Shown one piece after another: positions 1 to 59,729 of a stretch of DNA of 59,729 nt. A program made the translations under genes and the position numbers. Within the stretch, counting starts at the first letter, position 1, and each line of letters opens with the position of its first letter. The notes below the pieces were generated by a model. That model saw only the letters and a list, made by a program, of their open reading frames with translations. It was not told where the DNA came from and searched no databases. The stretch is from Bacteroidales bacterium (GTDB lineage: Bacteria > Bacteroidota > Bacteroidia > Bacteroidales > UBA932), in NCBI GenBank assembly GCA_017471965.1, contig JAFURF010000043.1, forward strand, positions 1 through 59,729, in the 5' to 3' direction.

Positions 1-201
1 CTCGGTCAGTCCCTGATGCTCGTTCGGGGTGAAGTCCACGTGCTCTATCCTTATGTCTTCGAGCACCATGTTGAGGAATTCGATAAGCATGTCCTTGTTC
101 GCCTCGCTGCCGAACACGCGCTTGAACATGAAGTCGCACAGAAGATTCGCATAGCCTCTCACGACCTCTTTCTTCTTCGTTACATTTTCTGTTGTCTCCA
201 T
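1..201 (-). CDS. Rpn family recombination-promoting nuclease / PD-(D/E)XK transposase-like protein (5' part only)
   Basis: Only the first 67 codons are inside the window; the gene runs off the left edge. After a short lysine-rich start, the peptide has the segment LCDFMFKRVFGSEANKDMLI followed by an EFLNMVLED stretch. That is the N-terminal signature (DxxFKxxFG...KDxLIxFLN) of the Rpn/PD-(D/E)XK nuclease transposase family, common and often multicopy in Bacteroidales. Known members are RecA-independent recombination-promoting endonucleases. The catalytic D-E-K residues would lie beyond the window edge and cannot be checked. The ATG at 201 is the only good start. A weak -7-like GAACTTTG (minus strand, 231-238) precedes it. 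Family assignment rests on about 40 residues. Confidence 0.6.
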   Translation of the reverse strand, partial: METTENVTKKKEVVRGYANLLCDFMFKRVFGSEANKDMLIEFLNMVLEDIRIEHVDFTPNEHQGLTE

Positions 202-280
202 AAAAACAGTATTCAAGTGTTAAACGAAGGCAAAGTTCCGAAGAGTTATCCGTGTAAAGAAAAAGTATGCGGATAATTGA

Positions 281-315
281 AAAAATCGCCCGTAGAACTG
301 CTTCCAAGGGCGATT
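281..315 (-). terminator. Hairpin with T-run, minus strand
   Basis: AATCGCCC (284-291) pairs with GGGCGATT (308-315). On the minus strand the stem is followed directly by a run of T. It lies between the glycan locus and the Rpn gene. It could be a second-line terminator for the glycan operon or the end of a small unannotated transcript. Confidence 0.5.
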
Positions 316-325
316 CGGGCTCGGA

Positions 326-360
326 AATTTGTTTGATTTTTGCAAAAAATCGAACAAATT
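326..360. repeat. AT-rich near-perfect inverted repeat
   Basis: AATTTGTTTGATTTTT (326-341) and AAAAAATCGAACAAATT (344-360) form an almost perfect 35-bp palindrome with one internal mismatch. It sits in the 298-bp gene-free stretch 202-499 between two terminator-like hairpins. Apart from the three hairpins I see no open frame or recognisable RNA in this stretch. Confidence 0.6.
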
Positions 361-440
361 CTGCTGCCAAAGATTAGTGACGAGGGAAGATGCGAACCTG
401 AAATATAAGACCAGACTTCCGGAAGAGGCGCAATCAGACA

Positions 441-473
441 AAAACAGGGCGGCACCCCGAAGGTTCCGCCCTG
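441..473 (-). terminator. Intrinsic terminator of the SusC-LamG operon
   Basis: CAGGGCGG (445-452) pairs with CCGCCCTG (466-473). On the minus strand the hairpin is followed by TTTTGT. It lies just downstream of the last LamG gene (stop at 500). Confidence 0.75.
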
Positions 474-499
474 AGATTTACAGTATGTAAGAAGAACTG

Positions 500-2359
500 T
501 TAGTTCTGCTTGAGTTCAAGATAAGCCTGGTTAGACTGTCCATTTCTGTACTTGACCTCATATGGCCATACATTGTTCTCATCCTGTTTCCACTGCAGGA
601 ATTCGCTTACGTCAACATTGTATACATAGTTGACCTCGTCATCACAACGTGTAGTGTTTGAGAAATCAATGTCACCGAACGGACGTCCACCAGCCTGCTT
701 GATCACATGGCCAACACCTTCGTCGAACTTCCACCAAGCACCCCAGTCGCTGTTGTACATGTTTGTAGCACGGTCATCATCCACGCCACCGTAGCACTGA
801 GTGATACGGTTCTTACCGAGACCATAGTTCCAAACCACAACATTCGAGATACGTCCGTGGAACTCGTTACCGCGACGGTAGTTTGTACCCCATGATGAGT
901 TGAACTCGATAGCCTGGAATTCACAACGCTGAGCCTTCAGGAATTCCTTCTCTTCGTCAGTAAGGTCAACACGAGCAACCTCTTCGCAGTCAAGATACAT
1001 GATGTATGAATTCTGGTTGTAGACGAGAGCGATCTGATACCATCTCTTAGGCTCAAGAACAGGAGTATAAAGCGGCTCTTCCGGACGGAACTTGCTACCC
1101 TGCTTCAAAGAACGGCCATGACGCAAAGCACCAGGACCTACCCACCATTCCAATGAAGTCTTTTCACCGGCCTTCTCTCCCAAGCGAAGCATGTTGATCC
1201 AACCTTCATTAGCATCAGAGAAGTCACCGACGCGGGCCTTGTTTGTCACCTCATCAATATACATATGGAAGATATATGTATAACCCTGGTTGCCGTCTGA
1301 TGATGGTTGGAATACCATCGGCCTAGGGAACTTGTACCATGTAGACATTCTGTGGTCACCGAGATAGAGTGCTGAGAAGAAGTTCGATGCTGTCTCGAAG
1401 TTTGTAGGCTTGATGACGATGTAAGTCACACCGCAATTCTCATCAATAGTAGCCTCATTAGGATCCACTCCAAGAACTACAGGAATAAGGTATCCTCTCT
1501 CGTCTGTCAGGTATGCCTGATTTGCCTCAGCAATTATGGTAGAGATATTCTCAACAGTTATTGTTGCATTTGTTGAAGTAGCTCCTTCTGCCATAGTGAT
1601 AGGGTCAGTGAAATTGACCTTCACCTCAGAAGGGATAGTCTGATAATCTGTACCGTTTGCAGCGTTATAAGCGGCAACGAGTGAATTATCAACTGAAAGA
1701 GTCACATCGAATGCCTGGAAAGCCTCAGCGATACCATTGATCACGATATCTTTAGTGATAGCCTTGGCACCAGTGATTGTGGTCTCATTAGGGTAGTTCT
1801 TTATCTCATACTCAGTTACAGACTCTTCAACACTGAGAAGATTAGCGATAGGATCGACATTCTCAGTGATCACATAGAGGATATCTGCATTTGAGTTTGA
1901 AGAGACCTTCACACCGGATGCAGAAGCAATGCGGAAGATTGCCTGATACTGAACCTCAGAGAGCTGAGCGAACTTTGACTGAGGTACAGTTACTTCAAAA
2001 GTTGCCTCCATCTCACCGGCAGGGATAGTAACCTTACCGTTGAACTCAAGAGTTCCCTCAGGGAATGCGTGGTAGCCTTCCTTAACTGATGCATTGTCAA
2101 GGTCAACAACAATATCGACAGCAGTCTTCTGTGCCTTTGTAAGGGCAACAGTCACAGTAGACTTCACCTCACCGACTTCTCCGAGAGTAGTGGTGTGGTA
2201 GACATAACAGGTGGTAGACTTGTACTCAGCCTCTGTACCGTCAACGATATAGGCAAAGTCGCCAACTACACCCTGAACGTCTGCTACTTCCTCCTGGCAT
2301 GCAGCAGCACCGAAAGCTGCAGCAGCCAGAATAAGCATATGTTTGAATATATTTTTCAT
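500..2359 (-). CDS. DUF1735 / LamG domain surface lipoprotein (glycan-binding, N-glycan locus)
   Basis: A 619-residue lipoprotein with a signal peptide ending at a lipobox cysteine near residue 21 (FGAAAC). Residues ~30-330 look like two successive DUF1735-type (BT_3987-like N-terminal) beta-sandwich domains. Residues ~335-580 form a concanavalin A-like LamG domain, with features such as YQIALVYNQNSYIMYLDCEE and a terminal WWKFDEGVGH segment. Proteins of this architecture sit next to GH18 endo-beta-N-acetylglucosaminidases in Bacteroides and act as surface glycan-binding proteins. It is the last gene of the operon, 19 bp after a shorter paralogue and followed by a terminator. The ligand is inferred from context. 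Confidence 0.85.
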   Translation of the reverse strand: MKNIFKHMLILAAAAFGAAACQEEVADVQGVVGDFAYIVDGTEAEYKSTTCYVYHTTTLGEVGEVKSTVTVALTKAQKTAVDIVVDLDNASVKEGYHAFPEGTLEFNGKVTIPAGEMEATFEVTVPQSKFAQLSEVQYQAIFRIASASGVKVSSNSNADILYVITENVDPIANLLSVEESVTEYEIKNYPNETTITGAKAITKDIVINGIAEAFQAFDVTLSVDNSLVAAYNAANGTDYQTIPSEVKVNFTDPITMAEGATSTNATITVENISTIIAEANQAYLTDERGYLIPVVLGVDPNEATIDENCGVTYIVIKPTNFETASNFFSALYLGDHRMSTWYKFPRPMVFQPSSDGNQGYTYIFHMYIDEVTNKARVGDFSDANEGWINMLRLGEKAGEKTSLEWWVGPGALRHGRSLKQGSKFRPEEPLYTPVLEPKRWYQIALVYNQNSYIMYLDCEEVARVDLTDEEKEFLKAQRCEFQAIEFNSSWGTNYRRGNEFHGRISNVVVWNYGLGKNRITQCYGGVDDDRATNMYNSDWGAWWKFDEGVGHVIKQAGGRPFGDIDFSNTTRCDDEVNYVYNVDVSEFLQWKQDENNVWPYEVKYRNGQSNQAYLELKQN

Positions 2360-2378
2360 TTTGCGTCTTTGAAATTAA

Positions 2379-3587
2379 TTAGTTGACACACTTGTTCTTA
2401 TCATCGTTGGTCCATGTAACGTACTGAGAATAGTCATAATTCTCAAGTGGACCGTCCTCATTAGAGTCACGCCATACGTTAGACCAGTCCATATTATTTT
2501 CACCAACTGAATCATAGAAGATATGGCCTTCGCCCTCATTCATCTTCCAGTATGCCTTAAGGCCTTCAGAAGCAGGGTCCACACCGCAAAGGCCGAGCTG
2601 AATCTCGCTTGCAGAAAGAGCACGGTCCCATACACGGATCTCGGCGATACGGCCGTCATAACGCTGCTTATTACCATAACCACCCCATGACATACCGAGC
2701 TCTACACGCTGGAATTCGATCGGTGCACCACCTGCAAGTTCAGCATCACGGACACCATCAACATAAAGTCTTGTTGTCGATCCGTCGTAAGTGACTGAGA
2801 GAGTATACCAGTTTCCTGTTGAGAACAATGTGCTTGAACCAATCGGACCTACGTTAGAAATATTAAGCTGGAGCTGGTTGATCTTGTAACCGTTCTCACC
2901 GATACGGTAGAGATAACCCTGCTCATCCTTGTTGTAGAGACCGAGCATACGGCTGATAGGCTCGCTAGAACCCTCCTGATGCCATGAATAAGCATAGAAC
3001 TTAACCTCAAGTGTATGTGTAGTCAGGCTGATAGGCTCATCAAAAATGAAGTTGGCATATACGTTCTTGTTGCTGATATCAAGAGCAGGGAAGTAATATA
3101 CGCGTGAGATACGGATATATACTGTTCTTGAAGTCTCGAGCACCTCGATTCCACCCTTTACATCAGTGATTGTAACAGGAATCATATAGATACGGCCATC
3201 TACGAAGTCAGCATTCTCGTTGATAGTAAGATTACTTACATCAGAAGCGGCCTTACCCTTTTTGAGTACAACCGAGTTCTTATCAAGCGAAACCCAACTG
3301 TCTTCTACAGCATAGTAACTTGTCTTGTTTTCTTTGTTGTACTTCTCTACAAGAGAGTTGTCAATCTTCACGCTTACTGTTACATCCTCGCTTACCTTAC
3401 CTGTACATGACACAGTCACAGGATAGATAGCAGGAGTCTGCTCGACAGCAAACTTGATCAGAGGAGAGTTATCTGTTCCTGTCATGACCAGAACGTCCTT
3501 GTTCGGATCGAACTTGTCACCCTCCGTACAGCTTCCAAGCACAAGTGCAAGAGCTGCAATCATAAATATTTTAATATACTTTGTCAT
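2379..3587 (-). CDS. DUF1735 / LamG domain surface lipoprotein (short paralogue)
   Basis: A 402-residue lipoprotein starting MTKYIKIFMIAALALVLGSC, with the lipobox cysteine at residue 20. The ATG at 3587 is chosen over an upstream in-frame start because it gives the signal peptide and leaves a 10-bp gap to the GH18 stop. A single DUF1735-type domain (~25-165) is followed by LamG (~170-375), with NWYTLSVTYDGSTTRLYVDG, IAEIRVWDRALSASEI and LKAYWKMNEGEGH segments. It probably acts with the neighbouring 619-residue paralogue as a surface binding protein presenting N-glycans or glycoproteins to the GH18 enzyme and the SusCD pair. Binding activity is inferred, not visible. Confidence 0.85.
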   Translation of the reverse strand: MTKYIKIFMIAALALVLGSCTEGDKFDPNKDVLVMTGTDNSPLIKFAVEQTPAIYPVTVSCTGKVSEDVTVSVKIDNSLVEKYNKENKTSYYAVEDSWVSLDKNSVVLKKGKAASDVSNLTINENADFVDGRIYMIPVTITDVKGGIEVLETSRTVYIRISRVYYFPALDISNKNVYANFIFDEPISLTTHTLEVKFYAYSWHQEGSSEPISRMLGLYNKDEQGYLYRIGENGYKINQLQLNISNVGPIGSSTLFSTGNWYTLSVTYDGSTTRLYVDGVRDAELAGGAPIEFQRVELGMSWGGYGNKQRYDGRIAEIRVWDRALSASEIQLGLCGVDPASEGLKAYWKMNEGEGHIFYDSVGENNMDWSNVWRDSNEDGPLENYDYSQYVTWTNDDKNKCVN

Positions 3588-3597
3588 ATCGCTTTCT

Positions 3598-4710
3598 TTA
3601 TCTGATTGAAGGGTTAGCAATCTGGATTCCACGACGGAACTCACGATAAGGAACCTGTGAAGCCGAGTAGTAGTTACGTCCTAAGTAGAACACACCCCAA
3701 CCAGCCATATTATTTTCAGAAGCATGACGCGCAAAGCCCTCGAAAGAGTACATCTCCGAACCGTCATTGGTATATATCTGGTTTCCGTTTCTGGTGTCTT
3801 TCCACAATCCGCCGCCATTAAGGGCATAGTTTGTATCACCGCCCTGCTCGCAGATGATGATCTTCTCTGCAGGAATACCGCAATTGACGCCACGTGTTGT
3901 ATAGAAGTTCTGTACCTGAGCTACAGAACAACCGATCTGCGGAGTATAACACTGGATCACGAGGTAATCGATATACTCGTTCACTTCTGCTGGCGGATAG
4001 TGTTTGAAGAGGTCCATGATGACAAGTTTGCCCTGTGGTTTGAGAGCCTCATTGAGTTTCTTCATCACATAGATGATGGTCTCATAATCCTCCCATAGGT
4101 CTGTCTTGACATCATTCCAGTCGTTAGGCTCCCAGTCAACGTCCACACCGTCAAGGCCTGCCTCGTTCACCTTGTCGAGCATCAACTGCACATGGTTGTC
4201 GAGACCCTTATAAAGAGTAGCCTTTGCAGACTCATCACCATTCCACTTATATGCCTCATAAGCATCTTTGATATTGATCACTTCACCGTTGTATGTCACT
4301 TCTCTTGTAGAAGCAGCATCACCATGAAGGACGAAACGTGTTCCGAGCTTCTCCTGCATGTACTTCATGTCAGCATACACAATAGGAGAATAACTTGGGC
4401 TCTCAGGATCAGGGCTTGGATAACCCATCCAGAGGTTAACTATATCAAGGCTGTCAGGAAGGCCGATAAGACGCTCTCCGTAAGAAGCAGGGTCCTTGTA
4501 ACCCTCAGAGCCCTCAAGAGGAGCCCATGCAGCATAGTAAGCATAACTAAGTGTATGCTCGCTCTTCTTAAAGTCGCGGACGTTCTGATAATACTGCTCG
4601 TCGTAAGTATAAGGCTTCTGAATATCAAGAGCCTGCTCCTCAAGACAGCCGACAGCAAAGAGAACTGTCATTCCGCTAAGAATTATTGTTTTAAACTTAT
4701 TCATTTTCAT
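3598..4710 (-). CDS. GH18 family endo-beta-N-acetylglucosaminidase-like lipoprotein
   Basis: A 370-residue lipoprotein (AVGC lipobox, Cys22) with one GH18 barrel. The family signature DxxDxDxE is intact as DGVDVDWE at residues 187-194, making Glu194 the predicted acid for substrate-assisted cleavage. The barrel continues with LVIMDLF and a GWGVFYLGRNYY end segment. GH18 enzymes cut chitin or the chitobiose core of N-glycans. The flanking DUF1735-LamG genes, SusCD pair, GH92 and GH29 favour N-glycan endo-beta-N-acetylglucosaminidase activity, as in BT3987. The start is either ATG at 4710 or ATG at 4704. The SusD stop is 7 bp upstream, so the genes are co-transcribed. Confidence in the family is high and in the substrate moderate. 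Confidence 0.88.
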   Translation of the reverse strand: MKMNKFKTIILSGMTVLFAVGCLEEQALDIQKPYTYDEQYYQNVRDFKKSEHTLSYAYYAAWAPLEGSEGYKDPASYGERLIGLPDSLDIVNLWMGYPSPDPESPSYSPIVYADMKYMQEKLGTRFVLHGDAASTREVTYNGEVINIKDAYEAYKWNGDESAKATLYKGLDNHVQLMLDKVNEAGLDGVDVDWEPNDWNDVKTDLWEDYETIIYVMKKLNEALKPQGKLVIMDLFKHYPPAEVNEYIDYLVIQCYTPQIGCSVAQVQNFYTTRGVNCGIPAEKIIICEQGGDTNYALNGGGLWKDTRNGNQIYTNDGSEMYSFEGFARHASENNMAGWGVFYLGRNYYSASQVPYREFRRGIQIANPSIR

Positions 4711-4717
4711 TCAAAGA

Positions 4718-6319
4718 TTAACGAGGTTTCTTATCCCACCAAAGTTTAGTGCCGGCATTGTCAAGGCCATTGAGTTTAGATACACCGGTAGCCACTCCTG
4801 CTGCATTATTTGTATACTCATCGTGAGGGAACGGTACACGACGTATCTGGAGGTTTGTATTAACTACACCCTGACTGTCATTATTAACGACAGGAAGAAG
4901 GGCAGGATAACCTGTACGACGATACTCAGCCCATGCCTCACAGCCGTTAGGGAAGATAGCAAGCCACTTCTGTGTCATGATCTTCTCGAGGCTTCTCTCG
5001 AAGTCAGCATCAGCCTCCCATGCGATTGTCACGTCAGTGAGTGCTGTCATGCTGTTGCTTGATACGTTATCCTTGAAATCAGCAGGCTTGGATGTTGCAT
5101 CTGCGATATATGAACTAGCATCACCGGCACCCATTTCCTCAAATGAAAGTGCAATACCTTTTTCATAGAATTCCTGTGCAGTACCACCCATATTCCAGCC
5201 GCGAAGAGCACCCTCAGCGCGGAGGAAAGCAACCTCCGAAGCATGGAGCCATGTGATTGAGTAAGCCTGTGAAAGAGCGTTAGGTGCCGAAACCTTTCCT
5301 GAAGCATTACGATAGTTTGCCCAGTTTGAAGCATGGATACCGTTACGTACTCCGTGAAGTTTGTCATCAGCAGCCTTCTTGAAATAGATGGTTCCGCGTG
5401 GGTCGTTATAACCGTTAAGGAATACATCCATAGAAGCAGCCATCTGGCAGTCACCATCGTTGAAATTTACGTTGATTTCATAAACCGGATGATGATTTAC
5501 AAGAGATGATGGAAGAACAGGTCTTTCTGCAGCAGCTGTAATCACACCTGTCTGATCGTTCACTGAAAGCTCAGCCTGCTCCTGTGCAAGTTCAGGGTCA
5601 GCATACACCACACGCATAGCGAGACGGAGACGGAGTGAGTTGGCGAATTTGATCCAACTTTCTACGTTACCACCGTATACGTAATCATACTGTGCCATGA
5701 GGGCAACACCCGGATTTCCGTTCTTGAAGTCATTGAGAACATTGATAGCATCACCGAGTTCCTCGAAGAACTTGTGGTAGATATCCTCTTGTGAATCATA
5801 CTCTGCATTGAGGCTGAGACCTACCTTGCTGTAAGGAACTGGACCATAATAGTCAGTTACCTGATGCATTGTAGCAACCTTCATGATGTTTGCAAGAGCA
5901 AGAACCTCTGCCTGCTCAAGATCAGTAGCAGTCTTGGCGAGCTTCTGCCATGCATTCATCGCATAAGTATACTTGTTCACGAACATAGATCTTCTCCATC
6001 CTTCTGTCATGAAGTAGCTGCCGCAATGAACTCCGTTGTTAGCCGCAAGAGTCGGAGCGAAATAGCCTGCATATGTATCAGCAAGGAGGTTGTTCATTAC
6101 CTGATAGTCAGAATCCAGATAAGTTCCGTCGCGGAAGAAGAACACAGCTCTCTGGATCTGACGGAAAAGGGCGCCTGTCTTGAGGTTGTCATTCTCCATC
6201 ATTTCCTCAGTAGCCTCATGCTTGTTTGTATTATAATCTTCAAACTTAGCAGTACAAGAGAGGATTGTGCTGAAGCAAACTGCTACAGCAAGACCGTTAA
6301 ATATATTTTTTGTAGTCAT
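4718..6319 (-). CDS. SusD/RagB family nutrient-binding lipoprotein
   Basis: A 533-residue lipoprotein (lipobox ILSC, Cys22) of the SusD-like type found with SusC porins. The sequence matches the SusD_2-like subgroup: an N-terminal FEDYNTNKHEAT region, helical TPR-like segments (YNAMNAWQKLAK-like and EVLALANIMKVATMHQVTDYYGPVPYS), a conserved SWIKFANSLRLRLAMRV stretch, and EKIMTQKWLAIFPNGCEAWAEYRRTGYP near the C terminus. It should cap the SusC channel and deliver oligosaccharides released by the GH18 enzyme. It lies 14 bp downstream of the SusC stop, the standard operon order. Confidence 0.95.
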   Translation of the reverse strand: MTTKNIFNGLAVAVCFSTILSCTAKFEDYNTNKHEATEEMMENDNLKTGALFRQIQRAVFFFRDGTYLDSDYQVMNNLLADTYAGYFAPTLAANNGVHCGSYFMTEGWRRSMFVNKYTYAMNAWQKLAKTATDLEQAEVLALANIMKVATMHQVTDYYGPVPYSKVGLSLNAEYDSQEDIYHKFFEELGDAINVLNDFKNGNPGVALMAQYDYVYGGNVESWIKFANSLRLRLAMRVVYADPELAQEQAELSVNDQTGVITAAAERPVLPSSLVNHHPVYEINVNFNDGDCQMAASMDVFLNGYNDPRGTIYFKKAADDKLHGVRNGIHASNWANYRNASGKVSAPNALSQAYSITWLHASEVAFLRAEGALRGWNMGGTAQEFYEKGIALSFEEMGAGDASSYIADATSKPADFKDNVSSNSMTALTDVTIAWEADADFERSLEKIMTQKWLAIFPNGCEAWAEYRRTGYPALLPVVNNDSQGVVNTNLQIRRVPFPHDEYTNNAAGVATGVSKLNGLDNAGTKLWWDKKPR

Positions 6320-6333
6320 AAGTTGTGCAGTTT

Positions 6334-9300
6334 TTAGAATTTAACCTTAACTGAGAAACCAAGGTTGCGAGTGCTTGGCTGCATGAAGTAGTCAATACCC
6401 TGGTTATATGTACCTGTTGAAGAAGTGAGTTCAGGATCGAACGGTGACTTCTTGTAGAGCATGAAGAGGTTGTGTCCAACAAATGAAACATTGAGGCCCT
6501 TCACCCACTTACACCACTTCTGTACCGGGAATGTATATCCGAATGAAAGTTCACCGAGACGGATGTTGGTTGCATCGTAAACATACATAGAGTTAACGCC
6601 TTCACCACCACCAATAGTCTGGTAGTATTCCTTTGCAGGGATAAGTTTACCGTTTACAAGAGCACCACCGTTATCACGAGCGTCTGCAGTTGCCTGAGAT
6701 ATACCGTAATAGTCCATCATTGCCTGAGTCTTTGAAACAACAACACCACCAAGTCTTGCTGTGAAGAGGAAGTTGAGGTTGAAGCCCTTGAAGTTGAACT
6801 CATTGCCCCAACTGAGATTGTGCTTAGGAGCAGTGTCTCCAGCGTAGATATACGTAGAATAGTCTGCTGTTACAGTCTGGTCTGCAGGATGAACGTAGAT
6901 GTTTCCGTGCTCGTCAGTCTTGAGTGAAGTCACATAAATATCACCCATTGAACCGCCTTCCTTGAGGATATTCTTCACACCGCCCATTCCGCCAACTTCA
7001 AGAGTAGGGATAGAGAGCGTCTCACCAGTCTCCTCTACATACCAGTTCTTGAGGAGTTCCTTGATTGTGTTCTTGTTGTGTGAGTAAGTGACGTATGTGT
7101 TCCAGTTGAGGCCACATGCGAATTGCTCCTCATAACGTGCAGAAAGCTCGATACCGGCATTGTCAACACGACCAGCATTCAGGATAACTGAAGTATACTG
7201 TGATCCTGCAGAAAGAGCAGGCTCGAAGAACTGGTTGTAAGTTCTTGAGTTGTAGTATGTAGCGTCAACCTTGACCTTACCGTTCCAAAGTTGGATGTTT
7301 GTACCGATTTCCCATGACTTGGTACGCTCTGGCTGGAGGTTTGTATTCGGCATCCTTGAAGTAGTGGTCACATTACCGTTCACTACAGGATATGTAGGGA
7401 TGGTAAGGAACTGTGTAGGGTCGTTACCCACCTCAGAATAAGAAATGCGCATCTTCCAATAAGAGAATACGTTACCCTTGATTCCAGGGATAGCCTCAGT
7501 CATGATGCCTGAGAGACCAACTGTAGGATAGAAGAATGACTTGTAGTCAGAACCGGCGAATGTTGAAGTCCAGTCGTTACGAGCCGTTACATCGAGGTAA
7601 ACCATGCTCTTCCAGCCGAGCTGAACGTTAGCGAACACAGCCTGCTTCTGGATTCTGTAACCTGACTGCTTCATCTCTGTTGCCGAGTGAGTCCTGTCGA
7701 TGTTACCATATGTGAAGAGGTTTGCAACAGAAGCAAGGTTTCCCGAGATGAAATCCTGACCGTACTGTACATCCTCCATGTTTGTACCGACTGTAGCAAC
7801 GAGGTTGAGCTTGTTGTCAAACCAGTACTTGTTGATGCTTGCGATAGCCTCGAGATATACCTGGTTGGTAGTGCGGCTGTCACGGCTGTAGTAACCGTAG
7901 TCAGAAGCGAAGAGTGTGAGTGTGGAAGCATTGAACTTCTTCTCATGAGTCTCGACGTTGCGGTCGATCTTTGCGCGTCCTGAAACTGTGATCCAGTCAG
8001 CGATCTTGTACTTGAGCTGAGCAGATCCCATGAAACGGTTCTTGTTGTTGTTGTACTTCTGACGGTCTGTGATCCAGTATGGATTCTGCATAGCGAGATC
8101 GTGCTCGTATGGCCAGTACTGTGTCTTGAAGTTACGTGAAGCATCAAAACGCTCGAAAGCCTGGATACGGTTCCAGTCCTCAGATGCAGGGAAGAGATAT
8201 ACAGGAACCACCGGGTTCATGTACTGACCCTGAGAAATCATGTTCTGCTCCTTGATGACTGAATAGTTGGCGCTGAGATCGAGAGTCAACTTGTCATTGA
8301 GGAAGTTTGAAGTGTTCCTGATAGAGAAGTTGTAACGATCATAGTCGTTGTTACGGATGATACCCTCGGCATTTGTAGAAGCCATTGAGAAGTAAGTCTG
8401 GTTCTTCTCGCTACCGGTAGAAACGCTGATGGCGTTGTTTGTGTTGTATCCGGTCTGGAAGAAATCTCTTGGACTGTAGGCTGCAGGAGTTGCAAGTTTC
8501 TCACCCCAGCTCTGGTATGAACCTGCCTCTGTAGTTCCGTAAGTGTTCTGGAAACTAGGCATGATGTAAGCACGTGAGAATGATGTGCTGTTTGAGTAGT
8601 TCAGAGAGAACTGATCCTTGTTTCCTTTCTTTGTTGTAATGATTACAACACCGTTAGCAGCGGCTGAACCGTAGAGAGCGGCTGCTGAAGGACCTGAAAG
8701 GACTGAAATGCTCTCGATGTCGTCAGGATTGATGGCCGAAAGACCATCACCTGTCTGACCTGCACCGGCGAATACGCCTTCAGGCTGGTCTCCGGAGAGG
8801 GATGGCATAGGAATACCGTCGATCACATAGAGGGCATTGTTGTTTCCTGAAAGGGATTTTGTACCACGCATCACGACACGGCTGCCACCACCGATACCGG
8901 CTGAAGAAGTGTTGATTGTCACACCGGCAACCTTACCGTTGAGTGAGTTCACGAATGAACCTGTAGGGCTCACGTTCTCAAGTTTAGTCTCCTGAACGTT
9001 GTAGGAGAGGGACTTCTCAGACTTTGAGATACCCATCGCAGTAACGACAGTAGCCTCGAGAGCATCAAACTCAGTGAGGAGGGTTACGTTCACTACTGTG
9101 CGTCCGTTGATCTGTTCTACCTGATCCTTCATGCCGATGTAAGAGAAAATCAGGGCAGTCGCTTCTTCCGGAACCGTGAGGGTGTAGTTACCGTCAAGGT
9201 CAGTGATGGTTCCGACTGTCGAGTTTCCTTCTACAAAGACACTCGCACCGATCAGTGGCTCTCCGAATTCATCGATTACAGTACCGGAGACTACTGCCCC

Positions 9301-9393
9301 CCCCTGTGCAAAACCGATTCCAGCGAAGAGGAAGAGGCCGACAACAGTCATGAGGACTGAAGCCAGACCTTTCATCATAGAGTGTTTACTCAT
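6334..9393 (-). CDS. SusC/RagA family TonB-linked outer-membrane transporter
   Basis: A 1,019-residue TonB-dependent transporter. It has a signal peptide ending near FAGIGFAQ, a carboxypeptidase-regulatory-like domain (~30-110; GTVIDEFGEPLIGASVFVEG), and a TonB plug with the SusC hallmarks RGTKSLSGNNNALYVIDGIP and SISVLSGPSAAALYGSAAANG. A 22-strand type barrel follows, ending NLGFSVKVKF with a C-terminal aromatic. It should import N-glycan oligosaccharides with the SusD partner encoded 14 bp downstream. It is the first gene of its unit: a TACCTTTG -7 element lies ~85 bp upstream and a shared leader motif (9405-9415) just before the ATG. No anti-sigma-binding N-terminal extension is present, so an ECF/anti-sigma circuit is unlikely. 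Confidence 0.97.
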   Translation of the reverse strand: MSKHSMMKGLASVLMTVVGLFLFAGIGFAQGGAVVSGTVIDEFGEPLIGASVFVEGNSTVGTITDLDGNYTLTVPEEATALIFSYIGMKDQVEQINGRTVVNVTLLTEFDALEATVVTAMGISKSEKSLSYNVQETKLENVSPTGSFVNSLNGKVAGVTINTSSAGIGGGSRVVMRGTKSLSGNNNALYVIDGIPMPSLSGDQPEGVFAGAGQTGDGLSAINPDDIESISVLSGPSAAALYGSAAANGVVIITTKKGNKDQFSLNYSNSTSFSRAYIMPSFQNTYGTTEAGSYQSWGEKLATPAAYSPRDFFQTGYNTNNAISVSTGSEKNQTYFSMASTNAEGIIRNNDYDRYNFSIRNTSNFLNDKLTLDLSANYSVIKEQNMISQGQYMNPVVPVYLFPASEDWNRIQAFERFDASRNFKTQYWPYEHDLAMQNPYWITDRQKYNNNKNRFMGSAQLKYKIADWITVSGRAKIDRNVETHEKKFNASTLTLFASDYGYYSRDSRTTNQVYLEAIASINKYWFDNKLNLVATVGTNMEDVQYGQDFISGNLASVANLFTYGNIDRTHSATEMKQSGYRIQKQAVFANVQLGWKSMVYLDVTARNDWTSTFAGSDYKSFFYPTVGLSGIMTEAIPGIKGNVFSYWKMRISYSEVGNDPTQFLTIPTYPVVNGNVTTTSRMPNTNLQPERTKSWEIGTNIQLWNGKVKVDATYYNSRTYNQFFEPALSAGSQYTSVILNAGRVDNAGIELSARYEEQFACGLNWNTYVTYSHNKNTIKELLKNWYVEETGETLSIPTLEVGGMGGVKNILKEGGSMGDIYVTSLKTDEHGNIYVHPADQTVTADYSTYIYAGDTAPKHNLSWGNEFNFKGFNLNFLFTARLGGVVVSKTQAMMDYYGISQATADARDNGGALVNGKLIPAKEYYQTIGGGEGVNSMYVYDATNIRLGELSFGYTFPVQKWCKWVKGLNVSFVGHNLFMLYKKSPFDPELTSSTGTYNQGIDYFMQPSTRNLGFSVKVKF

Positions 9394-9404
9394 AATTTGG
9401 AAAA

Positions 9405-9415
9405 GTGTTATTGGT
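9405..9415 (-). promoter_or_regulatory. Shared leader motif ACCAATAACAC (SusC copy)
   Basis: The mRNA-sense sequence ACCAATAACAC, preceded by TA, lies 11 nt upstream of the SusC start codon. The same 11 nt occur just before the GH29, GH2 and GH3 start codons. Function unknown; its position suggests a translational or post-transcriptional control element. Confidence 0.5.
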
Positions 9416-9483
9416 TAATTAATAATTGGTATATAGTTGTTACTTGTTTATCCCTTTTTCAAAACAGGTCACTATATCGCGGA

Positions 9484-9516
9484 CAAAGGTAAGTGATTTT
9501 TTGAAAGCGTAAAACG
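9484..9516 (-). promoter_or_regulatory. Bacteroidota promoter of the SusC operon
   Basis: The minus-strand -7 element TACCTTTG (9484-9491) matches TAnnTTTG. An imperfect -33 element (CGTTTT, 9511-9516) lies about 19 bp upstream. It would give a leader of about 85 nt before the SusC ATG. Confidence 0.6.
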
Positions 9517-9539
9517 ATTTAGCAAAGTTTAGCACATTT

Positions 9540-11333
9540 TTATTCAATTACCTTGAATTCCGACACTCCGTATGTGTCATGCGCCTGTCCTGCAGCACCT
9601 GCCGAGATTTCCACTCTGACAGGAGTCAGACGAAGCACCTTCGCCTTCATAGGAGCATCGAACATCACATCACGGGATGTAGGATTGTTGATGATGTTCT
9701 CGAACATCTTTCCTTCATAGACCTTGATCCACTTCTTTCCGTCTCCGCTCACTTCGAGATCATATGTGACGATGCAGCCTCCCTCACCTTTATATATAGG
9801 AGCATAAGTGAATCCTCTGACATCCTTTGCTTCCTCAAGGTCGAGCACGAGTGCTTCGGCCGCAGGCTTCACTTCGCCTACAGGGATGTTGGCTTTCTCG
9901 TCGCTTATATAGATGTTGTCCATAAAGAGGGCAAAGCCGTTGATGACAGGACAAGCGAGGGCCTCTTCGATGTTCACGCGCACGGCAACAGCAGTAGTGA
10001 CAGGAGTGTGGACGATGCGCTTGTATCCGATGGTGGTCTCGTTTGCGATGGTCATCCACTGGCCGTCCTCACCGAGAGCCTCGACGCTGAATGCTGCAAC
10101 CCTCTGTCCTAGAGGAATGTACTCCTGGATCTGGACACGGTTGAATGTACGGGCCTCAGGAAGGGTCACGGTAAACGAAGCCTTGCGCACATCATCATCG
10201 GTAGCCCAATATGTATCATAATCGGCATCAAGAATGTTTGCAGGAGCGTACCTGCGGCTTCCTCCACGTACGCAGCATGCCTCAACAGAAGCACCTTCAG
10301 CGAGGTCAACGGAGAATATCTCGTCGATGGCGGCACGGAGTTCCATAAGACGCACTGAGTCGACTTCATGAAGGTGTCCGCGTGTATCTGCAGGAACATT
10401 GAGAAGAAGGAGGGAGTTGCGTCCCACGCTCTCGTAATATATCTTGAGAAGTTCCTGTACAGTCTTCACCTTGGCGTTTTCAGATTCCTTCCAGAACCAG
10501 CCCGGACGGATGGATACGTCAGTCTCTGCGGCAACCCATTTCTCACCGTCTGCCTCACCCTCGTTCAGAATATCGCAGTTGGCAGGACTGCTCGGAGTGA
10601 GTTCACCGATATTCATGGTCCCCCAGCATGTGCGGCCTGCACTGCCGTATTCGTTTCCTACCCAACGGCATCCAGGACCCACATTCGAGAATATGATCGC
10701 GTCCGACTGCATCTTGTATACGGTAGAATAGAAGAGAGGCCAGTCGTAGGTCTGCTTCTTGCCGTTAGGGCCTTCGCCGCACGCTCCGTCGAACCACTGC
10801 TCGAAGACCTCGCCGTAACTTCCGAGAGCATGCTCGAGAGTCTTGACGAAGACATCGTTGTAGGCGTCAGAGCCGTAATGAGGATCGTTTCTGTCCCATG
10901 GAGAGATGTAGATACCGAACTCCAGGCCATATTCTGCGCAGGCCTCTGAGAGTTCCTTGAGGACGTCTCCCTGTCCGTCACGCCAACTGCTCTGAGCCAC
11001 TGTGTGCTGACTTACAGGATTAGGCCAGAGGCAGAAGCCGTCATGGTGCTTTGCCGTGATGATCACGCCTTTCATTCCTGCTGCCTTTGCTGTTGCAGCC
11101 CATTGGCGGCAGTCAAGGTCAGTAGGATTGAAGACATCGGCACTCTCGGTACCGTCGCCCCATTCAGCGCTTGTGAATGTGTTGGGACCGAAGTGGACGA
11201 ACATGTTGTACTCCATCTTCTGCCACTCCACCTGCGCGTCAGAAGGCAGGGCCCCGTATGGTGCCGGAGGTGGTACGGTATTGCAGGCCACGAGGGCGGC
11301 AACTGCAATGATTGTCAGAATTTTTGAATTCAT
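9540..11333 (-). CDS. GH29 alpha-L-fucosidase lipoprotein with C-terminal F5/8-type domain
   Basis: A 597-residue lipoprotein (LVAC lipobox, Cys17). The GH29 barrel covers ~30-345, with MFVHFG, the HHDGF segment (96-100), ISPWDRN and the nucleophile motif WFDGACGEG (predicted Asp182). The WFDGA-GEG form resembles the GH29-B subgroup acting on alpha-1,3/1,4-fucose, but the subgroup call is tentative. Residues ~350-470 look like an F5/8 type C (CBM32-like) module (APANILDADYDTYWATDDD). A further beta-sandwich region follows to the C terminus (~480-597). It likely removes antennary or core fucose from glycans. It sits 22 bp after DUF1573 and carries the shared ACCAATAACAC leader motif directly before its ATG. 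Confidence 0.92.
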   Translation of the reverse strand: MNSKILTIIAVAALVACNTVPPPAPYGALPSDAQVEWQKMEYNMFVHFGPNTFTSAEWGDGTESADVFNPTDLDCRQWAATAKAAGMKGVIITAKHHDGFCLWPNPVSQHTVAQSSWRDGQGDVLKELSEACAEYGLEFGIYISPWDRNDPHYGSDAYNDVFVKTLEHALGSYGEVFEQWFDGACGEGPNGKKQTYDWPLFYSTVYKMQSDAIIFSNVGPGCRWVGNEYGSAGRTCWGTMNIGELTPSSPANCDILNEGEADGEKWVAAETDVSIRPGWFWKESENAKVKTVQELLKIYYESVGRNSLLLLNVPADTRGHLHEVDSVRLMELRAAIDEIFSVDLAEGASVEACCVRGGSRRYAPANILDADYDTYWATDDDVRKASFTVTLPEARTFNRVQIQEYIPLGQRVAAFSVEALGEDGQWMTIANETTIGYKRIVHTPVTTAVAVRVNIEEALACPVINGFALFMDNIYISDEKANIPVGEVKPAAEALVLDLEEAKDVRGFTYAPIYKGEGGCIVTYDLEVSGDGKKWIKVYEGKMFENIINNPTSRDVMFDAPMKAKVLRLTPVRVEISAGAAGQAHDTYGVSEFKVIE

Positions 11334-11334
11334 A

Positions 11335-11345
11335 GTGTTATTGGT
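11335..11345 (-). promoter_or_regulatory. Shared leader motif ACCAATAACAC (GH29 copy)
   Basis: The motif is one nucleotide upstream of the GH29 ATG. A second partial copy (TAACCAAT) lies immediately upstream in the 22-bp gap. Confidence 0.5.
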
Positions 11346-11355
11346 TGATTGGTTA

Positions 11356-15243
<3,888 letters not shown>

Positions 15244-15258
15244 TATTTTCTTTTTGGA

Positions 15259-15281
15259 GATCCCCGACCCGGTCGGGGATC
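15259..15281. repeat. Perfect 11-bp inverted repeat within the GH92-GH2 gap
   Basis: GATCCCCGACC (15259-15269) and GGTCGGGGATC (15271-15281) are perfectly complementary around one central base. No T-run follows on either strand. It is inside the operon, so it is more likely a mobile palindrome or a mRNA-stability/processing hairpin than a terminator. Confidence 0.65.
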
Positions 15282-15285
15282 GTCA

Positions 15286-17469
15286 TCATTCATGACAATC
15301 CGTCATGAAGAACTCCAGGACACCTCCCGATACGATCTCGTCGTATGTGATATATGTCCTGTCGAGTGGTGTTCCGTTCAATGTCGCGGACTTGATGTAT
15401 ATGTTCTCCGGCGAGTTGTCGTGTGCGATTACAGTGAAGGTCTTGCCGTCGCCGACATTCATCACCGCCTTCTTCACCACCGGTGAGCCGAAATGGAAGT
15501 CACCGGCAGCAGGATCCACCTGATAGAGACCGACAGAAGAAAGGATGTACCATGCTGACATCTGTCCTGCATCCTCGTTTCCGCATACTCCGCTATGGTC
15601 GTCGAAATATAGTTCGTCAAGGATATGACGGACCTTCTCGGCGCACTTGTACTGGCGGTCTATATAGTTATACATATATGCGATATGGTGGCTAGGCTCG
15701 TTTCCATGGGCATACTGTCCTACGAGTCCTGTCACGTCGTCAGCACTAGGACCGAGGTCGCCTTCGATCACAAAGAATGTGTCAAGTTTATCTTCAAAGG
15801 CCTGAGGACTTCCGAACATCTCGACGAGCCCTTCCACATCCTGCGGAACAAGCCATGTATACTGCCATGCATTGCCTTCTGTGAAGTCGCTCTTCATATG
15901 GATGGCCTTGAACGGATCGAAAGGAGTCCTCCAAGAACCGTCGGACGCTCTTCCACGCGCAAATCCCACCTCCGGATCGTGGTACATCTTCCAGGATTCG
16001 CTGCGCTTTCCGAAATACTCCGCAGCGTCAGAGTCGCCCATCAGTTGCGCCACCTTGGCGAGGGAAGCATCTGAAATCGCGAATTCAAGAGCCTTGGAAA
16101 CGGTCTCCTTTGCACTGCTCTTGTCAAATGGGATAAATCCATACTCCTTGAGGAGTTCCTGTCCTCTCTCATCCAGCATCGAAGACACCTTCATGGCCTC
16201 GAGTGCGGCAGGGATATCATCAACAAAGCCCTTAAGACAGAGGTCGGCCATCACTATCACGCCCGGATTTCCGACCATGCAGTCAGTCTCGTTGCCGTCA
16301 AGATGCCATACAGGAAGTTTGCCCTGCTGGTTGTAGATGTTCATGAATGTGGAAGCCATGGCCTTTGCCATCTCAGGATTGATCACAGTCATAAGAGGAG
16401 ATGCAGCCCTGTAGGTATCCCACAATGAAAGGATTGTATACTGGTTCTCATCGGATTCATGCACCTTCCCGTCAGCACCACGGTACTCTCCGTTCACATC
16501 ACTGAAGAGTTCAGGAGCGATCATCGTATGATAAAGGGCGGTGTAGAATATCCTCTGCTGCTTCTCGTCCATAGGCTCGATGTCGATGCGGCCGAGTTCC
16601 TCGTTCCATCTGCTTCGGGCAGCAGATGCCACGCCGTCGAAATCCCAGCCTTTCTGCTCAGCGGCAAGGTTTTCCCATGCATTCTCACAACTTACAGGCG
16701 ACATGCCGACCTTAACCATGATCTTCTTGTTCTTCGAAGTGTCGAACTTCAGTGCGATGGCGCTTTCCTTGTCTGTGATGGCAAGTGTATCCTGACCGAC
16801 GATAGGCTCGGTGAACTCGGCCGCAAACCACCATGTATGGTCGTTTGCCCAGCCGGAAGAACGTCTGTATCCCTCGATGCGGTTTTCATCCAGAACCGTA
16901 AGGTTCCAGTCGGTCACGCCGTCCCAGCCGATGCCGGAACAAAGGTCTACAAGAATGGCAGACTCATCACCGGTAAATGTATACTCATGGATACCGGTAC
17001 GGTCAGTCGCAGAAAGACGTACGTTTATACCGTATTCAGGCATCTCGAGACTATAGAATCCAGGGGTCACCTGCTCCCTTGCATGGTCAAGATAACCGTA
17101 TACATGCTTTGCCTCGGCCTTCTTTCTCGGCATATATTCGCTTGAATATCTTGTCTTTGCAGGATCATACGGCATAAGAACCACATCTCCGAGGTCTCCG
17201 ATTCCGGTACCGCTGAGGTGGGTATGCGAGAATCCTATCACAAGTGTGTCGCTGTAATGGTAGCCTGAGCACCAGTCCCATGCGTCCCTGATCTGCTGAG
17301 GTCCTACCTGTACCATTCCGAAAGGTACGTTAGCACCCACGAACACATGACCGTGTCCGCCGGATCCTATATACGGATCCACGAACTGTGCATAATCCTT
17401 CTGATGAGATGTAGTGCAGGCTACTGCAGTCAGAGCCGCTAAAGCCGCAAGTAGAAAAGTCTTCTTCAT
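15286..17469 (-). CDS. GH92 alpha-mannosidase lipoprotein
   Basis: A 727-residue lipoprotein (TAVAC lipobox, Cys18). It matches GH92 along its whole length: VDPYIGSGGHGHVFVGANVPFGM at the N terminus (quoted in parts: VDPYIGSGG, HVFVGANVPFGM), SGTGIGDLGD, LSLWDTYRAASPL, TEGNAWQY (Glu531), HGNEPSHH (588-595) and GNEDAGQMSAWY. These conserved blocks build the calcium-dependent inverting active site of exo-alpha-mannosidases. Linkage preference (alpha-1,2, -1,3 or -1,6) is not decided here. It should trim mannose from high-mannose N-glycans released by the GH18 enzyme. The stop of GH3 is only 3 bp upstream, indicating one transcript. Confidence 0.95.
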   Translation of the reverse strand: MKKTFLLAALAALTAVACTTSHQKDYAQFVDPYIGSGGHGHVFVGANVPFGMVQVGPQQIRDAWDWCSGYHYSDTLVIGFSHTHLSGTGIGDLGDVVLMPYDPAKTRYSSEYMPRKKAEAKHVYGYLDHAREQVTPGFYSLEMPEYGINVRLSATDRTGIHEYTFTGDESAILVDLCSGIGWDGVTDWNLTVLDENRIEGYRRSSGWANDHTWWFAAEFTEPIVGQDTLAITDKESAIALKFDTSKNKKIMVKVGMSPVSCENAWENLAAEQKGWDFDGVASAARSRWNEELGRIDIEPMDEKQQRIFYTALYHTMIAPELFSDVNGEYRGADGKVHESDENQYTILSLWDTYRAASPLMTVINPEMAKAMASTFMNIYNQQGKLPVWHLDGNETDCMVGNPGVIVMADLCLKGFVDDIPAALEAMKVSSMLDERGQELLKEYGFIPFDKSSAKETVSKALEFAISDASLAKVAQLMGDSDAAEYFGKRSESWKMYHDPEVGFARGRASDGSWRTPFDPFKAIHMKSDFTEGNAWQYTWLVPQDVEGLVEMFGSPQAFEDKLDTFFVIEGDLGPSADDVTGLVGQYAHGNEPSHHIAYMYNYIDRQYKCAEKVRHILDELYFDDHSGVCGNEDAGQMSAWYILSSVGLYQVDPAAGDFHFGSPVVKKAVMNVGDGKTFTVIAHDNSPENIYIKSATLNGTPLDRTYITYDEIVSGGVLEFFMTDCHE

Positions 17470-17472
17470 AGT

Positions 17473-19815
17473 TTATAGGGTTATATTCTGATCAAGTCTT
17501 ATATCTGCAGAAGATGCTCCGACGGCGATGGTGAACTCTCCCGGCTCCACCACCATGTCCATTTCTCTGTTGCATACGGTGAAGGCGTCGCGGTCAAGGA
17601 CCATCTCGACGCGCACAGTCTCCCCTGCCGGCACGGCAACCCTTTCAAATGCCCTGAGTTGCCTGCGAGGGCGTACTGTCGATGCCACCAGGTCAGTAAC
17701 ATAGACCTGTACTACCTCTTCTCCGTCACATTTTCCTGTATTCTTCACATTCACGCTCACCTTCACCTGATCTCCAGGAAGAGCCTCGAGTGCCAGGTCA
17801 GAATACTCGAATGTCGTATAACTGAGGCCATATCCGAACGGATAAAGGGCATCCGACGGCATCTCCACGTAATCATGTCCCTTAGGGAACTTCTTGTTGT
17901 AATACACAGGCACCTGACCTGCATCATACGGTACGGATACCGGAAGACGTCCTGCCGGATTGAAGTCTCCGAAAAGGACATCGGCCAGACCTTCACCACC
18001 CTGCTGTCCCGGATAGAACTGGGTCAGAAGAGCGTCAGCATTCTCACTCGCCCATCTCTTGTCAAGAGGACGACCCTCGATATAAACCACCACGACAGGG
18101 GTTCCAGTCTTCTTCACCGCCTCAAGAAGGTCATTCTGAAGTCCCAGAAGAGAAAGGCTCGCACGGTCGAAGCCTTCACCGGCCTCCATGTCGCTCACGC
18201 TGTTCTTGTCTGCGATGGCAGCGCCTGTCTCCTTGTATGTGGTCTTGAAGTCTCTTGCACTCGAGCCTCCTACCACAACGACTGCTACATCCGCATTGCG
18301 TGCGGCACGTACTGCCTCTGCAATCGTATTGTTCTTTGTGTCACGGATTGCGCAACCCTTGACATAAGTCACGTTCTGCGCACCGATCTTCGCCTTGATA
18401 CCGTCAAGGACGGTACGGATGTTCTCGCGTGGCTGAGGGGCGGTATAGTCGCCGAGCTGGTTGTACATATTGTCGGCATTAGGGCCGATGACAGCGACCT
18501 TCATATCCTTCTTCAGAGGAAGGATGCCGTTGTTCTCAAGAAGAACGACCCCCTTGCGTGCCGCCTCACGGGCAACTGCAACGTTCTCTGCCTTCCTTAC
18601 CTCGACAGAAGCAGCCTCAGGGTCCACGTAAGGATTGTCGAACAGTCCGAGGTCGAACTTAAGTCTGAGGACTCTGCCCACAGCCTCGTCCAGCACCTTG
18701 CTGCTCACTTTTCCGTTCTCGACAGCGTCCTTGAGAAGAGCGAAGCAATTGGATCCCAGATCGACGTCGACTCCGGCATTGATGGCAATGATTCCTGCGT
18801 CCTCAAGATCCTTGGCCACATGGTGGTCTCCATGAAGACCGTCGATGCTCACAAGATCTGAAACGACGAAACCGTCGAAGCCCCAGTCATCTTTAAGGAT
18901 ACCGCGAAGAAGTTCAGGATTGCCGGTCGAAGGCACGCCGTCGATAGAGTTGTATGAAGTCATCACTGAAAGTGCGCCTGCATCTATAGCAGCCTTGAAG
19001 GCAGGAAGGAAATTCTCGTGCAGGTCGCGCATTCCCACGTTGGAAGGGTTGCCGTTATGTCCGCCTTCAGGGATACCATATGCCACGAAATGCTTCAGGG
19101 TAGAAATGATTCCTTTGTCCCATCCGTTATGCTTAGGGCTTGTTCCCCTTACCATTGCCGCAGCCATCTGAGAGGTAAGATAGGTGTCTTCACCGTATGT
19201 TTCCTCCACTCTCGACCACCTCGGTTCGCGCGCCAGGTCGATTACAGGACCATATCCGATATGTCCTCCTTGAGCCCTGAGTTCCCTTGCGATAGTCTGG
19301 CCCACCTCGGTGATGAGATCCTTGTCCCATGTAGACGCAAGGCCGATACTGGTCGGGAAGACCGTAGTTCCTATGGCCATATGACCATGAGGAGCCTCTT
19401 CTGCAAAGATTATTGGAATTCCAAGTCTTGTACTGTCTATGGCATAATGCTGAAGTGCGTTGTATGCCTCGGCGGCGAGTTTCGGGTCAAGGCCGTTCTC
19501 CAGAGTCTTCTGTGTCCACGGATCCGCTCTGAAAACCGCCCAGAGCATACCTCCATGCTGTTTGTCAATGAAGTCCCTATATTTGTCAGATACGCCTGCA
19601 ACAGGGCCGTCAGGGGTCTCTGTCTTCTCGTACATAGGCCAGCCTAGCGGACACAGGAGTTGTCCCAGTTTTTCCTCGACAGTCATTCTGTCTAGAAGGT
19701 CCTCGACTCTTTTCTCTGTTGGAAGGGCAGGATTCTTATAGTCCGGAGTGCCGTCCGACATGGTACACGCAGCCAATGCAAGACATGCTGCGAAAGTGAT
19801 AAAAGGTTTTAGCAT
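17473..19815 (-). CDS. GH3 beta-glycosidase lipoprotein (beta-glucosidase-like)
   Basis: A 780-residue lipoprotein (LAAC lipobox, Cys17) with the three-domain GH3 layout: a TIM-like barrel (~35-350), an alpha/beta sandwich (~420-640), and a fibronectin III-like domain (~670-770; VSVNVKNTGKCDGEEVVQVYV in parts). The nucleophile motif GFDGFVVSDL places Asp320. The substrate-binding region reads FAEEAPHG instead of the commonest DEVQEG-like form. Similar GH3 enzymes act on beta-glucosides or beta-xylosides. Such a linkage is not expected in N-glycans, so this member may be a beta-N-acetylhexosaminidase-like variant or serve other glycans. The shared leader motif lies 13 nt before the ATG. Confidence 0.9.
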   Translation of the reverse strand: MLKPFITFAACLALAACTMSDGTPDYKNPALPTEKRVEDLLDRMTVEEKLGQLLCPLGWPMYEKTETPDGPVAGVSDKYRDFIDKQHGGMLWAVFRADPWTQKTLENGLDPKLAAEAYNALQHYAIDSTRLGIPIIFAEEAPHGHMAIGTTVFPTSIGLASTWDKDLITEVGQTIARELRAQGGHIGYGPVIDLAREPRWSRVEETYGEDTYLTSQMAAAMVRGTSPKHNGWDKGIISTLKHFVAYGIPEGGHNGNPSNVGMRDLHENFLPAFKAAIDAGALSVMTSYNSIDGVPSTGNPELLRGILKDDWGFDGFVVSDLVSIDGLHGDHHVAKDLEDAGIIAINAGVDVDLGSNCFALLKDAVENGKVSSKVLDEAVGRVLRLKFDLGLFDNPYVDPEAASVEVRKAENVAVAREAARKGVVLLENNGILPLKKDMKVAVIGPNADNMYNQLGDYTAPQPRENIRTVLDGIKAKIGAQNVTYVKGCAIRDTKNNTIAEAVRAARNADVAVVVVGGSSARDFKTTYKETGAAIADKNSVSDMEAGEGFDRASLSLLGLQNDLLEAVKKTGTPVVVVYIEGRPLDKRWASENADALLTQFYPGQQGGEGLADVLFGDFNPAGRLPVSVPYDAGQVPVYYNKKFPKGHDYVEMPSDALYPFGYGLSYTTFEYSDLALEALPGDQVKVSVNVKNTGKCDGEEVVQVYVTDLVASTVRPRRQLRAFERVAVPAGETVRVEMVLDRDAFTVCNREMDMVVEPGEFTIAVGASSADIRLDQNITL

Positions 19816-19828
19816 TCAGGGTAAAATT

Positions 19829-19839
19829 GTGTTATTGGT
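19829..19839 (-). promoter_or_regulatory. Shared leader motif ACCAATAACAC (GH3 copy)
   Basis: The same 11 nt as upstream of SusC, GH29 and GH2, here 13 nt upstream of the GH3 ATG in the 55-bp gap after the M3 peptidase. Confidence 0.5.
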
Positions 19840-19870
19840 ATAATGGTATATGTTCTGTCTGGAAAGTCTC

Positions 19871-21880
19871 TTAATTCAAGCCGCGCGCACGGATAAGTGC
19901 TGACGGGTCAGGCTCGGCACCTCTGAACCTCTTGTAAAGGACCATCGGCTCCTCGCTTCCTCCCATCTCCAGCACGTTGCGCCTGAAAGACATCGATGTC
20001 TCCTTGTCCAGAATACCTTTCTGCTCGAAATACTCGAAGGCATCCTTGTCAAGAACCTCGGCCCAGAGATAACTGTAGTAGCCTGCGCTGTATCCGCCGC
20101 TGAAGATATGGGCGAAATATGTGCTGCGGTATCTAGGGATGATCTCGTCGATAAGCCCCATCTCCCTGCATGCCTGCGCCTCGAATTCCATAGGGTCAAC
20201 ACCTTCTACAGAAGACAGCATGTGCCACTTGAGGTCGAGGATGGATGCGGCGGCAAGTTCTGTGGTCATGAATCCCTGGTTGAATGTACCTGCAGCCATG
20301 ATCTTTGCGACAAGTTCATCAGGGATGACCTCATCAGTCTCATAATGGCGTGCATATCGGGCAAGGACTTCCTTCTGGAAGGCCCAGTTCTCCATTATCT
20401 GCGACGGGAGTTCAACGAAGTCACGGGCAACGGAAGTACCGCTCACGCTCTTGTATGTACACTTGGTGAGAAGTCCGTGAAGCGCATGGCCATACTCATG
20501 GAAAAGGGTCTCCACCTGATCGAGAGTCAGAAGAGACGGCTTGTCTTCAGTCGGCTTGGCGAAGTTGCCGACATTAACGATTACAGGACGGATATCGGTA
20601 CCGTCTGCCGCGATTTCCTGATTGACGAAGTTGGTCATCCATGCTCCGCCCCTCTTTGTGCTGCGTGGGAAATAGTCGGTAAGGATGACTCCGATGTGCG
20701 AACCGTCCTCATCTGTCACCTTGAAACCTTCCACATCCGGATGATACACAGGAATATCCGACAGTTTTTCATATTGAAGTCCGAAAAGTTCCGTTGTGAG
20801 GTCGAATACACCCTGGCGTACATTCTCCATCTTGAAATATGGCTTGGTCTGCTCTTCGTCAAGGGCATACTTGGCTACGCGCACCTTCTCTGCATAGTAA
20901 GCCCAGTCCCATGGCTCTATCTTCGACCCTTCCGGAAGCAGTCCGGCCGCGATGTCCTCGTCCATGACAGCCTGCATGTCCACGATCTCTTCCTTGGCCT
21001 TCGCCACAGCAGGAGCCATGATGCCGGCAAGGAACTGATCCACTGCCTCAGGAGTACCAGCCATCTTGTCCTGCAGGATCATCTGTGCAGGATTGTCATA
21101 TCCGAGAAGTCTGGCCTTCTCGATACGGAGGGCCATCATCTTCATTATAAGATCCTTGTTGTCATATTCGTTACCGTTGTTTCCGCGGCTCGAATAAGCC
21201 TTGAACATCTGCTCCCTGACGCAGCGGTCCTGTGTCGATGCCATCGCCACAGGATATTCGGAAATAGTCACTCCGAACTTCTCTGCAAAAGCGTTGTTCT
21301 CCGCAAGAAGATTATTGCCGAAAGTGTTCGAAAGCGAAGAAAGTTCCATGTTGATTTCACGCATGCGTGCCTGCTCTGCCTCACCGAGCGCTATACCGTT
21401 CTTCACGAAGGCATCATGAAGTTTCTTAAGAGCCATCTGCTGCTCTCTTGTCAGTCCGAGGGCATCGACATCTCTGTATACTGCATCCACCTTGGCGAAA
21501 AAGTCCGGATTCATGAAGATATTGTCACTGTGGACGGAAAGAAGAGGAAGCACCTGCTCCACTATCTTCTGAAGGGATTCGGTAGCATCGGACTCGGAAA
21601 CATTGAAAAGGACAGAGGTGACACGGTCCAGAATGGCGCCGGAACGCTCATAAGCCACAACTACATTTTCGAATGTAGGAGCATCAGGATTTGCGATGAT
21701 CGCATCGATTTCCTCCTGCTGCTGACGGATACCTGCCTCAACCGCAGGCACATAATGCTTCTCCTGGATCTTTCCGAAATCCGGAATGCCGTAAGGTGTA
21801 TCCCATCCGGTCAGAAACGGATTGCTGCTGCATGAAACAAATGTCATGATGATTGCTGATATGAATAATATTTTCTTCAT
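19871..21880 (-). CDS. M3 family metallopeptidase (peptidyl-dipeptidase Dcp-like) lipoprotein
   Basis: A 669-residue lipoprotein (FVSC lipobox, Cys17). The zinc motif is HEYGH at residues 461-465 within ETLFHEYGHALHGLL. The downstream VELPSQIMENW segment supplies the third ligand glutamate. Length and the TFNQGFMTTELAAAS and IFSGGYSAGYYSYLWAEV segments match the Dcp branch, which removes C-terminal dipeptides. It would degrade peptides freed from glycoproteins, fitting a locus that strips N-glycans. It lies between the nuclease/TonB cluster (20 bp gap) and the glycosidases (55 bp gap), so it could serve either. Confidence 0.93.
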   Translation of the reverse strand: MKKILFISAIIMTFVSCSSNPFLTGWDTPYGIPDFGKIQEKHYVPAVEAGIRQQQEEIDAIIANPDAPTFENVVVAYERSGAILDRVTSVLFNVSESDATESLQKIVEQVLPLLSVHSDNIFMNPDFFAKVDAVYRDVDALGLTREQQMALKKLHDAFVKNGIALGEAEQARMREINMELSSLSNTFGNNLLAENNAFAEKFGVTISEYPVAMASTQDRCVREQMFKAYSSRGNNGNEYDNKDLIMKMMALRIEKARLLGYDNPAQMILQDKMAGTPEAVDQFLAGIMAPAVAKAKEEIVDMQAVMDEDIAAGLLPEGSKIEPWDWAYYAEKVRVAKYALDEEQTKPYFKMENVRQGVFDLTTELFGLQYEKLSDIPVYHPDVEGFKVTDEDGSHIGVILTDYFPRSTKRGGAWMTNFVNQEIAADGTDIRPVIVNVGNFAKPTEDKPSLLTLDQVETLFHEYGHALHGLLTKCTYKSVSGTSVARDFVELPSQIMENWAFQKEVLARYARHYETDEVIPDELVAKIMAAGTFNQGFMTTELAAASILDLKWHMLSSVEGVDPMEFEAQACREMGLIDEIIPRYRSTYFAHIFSGGYSAGYYSYLWAEVLDKDAFEYFEQKGILDKETSMSFRRNVLEMGGSEEPMVLYKRFRGAEPDPSALIRARGLN

Positions 21881-21900
21881 TGTTTATATCTGATGTTTGA

Positions 21901-22938
21901 TTATTTGTACCAAGGCTTTCCGTCTGCTGTAATCACACCGTCAAGATCTATCAGTGTGAACTGCGATGCTCCCTTGTATTCGGTAAGAATACCTGTCAAG
22001 GTCACTGTAGCAGTTCCGTCAAGCACTTCCTGAGGGATCTCGGTGTCGGAGAAACGGGCATATCCGCTCGTCCTCACCTGGACGTCAGTCTTGCCCATCC
22101 TGAAATACTGGCTCACCGCATAGGCCATGGAACCGATAGCATACGAACCGTCTTCCTGCCTGTAGTCTGCGACTGTGCCGCTTCCCACCTCTACACTGTC
22201 GAAATTGCCGTTCTCAAGATATTCGACCCATTTCTGCTCCGAACATGCCCATGAGGTCACACCGTAGTTGTCCGGACCCTCCTCGTCGATGAAGATGCCG
22301 TTGTTGGTATAGTCCTTCCTTTCACCGTTAGGGTCCACATATGCCAGGATAAACACATGGTCATCATACTTGAGGTCCCTGATGGTCACAAGACGGCCAA
22401 GGTTCACCTTGTCGTGAAGTTGAGCCTCTGTAATAACCACAGGCTCCACAGGGTCTGCATACGGTCCCTTGAATACATGAGTGTTGATGATGGCGGAATG
22501 CTCGATATATGAGGTCTCATACTCACCTGACGGATCGCTGTATCCGATCTGGATCATGCCGTTGTAATCGCCTACTGTAAGGCCTTCACACTTCACATAG
22601 ACCCACTGTCCGAGTTTGTATTCGTTGTAGAGGCCGTTCTTTCCTACCTTCACCTCGATACCTGCAGTCTCGTCCTGAATATAGAAACTCTTGTAGAGGT
22701 TGCCGTCTTTGTCGGAAGTGGTCACCTGTCCGCCGACTATGATGTCGTCCTCTATGGTTATAGGCTTGTTGCCGTTTGCGACATACATGTCCTTCAATGC
22801 GGCGATGGTGGTGTTCACCTCCATCTCTACCGGCTTCTGATACTCCGGGGCCTCAGGCTTCAGGGTGAAGACCGGCTGGAATTCCTCACATGATGCCAAG
22901 AGGACTGCTGTCAATAGTATTGTATGTAATTTCTTCAT
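21901..22938 (-). CDS. DUF5689 (OB-fold-like) lipoprotein
   Basis: A 345-residue lipoprotein (LLASC lipobox, Cys17). Residues ~40-340 match DUF5689: ALKDMYVANGNKPITIEDD, GGQVTTSDKDGNLYKSFYIQ, and KLGQWVYVKCEGLTVGDYNG, an OB-fold-like layout seen in Bacteroidota nuclease-associated proteins. Its precise role is unknown. It lies directly downstream of a TonB-dependent receptor that lacks a SusD partner, in an operon with two secreted nucleases. I infer a surface protein that binds nucleic acid or its fragments for that receptor. Confidence 0.75.
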   Translation of the reverse strand: MKKLHTILLTAVLLASCEEFQPVFTLKPEAPEYQKPVEMEVNTTIAALKDMYVANGNKPITIEDDIIVGGQVTTSDKDGNLYKSFYIQDETAGIEVKVGKNGLYNEYKLGQWVYVKCEGLTVGDYNGMIQIGYSDPSGEYETSYIEHSAIINTHVFKGPYADPVEPVVITEAQLHDKVNLGRLVTIRDLKYDDHVFILAYVDPNGERKDYTNNGIFIDEEGPDNYGVTSWACSEQKWVEYLENGNFDSVEVGSGTVADYRQEDGSYAIGSMAYAVSQYFRMGKTDVQVRTSGYARFSDTEIPQEVLDGTATVTLTGILTEYKGASQFTLIDLDGVITADGKPWYK

Positions 22939-22954
22939 AATATCTCTTGTTATT

Positions 22955-23002
22955 AGATTCTCACGTCGCTTCGCTCCTCAGAATGACAGAGGCTTAGAAT
23001 CT
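22955..23002. repeat. REP-like palindromic repeat (copy 1)
   Basis: Outer arms AGATTCT (22955-22961) and AGAATCT (22996-23002) enclose a CACGTCG...TCAGAATGACA core. The right arm overlaps the stop codon of the TonB receptor gene. Related sequences lie at 25964-26014 and 46336-46382. Confidence 0.6.
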
Positions 23003-25948
23003 GAAATAGAGGTTCAACATATAGTTAAAGCCCTGCATGTAGAAGTACTTCGAGTCAAATCTATAGTATCTTTCCATGCTTGCGCTGTCGATGAGTCGGG
23101 TCTGCTCATATCCTCCTGTCTTGACTCCAAGGTTGTTGGTCAGGTTCTGGAGGTTGAGGGAGAATCCGAAATTGTACTTGCGGTCGATGTACCAAGACTT
23201 TCCGACGCTTGCATTGAGAAGGAACACAGGGTCGAATCTCTCCTGGGCGGTCATGTAGTCCACTTCCACAGGAGTGGTGATGCCGTCAGGACCGGCCACG
23301 GCCATATCGGTCCTGTAAAGAGGGTTCATATCGAGATATGAGTCCGCAAAGTACTGAGCCTCAAGTTCAAAGAACCAGTACGAATTGGTCCTGTAATTGA
23401 AGCCGAGGCTACCGGCCAACTGCGGAGTAGAAGGCACATAATGTTTCTGCCATCTGTCCACGATGTAGTCACCGTTGGCATCTGTCTGGTATACGGTCTC
23501 GCCATTGATCATGGCAGTCTTGAACACAGGCGATGCTGCCCAGTAAGGAACGATCTGATTGTCGAAGATCACCTCTGCGCTGTTGTCCACGGTCTGGGTC
23601 ATGCGAGGTGTTGAAGTATAGATGTACTCACCCCAACTGAGGGCTCCCTGAAGCGAAAGGTTCTTCACGAAGAAAGGAATGCTGAATCCCAATTCGATAC
23701 CCATGTGCCTCTGGTCGATGCCGCTCATGGCAAAGTTGGTGAACGAATTCTGCGAATCGTCGTAGAAACTCATCATGTCAGTCTGGTCCATGATCTTGGT
23801 CCAGAATCCTGTCAGGCGGACGTTGTAGCCGTTGTTGCTGTACTGCCAGTTGATGTCGGCAGAAGCAGTCTTCACAGTCTCGAGGTTCGGTACCAGAGAG
23901 TTTCTTGTACGAGGAGAGATGAACGCCTGCGAGAATGTCGGCGCATCGTTGAAGTAGCCTGCGTTGGCATACAGACGATGTCCCCCTGTAAACTGGTACT
24001 GAAGACCGAGTTTTGCTGAATATGTATAGAACTCCGGAGCCTCTGACTTGCCTTTTGATGTGATAGGCTTCAATTCTCCGTTCACCTTCTCATATGTAGT
24101 CAGCACCTGGCCGTTATATGAGAACTCCTTGCCGTTGTCATCCAATCCGGCAAAGAGACCCTTGCGCACAAGTCCGTCCCTCCAGAAAGTGGTGTATCCG
24201 CCCTCGAGTGCAAGATTGGCCTTGAAGCCTCCGAAGGTCAGGTCTACCTTTGCCCATGCGTTGGCATTGCGGATCTGGGCATAGTAGTCATATCCGTACT
24301 TGTCGCCTTTGCTGAGAGCCTTTGCCTCGCCGTTTGCAATGAAATAATCAAGGTCGTTCTGCACCATTGCAGGCGATGATGCGAAATCACGCTCGGCAAA
24401 AGAGTCGATGTTGAGATAGTACTCACCTCCAAGGAGGTCGTCTACCTTCTTGTAGTATTCTGTCCTGTTGATTCTGAAATTCAGTCCTCCGGCCATGGAC
24501 ACGTGTCTACTCAACTGTCCCTTGATGTTAGCATTGATGTTGATGTCGTTCTGGTCCACCCTTCTTTCCTCTATCACATACTTCGAACGGAGTCTGCCGA
24601 AATCGTCATAACTGTTGTAGTTGACATTGTAGAGACGGTCCCAGTCGAGGTGGGTATACTCAGGAAGATCATGCTCCCACACATCCTTGGCCCAATAATA
24701 CTTCTCCTTGTTGAGACGGTCATAGTCCTCATTCTCCACCCAATAGTAACTTGGAAGGTTGCGGTAATAGTCAGGACGCGGATCAGCGGCATCGTACCAG
24801 TCCATTGCGGTATATCCGTTCTTTCCAGTACGCCAGAGCACCGTTATGGCAGCCTCCACGTCCTCGCTTGGCGTAGCGGTATACTTCAGCATGGTAACCG
24901 GCTCGAATGTCTTGCGGACACGTGCGTTGCGTACCTTGCCGTTCTGATATCCCCAGTTGCTGTTGTACATGTTGTCGCCCATGAGGTCATAGACTTCCTG
25001 TGTCGATGCGTTCTGAGCACCCCTCTGTCCCGGAGCGGCAAAGGTCACGAGGCTCAGACGATGAGCATCACCGAATTTCTTCTCGACTCCGGCATAATAC
25101 GCAAAATTGCGATAGTAAACACCTTTCACCCAATCATTTCCACCGACACGTGCAGAAACGTTGAATGCATATGACCATCCGTTGTCAAGTTCTCCCGAAG
25201 CATATGTAGCCATAAGTCTGAGACGGTACAACGCACTGTTGGAAAGGGCGCTGAAACGCCATCCGGTACGGACGCTCGAAGGAGTGGCGTGGATGTTGGT
25301 CACACCGTTATATCCTCCGAAACCGTAATCGGAAGTCTCGTTTCCGATGGTTGTCTCCTTGCTTCTGGTAGCCTCATTCAGTCCGCTCCAAAGTGAATAT
25401 GGTGAATATCCTGTAACGGCATCGTTCATCCTCACACCGGCAAGATACACATCCTGAGACTCGCTGGTATAGCCTCTGTTCTTGAAACGGATGTTGCTGA
25501 AGCCGAAACTTACGATATCGTTGTACGGGTCGTTTGTTCCGAAAAGGATGGTAGGAGTGTCATCATAACCCGAGTCATCCATATCAAACTCCGAGAAACT
25601 GGAATCATCCACTTCAGCCACAATCTGCTCGGCTATGAGGGACACGAAGATAAGGTCCTTCACATAACCTTCCACGGTCACGTTGACATTTGAAGGCACG
25701 AAGCCCGGAGCCTCTACCTTCATCTCATACATGCCGTTGAGCAGACCTTCGAAGAGGAATTTTCCATCCTCACCGGACTGTCCGGAAGCGACTGCCTCAC
25801 CGTCCTGTGACAAGGTGATCACCGCATGTGCCACAGGTACCCTGCCGGCACGGTTGACGACTGTACCTTTCACACCTCCCATGTCGCTTTGAGCAAAGAG
25901 GGAGAAGGAACAGAACATTACTGTAATGAATAGTAATACTTTCTTCAT
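22994..25948 (-). CDS. TonB-dependent receptor with N-terminal carboxypeptidase-regulatory-like domain
   Basis: A 984-residue outer-membrane receptor. It has a signal peptide (FSLFAQ), a carboxypeptidase-regulatory-like domain (~25-105; GGVKGTVVNRAGRVPVAHAVI in parts), an acidic segment rich in Asp/Ser (~112-132), a plug (~135-225; DVYLAGVRMND), and a barrel ending LNLYFRF. It is not a SusC: the SusC plug hallmarks and a SusD partner are absent. It sits between a secreted EEP nuclease and a DUF5689 lipoprotein, so uptake of nucleic-acid fragments is a reasonable inference, though the substrate is not encoded in any motif I can read. Both flanking gaps hold REP-like repeats. Confidence 0.88.
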   Translation of the reverse strand: MKKVLLFITVMFCSFSLFAQSDMGGVKGTVVNRAGRVPVAHAVITLSQDGEAVASGQSGEDGKFLFEGLLNGMYEMKVEAPGFVPSNVNVTVEGYVKDLIFVSLIAEQIVAEVDDSSFSEFDMDDSGYDDTPTILFGTNDPYNDIVSFGFSNIRFKNRGYTSESQDVYLAGVRMNDAVTGYSPYSLWSGLNEATRSKETTIGNETSDYGFGGYNGVTNIHATPSSVRTGWRFSALSNSALYRLRLMATYASGELDNGWSYAFNVSARVGGNDWVKGVYYRNFAYYAGVEKKFGDAHRLSLVTFAAPGQRGAQNASTQEVYDLMGDNMYNSNWGYQNGKVRNARVRKTFEPVTMLKYTATPSEDVEAAITVLWRTGKNGYTAMDWYDAADPRPDYYRNLPSYYWVENEDYDRLNKEKYYWAKDVWEHDLPEYTHLDWDRLYNVNYNSYDDFGRLRSKYVIEERRVDQNDININANIKGQLSRHVSMAGGLNFRINRTEYYKKVDDLLGGEYYLNIDSFAERDFASSPAMVQNDLDYFIANGEAKALSKGDKYGYDYYAQIRNANAWAKVDLTFGGFKANLALEGGYTTFWRDGLVRKGLFAGLDDNGKEFSYNGQVLTTYEKVNGELKPITSKGKSEAPEFYTYSAKLGLQYQFTGGHRLYANAGYFNDAPTFSQAFISPRTRNSLVPNLETVKTASADINWQYSNNGYNVRLTGFWTKIMDQTDMMSFYDDSQNSFTNFAMSGIDQRHMGIELGFSIPFFVKNLSLQGALSWGEYIYTSTPRMTQTVDNSAEVIFDNQIVPYWAASPVFKTAMINGETVYQTDANGDYIVDRWQKHYVPSTPQLAGSLGFNYRTNSYWFFELEAQYFADSYLDMNPLYRTDMAVAGPDGITTPVEVDYMTAQERFDPVFLLNASVGKSWYIDRKYNFGFSLNLQNLTNNLGVKTGGYEQTRLIDSASMERYYRFDSKYFYMQGFNYMLNLYFRF

Positions 25949-25963
25949 CTTTATTGTTTTGCA

Positions 25964-26014
25964 GAGATTGCCACGTCGGAACGTCGTTCCTCCTCGCAGC
26001 GAAATAGCAATCTC
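25964..26014. repeat. REP-like palindromic repeat (copy 2)
   Basis: GAGATTGC (25964-25971) and GCAATCTC (26007-26014) enclose CACGTCGGAACGTCGTTCC. It fills most of the 66-bp gap between the EEP nuclease and the TonB receptor, ending at the nuclease stop codon. Confidence 0.6.
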
Positions 26015-27100
26015 CTATTTTGTTATTACAATATATGTAGGATAATGGTCACTGTAGCCTCCGATGAACGCTCCGTTCGAGAAGGTCCTGAAAGGAGTGT
26101 CCTTATACTGGCCTTTCTGGTTGGTCAGGAACTTGGCCTTGAATATGTGACCATGGTATCCTTTCTTTCCGAGCGGAGTGATGGCGAGGCTTCCTTCAGG
26201 CGCATTCGCCAATGCGTTGTTGACAAGGAGAAGGTCATAGATGCTCCATACGCCCCTGTAGGCAAGGGAGCCATGACCGTCCTTGAGCATCTCGATGAAA
26301 GGACTGTAGAAGTCGGCATCGGTCACATCCGCCTTGTTCTCCAGGCCATGGAGATATTCCGCCATGCTCGCATCTGTCGGGTTGTCGTTCATGTCGCCCA
26401 TGCATATGATCTTGATGCCGGGATACTTCTTCTGCATCATCATGGCATGGTCATACATTATCTCGCCTCCGCGGTCCCTCAACTGATTGCTGCCCTTCTT
26501 GTCTCCCGAACGGGAAGGAAGATGGGCAACATATATTGCAAAGTGCTCACCATCAATGAGTCCATGCACCATAAGGATGTCACGGGTGCGGAAATATTCC
26601 TGCTCCTCCTTCGACATCACGAAGTCGATCGAACTGCCTTCGAAAGTATAAGGGATCGACTCGCTGTCAAGGTATGTGAACTGCTCGGGCTTGTAGAGAA
26701 GAGCCACATCCACACCACGGCGGTCAGGACCGTCATAATGGATGATCTGATAATTGGCATCTGCAATCTGAGGGTCTGCTACCAGGTCTTCAAGCACGAG
26801 CCGGTTCTCGATCTCACTTACTCCCAGAAGAGTGTGATAACGGCCGTTGTAATCCTTCATCTCCTTTATGACCCTGGCCATGTTGGACACCTTCTTCCAG
26901 TACTTGACCTCAGTCCACTTGTTCGCTCCGTCAGGAAGGAACTCCCCGTCATTCTTTACAGGGTCGTCATATGTGTCGAAAAGATTCTCAAGGTTGTAGA
27001 ATCCGACGACATACGTCCTCTCGGCCTTCTTCTGTGCATCGGCACAGCAGAGAAAGACCGTCAGAGAAATGATTATTGTCAATAACTTCTTCATACGCAT
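26015..27100 (-). CDS. Secreted endonuclease/exonuclease/phosphatase (EEP) family nuclease
   Basis: A 361-residue secreted protein with a hydrophobic signal segment (LLTIIISLTVFLCCADAQ). EEP-superfamily motifs occur in order: GFYNLENLFD, SEIEN (metal-binding Glu97), RRGVDVALLY, HLPSR, GDMNDNP and a terminal GGYSDHYPTYI. These form the DNase I-like metal-dependent active site. The family includes nucleases and phosphatases. Secretion and the adjacent DNA/RNA non-specific endonuclease favour nuclease activity. The start is ATG at 27100 or ATG at 27094; an AGGAGAGG sequence precedes both. It lies 9 bp after the endonuclease stop, indicating one operon. Confidence 0.88.
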   Translation of the reverse strand: MRMKKLLTIIISLTVFLCCADAQKKAERTYVVGFYNLENLFDTYDDPVKNDGEFLPDGANKWTEVKYWKKVSNMARVIKEMKDYNGRYHTLLGVSEIENRLVLEDLVADPQIADANYQIIHYDGPDRRGVDVALLYKPEQFTYLDSESIPYTFEGSSIDFVMSKEEQEYFRTRDILMVHGLIDGEHFAIYVAHLPSRSGDKKGSNQLRDRGGEIMYDHAMMMQKKYPGIKIICMGDMNDNPTDASMAEYLHGLENKADVTDADFYSPFIEMLKDGHGSLAYRGVWSIYDLLLVNNALANAPEGSLAITPLGKKGYHGHIFKAKFLTNQKGQYKDTPFRTFSNGAFIGGYSDHYPTYIVITK

Positions 27101-27109
27101 CCTCTCCTG

Positions 27110-28306
27110 TTACCACCATACATTTGAATCCGCAGGATCCGCAGCCTCCAGTTGGGCCGCCTGATCCTTTCCTATCTTCGCCGGCAGATTTACAAAGAAA
27201 TCCAGACCGGTGATCTTTTCCAGTTCATCGATGGACATGCAGTGCTTCTTTGAAAGAGCCTCATTGTAACTTCTGTGCTCAAGATAGAATCCGGCCATGT
27301 TCCACTGTCCGAGGGTCGATGACTTGCTGTACCTGAGAAGAGCCTTGAAATATGCGGTCGGCACCGTCATCTTCCTCTTGTCGGTATCCTGAGTGAAAGT
27401 CGTCGAGTTCTTTACCACACAGCCTGTCACCACATACATGGTATCTGCCTTGTCGGCCAGAGTCCTCACCTTGTTCTCAAGATCGAGCCATATGCCTCCG
27501 TTGTGTGCATTTAACTGAGGGGTGATGTTGGTACCATAGAAGGTCTGCTGATTGGCCTCCACGCAGCACTGACGGTCACCTGACGGCAACTGATGGCCAC
27601 GTGCATAATCACCGCCGTAACCAGGCCCCGGATTGGATGAAGAACTGCCGAGAAGAGGGTCATAAGCCCACTCGTCTGTTCTTCCTGCACTTCCGCTGCT
27701 ATACATCTTGCACAGAGGGTAGGCCACCCATACGGAAACAAGGTCCTTCTGGCTCCAGCCGAAAGAATAGTTCCTGTACCTCTTGCCGCCCATTGTGAAA
27801 CTGTGCGTATAATAATCCAGAGAATTGTCGCTCATGTCCGGAAGTTCGAGCCAGCCGGTCGAGGACAGGTTCATACCTCCGTCCGGACCGTCTTCTGAAC
27901 CGCTTCCTGAGCCATTGCCGGAACCGTTTCCTGAGCCGGACACCTCTGCCGTCTGAGTCACCTTGCAACTTACCTTTGAAGTACCGGACACAAGGTCAAT
28001 CAACAGAGACCTGCTTCCGTTGGTCTGGTTCTTCTCATAAGAAAGGACGACGTTGTTGAGATCGCCGTTGCCGGAACTTACACTGAGGCTCGCCCAGTCC
28101 ACTATACCGGTGCCGGAGGTAAGTGAAAGAGTCCATTCTCCATCGCACTTGACACTCACGAACATCTGTCCTGAATCACCGCCTACGACAGAGGTCTTGA
28201 CAGACACCTCCATAACTTCCTCCACCAGGGCTTCGCATGAGGTGAATCCCAGAAATGCGGCTAGAACGGCGACGGCTACAGATAACATATATGATAATCT
28301 TGCCAT
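27110..28306 (-). CDS. Secreted DNA/RNA non-specific endonuclease lipoprotein (BACON-NUC)
   Basis: A 398-residue lipoprotein (GFTSC lipobox, Cys24). Residues ~30-120 look like a BACON domain (DWASLSVSSGNGDLNN). A Gly-Ser-Asn linker (~123-145) follows, then the NUC catalytic domain (~150-390). The catalytic block reads DYARGHQLPSGDR with the general-base His238; the usual DRGH motif has Ala in place of Asp. It is followed by NITPQLNAHNGGIWLDLE with the Mg-ligand Asn and Glu. The family cuts single- and double-stranded DNA and RNA without sequence preference. The ATG shares one base with the upstream gene's TAA (28306), indicating translational coupling. It probably digests extracellular nucleic acids at the cell surface. 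Confidence 0.9.
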   Translation of the reverse strand: MARLSYMLSVAVAVLAAFLGFTSCEALVEEVMEVSVKTSVVGGDSGQMFVSVKCDGEWTLSLTSGTGIVDWASLSVSSGNGDLNNVVLSYEKNQTNGSRSLLIDLVSGTSKVSCKVTQTAEVSGSGNGSGNGSGSGSEDGPDGGMNLSSTGWLELPDMSDNSLDYYTHSFTMGGKRYRNYSFGWSQKDLVSVWVAYPLCKMYSSGSAGRTDEWAYDPLLGSSSSNPGPGYGGDYARGHQLPSGDRQCCVEANQQTFYGTNITPQLNAHNGGIWLDLENKVRTLADKADTMYVVTGCVVKNSTTFTQDTDKRKMTVPTAYFKALLRYSKSSTLGQWNMAGFYLEHRSYNEALSKKHCMSIDELEKITGLDFFVNLPAKIGKDQAAQLEAADPADSNVWW

Positions 28307-30105
28307 TATTCAGTAATCGCTTTAAGACCGATGAGGATTGCTCTTGGAGATGACGTATTTGTAGTCTCTACCTTTATATCCATATCTGTAGTGGCAGAAA
28401 CCTCAACCTCATACCAGTCCGAATCTGTAAGGGTCATGGTATAAGGAGGATTGCCTGTAGCACCTGCATTCTCATTGACTTCAATAGAAGCCAGTTCATT
28501 GCTACCTGATGTGAACGTCAATGTAGCCTTACCTTTTTTTGTCCAAGAAACGCCATAGAAACCGATTTTCTTTGTTCCGGCAGGAACATGCAGAACGCTG
28601 TTTCCAAGTTTGCTGCTTGTTCCCAACTTGAGAAGGTCGTTCACCTGTACTCCGTTCACCACTGCAGTCTGCGATGCAGACGACGACTTGTCATATGCAT
28701 TGTCGCCTAAGGTCCACTGAACTCCGTCCGGATCATATTCTCCTTTCTCTCCGCCGGTATCGCCACCTACGGAACCGCCTTCATCACCGCTGCCGCCGGT
28801 GAAACTTACGATGTATGCATCCTTGATCTCATGCTGCGAGTTCTTCTCATAGTAGTAATATTTACCGTAAATGGTGACAGTGCCTCCGTTGCTGATCTTG
28901 TCTGCCCACTCCGTCTTGCTGGCGGCCAGTACCGAATAGACATAGATCTTGCCGGTATCGTCAGTAAGGTCGAAACTGCAGTAGGTCTTATTGAATCCGG
29001 ATACTGTACCGGTCAATTCGTAATAATTGGCGTCGTCTGCAGCCGCAATGAACTCCTGAACGGTCTTCTTTCCGGCAGAAACTGGTACATCTGCAGAACC
29101 ACCCTGATCGCCACCGCCGACAGTGCTGTCTTCAACCTTGATATCCTCTCCCTTCGAGAAATCCACAGGAGTGCCCGCCTCGGAAGAAATCACCAGACTG
29201 AGGTCATCCATCGCATATGCAGACGCAAGAGATGAAGCAAAATAGACAGAAAGCGATGATGTTCCTGCAGGGACAGTGAAAGTAGACGATGCGAGATCCC
29301 ATTTTCCGTCAGGCATAGAGCCCGCAGCAAAGTCGCATGAAAGTTTAACCCATTTCTGGGCATCAGCACTGATATAGACCTTGAACTCATTGAAGTCGAA
29401 CACATTGGAATCAACGCCATAAAGATATCTTTCTGCTCCGAATGAAAGAGTGAAATCGGTCTTTCCTTCAGGGAGGGCGATATTCTTCACCGCAAAATAT
29501 GGGCTGCCGGAACCGAACCAGAGATAGTTCATGCCAGAACCCTCATATACGGAATAAGTGCCTGCAGAACCATTTCCTGAATTGGTTCTTGCCGTCATGC
29601 TGTCAAAACCGTAAGTGATGTTTGCGAGGCCGGTACCGGTCTCGTTCCTCCAGCCTTCGAAAGAGTCCAGATAAGTCTTCCACGAATCTCCCTTTACAGC
29701 CTCGGTCTTGTCGAAGTTGTTTGAATAGACTATCAGGTCTTCAGCAGAACCGAGAGGACCTTCCTGCGACACGACAAGAGTCTTCTTGGTCATTCCGATA
29801 GTGAAGACTACTTCAGCCTTACGGCCGACGCCCTTATTTTCAAGGACGGTCACAGTGAACTTCTGAGGGTCCAGAGAGGCTGTTCCCTTATCAGGGGTAA
29901 CTACCACCCACTCTTCGTCCGAACTTGCAGACCAGTCGCGGGTCGCTGTCAATTCAAGATCCTGAGCACCGCCTGGAATTTCAAATTCCATGGCCTTCTC
30001 GCTGATCGCCAGACGAGGCACACCAAGATACTGCACTTCCTGCTGACATGCCGAAAGAATACCGGCCACGGTCAGCAATACAAGAAATGATTTAAAAATC
30101 TTCAT
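28306..30105 (-). CDS. BACON / OB-fold multidomain surface lipoprotein
   Basis: A 599-residue lipoprotein (LSAC lipobox, Cys20). Order of parts: a BACON-like domain (~28-115; WSASSDEEWVVVTPDKG), a jelly-roll-like region (~120-315), and an OB-fold segment (~345-435; YYELTGTVSGFNKTYCSFDL, DDTGKIYVYSV). A Gly/Asp-rich linker (~436-460) and a C-terminal beta domain (~460-599) follow. OB-fold modules of this type recur in Bacteroidota secreted nuclease proteins. As first gene of the operon with two nucleases and a TonB receptor, it may capture nucleic acid at the surface. BACON domains are usually linked to glycan or glycoprotein binding, so a carbohydrate ligand cannot be excluded. Confidence 0.72.
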   Translation of the reverse strand: MKIFKSFLVLLTVAGILSACQQEVQYLGVPRLAISEKAMEFEIPGGAQDLELTATRDWSASSDEEWVVVTPDKGTASLDPQKFTVTVLENKGVGRKAEVVFTIGMTKKTLVVSQEGPLGSAEDLIVYSNNFDKTEAVKGDSWKTYLDSFEGWRNETGTGLANITYGFDSMTARTNSGNGSAGTYSVYEGSGMNYLWFGSGSPYFAVKNIALPEGKTDFTLSFGAERYLYGVDSNVFDFNEFKVYISADAQKWVKLSCDFAAGSMPDGKWDLASSTFTVPAGTSSLSVYFASSLASAYAMDDLSLVISSEAGTPVDFSKGEDIKVEDSTVGGGDQGGSADVPVSAGKKTVQEFIAAADDANYYELTGTVSGFNKTYCSFDLTDDTGKIYVYSVLAASKTEWADKISNGGTVTIYGKYYYYEKNSQHEIKDAYIVSFTGGSGDEGGSVGGDTGGEKGEYDPDGVQWTLGDNAYDKSSSASQTAVVNGVQVNDLLKLGTSSKLGNSVLHVPAGTKKIGFYGVSWTKKGKATLTFTSGSNELASIEVNENAGATGNPPYTMTLTDSDWYEVEVSATTDMDIKVETTNTSSPRAILIGLKAITE

Positions 30106-30163
30106 GGTTATCCGAAAATTGTATTTATTACTTTTAATCTGTCAGATAGTTCTTATCAATCTA

Positions 30164-30171
30164 CAAAAATA
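30164..30171 (-). promoter_or_regulatory. Promoter -7 element of the nuclease/TonB operon
   Basis: Minus-strand TATTTTTG fits TAnnTTTG and gives a leader of about 50 nt. No clear TTTG -33 element was found at the usual spacing. Confidence 0.5.
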
Positions 30172-30204
30172 ATAAATTATCTAAATAAGACAGCACGGAA
30201 TCCA

Positions 30205-30240
30205 TAAAAAATCAGGCGATCCCTTACGGAACCGCCTGAT
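30205..30240 (-). terminator. Intrinsic terminator after the first Oar-like receptor
   Basis: ATCAGGCG (30211-30218) pairs with CGCCTGAT (30233-30240). On the minus strand the stem is followed by TTTTTTAT. It separates this receptor from the nuclease operon. Confidence 0.85.
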
Positions 30241-30269
30241 GGATATTCATGAACCATGTATGATTCTGA

Positions 30270-33200
30270 CTAGTTGAACATGTATTTGATACCGATCTGT
30301 GCATACCAGCACTGAGCGATGCCAGTAGAATAAGTCCATGTCTGTGCACCAGCACCAACATTTGACTTGAATACTGGAACATTGTTCTCAACCTTGTCAA
30401 GTTTCAGAATCTTGCCACCGTTAGCTTCCTGTGACCAAGTCCTGCTTACACCCCACTTAGGGTTGAAGATATTACCTGCATTCTTGATATCAAGATTCAA
30501 CTGAAGAGTATTTGTGTGTCTTCCTGTCCTGATCTTGAAGTCATGGCTGTAACGGAAATCAAATCTATGTACCCAAGGAGTGTATACACTGTTAGCCTCT
30601 GCATACTGTCCCTTGTGAGAACTGAGATACTTATCCTGCGCAACATATGCCCAGAAGTTCTTGGCATCCTCTGTAGTAGAGAACTTAATTTCATTCTCGT
30701 TTGCAGGGATATACATCAGATCCGCAGACACGTTGTCACCGTTGACATCTCCGTCATAGACATAACTTCCTGCATATCCGCCACGCCAGCCCTGATAGAA
30801 GATGGAGAAGTGATTATCTGACTTATCGCTGTATGTCAAAGATGCGATGAATCTGTCTGGAATAACATACTGAGAGTTTGCAAGAGTAGCGAAGTTCGGT
30901 CCGTTTACGGTAGGGAGTTCGATGAATGCCGAAGTTGCATTTGAACCAGGCATGCCGGAAATTTCCTTAGAAGCAGTATGAGTATATGCAGCCATGATGT
31001 TGAGGCCCTCTACAGGAGCCATTGTCATAGTCACGTTAGCAATGTATCCATATCCTTTGTTTGTGTTTGTAAGGATATAGGCATCGTTCTTAGCATAGTA
31101 CTTATAGTCATCCGGATAGATGTAACGATCATCTGCACCGCCGAACTTCTTCCAGTTGTCCTGCTCCTTGATGTTCCAGTTCTTGAGCATGATACCGTTT
31201 ACAGTCTTGTTGAAGGTGAACTCTCCGCTCAGAGTGAATGGGAACGAAACAGGAACCTGATAGTCAAGTGCCAAAGTAGTCTTCCAAACTTGTGGCATCT
31301 TGAACTTAGGATCCACACCTGCCGCCACTGCCGGAGCGACGCCATCTTCAGGAGAAATCGTGAGAGGGAACTTCTTAGGATCGATCTTATTAAGTTTCTT
31401 CACGAGTTCGTCAACATCTGTAATCATACCACCATTGGCCTTTGCAAACTGCTCGAGAGCCTTAAGATCCGATTTGCCGGCATTGACCACACCGTTATCA
31501 TACAGAGTAGAGATGTACTGAAGGTTCTGCACCATACCTGAGTTTGTAGGCATGTTGGTGAAGAATACGAGAGGAATACGTCCTGTGAAGAGACCTGTAC
31601 CTCCGCGGACCTTGAGGCTTCTGTCGCCGAAAACGTCCCAGTTGAAACCGATTCTAGGAGATACCTGAATCTTAGGAGTCGGCCAGTAACCTGTGTCAAA
31701 ATGCTTTCCGCCATAGTCAAGTTCCTTGATTGCATTGTTAGTCATAAGATCCTGATTATCGAAAATCATAGACTCAAGACGGAGACCGTAAGTAAGTTTG
31801 AAGCGGTCAGAGACATTCCATTCGTCCTGTCCGTAGAGAGCTATCTGATGATAACGGACACGGGCAGCAGGGTTCTGCTCGCCATCATAACCGTATGTAA
31901 TGGCAACTGTCTCAGGAGCGGCGCCAGTAAGGAAATCATCAAGACTTCTGTATCTGTAATATCCGGTACCGTTTCTCATGTAGGAGTTGTCAGCCATCTG
32001 ATAGTCATACGAGACACCGGCAGTCACCTTATGGTTTCCTGCATAATATGTGATATCATCCTTTGCTGTGATAGCATTGTTATGTACACCATTATTCCAG
32101 GTAAAGAGTTCATAACCAGCAGTCATGTAAGGGGTAAGATCCTGAGTTACATTTCCTTCAGCATCAGTTGTATATCCATTCATGATGTCGATGTGCGGGA
32201 ATTTGGCAGAAGGCGAACCGCGCATGTCGTCGAGTTTTGAGAATGTTACAAGCAACTGGTTTGAAAGATTCGCTCCGAAGCGGCTGTTAAGATCAACTGA
32301 GAAAGAGTTGACGAGATGATCCTGAGTATACATGGAGTTAGCAAAGGCCATAGAATACTGAGAGAGACGGTCATATCCTTTATGACGATATCCTGCATTT
32401 ACAGAATTTCCGTTAGTCGCCTGCCACTCCTTGGCCAATGTATAGTTATAACGTACAGCAAGGTTATGGTTCTCATTGATATTCCAGTCAATACGTGCAA
32501 GGATCTTCATATTGCTTTCGTCTGCAGGATAATCTGTAAACGAACCTGTGTCATAACCATAATTCTTTGCAAGGAAATCCCTGACAGTCTCCATGTCCTT
32601 GATCTTGGTACGTGAGATGAATGCATCCTTATCACCGACACCATCCTCGCTCGCTCTCCAGCGATTGACTACCGTAGGGACCTTTGAATATTCAAAGTTG
32701 ACGAAGAAGAAGAGTTTATCCTTCACGATAGGTCCGCCGAGTGTGAAACCGTATGTTGTGCTACGGTCTTTATCACGTGCACCTGACACCTCAGTCTCAC
32801 CAGCCTTGTTACCGCGCATGTTCTCATTGGAATGATATACATATGCAGATCCCTTGAAAGTGTTGGTACCTGACTTGGTAATAGCATTCATACCACCACC
32901 GATGAAATTTGACTGACGTACATCGAAAGGAGCAACAACTACCTGTACTTCCTCGATCGCATCAATAGAAATCGGACTTCCACCACCAGGGAGACCCGGA
33001 TTAAGACCGAAGTTGTTATTGAAGTTCGCACCGTCAACAGTGAAGTTTGATGAACGACCGTCGGAACCGCCGAAACTCATGCCGTTTCCGCCATATGGAG
33101 ACAATGATGCGATGTCCTCGATACTGCGGCTCACTGTAGGAAGGCTCTCGATCTGAGAACTTGAGATATTGGTTGCCGCACCTGTCTTCTCACCTGCGAA

Positions 33201-33590
33201 CTTGGAAGCAGCCTCTCCTACCACAAGAGCTTCGCTAAGCATTTCCTTATCATCATTCATACGTGCATTGAGTGCGTATGAATCACCGAGTTGAAGAGTT
33301 ACATCGGTATAGATGACCGTCTGATAGCCAAGGCATGACACCTCAACCTTGTAAGGACCGCCAGAACGCATACCGTTTATAGCATAACGACCATTTTCGT
33401 TGGTAATGCCACCATAAACAGTACCTGAGGGCACATGAGTAGCAACAACGGCTACACCAACGACCGGCTCACCAGCATTGTCAGTAACTGATCCGTTCAT
33501 TGAAGAAGTAGTTACCTGTGCAAATGCTGAAACACCCATTGCAAATGCCGCACACAAAGTGCACAGCAAACACTTAATTGCCTGTTTCAT
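30270..33590 (-). CDS. Oar-like TonB-dependent receptor (carboxypeptidase-regulatory domain)
   Basis: A 1,106-residue outer-membrane protein. Its signal peptide ends in GVSAFAQ. A carboxypeptidase-regulatory-like domain (~28-115; SVTDNAGEPVVGVAVVATHV), a plug (~125-260; LPTVSRSIEDIASLSPYGG, NSFNVDGANFNN-type segment) and a large barrel ending IGIKYMFN follow. This is the Oar-like group, distinct from SusC, with no SusD partner. Substrates of this group are largely unknown; peptide or protein uptake has been proposed for some. It is a tandem paralogue of the next gene, sharing the QVTTSS-MNGSV/ING N terminus. It is monocistronic: TATCTTTG promoter at 33626 and terminator at 30211-30240. Confidence 0.9.
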   Translation of the reverse strand: MKQAIKCLLCTLCAAFAMGVSAFAQVTTSSMNGSVTDNAGEPVVGVAVVATHVPSGTVYGGITNENGRYAINGMRSGGPYKVEVSCLGYQTVIYTDVTLQLGDSYALNARMNDDKEMLSEALVVGEAASKFAGEKTGAATNISSSQIESLPTVSRSIEDIASLSPYGGNGMSFGGSDGRSSNFTVDGANFNNNFGLNPGLPGGGSPISIDAIEEVQVVVAPFDVRQSNFIGGGMNAITKSGTNTFKGSAYVYHSNENMRGNKAGETEVSGARDKDRSTTYGFTLGGPIVKDKLFFFVNFEYSKVPTVVNRWRASEDGVGDKDAFISRTKIKDMETVRDFLAKNYGYDTGSFTDYPADESNMKILARIDWNINENHNLAVRYNYTLAKEWQATNGNSVNAGYRHKGYDRLSQYSMAFANSMYTQDHLVNSFSVDLNSRFGANLSNQLLVTFSKLDDMRGSPSAKFPHIDIMNGYTTDAEGNVTQDLTPYMTAGYELFTWNNGVHNNAITAKDDITYYAGNHKVTAGVSYDYQMADNSYMRNGTGYYRYRSLDDFLTGAAPETVAITYGYDGEQNPAARVRYHQIALYGQDEWNVSDRFKLTYGLRLESMIFDNQDLMTNNAIKELDYGGKHFDTGYWPTPKIQVSPRIGFNWDVFGDRSLKVRGGTGLFTGRIPLVFFTNMPTNSGMVQNLQYISTLYDNGVVNAGKSDLKALEQFAKANGGMITDVDELVKKLNKIDPKKFPLTISPEDGVAPAVAAGVDPKFKMPQVWKTTLALDYQVPVSFPFTLSGEFTFNKTVNGIMLKNWNIKEQDNWKKFGGADDRYIYPDDYKYYAKNDAYILTNTNKGYGYIANVTMTMAPVEGLNIMAAYTHTASKEISGMPGSNATSAFIELPTVNGPNFATLANSQYVIPDRFIASLTYSDKSDNHFSIFYQGWRGGYAGSYVYDGDVNGDNVSADLMYIPANENEIKFSTTEDAKNFWAYVAQDKYLSSHKGQYAEANSVYTPWVHRFDFRYSHDFKIRTGRHTNTLQLNLDIKNAGNIFNPKWGVSRTWSQEANGGKILKLDKVENNVPVFKSNVGAGAQTWTYSTGIAQCWYAQIGIKYMFN

Positions 33591-33625
33591 AATGTTTTAT
33601 AAGTTTATAAGATACAATAACGCTG

Positions 33626-33657
33626 CAAAGATAACATAAATTTCTCTCGCGTACAAC
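33626..33657 (-). promoter_or_regulatory. Promoter of the Oar-like receptor gene 30270-33590
   Basis: Minus-strand TATCTTTG (33626-33633) with a GTTG -33-like element (33654-33657) 20 bp upstream, about 36 bp from the ATG. Confidence 0.7.
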
Positions 33658-33688
33658 AAAAGCCGCCCGACATTTCTGTCAGACGGCT
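33656..33688 (-). terminator. Intrinsic terminator after the second Oar-like receptor
   Basis: AGCCG...GACA (33661-33672) pairs with TGTC...CGGCT (33677-33688). On the minus strand the stem is followed by TTTTGTTG. It overlaps the -33 region of the next gene's promoter. Confidence 0.75.
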
Positions 33689-33803
33689 TATGGCAACCGG
33701 ACCAGTAAGGTCAGCGGATGTTATTGTTATTGTACTTATAAACCTATGTCAACCAGACATCAGGCAAATGCTGTGCCACTGCTGATCCGGGAAGAAAAGT
33801 TTC

Positions 33804-36800
33804 TTAGAAGAACCAACGGACGCTAAGGAGCATCTCCCAAGTTGAAGCGACTGTAGTAACCTTTGTCCACTTTGGCTCAGTGAATGTATAGGTAGAAGTC
33901 TTGGCGTCATACTTGAGGATCTGATCACCGCTGAGTTTGTCATAAGCACCCCAGTTGCTGTTGAGGAGGTTACCGAGGTTGTTGATGTCGAGAGCCACCT
34001 GGATAGTGTTCTTCTTCCTGGCAACGCGGAAATCGAAGTCCTGAGCCACCTTGAAGTTGAACCTGTGCTGCCAAGGAGCAACTACACCGCCTCTCTGTGA
34101 GTACTCGCCTCTGTGCTTGCTGAGATACTTGTCACCTGCGATGAAGTCGTTGAATGCCTTCTTGTTGTCCGGATCTGTAAAGGTCATGCTTTCGAGATCC
34201 TTCTCGGTAGGGATGTAGATGAGGTTGTTCGCACCACCGTCACCAGTCACATTGTTCATTGTGTATGAGTATCTTGTGTAAGAGTATGAACCTACGTAGC
34301 AGTGGTTGTAACCCTCGTAGAAGAGACCTACTGTAGTAGCACCGAAGTTTCCTTCAGGGATACGGTAACTGATGTTGGCGATGAGACGGTTAGGTGATAC
34401 GTATGCAGAGTGTCCGAGTTCAGCGACATTTGAACCCATTGAAGAGTATGTCATGGTGTTGTATGCTGAAGACACCTGGTCACCGATACCCTCAGAGATG
34501 CTCTTTGAAGCACTGCGTGTGTAAGCAGCCATCATAGAGAGACCGAAGTTGAAGTCCTTCTGGAGCATTGCAGTGATAGAGTAGTAGTGACCCTTTATAT
34601 CAGAGTTTGTGATATAGTAAGGAGTGACAGTGCTACCCTGTGAGTTCTTGATGCTCTCAGACTTCCATGAAGGTCTTGCCTGTGGCTCACCTGGAAGTTT
34701 AACGCCACCTGCTACCTCTTTCTGACCGAGTTTGTGAACATACACTGCGTTGAGGTCCTTGTTGTAGATACCCTCGAGAGTAGCCTTGATACCGCCAGGG
34801 AGACGACCCTCGATAGCGAGAGATGACTTCCATGTAGTAGGCATCTTGAGATTCTTGTCCATGATGGTAGTTGATGCAGGAGCAGGAAGATCCTGAGCCT
34901 TGAATGTACCGCCATAGATATCGTCAAGGATATCGCCGAGTTTGTTGTGGAATGTAGGAGTCATCGCATTTGTTCCGTCAGTATCGATGAACTGAGCCTG
35001 GAGACAGTTGCTGTTACCTGCTGCAGATACGATCCATACGAATGGGATACGTCCGGTGTAGATACCTGAACCTCCGCGTACGATGAGGTTGCGGTTCTTG
35101 AGAACATCCCAGTTGAATCCGATACGTGGTGAGAAGTTCACACGTGCTCTTGGCATATCGGCTGTTGAAAGGCCATGGATTGAGTTGTTACCCTGTGCAA
35201 GTCTTGCGAACTCCTTGTTGTCGTTACCAGGGATTGCAGGATAGATAGGAAGTTCAAGACGGAGACCTGCAGTGAACTTGAAGTAGTCACTGATGTTCAT
35301 CTCATCCTGGATGTATGTAGACATCTGCATGTACTGGAAACTTGGATATACCTGCTTGAGGTCGTCACGGTTAGAGTGAGTGATAGCAAATGCTACCGGC
35401 TTGCCCTTAGCCTTGAAATCCTCCCATGACTCGTATACATAGTAACCTGCACCACCCTGCATGTAACCGTTCTTGGTGTCGTCCCACTCGAACTGATGTC
35501 CGAAGAGGAAGTTGTGGATGCCCTTGCGTACTGAAAGTTCATCTGTAACGACTACAGTCTGAACGTCGCGGAGGTTACCGTATGTGAACGGATCCGGACC
35601 GAATGAAGTGAGGACTGTTCTGGTGCCGTCGTCGAGAGTCTGGAGGATATCCACTGTAGGGAAGAGGTCACCTACGAAACTACGAGGCTCGTTCTGGTGT
35701 GACCAGGTCACGCGGAGAACATTGTTGATGTCGTTGCCGAAGCGTGAGTTGAGTTCGGCAGCAAGAGACATGAAGTTCTGCTCCTGGAAGTAACGTGAAC
35801 TCTCGAAGAACTGAGCGTACATTGAAGTACGTCCGTACTTGTTCCTGTCGTATGGATTAGGGTTGATAGGGTTGACAGATGAAGAAGGACTTGAAGAGTA
35901 CTTGTTCATTGTCTGGCTGTAACGTACGTTGAACTTGTGGTTGTCGTTGATGTTCCAGTCGAGACGAGCCATGAGTTTCCAGTCTGGAGTGCTGAGAGAG
36001 TATCCCTGGTAGCGGCCTGGGTTGTATCCGTACTCCTTAGCCAGATAATCCTTCACCTCATTCATGAAAGCCTCTGTAGGGCGTACTACTGAAGTACCCT
36101 CACCCCATTCCTCAGAATCATTCTTTCTTACACGATAACTTGAACCTGGAGTAACGTCCATAGCATACTCGAAGTTAGCGAAGAAGAAGAGTTTGTTCTT
36201 GATGATAGGACCACCTACAGTGAAACCTGTAGTGTTATTGAGAGACTCTGAAACAGCAACCTCATTGCCGGCAACCATCTTACCCTTGAGCTTGTCGCTG
36301 TTGTAGTAATTGTATACAGAAGCATGCCACTCGTTTGAACCGCTCTTTGTAACAGCATTGATCGCACCACCGGTAAAGCCTGAGTGACGTACGTCAAACG
36401 GAGTGATGTTCACTGACATCTGCTCGAGAGCGTCGAGAGAGATAGGAGCACCGCCTGCAGGAAGGTTTGCACCGATACCGAATGCGTTGTTGAAAGCAGC
36501 ACCGTCGACAGTAACGTAAGATGAACGATAGTTACCACCACCGACTGCAAGACCGTTTGTAGTTGAAGATGCCTGCGGAGTGAGTTTCATCACATCGTTC
36601 ATGCTGCGGCTTACTGTAGGAAGAGCGTTCATGGTCTGCTCGCTGATCGAAGTACCTACACCTGCACGGTTGATGTTCATGCCGGAGTTGGTACCGTCAG
36701 CAGTGAAGACTGCAGCATCAAGACCGAGAGCCTCTACATCGAGTGTGGCGTTTACGGTAATGACCTCACCGAGAGGTGCGTACACGCCTGTGTACTCTAC

Positions 36801-37070
36801 TGATCTGTAGCCAAGCATCTCAACCTTTACAGAGTAAGGACCACCAGGGGTCACAGCATTGATACGGTATGCACCGTTGTTGTCTGTAGTTGAGTAATAA
36901 GTTGTTCCTGAAGGAACGTGAGTTGCGATAACGGCAGCACCTGCAACGGATCCCTCGCTGTCAGAAATACGTCCGTTAATCGACGAAGTTGTGACCTGTG
37001 CGAACACACAGACCATTGAAATAATTGCCCCCCCTAATAGGGCAAAAATTCGCTTAAGTGATTGTTTCAT
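33804..37070 (-). CDS. Oar-like TonB-dependent receptor, tandem paralogue
   Basis: A 1,088-residue outer-membrane receptor with a signal peptide ending SMVCVFAQ. It has the same order as the neighbour: regulatory-like domain (~25-110; SINGRISDSEGSVAGAAVIA), plug (~115-260; LPTVSRSMNDVMKLTPQAS, SSYVTVDGAAFNNAFG), and a barrel ending LLSVRWFF with terminal Phe. The pair are clearly paralogous in the N-terminal third (ATHVPSGT-Y, YRINAVTPGGPYSVKVEMLG versus YAINGMRSGGPYKVEVSCLG) and diverge more in the barrel, which suggests duplication followed by substrate divergence. It has its own promoter (37107) and terminator (33661-33688). The substrate is unknown. Confidence 0.9.
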   Translation of the reverse strand: MKQSLKRIFALLGGAIISMVCVFAQVTTSSINGRISDSEGSVAGAAVIATHVPSGTTYYSTTDNNGAYRINAVTPGGPYSVKVEMLGYRSVEYTGVYAPLGEVITVNATLDVEALGLDAAVFTADGTNSGMNINRAGVGTSISEQTMNALPTVSRSMNDVMKLTPQASSTTNGLAVGGGNYRSSYVTVDGAAFNNAFGIGANLPAGGAPISLDALEQMSVNITPFDVRHSGFTGGAINAVTKSGSNEWHASVYNYYNSDKLKGKMVAGNEVAVSESLNNTTGFTVGGPIIKNKLFFFANFEYAMDVTPGSSYRVRKNDSEEWGEGTSVVRPTEAFMNEVKDYLAKEYGYNPGRYQGYSLSTPDWKLMARLDWNINDNHKFNVRYSQTMNKYSSSPSSSVNPINPNPYDRNKYGRTSMYAQFFESSRYFQEQNFMSLAAELNSRFGNDINNVLRVTWSHQNEPRSFVGDLFPTVDILQTLDDGTRTVLTSFGPDPFTYGNLRDVQTVVVTDELSVRKGIHNFLFGHQFEWDDTKNGYMQGGAGYYVYESWEDFKAKGKPVAFAITHSNRDDLKQVYPSFQYMQMSTYIQDEMNISDYFKFTAGLRLELPIYPAIPGNDNKEFARLAQGNNSIHGLSTADMPRARVNFSPRIGFNWDVLKNRNLIVRGGSGIYTGRIPFVWIVSAAGNSNCLQAQFIDTDGTNAMTPTFHNKLGDILDDIYGGTFKAQDLPAPASTTIMDKNLKMPTTWKSSLAIEGRLPGGIKATLEGIYNKDLNAVYVHKLGQKEVAGGVKLPGEPQARPSWKSESIKNSQGSTVTPYYITNSDIKGHYYSITAMLQKDFNFGLSMMAAYTRSASKSISEGIGDQVSSAYNTMTYSSMGSNVAELGHSAYVSPNRLIANISYRIPEGNFGATTVGLFYEGYNHCYVGSYSYTRYSYTMNNVTGDGGANNLIYIPTEKDLESMTFTDPDNKKAFNDFIAGDKYLSKHRGEYSQRGGVVAPWQHRFNFKVAQDFDFRVARKKNTIQVALDINNLGNLLNSNWGAYDKLSGDQILKYDAKTSTYTFTEPKWTKVTTVASTWEMLLSVRWFF

Positions 37071-37106
37071 AGTGTTTTACTATTAATAGGAGTTATAATT
37101 TGCCAG

Positions 37107-37114
37107 CAAAGATA
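37107..37114 (-). promoter_or_regulatory. Promoter -7 element of the Oar-like gene 33804-37070
   Basis: Minus-strand TATCTTTG, 36 bp upstream of the ATG. It diverges from the metK promoter. The -33 element is imperfect (TTTC). Confidence 0.65.
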
Positions 37115-37172
37115 CTATAAATATCGGAGGTTAAGAAATTTATATTCACTTTTAAACAATTAACACATTTAT

Positions 37173-37202
37173 TTTGCATCTCAGGATTTTTACTTATCTT
37201 TG
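37173..37202 (+). promoter_or_regulatory. metK promoter
   Basis: TTTG (37173-37176), 18 bp, then TATCTTTG (37195-37202): a textbook Bacteroidota promoter. Transcription should start near 37209, just before the aptamer. Confidence 0.8.
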
Positions 37203-37217
37203 CCGCCCGAAATAAAA

Positions 37218-37266
37218 GATGTGGAGAGATTTGGCTGCTTGCAACCACTATAAAAAATGCTAAAAT
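37218..37266 (+). promoter_or_regulatory. SAM-II-like riboswitch aptamer in the metK leader
   Basis: An H-type pseudoknot can be drawn. P1 is GTGG (37221-37224) with CCAC (37245-37248). P2 is TTTGGC (37230-37235) in the P1 loop with GCTAAA (37259-37264). The intervening GATTT, GCTTGCAACCAC, TAAAA and TGCTAAAA segments match the conserved blocks of the SAM-II (metA motif) family as I remember it. It starts within about 10 nt of the predicted transcription start and precedes S-adenosylmethionine synthetase, the expected target. An AUG (37265) directly abuts the 3' strand of P2. The class was assigned by eye, without a covariance model. Confidence 0.7.
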
Positions 37267-37276
37267 GTTGACCTAT

Positions 37277-37297
37277 GGTCATCTTGCCATGATGACC
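37277..37297 (+). promoter_or_regulatory. Alternative leader hairpin
   Basis: GGTCATC (37277-37283) pairs perfectly with GATGACC (37291-37297). The same GGTC can instead pair with upstream GACC (37270-37273), so the two pairings exclude each other. This may be a switching element between aptamer and terminator. Confidence 0.4.
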
Positions 37298-37330
37298 GCT
37301 TTCATATCAATGTTTTGTGTTTTTGTGACG

Positions 37331-37359
37331 GCTCCGCATTCTTGTGGGGCTTTTGTTTT
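37331..37359 (+). terminator. Attenuator-like intrinsic terminator in the metK leader
   Basis: GCTCCGCA (37331-37338), loop TTCT, TGTGGGGC (37343-37350): an eight-pair stem with two G-U pairs, followed by TTTTGTTTT. It lies between the aptamer and the metK start codon and would end transcription early when formed. Confidence 0.65.
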
Positions 37360-37399
37360 GCCTCGCTGTGAACGAATTAATAGAAAAACATTGAAGTAT

Positions 37400-38719
37400 A
37401 TGAAGAATTACCTTTTTACATCAGAATCTGTTTCTGAAGGACATCCGGACAAGGTCTCGGACCAGATTTCCGACGCCATCCTTGACGAATTCCTCCGTCA
37501 GGACCCTGAAGCGAAGGTCGCATGCGAGACATTCTGCAGCACCGGACTAGTAGTGGTAGGAGGCGAAGTACGTTCAGAGGATGCATATGTGGACATCCAG
37601 ACCACAGCGCGCCGTGTCATCAACAAGATCGGATACAACAAGGCGGAATACATGTTCGACGGCAACTCATGCGGAGTGCTTTCTGCCCTCCACGAGCAGA
37701 GCGCCGACATCAACCGCGGAGTAGTGGGAGAAGACGCTGACGCTCAGGGAGCCGGTGACCAGGGAATGATGTTCGGCTACGCATGCCGTGACACAGAGGA
37801 ATACATGCCTCTTCCTCTCGCCCTCTCACATCAGGCCCTTCTCATGCTGGCAAAGATCCGCAAGCAGACAGACCTGATGCCTTACCTGCGCCCCGACTCG
37901 AAGTCACAGTTCACCATAGAATACGACGGCGAGACAAACGAGCCTGTACGCATACACACCATCGTCATCTCCACCCAGCACGACGAATTCACACCGGCCA
38001 GCCTCGGCAACATGAGTTATGCTGACGGCTGTGCCCAGTACGGACAGAAGCGCGTGGACGAGGCCATGCAGGCAAAGATCCGCGAAGATGTGCAGAACAT
38101 CCTTCTTCCGATGCTCATAGAGACCCTTGCGCCTGAGACCGCAGCCCTCTTCAAGGGAGACTACATCCTTCACGTAAACCCTACCGGAAAATTCGTGATC
38201 GGAGGTCCGCACGGCGACACCGGACTCACAGGACGAAAGATCATCGTGGACACATATGGCGGAAAAGGAGCGCACGGCGGTGGAGCATTCTCAGGAAAGG
38301 ACCCTTCAAAGGTCGACAGATCTGCAGCCTACGCAGCACGATACATTGCCAAGAACATGGTTGCTGCGGGTGTTGCACGCGAAATGCTCGTGCAGGTGTC
38401 ATACGCCATCGGAGTTGCGCGTCCTCTGAGCATATTCGTAAACACATACGGAACTGCTGTTCATGGACTGGATGACGCCTTCATAGCAGAGAAGATAGAG
38501 GAACTCTTCGACCTGCGTCCGGCAAAGATCATCGAGAAGTTCGGTCTCAAGAAGCCTATCTACGAGCCGACAGCAGCATATGGTCATGTGGGCCGCACCC
38601 CTTATAAGGAATCAGTGACGATGATCCGCGGCGGGGTCAAGACTCAGGAATATGTACAGTTCTTCGGCTGGGAACTCCTCGACTCTGTCGACATGATCCG
38701 CGAAGCCTTCGGACTGTAG
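37400..38719 (+). CDS. metK: S-adenosylmethionine synthetase
   Basis: Makes S-adenosylmethionine from methionine and ATP in the cytoplasm. The 439-residue product from ATG 37400 starts [21 protein letters not shown]. It has the GHPDK motif, the [12 protein letters not shown] methionine/ATP loop and the [20 protein letters not shown] phosphate-binding signature. It is slightly longer than the usual ~385-430 residues. The reading frame stays open upstream for another 45 codons to an AUG at 37265 beside the SAM-II-like aptamer. The conserved N terminus fits 37400 as the main start, but translation from 37265 would pass through the leader terminator. Confidence 0.97.
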
Positions 38720-38730
38720 AATTCCTTGTA

Positions 38731-38798
38731 AAAGACAGACCCCGTCGGGCAAGCGGAGCATTTTCCTATGTTCCTGCGAAGCGGTCCGACGGGGTCTG
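38731..38798. terminator. Bidirectional terminator between metK and smpB
   Basis: A perfect 13-bp stem CAGACCCCGTCGG (38736-38748) / CCGACGGGGTCTG (38786-38798) with a 37-nt loop lies between convergent genes. On the minus strand it is followed by CTTTTAC, so it serves smpB best. Confidence 0.7.
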
Positions 38799-38836
38799 AC
38801 ATTTCTAAAACACGACAGTTCAATCACTTACGCAAA

Positions 38837-39286
38837 CTACATCCTCTCCATCTCCCGGCGAAGATCCTTCTCCTTGATGGAAGCACGCTTGTCGTATTCC
38901 TTCTTTCCTCTTGCAAGCGCAATCAGGAGTTTCGCATAGCCGTTCTCGGCAATATAAAGTTTCACTCCCACGATAGTCAGTCCCTTCTCCTTCACAGCCC
39001 TCTGCAACTTGTTGAGTTCCTTGCGCGTGAGAAGAAGTTTGCGGTCGCGGCGCGGATCATGCTTTCCCCAGGTTCCCCACCAGTACTCCGACACATGCAT
39101 GTTCTTTACAAACAATTCATTGCCATGGAAATAGCAGAAAGTATCCACCAGAGATGCCTTGCCGGCCCTGATGGACTTTATCTCGGTGCCTGTCAGCACA
39201 ATACCCGCCTGGAAGGTCTCGATGAACTCATAGTCAAACGAAGCCCTCCTGTTCTTTATCTCTACACTGCTTTTCGCTTTCGGCAT
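38837..39286 (-). CDS. smpB: SsrA (tmRNA)-binding protein
   Basis: A 149-residue protein with the full SmpB pattern: [54 protein letters not shown] and the basic C-terminal tail [17 protein letters not shown]. It binds tmRNA and positions it in stalled ribosomes for trans-translation. Length is typical. It is transcribed from a consensus promoter at 39329-39359. It is convergent with metK across a shared terminator. Confidence 0.97.
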
Positions 39287-39328
39287 AACATCAAATCATT
39301 AGATCTTTCCTTATTGAAAGAAGAACTG

Positions 39329-39359
39329 CAAAGTTAATGCTTTTTGCATTCCCACCAAA
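39329..39359 (-). promoter_or_regulatory. smpB promoter
   Basis: Minus-strand TTTG (39356-39359), 19 bp, TAACTTTG (39329-39336), about 43 bp before the smpB ATG. Confidence 0.75.
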
Positions 39360-39406
39360 ACAGTCCCGGCGGATTTCCACATACCATCCCAAAAACAGCC
39401 CTAGAT

Positions 39407-39516
39407 CCGTGTAGCACAACCCCTTGCCACTCAGCCACTTGAGTCATTGTCCCGCAGGACTTGGACGGCAGGACGATAAAGCAACTCGCTATAACTCAGC
39501 ACATTGCACTACACGG
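39407..39516. other. 110-bp structured intergenic element
   Basis: Terminal arms CCGTGTAG (39407-39414) and CTACACGG (39509-39516) are perfectly complementary. They enclose smaller inverted repeats: ACTCA/TGAGT (39429-39444), GTCC/GGAC (39449-39460) and GCAA/TTGC (39481-39507). It lies in the divergent smpB-miaA gap, ending just before the miaA -33 box. It does not fold as a tRNA. It may be a mobile palindromic element or a structured RNA. Confidence 0.4.
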
Positions 39517-39518
39517 TC

Positions 39519-39548
39519 TTTGTATTTAAACAAAAACATCTATCTTTG
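39519..39548 (+). promoter_or_regulatory. miaA promoter
   Basis: TTTG (39519-39522), 18 bp, TATCTTTG (39541-39548), 26 bp before the ATG at 39574. Confidence 0.75.
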
Positions 39549-39573
39549 TAATATCAACGCACAGTCTCAGAAC

Positions 39574-40695
39574 ATGGCAAAGAAACCGTTCACCCCCATA
39601 CCTCCGATGGCAGAACTGCCTCCTGCAGAAGAAATTGACGTCAAAGATCTCCTTGACAGATATCTCTCGGGAGAAATCGATCTCATATGCGTCCTCGGGC
39701 CCACTGCCTCAGGAAAGACCCGGTATGCTGTCCGTCTCGCCCGCCAGATCAACACCCTCCTGGCAGAAAGGCGTCAAAACAGCAAGTCCTCCGACCGTCC
39801 GGTTGAGGAAAGCGTGCTACCCCCCTGGCCGCAGGGGGAGGGGCCCACGAAGTGGGAGGGGTTCTTTCCTCAACCGGATGGTCGGAGGACAGCAGGAGCG
39901 GAGATCATCTCTGCAGACTCCCGTCAGGTCTACCGCGGAATGGATATAGGCACAGGCAAGGATCTCTCTGAATATGAAGAGATTCCATATCATCTTATGG
40001 ATATCGTCGACGCCGGTGCCAAATACAACATCTTCGAATACCAGAGAGACTTCGAAAAGGCATACAGAGACATAACCGGACGCGGAGGCATTCCGATCCT
40101 ATGCGGCGGAAGCGGACTATACATCGAAGCCGCCACCTGCGGATACTCCCTGCCGGAAGTGCCGCCTGATCCGCAACTCCGCGCCGAACTCGAAAAGGAA
40201 AGCGACGAAGAACTCATAAACAGACTCGGAGCACTCAAACCGCTGCACAACACCACGGACTACGACACCCGCAAACGCCTCATCCGCGCCCTGGAGATCG
40301 CCATCTACGAATCCGAACACCCGGTCGAGCGCACCGGTTTCCTGCCGAAGAACACATATTATATTGGTACACTTGTCAGCAGAGACGAACGCAACGCCCG
40401 CATAGACCGTCGTCTGGACGCCCGTCTTGAAGAAGGAATGGTGGAAGAAATCCGCGGACTCATAGACGGAACACACCCGGCTCTTGCACCGGAACACAAG
40501 CCAATACCGGCAGAAGACCTTATCTACTACGGACTCGAATACAAATTCGTCACCCTATACGTCACAGGACAACTGACATACGACGAAATGCGCACCGGAC
40601 TCGCCACTGCCATCCATCAGTTCGCCAAAAGACAGATGACATGGTTCCGTGGCATGGAACGCAAAGGCATCACCATCCACTGGACTAACGTCTAG
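39574..40695 (+). CDS. miaA: tRNA dimethylallyltransferase with an in-frame palindromic insertion
   Basis: Adds a dimethylallyl group to A37 of tRNAs reading UNN codons. The P-loop GPTASGKT is at residues 42-49. DSRQVYRGMDIGTGK (115-129), GGSGLYI and the RRLDARLEEGMVEEI and FAKRQMTWFR segments complete the MiaA pattern. ATG 39574 is chosen from the promoter at 39541 and the conserved region. The 373-residue length exceeds the usual ~300-310, partly from a ~35-residue segment (71-106) between the P-loop helix and the GAEIISADSRQ strand. That segment is encoded by a 105-bp palindromic element and has no counterpart in typical MiaA. Active-site motifs remain intact, so the enzyme is probably functional. 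Confidence 0.95.
   Translation: MAKKPFTPIPPMAELPPAEEIDVKDLLDRYLSGEIDLICVLGPTASGKTRYAVRLARQINTLLAERRQNSKSSDRPVEESVLPPWPQGEGPTKWEGFFPQPDGRRTAGAEIISADSRQVYRGMDIGTGKDLSEYEEIPYHLMDIVDAGAKYNIFEYQRDFEKAYRDITGRGGIPILCGGSGLYIEAATCGYSLPEVPPDPQLRAELEKESDEELINRLGALKPLHNTTDYDTRKRLIRALEIAIYESEHPVERTGFLPKNTYYIGTLVSRDERNARIDRRLDARLEEGMVEEIRGLIDGTHPALAPEHKPIPAEDLIYYGLEYKFVTLYVTGQLTYDEMRTGLATAIHQFAKRQMTWFRGMERKGITIHWTNV
39786..39890. repeat. Palindromic element inserted in frame within miaA
   Basis: Arms of 27 bp (39786-39812 and 39864-39890) are complementary at 26 of 27 positions; they begin GTCCTCCGACC and end GGTCGGAGGAC. The interior is C/G-rich and holds two further hairpins, CCCCCTG/CAGGGGG-like (39819-39838) and CCCAC/GTGGG (39844-39856). 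Its length is 105 bp, a multiple of three with no stop codon in the miaA frame. It resembles in behaviour the palindromic elements known inside Rickettsia genes, but I do not recognise it as a named family. Confidence 0.75.
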
Positions 40696-40718
40696 TCCAA
40701 ACCGGACTCCGGTTTGGA
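40696..40718. terminator. Hairpin between convergent miaA and trmB
   Basis: TCCAAACCGGA (40696-40706) and TCCGGTTTGGA (40708-40718) are perfectly complementary and begin at the miaA stop codon. No strong T-run follows, so efficiency is uncertain. Confidence 0.55.
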
Positions 40719-40724
40719 GGGCAG

Positions 40725-41549
40725 TTATTGACCAGGATAGAATTTCGAAGCCACAGGAAGTCCTGAAGGGATCACGAAATGATGATTCTCATCCTTCCAT
40801 CTGTCCTCATCCCATTCCGGTGACAGATAATCACCTTCATGGTCAACAACAAAAGAAAGATAGGTAATCGGGAATCCCTGGGCAAGATACTGGGACTCGT
40901 AGAAAGTCTGCACCTCAAACAAGGCATCGACAGCGTCACGGCCACATAAAGAAGAGAGGCCGCTCTCATAAAGACGCTCGCGGTCAGCACCATATATGTC
41001 AACAGCAGACGCAAGGATCTTCAGACCGTTCTGATCAGCCATTGCACGGGAATACTCATGGAGATAACGGCTGTCTGTCTTGAGATGCACGATACCTCCG
41101 GACTTAAGGAAATTGCGGTACCTGTTCATGAACAGAGGTGCTGTCAGACGCTTCTTCTCTCGTCCTATCTGAGGATCCGCGAATGTGATCCATATCTCCG
41201 CAACCTCACCGGGAGCGAACAGAGACTCGATGAATTCGATGCGGGTACGAAGGAATGCCACATTGCCAAGTCCGTGCTCTTCTGCATATTTGGCCCCTTT
41301 CCACAGGCGTGCGCCCTTGATATCCACACCTATATAATTGCAAGAAGGATTACGCTCAGCCAGATCGATGGTGTAGTCACCTTTGCCGCAGCCAAGTTCC
41401 AGCACTATCGGCCTGTCGTTGCCGAAGAAATCACTTCCCCACTTACCCTTCAAGGGATGGTCGCACCCCAGGACCTCCGAAGTCGCAGGCTGGATCATAC
41501 ATCTGAAGGTCTCGTTCTCTCTGAATTTTCTGAGTTTGTCCTTTCCCAT
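40725..41549 (-). CDS. trmB: tRNA (guanine-N7-)-methyltransferase
   Basis: Methylates N7 of G46 in tRNA using SAM. From ATG 41549 the product has 274 residues. It has the Rossmann SAM-binding motif PIVLELGCGKGDYTIDLAE, YIGVDIKGARLWKGAK, FADPQIGREKKRL (the TrmB FPDPWPKKxH region, here divergent) and GGIVHLKTDSRYLHEYS. The start is fixed by the ricT stop one base upstream (TGA-T-ATG). This gene ends the long minus-strand operon and converges on miaA, another tRNA-modification gene. A longer in-frame extension upstream only overlaps ricT and is not used. Confidence 0.92.
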   Translation of the reverse strand: MGKDKLRKFRENETFRCMIQPATSEVLGCDHPLKGKWGSDFFGNDRPIVLELGCGKGDYTIDLAERNPSCNYIGVDIKGARLWKGAKYAEEHGLGNVAFLRTRIEFIESLFAPGEVAEIWITFADPQIGREKKRLTAPLFMNRYRNFLKSGGIVHLKTDSRYLHEYSRAMADQNGLKILASAVDIYGADRERLYESGLSSLCGRDAVDALFEVQTFYESQYLAQGFPITYLSFVVDHEGDYLSPEWDEDRWKDENHHFVIPSGLPVASKFYPGQ

Positions 41550-41550
41550 A

Positions 41551-42723
41551 TCACTTGTCCGATTTCGGAGGGCGTGGACCACGGTTGCGGCCGCCCTTGC
41601 TGTTTCCACCACGAGACTTCTTCTTTTTCTTGCGTTTGCGTGCCTCATCGAAACGAGTGATGCTGTCATCTCCCACCGCAGTAACGAACTCCGGCGCTGC
41701 AGGAACCTCATCACTCTTCAGCGAAGCAGGCTTCTCGCCATTACGGTTCATCTTGATGATGTCCCAGACATCTTCCGCATAGAGAGGATAGAGGTTGGAC
41801 AGAGAATGAGGATCATACGAGAAATACATGATCTCACGAAGGATATCGGTCTTCATCAGATATGCAAGTCCGTCTTCGAACTCCAAAGGATTGTGAACCT
41901 TAGGAATACGTGACTGGGCATCCATATAGGCGGCAGTCTCGTAATTGAGGCAGCACTTGAGTTTACCACACTGGCCGGCAAGTTTCTGAGGGTTCAGGGA
42001 AAGATCCTGACACCTTGCAGCGGAAGTGGTGATGGACTGGAAACTTGAAATATAGTTCGAGCAGCATAGTTCACGGCCGCACACGCCAAGGCCTCCGATA
42101 AGTCCGGCCTCCTGACGGGCTCCGATCTGCTTCATCTCGATCCTTATGCGGAACTCCTCGGCAAAGACCTTGATCAACTGACGGAAGTCCACACGACCGT
42201 CCGCGATATAATAGAAGATGGCCTTGGTGCCATCGCCCTGAAACTCAACATCACCTATCTTCATGTCAAGACCCAGTTCCGCAGCAATCTGACGGGAACG
42301 GATCATGGTCTCATGCTCACGGGCGATCGCCTCCTGCCATTTCTCTATATCGAAAAGTTTCGCCTTGCGGTATATCTTCTTGAACTCGAAAGTCTCGGGA
42401 TTGATCCTCTTGCACTTCATCTGGCGCGCCACCACAGGTCCTTCCAGAGTCACGATACCCAGATCGTGCCCGTTGGCAGCCTCCACGATGACCATGTCAC
42501 CGGTCTTGATGCTCTGCCCCGAACCGTTTCTGAAGATCGCCTTGCGGGTATTCTTGAAACGTACTTCAAAAAACTCCTTATATTGTTCCTGATTCACGCC
42601 CGAAAGCCAGTCATAGACCTCCAGTTTGCAGCATCCCTGACGATATGTGCAGTCGAGTTCGCCATTCTCGGCACGCTCCACCACACATCCGCGTGAACAG
42701 TCATATTTCTTGGATTCCATCAT
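41551..42723 (-). CDS. ricT: PSP1 family protein, RicT-like
   Basis: About 390 residues. Cysteine-rich N-terminal motifs (CSRGC, CTYRQGCCKLEVYDWL) precede a PSP1 C-terminal domain with FRIRIEMKQIGARQEAGLIG, GLGVCGRELCCSNYI and QCGKLKCCLNYE, the conserved cysteine cluster. In Bacillus RicT joins RicA and RicF in an Fe-S complex that affects RNA maturation; its Bacteroidota role is not defined. The C-terminal tail is Lys/Arg/Gly-rich (KKKKKSRGGNSKGG), suggesting nucleic-acid contact. ATG 42723 overlaps the holB stop; an adjacent ATG at 42720 and a GTG at 42735 are alternatives. The holB-ricT pairing is common in bacteria. Confidence 0.88.
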   Translation of the reverse strand: MMESKKYDCSRGCVVERAENGELDCTYRQGCCKLEVYDWLSGVNQEQYKEFFEVRFKNTRKAIFRNGSGQSIKTGDMVIVEAANGHDLGIVTLEGPVVARQMKCKRINPETFEFKKIYRKAKLFDIEKWQEAIAREHETMIRSRQIAAELGLDMKIGDVEFQGDGTKAIFYYIADGRVDFRQLIKVFAEEFRIRIEMKQIGARQEAGLIGGLGVCGRELCCSNYISSFQSITTSAARCQDLSLNPQKLAGQCGKLKCCLNYETAAYMDAQSRIPKVHNPLEFEDGLAYLMKTDILREIMYFSYDPHSLSNLYPLYAEDVWDIIKMNRNGEKPASLKSDEVPAAPEFVTAVGDDSITRFDEARKRKKKKKSRGGNSKGGRNRGPRPPKSDK

Positions 42724-42727
42724 ATAT

Positions 42728-43855
42728 CTAGACACTTAAATACATACGATTGACCAGATCGCAGAAAAGGATCTTCGAATTGACATTCCTGTCAATCATC
42801 GACACCACTTTCTCGATATTGCTGACCGACTTTGTGCAGAAGCCATCGCTGCACTTGGAAGCAACCCTCTCATAAAACTCCTGCTCCTGAGGCAGTATGC
42901 CTGCTATATTATGCAGATTCTGCCTGGTCATGAATATCTTTCTGATACAATCAGTTGCAAATGTACAAAATTCCTTCTGTTTTTCGCGCGAATCAAGGGA
43001 GGACATCATCTCACCGCACTCCAACGCAGCGGCAAGATTGCGCGAAACAACAGCATTCATCAGATCCGAAAACAGATCCATATATCGGTTGTAGTCCTCC
43101 TGATCGCCGATCATGCTCATGGCATTACCGACACTTCCGCCGGAAAGGACTGCCTTGGCCTCGGCCTCCTTTGGCGATATGGCGAGTTTCTCAACCAGAG
43201 TCCCTACCACCTCTTCCCTGCTCAAAGGCAGGACACGGACACTCTGACAACGCGAGAAAATAGTCTGAAGCACCTTCTCCGGTGCATGGGTAATGAAAAG
43301 GAAGAGGGTCTTTTCAGGTGGTTCCTCGACCATCTTCAAAAGTCGGTTGGCCGTCTCCTGATTCATCTTCTCCGGAAGGTAGAAGATCACGGCCTTATAT
43401 CCATCAGCCACGGAAGTCAGTGAGAGTTTGGTCATTATGGACTTCGCCTCCGCTACAGCAATAAGTCCGCTTCTGCTCTCTATGCCCAATGCCCTCTGCA
43501 GGTCCGACTCAAGAAAATACGGATTGGAAACCGCAAGTTCCCTCCAGTATGTCAAATATGACTCCGATGTAGGCTTGTCATCCGAGGTCTTCGGCCCCTT
43601 GTTGACAGGAAATACGAAATGGACATCAGGATGGATGAGTTTCGACATCTGACGGCATGAAGGACATTCGCCGCAGGAATCCCCTCCGGAAGGATTCGCA
43701 CAGTTCAGATACTGCACATAGGCAAGAGCCAATGCCAAGGCACCGCAGCCATCGTTTTCATAGAACAGCATGGCATGAGCCACCCTGCCGCTGTCGGCCA
43801 TTGACGACAGCGCCTTCACTACCTGACGGTTTCCTATGATGTCTGCAAATCTCAT
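42728..43855 (-). CDS. holB: DNA polymerase III delta' subunit
   Basis: A clamp-loader subunit of 375 residues. It shows the delta' pattern: IIGNRQVVKAL and AHAMLFYENDGCG, where the ATP-binding Walker A is degenerate as expected. A four-cysteine zinc module (CANPSGGDSCGECPSCRQM in parts) and VAEAKSIMTKL, ANRLLKMVEEPPEKTLFLFI and FSRCQSVRVLPL follow. ATG 43855 overlaps the polyprenyl synthase stop codon (ATGA), so a TTG codon one triplet upstream is rejected. It is translationally coupled in the trxA-trmB run. Confidence 0.93.
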   Translation of the reverse strand: MRFADIIGNRQVVKALSSMADSGRVAHAMLFYENDGCGALALALAYVQYLNCANPSGGDSCGECPSCRQMSKLIHPDVHFVFPVNKGPKTSDDKPTSESYLTYWRELAVSNPYFLESDLQRALGIESRSGLIAVAEAKSIMTKLSLTSVADGYKAVIFYLPEKMNQETANRLLKMVEEPPEKTLFLFITHAPEKVLQTIFSRCQSVRVLPLSREEVVGTLVEKLAISPKEAEAKAVLSGGSVGNAMSMIGDQEDYNRYMDLFSDLMNAVVSRNLAAALECGEMMSSLDSREKQKEFCTFATDCIRKIFMTRQNLHNIAGILPQEQEFYERVASKCSDGFCTKSVSNIEKVVSMIDRNVNSKILFCDLVNRMYLSV

Positions 43856-44841
43856 CAAAGAGCCCTTTGTGCCGTATAATATGCCAATTCCACAAGATAT
43901 TTCCTGGCTTCGGTGTCCGGAAGCACATCCAACGCCCGGATGGCAGACGCCACATATCCTTTAAGTCGTGCCACGGCATACTCAAGACCGCCGTTCTCCC
44001 TGACAAAGGACACTATATCATCGCGATATTCCGGACAATCCGCAATATTGCTCACCTTGCCCCTGACTACATCCGCCTCAGCCTCAGGAACATCCGCCAA
44101 TGCACCAAGAAGCGGCATGGTGATCTTCTGCTCAAGGATATCCGCTCCCAACGGCTTTCCTACCGCCTCGGTTCCCGAATAATCAAGGATGTCATCCTGA
44201 ATCTGGAAGGCAAGTCCCAATGCCACGGCATATTCTCTTGCAGCACGGACAAACTCCTCCGGTGCATCCACGGAAATCGCAGCAGACACACATGCAGCCT
44301 CGAACAGAGACGCCGTCTTATTGTATATTATCTTGAGATAATCCTCTTCCGAAGTGTCACCGGACTGCGCTTTCTGAAGTTGGAGCATCTCCCCTTCAGC
44401 AAGGTCGCTCAGAGTCTTGGCAAAGATCTTCATGACACCGGAACTTCCGGCATTTTCCACATTCAGGATCAGTTCCATGGCCTTCACAAGCCAATAATCA
44501 CCTACAAGGACCGACACAGACGGCCCCATCAACGACATTATCGTCGGCTTTCCCCTTCTCTGCTCACTTCCGTCAGCAACATCATCATGCAGAAGAGTGG
44601 CATTATGCAGCAGGTCAGCGGCAGCGGCATAACTTACCGTCGCATCATTCACTCCTGCAGGTGAACAGGCACGCGCCATGAGCAGGGTAAGCATCGGCCT
44701 CATCTGCTTCCCCGAATGGGAAAGTATGGACTCGTTCGTCGAGTTCAGAAGCGCGATGTCGCTTTCGAGCGTACGTGAAATACGCCGTTTCGTGAGGAGC
44801 CATGCCTCTCCGAGAAAATCCTGAATAGCCTTGATATCCAT
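43855..44841 (-). CDS. Polyprenyl diphosphate synthase (trans-type)
   Basis: A 328-residue enzyme that elongates isoprenoid chains, probably the octaprenyl/heptaprenyl side chain of menaquinone. It has the first Asp-rich motif DDVAD (86-90; LLHDDVADGSEQRRGKPT in parts), GKQMRPMLTLL, the second Asp-rich motif FQIQDDILDY, and KPLGADILEQKITMPLL. Chain length cannot be deduced reliably from the residues before DDxxD. It overlaps holB by four bases and follows the LOG-family gene by 3 bp. Confidence 0.9.
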   Translation of the reverse strand: MDIKAIQDFLGEAWLLTKRRISRTLESDIALLNSTNESILSHSGKQMRPMLTLLMARACSPAGVNDATVSYAAAADLLHNATLLHDDVADGSEQRRGKPTIMSLMGPSVSVLVGDYWLVKAMELILNVENAGSSGVMKIFAKTLSDLAEGEMLQLQKAQSGDTSEEDYLKIIYNKTASLFEAACVSAAISVDAPEEFVRAAREYAVALGLAFQIQDDILDYSGTEAVGKPLGADILEQKITMPLLGALADVPEAEADVVRGKVSNIADCPEYRDDIVSFVRENGGLEYAVARLKGYVASAIRALDVLPDTEARKYLVELAYYTAQRAL

Positions 44842-44844
44842 ATA

Positions 44845-45375
44845 TCATCTCTGCAGCATCTCCAGAAGAGCCTCCGGAGTATCTGCGAAATTTATCTTGT
44901 CCATTGTCGCCTGAGCAAGCATGCCTGTCCTGACATAATGTTCAAGCAGAGCCCTCAAAGGCTCATAAAAACCCTCATAGTCAAGAAGATATATTCCTCC
45001 GTCGTACTGCTTGAGGTGAAGAAGTGCAAAACACTCGATGACCTCATCCAGGGTGCCGATTCCTCCAGGAAGAGCCACCACGGCACAGGTATCCTTACGG
45101 AGTAAGGTCTTGCGCTCAGCCATCGTCTCGGTCCAGATGACCTCTGTAAGTTCCGGATAGACGTACTGAGCCATAAAACGCGGAATGACACCCAGGTGAT
45201 ACCCTCCACACACCTTCAGTTCGTCTGATATCTCACCCATCGTGCCCTTTATAGTTCCGCCTGAGACGATGCCGTATCCACACAACGAAGCCGCCCTGAC
45301 GAATTCGCGGGCGACTTTGTTGTATTTAGGGTCAATATTTGAACTGGCAGAGCAGAAAACCGCTATCTTCTTCAT
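44845..45375 (-). CDS. LOG family / TIGR00730 Rossmann-fold protein
   Basis: A 176-residue cytoplasmic protein with the LOG signature PGGIGTLDE at residues 103-111. It also has VFCSASS near the N terminus, GYGIVSGG and ETMAERKTLL. Family members hydrolyse nucleoside 5'-monophosphates to free base and ribose 5-phosphate (cytokinin-activating in plants); bacterial substrates are usually AMP-like nucleotides. It lies 11 bp after the outer-membrane barrel gene and 3 bp before the polyprenyl synthase gene in one operon. Confidence 0.92.
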   Translation of the reverse strand: MKKIAVFCSASSNIDPKYNKVAREFVRAASLCGYGIVSGGTIKGTMGEISDELKVCGGYHLGVIPRFMAQYVYPELTEVIWTETMAERKTLLRKDTCAVVALPGGIGTLDEVIECFALLHLKQYDGGIYLLDYEGFYEPLRALLEHYVRTGMLAQATMDKINFADTPEALLEMLQR

Positions 45376-45386
45376 CCGCTTTCCTT

Positions 45387-45980
45387 TTAGAAGAAGAATG
45401 CAAGGTGGAATGAAATGCCACCGTAAGTCTGGTCCTCCGGAGTAAGGCTGCCAAGATTCACACCGGTAAAGTCCTTGAGACTTCCGAGGACACCGAAGTT
45501 CCAGTTATAGCGCACGATTGCCTGAAGTTTCCAGATATTGAGGCCTGCTCCAAGACCCAGTCCGTACTCAAAGCCGTTTCCACCCTTGAGATCATCAAGG
45601 ACATCACCGCTCGCCTTGTTGAAAAGCGAGTATCCGACATACGGAGTCACATCAACGAAAGGTCTTGCAACCAGAAGATCCGGTCCCCACTGCACAGATA
45701 CTGGGAGGTTGATTGCTCCGACAGTCTGCTTTGTATCGGAAACCTTTTCAATCAAGGCACCTTTCTGAGAGTATACGAGAGCCGGCTGGATAGAGAAGCC
45801 CAGAGGAAGGTTGAATGCATATGTAAGACCCACATTCCATCCCGCCTGTGCATCCATCTTTACATCCTTGAACTTAGTCGAATTGAAGTTCATTCCGGCA
45901 GTGACACCGAAACCCTGCGCAGAAGCAGATGCAGAGAAAGCCATCAAGGCGATCACTGCAAGGAAAAATATCTTTTTCAT
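45387..45980 (-). CDS. Outer-membrane beta-barrel protein (PorT-like family)
   Basis: A 197-residue protein with a cleavable signal (LMAFSASASAQ). The rest is alternating amphipathic strands typical of an eight-stranded barrel: GFGVTAGMNFNSTKF, GWNVGLTYAFNLP, GFSIQPALVYSQKGA, FVDVTPYVGYSLF and FEYGLGLGAGLNIWK. It ends with the aromatic run GGISFHLAFFF. This size and style are widespread in Bacteroidota, usually of unknown function. It sits between trxA and a LOG gene, 12 and 11 bp away, so it is expressed with housekeeping functions. Confidence 0.85.
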   Translation of the reverse strand: MKKIFFLAVIALMAFSASASAQGFGVTAGMNFNSTKFKDVKMDAQAGWNVGLTYAFNLPLGFSIQPALVYSQKGALIEKVSDTKQTVGAINLPVSVQWGPDLLVARPFVDVTPYVGYSLFNKASGDVLDDLKGGNGFEYGLGLGAGLNIWKLQAIVRYNWNFGVLGSLKDFTGVNLGSLTPEDQTYGGISFHLAFFF

Positions 45981-45992
45981 TGTATGCGTATA

Positions 45993-46307
45993 TTAGATCA
46001 ACGAATCGAGTTTTGCGGCGAGATCAGCCTTTGCGATCACACCTACATGTCTGTCAACGAGTTCTCCGTTCTTGAAGAAAAGAAGAGTAGGGATGCTTCT
46101 GATGTTGTAGTTCATCGGAGCATCATCGCATTCGTCGACATTGCACTTGCCAACTACTGCCTTACCCTCATATTCTGCAGCAATCTCTTCCACTACCGGA
46201 GCGATGGCCTTGCACGGACCGCACCATGTAGCCCAAAAATCCACAAGCACAGGCTTGTCTGTATTCAATGTCTCAGCGAAATTCGCATCTGTAATAACTA
46301 GTGCCAT
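45993..46307 (-). CDS. trxA: Thioredoxin
   Basis: A 104-residue cytoplasmic thioredoxin with the redox motif WCGPCK (Cys29/Cys32), VDFWATWCGPCK and the cis-proline region NIRSIPTLLFFKNGE. No signal peptide. It opens a seven-gene minus-strand run (trxA, barrel protein, LOG, polyprenyl synthase, holB, ricT, trmB) with gaps of 12 bp or less or overlaps. A promoter lies at 46391-46422. Confidence 0.96.
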   Translation of the reverse strand: MALVITDANFAETLNTDKPVLVDFWATWCGPCKAIAPVVEEIAAEYEGKAVVGKCNVDECDDAPMNYNIRSIPTLLFFKNGELVDRHVGVIAKADLAAKLDSLI

Positions 46308-46335
46308 AATAAATATTGTTTTAATGTTTCCTTAA

Positions 46336-46382
46336 AGATTCTCGCGTCGTCCGTCGGACTGTTCAGGATGACATACAAGAAT
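46336..46382. repeat. REP-like palindromic repeat (copy 3)
   Basis: AGATTCT (46336-46342) and AGAATT (46378-46383) flank a CGCGTCG...TCAGGATGACA core, similar to 22955-23002. It lies in the gap between the PG0541-family gene and trxA, just downstream of the trxA promoter. Confidence 0.5.
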
Positions 46383-46390
46383 TCCAATCG

Positions 46391-46422
46391 CAAATATAAA
46401 GATTTACGACTGGAATTACAAT
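46391..46422 (-). promoter_or_regulatory. trxA operon promoter
   Basis: Minus-strand TATATTTG (46391-46398) with an ATTG -33-like element (46419-46422) 20 bp upstream. It would give a ~77-nt leader containing the REP-like repeat. Confidence 0.6.
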
Positions 46423-46445
46423 ATCAATACCTTAGGTTTTAAGGA

Positions 46446-46739
46446 CTAATAATATTTTTCTACATTCCAAGCGAATGCGCGGAGTCCGAGATCAGGGGTC
46501 TCTTCGTCCATGGCACGAAGACGGGCGAGTATGTCATCCACCCTCTCGTCAGGAACGAATGCCAGAATGGCATTGTTCATTGTAGGCCAGGCGTGGTTGC
46601 CAAGATGCGGTTCTCCGGTGGAGGTTCCGCGTCCTGCGATATCCTGCCACATGGTGAAGCCTCTGCAGCCAAGTTCCTCGAGAACGTCGGCAATCTCCAT
46701 GTTATAAGCCTGGTCGTATGCTATAAAAATACCTTTCAT
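46446..46739 (-). CDS. PG0541 family transporter-associated protein (PII-like)
   Basis: A 97-residue cytoplasmic protein with a ferredoxin-like, PII-type pattern: GIFIAYDQAYNMEIADVLEE at the N terminus, a GFTMWQDIAGRGTSTGEPHLG central loop (read in parts) and DDILARLRAMDEE. Proteins of this family are encoded directly after RND permeases in Bacteroidota, as here (24 bp gap). A regulatory or sensing role for the efflux pump is inferred from context and fold. Confidence 0.8.
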   Translation of the reverse strand: MKGIFIAYDQAYNMEIADVLEELGCRGFTMWQDIAGRGTSTGEPHLGNHAWPTMNNAILAFVPDERVDDILARLRAMDEETPDLGLRAFAWNVEKYY

Positions 46740-46763
46740 ATTTTTCTGCTTTATTCTTGGTTA

Positions 46764-49700
46764 CTACGCATTTACAAGTTTCTTTGCAGCCTTTCGGGCG
46801 GCGCGGCGCTCCTGCCATGATGCCATGGAAGCATATACGGTAGGGATGATCACGAGGGTCACGAGAGTCGAGATCGACAGACCCCATGCCACAACCATAC
46901 CGAGCGAACGCCACATCTCAGAACCCTCACCCTGGCCCACAGCCATCGGGATCATACCGAGCACGGTAGTCAATGTGGTCATGAGGATAGGACGGAGACG
47001 GGACTTCGCGGCAATCACAGATGCCTCGGCAACGCTCTTTCCACGCTCACGCATGAGGATGGTATAGTCGATCAGCACGATACCGTTCTTCACCACGATA
47101 CCCATGAGGATGAGGATACCGATCATACCCATCGTACCCAGAGGCGTACCGGTCACCCAAAGTCCGAGAAGCACTCCGACGAATGCAAACGGAATCGAGA
47201 ACATGATCACGAAAGGACTCATGAAAGACTCGAACTGGGACGCCATCACGATGTATACGAGGATGATGATCATCGCGAGGAGCATTATGAGGTCTCCGAA
47301 CATATCCTGCTGGTCCTCATATGAACCTCCGATCTCAATTGAAAGTTCTGACGGTATTTCTGTCTCTGCCAGGATTGCATCCGTAGAAGCCACGGCGTCA
47401 GAAAGAGCCACACCGTTGGCTACAACACCGGAAACGGTGATGAGACGTTCACGGTTCTTTCTCTGGATCGAAGGAGGGGTCAGGGTCTCGATGACGGTGC
47501 CGACATCCTTGATCCTCACGCCTTTGCCCATGTTGTTGTAGATGATGATGTTCTCGATGTCCTCTGTGCTGGTACGGAACTCCGGAGCATAACGCACGCG
47601 GATGTCATATTCATCTCCGTCCTCACGGTAGAATGACTGGGTCGAACCGTTCATTGCCGCACTGAGATATGCTGCAGCAGTGGTACTGTTAAGACCATTG
47701 ATGGCAAGTTTCTCGCGATCGAAATCCACCTGATACTCAGGAACATACTCGTCACGGCTAAGGAGGACCTGAGAGAACTCTCCGGCCTCGAGCATCTTCG
47801 CCTGCACTTCCTTTGCGACACGGTCTGTGGTCTCGAAGTCATATCCGTAGATCTCGATATCGACTGTTGACGCACCTCCCATTCCGCCGCCGCCTTCGGT
47901 CACGCGGACCTTCTTGAACTCAGGATAGTCGGCAAGGATCCCGCGGACAACGTCTGCGATTTCTGACGTAGACCTTTCGCGGTCTTCCATACTTCCGACA
48001 TTGATATTGAAGGAAACGACATGGGTACCGTTATTCTGCATCGAAGCAAACGCATTGTCAGAGTCCGCCTGACCGAGAGCATATGAGCAGTTCACGATTT
48101 CCGGAATGGCATCGACGAACTTGCCGTGAAGTTCATGAGCGATGCTTCTGGTCACAGCCTGACCTGTTCCGGCAGGAAGTTCGAGCTGGAGGGTCATACG
48201 TCCGTCATCTGACTTAGGCATGAATTCTGTCTTGATGGCAGGTCCGATAAGTCCGACTGTGCCGACAAACACCACAAGGGAAATCAGCACCACAATCGTC
48301 CTGTGTCCGATGCACCAGTTGATCAGTTTTCCGTAACCTACAGATATGAGGTCGATGAATTTGTTGAAGTTTCCGAATATGAGGTCATGTATCTTGCCTG
48401 TCTTAGGCTTGAATCTGAGGAACTGCGAGCAGAGCATCGGAATGAGCGTGAGGGCGCCGATTGTAGAGACAATCATGATGATACTTGTGATCCATCCCAA
48501 CTGCTTGAACATCAGACCGGCCATACCCTTGATCATTGTAAGAGGAAGGAATACGGCAAGCATTGTAAGAGTTGACGCGATCACTGAGATACCTACCTCC
48601 TGAGTTGCATGCACGGCAGCCTCCTTCGGCTTCGCTCCCCTTTCCAGATGTGTGGAGATGTTCTCGAGAACCACGATGGCATCGTCCACGACCATACCGA
48701 TCGCGATAGAAAGAGCCGACATCGACACGATGTTAAGGGTATTTCCCGTAGCCCAGAGATACATCAGTGATGCAAGGAGGGAAATAGGAATCGCAAGGAC
48801 GATGATGAATGTCGCACGCCACCTTCCGAGGAAGAGGTAAACGACGAGCATCACGATGAGGAAGGTCACGATGATGGTCTCCTTCAAGGAGTTCAATGTA
48901 TTGAGAATATTGTCCGAACTATCTACGACAGTCCTGATCTGGATGTCTGACGGAAGGTTCTTCTCGATGTTCTTCATCGCCTTCTTGACACCCTTTATCA
49001 CGTTCACGGTATTGGCGTCGGCCTGCTTCTGGATGACGATCTGAGCGCCCTGTATACCGTTCACATAAGCCTCCTGATATCTTTCCTCGACTCCGTCGAC
49101 CACTCTGGCGACGTCGCGCAGGTAGATTGTCCTGCCGTTGGAATGTCCGACAACGACATCAAGCATCTGCTCTGCAGAAGTGAATTCCTTCTCTACACGG
49201 AGAGAATATGCGTTAGAACCTATGTCGATAGTACCTGAAGGCACATTTCTGTTCTCAGCAGCGATGACACTTGAAATTCCTGCAACGGTAAGTCCGTATG
49301 CCTCAAGTTTGTTAGGGTCGCAATATACCTGGATCTCACGCTTAGGCGCACCGGCAATTGACACAGTACCCACTCCTGACACACGGGCAAGAGGAGTCGC
49401 CACCTTGTCGTCAAGAATCTTCTCAAGAGCCTGAAGGCTCTCGTCGGCAGTTGCGGCCATGATCATGATAGGCATGTCATCCGCACTGAACTTGAAGATG
49501 ATAGGAAGTGAAGCACCGTCCGGAAGGACAGAGTTCACCATGTCCAGTTTGTCTCGGACGTCATTTGTAGCGACGTCGATGTCAACGCCCTCGACGAATT
49601 CGAGGGTGATGAGGGAAATGTTTTCCTTTGAAGTCGAACTCAGATTCTTGAGGTCGCTCACACCGTTGAGGGAGTTCTCGAGCACCTTGGTGAGGTTGGT

Positions 49701-49880
49701 CTCGATATCCTCCGCACTGGCTCCCGGATATGATGACATTACCATCACCACGTTCGCATCGAACTTAGGGAACCTGTCCAAAGATATGTTTATCAGCGAG
49801 AAAATACCGAAGATAGCCAGCGCAATGAAGATCAGAGACGTGGTTACCGGGTTATTTACCGCTTTTCTGTATATGCTCAT
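46764..49880 (-). CDS. RND efflux permease (AcrB/HAE1-like)
   Basis: A 1,038-residue inner-membrane proton-driven pump. It has the RND duplicated layout: TM1 (VTTSLIFIALAIFGIFSL), a large periplasmic loop, and a TM2-6 block with the charged MVVDDAIVVLENI segment in TM4 (proton relay Asp pair). The second half has IILVYIVMASQFESF and GIVVKNGIVLIDY. The N-terminal SIYRKAVNNPV start and the lack of heavy-metal signatures point to a multidrug/hydrophobe pump. It is fed by the adaptor 6 bp upstream and the TolC-like channel; ATG 49880 is the start. Confidence 0.95.
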   Translation of the reverse strand: MSIYRKAVNNPVTTSLIFIALAIFGIFSLINISLDRFPKFDANVVMVMSSYPGASAEDIETNLTKVLENSLNGVSDLKNLSSTSKENISLITLEFVEGVDIDVATNDVRDKLDMVNSVLPDGASLPIIFKFSADDMPIMIMAATADESLQALEKILDDKVATPLARVSGVGTVSIAGAPKREIQVYCDPNKLEAYGLTVAGISSVIAAENRNVPSGTIDIGSNAYSLRVEKEFTSAEQMLDVVVGHSNGRTIYLRDVARVVDGVEERYQEAYVNGIQGAQIVIQKQADANTVNVIKGVKKAMKNIEKNLPSDIQIRTVVDSSDNILNTLNSLKETIIVTFLIVMLVVYLFLGRWRATFIIVLAIPISLLASLMYLWATGNTLNIVSMSALSIAIGMVVDDAIVVLENISTHLERGAKPKEAAVHATQEVGISVIASTLTMLAVFLPLTMIKGMAGLMFKQLGWITSIIMIVSTIGALTLIPMLCSQFLRFKPKTGKIHDLIFGNFNKFIDLISVGYGKLINWCIGHRTIVVLISLVVFVGTVGLIGPAIKTEFMPKSDDGRMTLQLELPAGTGQAVTRSIAHELHGKFVDAIPEIVNCSYALGQADSDNAFASMQNNGTHVVSFNINVGSMEDRERSTSEIADVVRGILADYPEFKKVRVTEGGGGMGGASTVDIEIYGYDFETTDRVAKEVQAKMLEAGEFSQVLLSRDEYVPEYQVDFDREKLAINGLNSTTAAAYLSAAMNGSTQSFYREDGDEYDIRVRYAPEFRTSTEDIENIIIYNNMGKGVRIKDVGTVIETLTPPSIQRKNRERLITVSGVVANGVALSDAVASTDAILAETEIPSELSIEIGGSYEDQQDMFGDLIMLLAMIIILVYIVMASQFESFMSPFVIMFSIPFAFVGVLLGLWVTGTPLGTMGMIGILILMGIVVKNGIVLIDYTILMRERGKSVAEASVIAAKSRLRPILMTTLTTVLGMIPMAVGQGEGSEMWRSLGMVVAWGLSISTLVTLVIIPTVYASMASWQERRAARKAAKKLVNA

Positions 49881-49886
49881 AATCTA

Positions 49887-50918
49887 TTACTCGTTAACTG
49901 TTACCTTAATGCCGTCCTTAAGGCGGATCTGGCCTCCGACAACAACCTTTGCGCCGTCCTCGATTCCGTCAAGAACCTCATACTCGGCACCCATACGACG
50001 TCCGAGGAGAACCTTTGTATATGAAACCGTTCCGTCCGGATTGAGTACATACACGAAACGCTCGCCTGAACCCTGCTGCTTCACTACAGCCACATCAGGA
50101 ATCACTACATTGTTGTTTGTTCCGAAATTCACTGTAACGCGGGAGAACATACCAGGACGGAGAGTCTTGTAAGGATTCTTCACCACAACCTCAACAGTGA
50201 ATGTCCTGGTTGCAGGGTCGATGGTAGGGTAAATCTTTTCAATATTTCCGTAGAATGTCTTGCCTGGGATTGCGTCTGCAGATATTTCAACAGAATCGCC
50301 TTTCTTCACCTTGGTATAGTCTGACTCAGAAATGCCAACCAGGAGTTTCACAGGCACGATCTGCTCCACAGTGTAGATAGGCATGCTCATTGTGTACATG
50401 TCGCCTGCATCATAATTGCGCGCAGTAACGACACCGTCAACAGGAGAACGGAGGGTGGTGTTCTCAATGAGGTTGTCCACCTGAGTCTTTGCCACATTAT
50501 ACTGCATCTCGATCGAATCATAGTCTGACTGCGAGAGTCCGCCTGCCTCGTAAAGAGACTTCAGACGCTGAAGTTCCACCTCAAGGTTCTGCAACTGTAG
50601 TTGAGCCTGAAGAAGTTGAGCCTTGTCAATCTCGGCAAGAATCTGACCTTTCTTCACGAAATCACCGATCTCAGCATTGATCTTTGTGATACGGCCTGCC
50701 ATCTGAGGTGCGATATTGTTCTTTACATAGGCCTGTACAGTAGAAGTGTAGGTTGCAGTCTGAGGCACTTCACGTGCTGATACCTGCTGCACAGACACTG
50801 TAGGAGTCTCATCTGCTACAACTGCTGTCTCCACCTGTTTCTTTGTACCTGTGCTGCCGCATCCGAGAGCCATCACGGCAACTGCGGCAATGAACATTGT
50901 TCTGAAAATAGTCTTCAT
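49887..50918 (-). CDS. RND efflux periplasmic adaptor (MFP) lipoprotein
   Basis: A 343-residue lipoprotein (MALGC lipobox, Cys20). It has the membrane-fusion-protein pattern: a biotinyl-lipoyl half (AGRITKINAEIGDFVKKGQIL), an alpha-helical hairpin (~95-150), the second lipoyl half (LRSPVDGVVTARNYDAGD) and a beta-barrel (VGISESDYTKVKKGDSVEI). It links the permease (6 bp downstream) with the TolC-like channel (19 bp upstream). Confidence 0.95.
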   Translation of the reverse strand: MKTIFRTMFIAAVAVMALGCGSTGTKKQVETAVVADETPTVSVQQVSAREVPQTATYTSTVQAYVKNNIAPQMAGRITKINAEIGDFVKKGQILAEIDKAQLLQAQLQLQNLEVELQRLKSLYEAGGLSQSDYDSIEMQYNVAKTQVDNLIENTTLRSPVDGVVTARNYDAGDMYTMSMPIYTVEQIVPVKLLVGISESDYTKVKKGDSVEISADAIPGKTFYGNIEKIYPTIDPATRTFTVEVVVKNPYKTLRPGMFSRVTVNFGTNNNVVIPDVAVVKQQGSGERFVYVLNPDGTVSYTKVLLGRRMGAEYEVLDGIEDGAKVVVGGQIRLKDGIKVTVNE

Positions 50919-50937
50919 TATATTGTACCTTTTACTT

Positions 50938-52434
50938 TTATTCTGAAATGAAATCCTGTCCGAGGGTCTGCTCGAGTTGGGTCTTTGCTGTCAGGAAGCC
51001 ATGGATAGCCTGCGATGCGGCCAACTGTGCCTGAGTGAGTTGCAGTTGGGCATCGTTGAGTTCCACGAGTTTGCTGCGACCGACCTTATATGATGCCTGC
51101 GCGATATCGTATGCCTTCTGCGCCATGGCTACTGCATCGCTCGCCGCTATATAACTCTTCATGTTTGTCTCCATAGTGGCGAGATTCTGACGGATGGCGA
51201 TCTTCAGTTTACGCTCGGTATCGATTGTCTGGAGATTTACCTGTTCATACTGGTTCTTCGCCTGACGGATCTGCTGGTAGCGCTTGCCGCCGGCAAAGAT
51301 AGGAATGCTGAGGCTGATGCCGACCGTTGAATACGGAGTCCATCTGTACTCGCTGAAATTGAAGTCATTGGTCATGGCGTTCATGCTGAAATTGAATGCC
51401 ACGGCAAGTGACGGAATATTGGCATACTTCTGAAGTTTGATGTTCTCGGCAAGCATTTCAGCCTGAATTGCCAACTGCTTCATCGTCGTATTTCGGTCGA
51501 GTGAGATGCTGTCGTGCTGATGGATGTCATAGAACATATGCTCACCGTAATCAGCCAGTCTTCCAGCCACATCAAGATTCATGTCAAGATCGACACCCAT
51601 CACTGCCTTCAACTGCCACAATGCCAGAATCACAGAACTTTCTGCATTGTATACATTAGGGACAGCATTTGCCAGAGTGGTCTTAGCCGCAAGAAGTTCC
51701 ATCTCCGACGCCTTCTGGGCATCATACCTTATCTGAGTGTCTTCCATATTCTGGAGAGCATTCTCATATGCCTGCTTATACACCTCGAAGGCCTCCTTTG
51801 CCAGAAGGATACCGAAATATGCTGTCTTTACCTGTGAGACCATGTCAAGTCGTGACGAACGAGCCTTCTCGACAGCGAGTTCCACATCCAGGCCCGACAA
51901 CTTGAGGCTCTTCCAAAGTTGTGCATTCACCAACGGCATCGCTGCACTTACACCGGCGCTCCAAGTATTCCAACGTCCTACTTCAAGACCGTCGCTCGTA
52001 CTCATTCCACCTGCTGCGCCGGCATCCTCGGACCCGTCAGGAAGTTGCACTCCATCAGGAATTTCAACTCCGTCAGGAAGTTCAGTCCCGTCACCGGTTC
52101 CTTCGCCACCGCCAAGTCCTCCGAGGGAACTCATATCGAAGTCCATATACATCACCTGCTTCTTGATCGTCCTCTGATATGCTCCGGACGCATCAATCTG
52201 AGGAAAAAGAGCCGCATATGTACCCTTCTCGGCATACTGCGTCCTCTTTATCTCAAGGTCAGCCACCTTGACCGACACATTCTCGCTCAAGGCAATCTCG
52301 AGCGCCTGTTCCAAAGTGATCACCACCGGTGCCTCCTCCGGCCCATTCTTTGCTTCCTGCTGTGCTGAAGCAGAGAATGATGTCAGAAAAAGAGCCGCGA
52401 TGACCGCCATTGTTACCTCTAATTTCTTCATCAT
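50938..52434 (-). CDS. TolC family outer-membrane efflux channel
   Basis: About 498 residues with signal FLTSFSASAQ. It has two TolC repeats with coiled-coil helices (VEKARSSRLDMVSQVKTAYF, SVGRSKLVELNDAQLQLTQA-type ends). It is the first gene of the efflux operon. ATG 52434 or 52431 is preferred over an upstream GTG. An unusual Gly/Asp/Pro-rich insert (~95-135) contains three six-residue repeats of the form (L/I)PDG(V/S)(E/Q), encoded by three 18-bp tandem repeats. It probably forms an extracellular loop of the barrel. Confidence 0.92.
   Translation of the reverse strand: MMKKLEVTMAVIAALFLTSFSASAQQEAKNGPEEAPVVITLEQALEIALSENVSVKVADLEIKRTQYAEKGTYAALFPQIDASGAYQRTIKKQVMYMDFDMSSLGGLGGGEGTGDGTELPDGVEIPDGVQLPDGSEDAGAAGGMSTSDGLEVGRWNTWSAGVSAAMPLVNAQLWKSLKLSGLDVELAVEKARSSRLDMVSQVKTAYFGILLAKEAFEVYKQAYENALQNMEDTQIRYDAQKASEMELLAAKTTLANAVPNVYNAESSVILALWQLKAVMGVDLDMNLDVAGRLADYGEHMFYDIHQHDSISLDRNTTMKQLAIQAEMLAENIKLQKYANIPSLAVAFNFSMNAMTNDFNFSEYRWTPYSTVGISLSIPIFAGGKRYQQIRQAKNQYEQVNLQTIDTERKLKIAIRQNLATMETNMKSYIAASDAVAMAQKAYDIAQASYKVGRSKLVELNDAQLQLTQAQLAASQAIHGFLTAKTQLEQTLGQDFISE
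52034..52087. repeat. Three 18-bp tandem repeats inside the tolC-like gene
   Basis: Units start at 52034, 52052 and 52070 with the form CC(G/A)TCAGGAA(G/T)TT. They encode (L/I)PDG(V/S)(E/Q) and keep the frame, so copy number could vary by slippage without breaking the gene. Confidence 0.8.
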
Positions 52435-52457
52435 TTTATACACTAATTAACAAGGCG

Positions 52458-52487
52458 CAAAAATACAACAAAATTCAAGCCGACAAC
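52458..52487 (-). promoter_or_regulatory. Promoter of the efflux operon
   Basis: Minus-strand TATTTTTG (52458-52465) with a GTTG -33-like element (52484-52487) 18 bp upstream, 24 bp before the ATG. Confidence 0.6.
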
Positions 52488-52494
52488 CACGCAT

Positions 52495-52523
52495 TTTTGG
52501 TCCGAAAACACATACTTTTGGTC
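52495..52523 (+). promoter_or_regulatory. Direct-repeat operator, likely for the AraC-type regulator
   Basis: TTTTGGTC occurs at 52495-52502 and 52516-52523, a 21-bp period (two helical turns), extended by CGAA on the right in both. Such spaced direct repeats are typical AraC-family sites. They lie between the divergent tolC and regulator promoters; the second overlaps the regulator's -33 box. Confidence 0.55.
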
Positions 52524-52548
52524 GAATATGCTAAAATTACTATATTTG
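52517..52548 (+). promoter_or_regulatory. Promoter of the AraC-type regulator gene
   Basis: TTTG (52517-52520), 20 bp, TATATTTG (52541-52548), then ATG at 52566. The -7 box runs into a TTTGGCCAAA palindrome (52545-52554). Confidence 0.7.
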
Positions 52549-52565
52549 GCCAAAATTAAGGACCT

Positions 52566-53543
52566 ATGGAAGAAACCAGACCGAAATCAGGGAAACCCGC
52601 CGTACTCTTTGGAGAAAAGAATGTCACCCGCGTCGGATATATAGACGGGTACATATTCGCATGTGAGATAAAGGGCTCAGGATCTGTATCTTACAGAAAG
52701 CCACGCCGTCCGAAATACCACCTTGTCATCATCATCCTCAACGGAAAGATGGAACTGGTGGTCAACGGAGAAAAATTCACTTTCGTCAAGGACACATATG
52801 TCAACCTGCCGACCTGGAGCGACATCTATGAGATACGCTATGACGCTGACTTTCATGCCATGGCGACAGCGACCGACAAGAATGTGGTCATGGACATCTT
52901 CCAGAACAGAAACCCATTCCCGCCCGACTTCAGATTCGGCATAGAACACGGCATCGGCGGTGAAATCATAGACAAGGACGACATCGAGACCCTGCACAGG
53001 GACATAAGCAACATGATCACCTCCCTTTCGAACAAAGACCATCATTTTGCAGAAGAAATCAACTACGCCTACTTCTACATACTTCTCACGGACATGGCAG
53101 ACATGATGTGGAAAAGGTACGGAAAAGGAGTGCCGTCACACAACTCCGGGATGAAGAGAGCAGACAGCATAATGAAGGATCTCACCGCCCTTCTCACAGA
53201 GCACATATACAAGGAGACAAGCGTTGAGTTCTATGCTGAAAAACTCTGCATATCAAAGCAATACCTCGCACTCATAGTAAAGGAAAAGACTCGTGTATCA
53301 GTCGGAACAATCATATCGGCCATGAGGGCAGAGGCTGCAGCACGCCTTCTTAGAAATCCCGAACTGAGCATACAGCAGATAGCGGAGACACTGTCATTTG
53401 CAGACCAGTCCTCCTTCGGAAAATTCTTCAAGAAACATTCAGGGCTTTCGCCGTTGAAATACAGGCATAACCTTAAAAAGACCCTTCTTTCGCTACGTCC
53501 AGCCACTCATACTCCCCTCCCCAGATTTCCAGAAACTTCATGA
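52566..53543 (+). CDS. AraC family transcriptional regulator
   Basis: A 325-residue cytoplasmic protein. The N-terminal half (~20-170) is a cupin-like sensing domain (YHLVIIILNGKMELVVNGEKFTF in parts). The C-terminal ~100 residues hold two helix-turn-helix units (SVEFYAEKLCISKQYLALIV, SIQQIAETLSFADQSSFGKFF) ending with the AraC signature HSGLSPLKYR. It is divergent from the RND operon with paired direct repeats in between, so it probably controls the pump and itself. The last 71 bp overlap the 3' end of the convergent deacylase gene; the tail beyond ~310 is not conserved in the family. Confidence 0.92.
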   Translation: MEETRPKSGKPAVLFGEKNVTRVGYIDGYIFACEIKGSGSVSYRKPRRPKYHLVIIILNGKMELVVNGEKFTFVKDTYVNLPTWSDIYEIRYDADFHAMATATDKNVVMDIFQNRNPFPPDFRFGIEHGIGGEIIDKDDIETLHRDISNMITSLSNKDHHFAEEINYAYFYILLTDMADMMWKRYGKGVPSHNSGMKRADSIMKDLTALLTEHIYKETSVEFYAEKLCISKQYLALIVKEKTRVSVGTIISAMRAEAAARLLRNPELSIQQIAETLSFADQSSFGKFFKKHSGLSPLKYRHNLKKTLLSLRPATHTPLPRFPETS

Positions 53544-54081
53544 AATCCGCATTGGAGAGAACGGCACTGGCGGTATTGTCGCAAGGATGGAAACTTATGT
53601 GTTCGGATTTCTGCAGGTCACTGTCGAGGAAGAGTTTGACTCTGTGACCGTTCGGGAACAGTTCCTTTGCCATGACGCCTTCCTTCGGCACCATTGCCCC
53701 GTCAGGCCCGACGTCGGCGAGGTCCATGTCATGGATAAGTCCCAGGGGAGACACCGAACCGGGCAGAAGTCCCAGACAACGCTCCATGCGCTCCGGCGAA
53801 GCGAAAGAGAGTTTCCCCTGCCTGAGCATATGCTCCAGGGAATGGATGGCCAGTTCCTTATGGCACTCGAAGACCACCAGATAGTGGCGGTTGCCTTTGT
53901 GATTTCTGAAGAAGAGGTTCTTGCAATGGGTGGAATCTATGTCCTTCCAATACTCCAGAGCAAGTTCTATCGTAGGAAGAGGCGGATGGGTATGCAGTTT
54001 ATAGCCGAGCCCGTGCTTCTCAAGGAATTCCAGAACTCCGGTTATTCTTCCCTTCTGCTGAGACTTATCATCCACCATCAT
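53473..54081 (-). CDS. YbaK/ProX-type aminoacyl-tRNA deacylase (PrdX-like)
   Basis: A 202-residue cytoplasmic protein of the YbaK/prolyl-tRNA deacylase fold. Motifs include YKLHTHPPLPTIELAL, HCKNLFFRNHKGNRHYLVVF (the conserved KNLFLR/K segment), LSFASPERMERCLGLLPGSVSP in parts and ISFHPCDNTASAVLS. Family members hydrolyse mischarged aminoacyl-tRNAs such as Ala-tRNAPro. ATG 54081 overlaps the lgt stop by one base (TGATG), so the two are coupled. Its 3' end overlaps the AraC-type gene by 71 bp. Confidence 0.85.
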   Translation of the reverse strand: MMVDDKSQQKGRITGVLEFLEKHGLGYKLHTHPPLPTIELALEYWKDIDSTHCKNLFFRNHKGNRHYLVVFECHKELAIHSLEHMLRQGKLSFASPERMERCLGLLPGSVSPLGLIHDMDLADVGPDGAMVPKEGVMAKELFPNGHRVKLFLDSDLQKSEHISFHPCDNTASAVLSNADFMKFLEIWGGEYEWLDVAKEGSF

Positions 54082-54962
54082 CACTTGTTCAGACTTTTTG
54101 CGTAATGGGTAGGCGCCGCCTTCTTCTTTTCAGGATGGACAATCCTTGCCGGCTCCTTCTTGATATGACTGTAGATGAGGAATCCGATGCCGAGAAGGAT
54201 GAAAGGAATACTCAGTAACTGACCCATGTTCAGGACCATATCCTGCTCGAAGCCGACCTGAGGTTCCTTGATGAACTCGATGAGGAAACGCATGCCGAAG
54301 CATCCGATGAAGAATGTTCCGATGAAGAAACCTCTGTAAAGTCTGTCCAACCGGTACCTGTACATCAATATCTGGAAGACTCCCAGAAGGAAATAACTGA
54401 GGGCCTCATAAAGTTGGGTAGGGTGCTTTGGCTCTGTCTCGCCGCGGAGTTCGAAGATGAATCCCCAAGGAAGGGTCGTCACATCGCCGTATATCTCCGA
54501 ATTGAAGAGGTTGCCCAGGCGGATGAATGTCGCGGCAAAGCACACGGCAATAGCAAGATGGTCAAGAATCCATACGAAATCAAAGTCATATTTACGACCA
54601 TAATGCCTTGCAAACCACCACATTGCTATAAACAAGGCGATTGTACCGCCATGACTGGCAAGACCGCCCTTCCATGGCATGAATATCTCCCAGAAACCTT
54701 GCCAACTGCCCAGGTAATAATCCGGCTGATAGAAAAGACAATGGCCCAGACGGGCACCCACGATGGTACCTATCAGAAGGGTATACAGAAGCGGATCCAG
54801 AAGTGTCACCGGGACCCCCTCCCTCTTGAAGAACCACTTGAAGATGAACCATCCGAGGATGAATCCCGATATGAACAGGAGCGAATACCACCTGAGGGAC
54901 AACGGCCCTATGCTTATTATCTCAGGATTTACGCTCCAATGTATTGCCAAAGTCTCGAACAT
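54081..54962 (-). CDS. lgt: Prolipoprotein diacylglyceryl transferase
   Basis: Transfers diacylglycerol to the lipobox cysteine of prelipoproteins, the first step for the many lipoproteins in this window. The 293-residue product from ATG 54962 has about seven membrane segments. It shows the GGLASHGGTIAL block with the essential His, and the Lgt signature region IRLGNLFNSEIYG. HPTQLYEALSYFLL follows. An in-frame upstream extension runs into the minisatellite repeats and is rejected; a -7 promoter box lies at 54983-54990. Confidence 0.95.
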   Translation of the reverse strand: MFETLAIHWSVNPEIISIGPLSLRWYSLLFISGFILGWFIFKWFFKREGVPVTLLDPLLYTLLIGTIVGARLGHCLFYQPDYYLGSWQGFWEIFMPWKGGLASHGGTIALFIAMWWFARHYGRKYDFDFVWILDHLAIAVCFAATFIRLGNLFNSEIYGDVTTLPWGFIFELRGETEPKHPTQLYEALSYFLLGVFQILMYRYRLDRLYRGFFIGTFFIGCFGMRFLIEFIKEPQVGFEQDMVLNMGQLLSIPFILLGIGFLIYSHIKKEPARIVHPEKKKAAPTHYAKSLNK

Positions 54963-54982
54963 ATGTTTCAATTTTAACCTTG

Positions 54983-54990
54983 CAAAGATA
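54983..54990 (-). promoter_or_regulatory. lgt promoter -7 element
   Basis: Minus-strand TATCTTTG 20 bp upstream of the lgt ATG. A TTTG lies only 11 bp further upstream, too close for a standard -33 element. The repeat array begins right behind it. Confidence 0.55.
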
Positions 54991-55009
54991 TAAACAATTT
55001 GCAAACCCG

Positions 55010-55255
55010 CCACACTGCACCGCACTTTCCACACGCACTGAACCACTGACTTCTTCACGCTGTACAGAACCACCGACCTCTTCACACTGCACAGTTTCTA
55101 CACTGTACCCCACATTGTACCCTACACTGTACCCTCCCCCACACACTGCACAGAACCATCCGGACGATACTGATCTCTTCACACTGCACAGAACTTTCTA
55201 TATTGTACCCCATACTGCACAGGTCTTTCTACACTGTAGCCCCACACAGCACGGA
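55010..55255. repeat. Degenerate minisatellite upstream of lgt
   Basis: Most of the 444-bp gap between lgt and the RAYT gene is an array of variant units built on ACACTGYAC and CTTCACACTGCACAGAAC. On the minus strand two adjacent 27-bp units start CTGTGCAGTGTGAAG and CTGTACAGCGTGAAG and match at about 23 of 27 positions. Repeats vary in length (about 11-13 and 27 bp). There is no conserved spacer/repeat alternation as in CRISPR. No coding region is supported. Confidence 0.7.
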
Positions 55256-55357
55256 ACTTTCAGTTGGCTGATGGTATATTCCGACAACCAGACATGGCCC
55301 GACTGAATGATGCATCCGGTCGTTTCCGTGCCATATCAGTCCGACCGGTCGCTCCAC

Positions 55358-55471
55358 AACCACTGTGTCGAGTCTGGCCTCCAACTCGTCACAGTAGTGC
55401 CGAAAATCATCGGAAACACCCCATTTTACCGACCACTGTGTCGTCCGGAAGCCCAAACTCGTCACAACGGT
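55358..55471. repeat. REP pair (BIME-like), copy 1, overlapping the RAYT 3' end
   Basis: 114 bp, identical at 112 positions to 56528-56641. Each copy holds two palindromic units. One has arms ACTGTGTCGAGT / ACTCGTCACAGT. The other has ACCACTGTGTCG / CGTCACAACGGT. The last ~65 bp encode the C terminus of the RAYT protein. Confidence 0.85.
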
Positions 55472-56411
55472 TACGCACACCCATCGCAAGACAGCGACGT
55501 ATCTGCGCTTCTCCAATATGCCTGATGTGATACAGTTCAGTGGCGATCTGCTGCTTTTCCTTTTCGGAGAGTTGATAGACGGAATGCCTTCCATAACGAG
55601 TCCTCGCAACAGAGTCCAGTTCCGTACAAAGTTCTATATCAGAGATTTTCGTGTAATCCGACTTCCCATTTTCAAAAACAAGCATTCTGTCAATATCCTG
55701 CATATTCACACCGCTCTCTATCAGACTCAGATTGACAGGAGACACATTGTTCGCATCCTTCTTCTGTTCTGCCTCCCATTCCTCCGAAGACTTTCTGCTC
55801 ATATAGTAATTGAAAGTGCGAGGAGTGACGAACATATTTTCTACCTGAGGTATATCCAATACCGTCTCCCTCAGAAACAATCCGTGTTCAGACATCCGGT
55901 AGTTGTCCGGAAACTCTGCCCGCCTGCCCAAATACCTCGGATAGAACTTCCTTGCCAGAAGTTTTTCATCATGGAACTTACCCATCTCCCTGCTGAAGAT
56001 AGCATTTACCGAACAGTGAGGATAGGCATATGGGATAGGGACAACCCCATGATGCAGAGCATTCCTCAGCACATAACTCATTGCTGCCAGCATGTGATGA
56101 TAACCGACAATCTCCATCGTGAAATGCATATTCTCCCCAAGTTTTCCTCTCCGCTGATACTTATGGTTGAAATACATGCTGTAAGACTGGCGGAAATGCC
56201 GCATGAAATCTTTTGGGGCTGACGTCTGCACCACCTGATGAGTATGCGTTGCCATGAACGATTCCACCAGACCTGTCGATCCGGTCTTGTACAGAGCAAG
56301 TGCAAAACAATTGAATCCCCTGTTGTAGTCTTCCTGGTCACGGAACATGACCTCGTCGCCTGCAGAAAGGCATAGATGATAAGTCTTTTTCATAACATTT
56401 GTCGTTTTCAC
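55407..56411 (-). CDS. REP-associated tyrosine transposase (RAYT, IS200-like)
   Basis: A 334-residue Y1/HUH-type transposase-like protein (ATG 56411, or 56393). The HUH metal motif is HTH (56-58; MATHTHQVV). YQRRGKLGENMHF and SYVLRNALHHG (predicted catalytic Tyr113) follow, then YPHCS, the usual RAYT order. The ~190-residue C-terminal region is longer than in many RAYTs and looks helical. RAYTs bind and cut REP palindromes. The gene is bracketed by two near-identical 114-bp REP pairs, and its last ~20 codons lie inside one of them. Both strongly support the assignment. Confidence 0.85.
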   Translation of the reverse strand: MKTTNVMKKTYHLCLSAGDEVMFRDQEDYNRGFNCFALALYKTGSTGLVESFMATHTHQVVQTSAPKDFMRHFRQSYSMYFNHKYQRRGKLGENMHFTMEIVGYHHMLAAMSYVLRNALHHGVVPIPYAYPHCSVNAIFSREMGKFHDEKLLARKFYPRYLGRRAEFPDNYRMSEHGLFLRETVLDIPQVENMFVTPRTFNYYMSRKSSEEWEAEQKKDANNVSPVNLSLIESGVNMQDIDRMLVFENGKSDYTKISDIELCTELDSVARTRYGRHSVYQLSEKEKQQIATELYHIRHIGEAQIRRCLAMGVRNRCDEFGLPDDTVVGKMGCFR

Positions 56412-56467
56412 ATAACCTTCTCGTCAAATCTCCCTCACACCCTTCCCGAAATGCATGAAGCAGTGAA

Positions 56468-56475
56468 CAAATGTA
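56468..56475 (-). promoter_or_regulatory. Candidate RAYT promoter -7 element
   Basis: Minus-strand TACATTTG fits TAnnTTTG, about 57 bp upstream of the first ATG. No clear -33 element was identified. Confidence 0.35.
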
Positions 56476-56527
56476 TGAAAATTATGTTAAAGATTGATGT
56501 AAAATCTTCTGTTTCTGCACGTTCACA

Positions 56528-56641
56528 AACCACTGTGTCGAGTCTAGCCTCCAACTCGTCACAGTAGTGCCGAAAATCATCGGAAACACCCCATTTTACC
56601 GACCACTGTGTCGTCTGGAAGCCCAAACTCGTCACAACGGT
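56528..56641. repeat. REP pair (BIME-like), copy 2
   Basis: A direct repeat of 55358-55471 differing at 56546 and 56616 only. It lies between the RAYT gene and the TlpA-like gene (stop at 56653). Confidence 0.85.
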
Positions 56642-56652
56642 GACAGCACACA

Positions 56653-57576
56653 TCAGATGCCACGAAGATAATACTCTATATCTATATCATTACCTCTGAC
56701 GAGGATTTTTCCTTCAGGGGATATAATGATGATTTCCGGAATAGTGGAAATCCCGTATGCCTTCGCCCCTTCGCCACTCGTGTCGAAAATCTGCGGATAT
56801 GGGATTCCCAGTCGTTCTATCATTTTCAATGTGTTTTCAGGCTTATCGCTTACAGATACACCGACAACTTCCACTCCTTTGTTTATGTAACTGTTGTAAA
56901 GCGCAATCAATTCAGGAATCTTTTCCCGGCACGGTCCGCACCACGATGCCCAGAAATCCACAATGACATATTTGCCCTTGCACACATAGTCTGAGAGCCG
57001 GATGACACTGTCTCCATATGTCCCTTTGAAGTCTGTATACATCTTTCCGGGAGACGTCTTTTCCACATTCTGTTCCAATGCAAGCCGGTTTCTAAGCCCT
57101 TTCTCAGTATCCTGCAATATTGACTTTGTCAATGATGAACTTTCTTCTATCAGTCTGAGAATGGTTTCAGAATCATTGTGAGACTTTATGTTGTCGATTT
57201 CCTTGAACACAATTTCATTCAAAGAGGTTCCATACGGATTGCTCCCGAAGTCCAGACTTATGGTTCCCGACTCGGCAATGAAACGGAGCCTGGTAGTTCC
57301 ATTACCACCGGGTACAGTCACTCCTACGTCCAGAATCAGGGCAACAGGTTCCGGGACTCGTCCTTTGATCATATATTTTCCGTCTGGCTCTAATGATAAC
57401 CTATGTTTTTCGGTAAAATCCGACCCGTCGATGTTTTTGAGGCTGATGTCACTTATTACTGAGCCCTCCTGATATGAAGAAAGACAGCCTGCCAAGTCAC
57501 CCTTCACTACAAATGTTTCCTTTGTATTGCAGCCTGTAATATACGCCACTAACAAGATTAAAAGTATACGTCTCAT
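56653..57576 (-). CDS. TlpA-like thioredoxin-fold lipoprotein
   Basis: A 307-residue lipoprotein (ITGC lipobox, Cys16). The N-terminal half (~20-165) resembles the DUF4369 domain often joined to such proteins in Bacteroidota. The C-terminal half (~175-305) is a TlpA/AhpC-type thioredoxin domain with WCGPC (Cys213/Cys216), VIVDFWASWCGPCREKIPEL in part, and GISTIPEIIIISPEG with the cis-Pro. It likely reduces disulfides in the cell envelope. It starts one base after the MsrA-fusion stop (TAA-A-ATG), pairing two redox-related products in one operon. Confidence 0.88.
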   Translation of the reverse strand: MRRILLILLVAYITGCNTKETFVVKGDLAGCLSSYQEGSVISDISLKNIDGSDFTEKHRLSLEPDGKYMIKGRVPEPVALILDVGVTVPGGNGTTRLRFIAESGTISLDFGSNPYGTSLNEIVFKEIDNIKSHNDSETILRLIEESSSLTKSILQDTEKGLRNRLALEQNVEKTSPGKMYTDFKGTYGDSVIRLSDYVCKGKYVIVDFWASWCGPCREKIPELIALYNSYINKGVEVVGVSVSDKPENTLKMIERLGIPYPQIFDTSGEGAKAYGISTIPEIIIISPEGKILVRGNDIDIEYYLRGI

Positions 57577-57577
57577 T

Positions 57578-58777
57578 TTACTTGTGTGATATTATCAGCG
57601 AACGGCGCATATAATGGGAGCGCTGTTCCGGAGTGAATTTCTCAATGGCATACCTAAGCATTGTGCGGGGCATCTGCAGGCAGTGCTCGTCGAGGAAATC
57701 GGTCAGAGTGCGCTCGTCGCGCTTGCCGACTTCGCGCAGCATCCAGCCGACTGCCTTCCGCATAAGATCATGCCGCGTGTCAAGGAACATTCCGGCAAGT
57801 TTCAAGGTATCGCTGAACTGATTGTCCCTTATGAGGGCCAAGGTGGAAACGACCGCTATCCTTTGCTCCCACATATTGTCAGATCCGGCCAACGTGTACA
57901 GGATCTTCCTGTCCGCAGACCCGGTCAGATGACGTCCGAGAATATATGGGGCCGACAGGTCCACGAGGTCCCAGTTGTTGATTCCTTGCGTGTGACTCAG
58001 ATAGAATCTGACTGTCTCTTCCGGGTGTTTCTTATATCTTTCCACCAGAATAAGCAATGCACACAACCTGCACTCATGCCATTCGCTTTCCAGCAGAGCC
58101 TCAATGACCTCCCACGACGCCAGAGAGAATTCCTTGGCGACTTTCCTTGTATTTGGAACGACGACTCCAATGAATATGTCTCCTTCGCCATACTCTCCTT
58201 TTCCGGTCTTGAAGAATCGTGGCAGCACGATCCTCTTTTCTTCATCGGAATATGCCCTGAGGGCTTTCGTGATGCGGGCATAGGTCTTGGCAAACTGAAG
58301 TTCTGCAGATGAAAGGTGACAGTATCCGTCCGGATTCTTCAGAAGATAGTCCTGATGGTAATCCTCCGCAGGATAAAAGCAATCGAGCGGGCATTTTTCA
58401 ACCATCAAAGGACTGTCATATCTGGCCTGGACCGTCATATAAACCTCTTCTACAACGAACCTGTCTTCATCACAGCACCAGTAGATGCCCGTACGGTATC
58501 TGGTACCGACATCATTTCCCTGTCTATCCTTGAGGAGAGGGTCAATCGACCGGAAGAACAGTCGGCATAATGTGGCCAATGATATGATTTCAGGATCATA
58601 TGTAACCCTGACACACTCCACATGCCCGGTCAGGTCTGTATACACCTGCTCATATGCGGGATCCGGAAGTGAGCCGTTAGCATAGCCGGTGGCTGTCTCC
58701 GTCACTCCCTCGAACTGTCTTATATAATGTTCCGTTCCCCAGAAGCATCCTCCTGCAAAATATATCTCTTTCATCAT
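57578..58777 (-). CDS. MsrA - AlkD-like DNA alkylation repair fusion
   Basis: A 399-residue single frame. Residues ~1-160 are MsrA, which reduces methionine-S-sulfoxide: catalytic GGCFWG (Cys11), GYANGS, GHVECVRVTYDP and YPAEDYHQDYLLKNP. Residues ~165-395 match the COG4912 AlkD-like HEAT-repeat family: FFKTGKGEYGEGDIFIGV, VPNTRKVAKEF, INNWDLVDLSAPYILG, WEQRIAVVSTLALIR and KAVGWMLREVGKRDERTL. Members remove alkylated bases or are of uncertain activity. ATG 58777 is chosen from the MsrA start; 58774, 58786 and a GTG at 58804 are alternatives. The gene is followed by the TlpA-like gene. Confidence 0.88.
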   Translation of the reverse strand: MMKEIYFAGGCFWGTEHYIRQFEGVTETATGYANGSLPDPAYEQVYTDLTGHVECVRVTYDPEIISLATLCRLFFRSIDPLLKDRQGNDVGTRYRTGIYWCCDEDRFVVEEVYMTVQARYDSPLMVEKCPLDCFYPAEDYHQDYLLKNPDGYCHLSSAELQFAKTYARITKALRAYSDEEKRIVLPRFFKTGKGEYGEGDIFIGVVVPNTRKVAKEFSLASWEVIEALLESEWHECRLCALLILVERYKKHPEETVRFYLSHTQGINNWDLVDLSAPYILGRHLTGSADRKILYTLAGSDNMWEQRIAVVSTLALIRDNQFSDTLKLAGMFLDTRHDLMRKAVGWMLREVGKRDERTLTDFLDEHCLQMPRTMLRYAIEKFTPEQRSHYMRRSLIISHK

Positions 58778-58819
58778 CTTCACCATTACCTTTACTTGAT
58801 CCACATGAATGACTTAATG

Positions 58820-58827
58820 CAAATATA
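58820..58827 (-). promoter_or_regulatory. Promoter -7 element of the msrA-fusion operon
   Basis: Minus-strand TATATTTG about 43 bp upstream of the chosen ATG. No clear -33 element. Confidence 0.5.
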
Positions 58828-58922
58828 TACATTATTTCAGTAATCCCCGGCCGGCATTCCTGATATCGATTATACTGATCGGCATTCAATCTGACTGATG
58901 CAAGTCAGCATATAATGGCCCC

Positions 58923-59035
58923 ACAACTGTGACGAGTTTGAGCCTTCAGGCGACACAGTAGTCAACGAAAAGGAGTGATTTCGGCGATTTCCGATACCAC
59001 TGTAACGTTTAGGGTGCAAAACTCGTCACAGCGGT
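58923..59035. repeat. REP pair (BIME-like), diverged copy in inverted orientation
   Basis: Units ACTGTGACGAGT...GCGACACAGT (58926-58960) and ACCACTGTAACG...CGTCACAGCGGT (58996-59035) match the RAYT-flanking REP units. Overall length (113 bp) is the same as the other copies, but the central part differs and the order is reversed. It fills much of the 340-bp gap between pgk and the MsrA-fusion gene. Confidence 0.7.
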
Positions 59036-59052
59036 AAAGATAACATGCCAAA

Positions 59053-59100
59053 TAAAATCACACAGGCACTTTGTCACCGGTACAAAGTGCCTGTGTGATT
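59053..59100 (-). terminator. pgk intrinsic terminator
   Basis: A perfect 19-bp stem with outer ends AATCACACAGG (59056-59066) and CCTGTGTGATT (59090-59100) and a 7-nt loop. On the minus strand it runs into TTTTATTT. Confidence 0.85.
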
Positions 59101-59117
59101 ATAATGAAGGACGAACC

Positions 59118-59729
59118 TTATTTGCGGATAGCAGCGATGCCTGGGAGTTCCTTGCCCTCGAGGTACTCGAGCATTGCTCCACCACCTGTCGACACGTAAC
59201 TTACCTTGTCAGCATAGCCCATCTGAGTAACTGCAGCAACTGAGTCACCGCCACCTACGAGGGTGAATGCGCCGTTCTCTGATGTTGCCTTTGCAAGGAT
59301 CTCAGCGATGCGGTTTGTACCCTTTGCGAATGCAGGGATCTCAAATACGCCTACAGGACCGTTCCAAAGGATGGTCTTAGAGTTCATGAGAACTTCCTCC
59401 CACATAGCGAGTGTGCTTGGAGCAGCGTCCATTCCTTCCCAACCATCAGGAATCTCTGTATTGAGAACGATCTTGGTGTTTGCGTCGTTAGAGAAGTCGT
59501 CAGCGATCACAACCTCCTTCGAGAGATAGATCTTCACGCCTTTCTCCTCTGCCTTCTTGAGGGTGTCAAGAGCGAGCTGCATCTGATCATCCTCGCAGAG
59601 TGAGCGACCGATCTGACCGCCCTGAGCCTTTCTGAATGTATATACCATACCGCCGCCGATGATCATGTTGTCAACTGCGTCGAAGAGTTTCTCGATGATA
59701 GTGATCTTTGAAGAAACCTTTGCACCACC
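59118..59729 (-). CDS. pgk: Phosphoglycerate kinase (3' part)
   Basis: The last 203 codons of pgk; the 5' part lies beyond the right edge. The reading opens [21 protein letters not shown] (in parts), then [16 protein letters not shown]. It contains [40 protein letters not shown] and the nucleotide-binding [13 protein letters not shown], closing with [22 protein letters not shown]. This is the C-terminal (ATP-binding) domain of the glycolytic enzyme. Followed by a strong terminator. Confidence 0.97.

Follow-up and report, generated by a model that had tools for sequence, protein, structure and literature searches.

A palindromic element in Bacteroidales genes with a common core and arms particular to each gene site

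The miaA gene in a 59,729-nucleotide stretch of Bacteroidales DNA (the window) carries an in-frame palindromic element whose core is common to genes and species, whereas each gene site has arms of its own. When species are compared at one site, the two arms have diverged by changes that match each other, and a given site can have the core in either orientation, in one case in two genes that are supported sisters. We regard the element as a novel variant of the known protein-coding palindromic elements, in which the matching of the arms and the flipping of the core would come about by polymerase template switching at the hairpin; we put the probability of this reading at roughly 60%.

The best-known protein-coding palindromes are those of Rickettsia and Wolbachia. 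The gut Bacteroidales provide an independent case, with seven gene sites and dozens of genomes, which is enough to follow the evolution of such elements. Here two features that usually go together are separated: the loop is conserved, whereas the stem is free in sequence provided that it is paired. The stems are located in protein linkers, where they have no evident protein reason to stay complementary, and they therefore bear on the question of whether template switching alone yields the covariation that is read as proof of RNA function.

The palindrome in miaA and its repeated middle

The miaA gene (positions 39574 to 40695, plus strand) is an open frame of 373 amino acids encoding a tRNA dimethylallyltransferase, with the Pfam IPP transferase domain (IPPT; E value, 2e-59) at residues 118 to 360. 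As described in a first-pass annotation, positions 39786 to 39890 form a 105-bp palindrome, in which a left arm (27 nt; 39786 to 39812) and a right arm (27 nt; 39864 to 39890) are complementary at 26 of 27 positions and enclose a G/C-rich middle of 51 nt (39813 to 39863; here the A core), all on the plus strand. RNA folding placed two nested hairpins within this middle (39821 to 39838 and 39844 to 39856). The left arm is specific to the locus, with an identical arm in the miaA gene of RGIG5188 (L245); the RGIG5188 element has the very arms of the window around an in-frame middle that is shorter by 18 bp and is missing the second nested hairpin. The element lies in the linker joining the P-loop helix to the SADSRQ strand, and the reading frame stays open across it, without a stop or frameshift, as had also been noted from the letters alone.

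The 117-nt segment from 39780 to 39896 folded as RNA at -80 kcal/mol, compared with -48.7 kcal/mol (SD, 4.2) for 200 shuffled sequences (z = -7.4). When 840,109 bp from 16 genomes were scanned for hairpins with arms of at least 16, at least 90% pairing, and a loop of at most 160, 47 were found, compared with 1 after Markov shuffling; the window alone had 2, compared with 0 in its shuffle. No match was obtained at the element with Rfam at gathering scores. A second palindrome of the window (59056 to 59100), with perfect 19-bp arms and a 7-nt loop, lies outside long reading frames. A SAM-II riboswitch is located at 37215 to 37273, at the start of metK (Rfam RF01726, 59.9 bits). The names metK and smpB are presumed from motifs or context.

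In other families of the order, the stretch from the P-loop to SRQVY was 31 residues long in all 11 MiaA loci that were readable by pattern among 16 taken. Within the genus, 43 of the 44 rows compared (with duplicate rows for four genomes) gave 32 to 110 residues; the value for the window is 79. The MiaA linker has thus grown within the genus, the element adding 35 of the extra residues, and by the short linkers outside the genus the insert is not ancestral in Bacteroidales MiaA; an ancestral insert was one way in which the first-pass annotation could have failed. The other, a single-copy segment with no empty sites, is likewise contradicted, since miaA alleles without the insert are present in the same genus and dispersed copies were found (see below). 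Among the best 30 miaA loci, 13 of 29 readable linkers reached no hairpin score of 20. Judged from sequence, the insert is probably translated, and MiaA probably tolerates it without benefiting from it.

Several observations concern the same protein or linker. A second MiaA-like protein, 32% identical to the first, is encoded in the window's genome (G000 C34:31378-31980), and a MiaA-like match of ~30% identity was present in 30 of the 41 genomes searched; this second protein might relax the constraint on the first. In four relatives (L147 in G350, L150 in G408, L158 in G353, and L166 in G303), this linker of miaA contains another conserved middle, unrelated to the A core but built on the same plan, and the miaA linker of G024 (L027 and L145) has two palindromic inserts in tandem with different arms.

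The repeated part of the element is its middle. When the 117 bp around the element were searched against the window's genome, 25 matches were obtained at E values of up to 10: three rows were the element and its self-matching arms, two were short, chance-like matches to arm ends elsewhere in the genome (17 and 20 bp; E values, 1.5 and 2.9), and 20 were other places, centered on the middle, the weakest with an E value of 0.24. No further copy of the window's arm was found in the window at up to three mismatches. Many of the dispersed middles, when the loci were read individually, sat within their own, differing inverted repeats, and the middle exists in several versions. The entire palindrome as the repeat unit was therefore rejected, the arms being particular to each site. 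In a scan with one genome per species, 68 stretches bore the left 25 bases of the core (39813 to 39837 in the window). Dispersed copies in the same genome and in relatives, which had been put forward as a check on the element, are thus present in both. The titles of all 68 records read Bacteroidales bacterium, and 49 name a ruminant host.

These 25 bases were unchanged in 17 of 20 core-bearing alleles of four genes (hutI, 3 of 3; lpxB, 2 of 2; miaA, 8 of 10; and a peptidase, 4 of 5), a figure that is biased because the loci were collected by gene similarity (best 30 for hutI, lpxB, and miaA and all 6 for the peptidase) with queries that included the element. A third match in lpxB differed at 7 positions and was set aside as chance. 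Two gene searches, run with E values that were too strict, covered just 5 and 6 genomes out of 400. The constancy holds across reading frames and orientations. At up to two mismatches, the 25-mer was found in 0 of 294 other genomes across the order (295 drawn, 183 genera; the draw included just one other genome of the window's own genus), and the core is restricted in distribution, with no wide spread in the order. Homogenization of cores within genomes found no support when tested (mean identity of 0.717 for 44 pairs and 0.678 when permuted; 82 of 1,000 permutations were as high).

Other middles were also seen. At least three more families of middles with private arms lie between genes of relatives (L173, L174, L180, L185, L195 to L197, L199, L201, and L206), and two copies of such other middles are found ~1 kb before the miaA element (G042 and G048). 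In the window's genome, shikimate-kinase-like genes (L004/L005 and L017/L018) have two nearby copies of another type of middle; in one of these pairs, close to the end of a contig, the copies are separated by 336 bp and a 119-bp stretch is repeated. In L169 to L186, identity between species switches along a contig from one segment to the next, between ~97% and 75 to 85%, which is a sign of gene exchange.

Gene sites, arms, and orientation of the core

Fifty-eight of the 68 middle-bearing stretches were in frame within long reading frames (at least 160 codons, with at least 30 codons on each side of the middle), at seven gene sites: hutI (12 copies), lpxB (10), an M20 peptidase (10), aroE (9), miaA (8), truB (6), and tilS (3). 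Five others were outside long frames and were taken as intergenic (L228, L234, L266, L268, and L273), and the remaining five were too near the end of the stretch for a frame call. The peptidase site was assigned to Peptidase_M20 by Pfam, and the set may comprise two related genes, as it forms two clades (support, 99). The names hutI, aroE, tilS, and ribF are presumed from motifs or context; among these only the hutI product was scanned with Pfam, which returned only Amidohydrolase.

The genic middles were 33, 51, 54, 57, 60, 90, 96, or 99 bp long, and the length was divisible by 3 in 57 of 58, although shared ancestry leaves far fewer than 58 independent cases behind this count. The lone exception (L235) is a partly deleted copy with a mis-set end. 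The five copies that lie outside long frames measured 55, 56, 55, 54, and 55 bp, and four of these lengths are not divisible by 3. The multiple-of-3 lengths in genes fit selection by translation.

Around 58 of the 68 stretches, a count made separately from that of the 58 in-frame copies, arms of 13 to 32 nt could be read without gaps; in the other 10, bulges lay close to the core or the end of the stretch cut the arm. Arm sequence varied from site to site with near-perfect pairing within each element, and arms from different sites paired at only 0.43. At hutI, with 11 distinct alleles among 12, 98.5% of 264 cells were paired and 21 of 24 pairs had changes on both sides; none of 500 shuffles was as high on any of five measures, and sliding the arm by 1 to 3 columns reduced pairing to 32 to 44%. 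At the M20 peptidase (10 alleles), 91.7% of 240 cells were paired and 20 of 24 pairs had changed on both sides, compared with 38 to 44% pairing for slid arms; none of the 500 shuffles was as high on four of the five measures, and 8 were on the remaining one (further pair types). The alleles are related sequences, and the shuffle counts consequently overstate independence, whereas the slid controls are unaffected. At six of the seven sites, arms of the same allele paired at 0.75 to 0.98, compared with 0.42 to 0.56 when arms of different alleles were combined. The exception was tilS (0.94 and 0.89, respectively), with three near-identical alleles. The lowest value, 0.75, belongs to miaA and is due to bulges.

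Both orientations of the core were found at five of the seven sites: hutI (7 forward and 5 reverse), lpxB (4 and 6), the M20 peptidase (2 and 8), aroE (5 and 4), and truB (2 and 4). The core was forward in all 7 miaA copies counted and reverse in all 3 tilS copies. The minimum number of orientation changes was 4 for hutI, 2 for lpxB, 2 for the M20 peptidase, and 3 for aroE, on quick trees of the gene without the element that have several weak forks and, for lpxB, one row that is a short fragment. Two hutI genes (L221 and L285) are sisters (support, 99) with arms that are 88% alike and middles in opposite orientations. When likeness was measured on the outer 16 of 22 bases, 24 of 231 same-site pairs had left arms at least 70% alike, compared with 8 of 1,365 other-site pairs, and the middle was reversed in 10 of those 24.

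Possible origins of the arms and of the turned cores

In the reading that we favor, a long stem would present a short G/C-rich core in its loop, and the whole would lie in frame within a MiaA linker that tolerates it. A polymerase that switches templates at this hairpin would copy one arm onto the other, by which the arms stay matched, and the same switching could reverse the loop and thereby flip the core, such that one process would account for both the matched arms and the turned middles. We infer that the element is old and tolerated and that arm matching and core flipping are products of such switching. However, flipped spacers are 2 to 5 bp in yeast and mostly 4 nt, up to 7 to 8 nt, in rRNA loops, as far as the available parts of the sources describe them, compared with 51 bp here. 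Template switching also leaves unexplained why the left 25 bases of the core are identical between species, and at miaA itself no reversed core is seen and the arms pair less well than elsewhere.

The main rival, improbable as we judge it, is a functional hairpin in mRNA or DNA, with selection keeping the stem paired and a bound protein keeping the core constant. Such selection would fit the strong covariation at hutI and the M20 peptidase and the identity of the 25-mer across four genes despite the divergence of the arms. However, the genes are unrelated, many relatives do without the hairpin (as in the 13 miaA linkers mentioned above), other middles occupy the same sites in other species, and the core is reversed between sister genes; this turning and these absences are not easily explained by selection for the hairpin.

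We also consider, as a doubtful alternative, a mobile hairpin consisting of the core alone that builds its own arms: a snap-back copy of the target flank on arrival would give each copy a private, matched stem, and the element would then persist in genes as a self-correcting and flipping structure, with the same machinery preserving the core sequence. In five pairs of filled and empty alleles, the left arm matched in G357/G372 (P < 0.0005), G392/G203 (P = 0.015), and G408/G315 (P = 0.0095; flanks 96 to 98% identical) and was unmatched in the window versus G007 (P = 0.08) and in ribF (P = 0.14); because the pairs were chosen after inspection, these P values are too kind, and two fail a 10-test correction. 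The right arm was matched in none of the five. Among the nine of 11 lpxB alleles that could be oriented, the arm of L239 spans the Gly-Leu codons of the GLVRHYK motif, which is common in the genus, and the left arm therefore holds a reverse copy of seemingly native coding sequence. However, the snap-back origin is weakened by the test of all 104 pairs of miaA alleles (8 filled by 13 empty), in which flank copying reached P < 0.05 for 6 left and 7 right arms, about as expected by chance. Flank copying is thus possible, with single cases in its support and none for the window's own arms. Two further candidates were rejected: the right arm of ribF as native sequence, which failed when tested, and the G048 hairpin in lpxB as a newly made inverted copy, which is more likely a decayed element since its outer arms match those of L239. 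At one polymorphic intergenic site, a GGCA target-site duplication was hinted at by eye only.

It is similarly unlikely that a mobile core homes into pre-existing hairpins, the arms being old palindromes of the site. Core-less hairpins do occur at the same linkers (miaA of G021 and G345 and lpxB of G048), and both orientations of the core are found; however, some core-less hairpins resemble decayed copies, namely, the G315 loop, which keeps the left end of the core, and the G048 hairpin, and the miaA linkers without a scoring hairpin count against an old palindrome at the site. Independent insertions, in either direction, into one stem are a possible source of the two orientations in their own right.

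An ordinary RPE or MITE, of which the whole palindrome including the arms is the mobile repeat, is highly improbable: the length, the in-frame genic insertion, and the dispersed copies are RPE-like by the available text of PMC2229807 and PMC3767692, but it is the core that is common to the sites, and the arms differ. Still less credible is an intragenic inversion switch in which a dedicated recombinase varies the linker: inverted arms that flank an invertible and frame-preserving core speak for it, but by eye the arms have no recombination site in common across gene sites beyond about six inner bases. Removal of the segment from the RNA or its skipping by the ribosome, leaving a normal protein, can be practically dismissed, as the hairpin is unusually stable for a coding region but genic cores with lengths in multiples of 3 (partly co-inherited) and open frames are what is expected if the segment is translated.

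Comparison with known systems

Polymerase template switching, the process that we favor here, homogenizes the arms of inverted repeats and inverts their spacers in yeast coding DNA (PMC8604942) and creates and mends stems (PMC8794818), according to the available portions of both articles. The Bacteroidales elements resemble these hairpins, known from yeast coding DNA and from rRNA and microRNA stems, in the matched multibase changes of the arms and in the inversion of the spacer. They differ in having a conserved core of 33 to 99 bp that is found in several genes; in those portions, repeats that undergo switching have short spacers of a few bases, and no common core is described. In mitochondrial genes of Nematomorpha, long perfect inverted repeats are kept inside translated genes (PMC6649704); as far as the accessible part of that article goes, both arms there code for conserved protein, whereas here the arms lie in a variable linker around a common core.

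Like REP and REPIN sequences, these are short palindromes scattered over a genome. REP stems are conserved in sequence. Y1-type frames of ~300 amino acids were found in 11 of the 16 genomes of the genus searched, and the A core (up to five substitutions) was absent from eight Y1 neighborhoods (2.2 to 4.5 kb each, from five genomes), one of which has another core family (F1) downstream. Two Y1-transposase-like genes (L300 and L301) have near-identical short hairpins on both sides, as expected for RAYT/REP. MITEs differ from the present elements in their conserved terminal inverted repeats, the arms here varying by site. No earlier report of such elements in Bacteroidales or Bacteroidetes was recognized in the accessible parts of the literature searched, and the available text of the MITE review PMC10969869 contains no word beginning with Bacteroid; the claim to newness is based wholly on that negative search and on the review.

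There is a likeness in kind, as the first-pass annotation had proposed, to the RPE of Rickettsia. RPE arms are conserved in sequence. In the available parts of PMC3767692 and PMC2229807, RPEs are described as hairpin-forming sequences of about 105 to 150 bp that lie in frame in conserved genes and also between genes, that tend to occupy the same site in orthologues, and that have terminal inverted repeats and are recognized through family sequence models. The elements described here share with RPEs and with the Wolbachia palindromic elements their length, their hairpin, and their placement both in frame in genes and in intergenic regions, and the annotation was right in expecting a dispersed, in-frame palindrome; its anatomy has to be revised, the repeat being the middle and not the 105 bp. 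In this other phylum only the loop is common, the arms are site specific and covary, and the core flips. The element is thus RPE-like as a coding palindrome, yet it is not filed as an RPE because its terminal repeats differ between sites.
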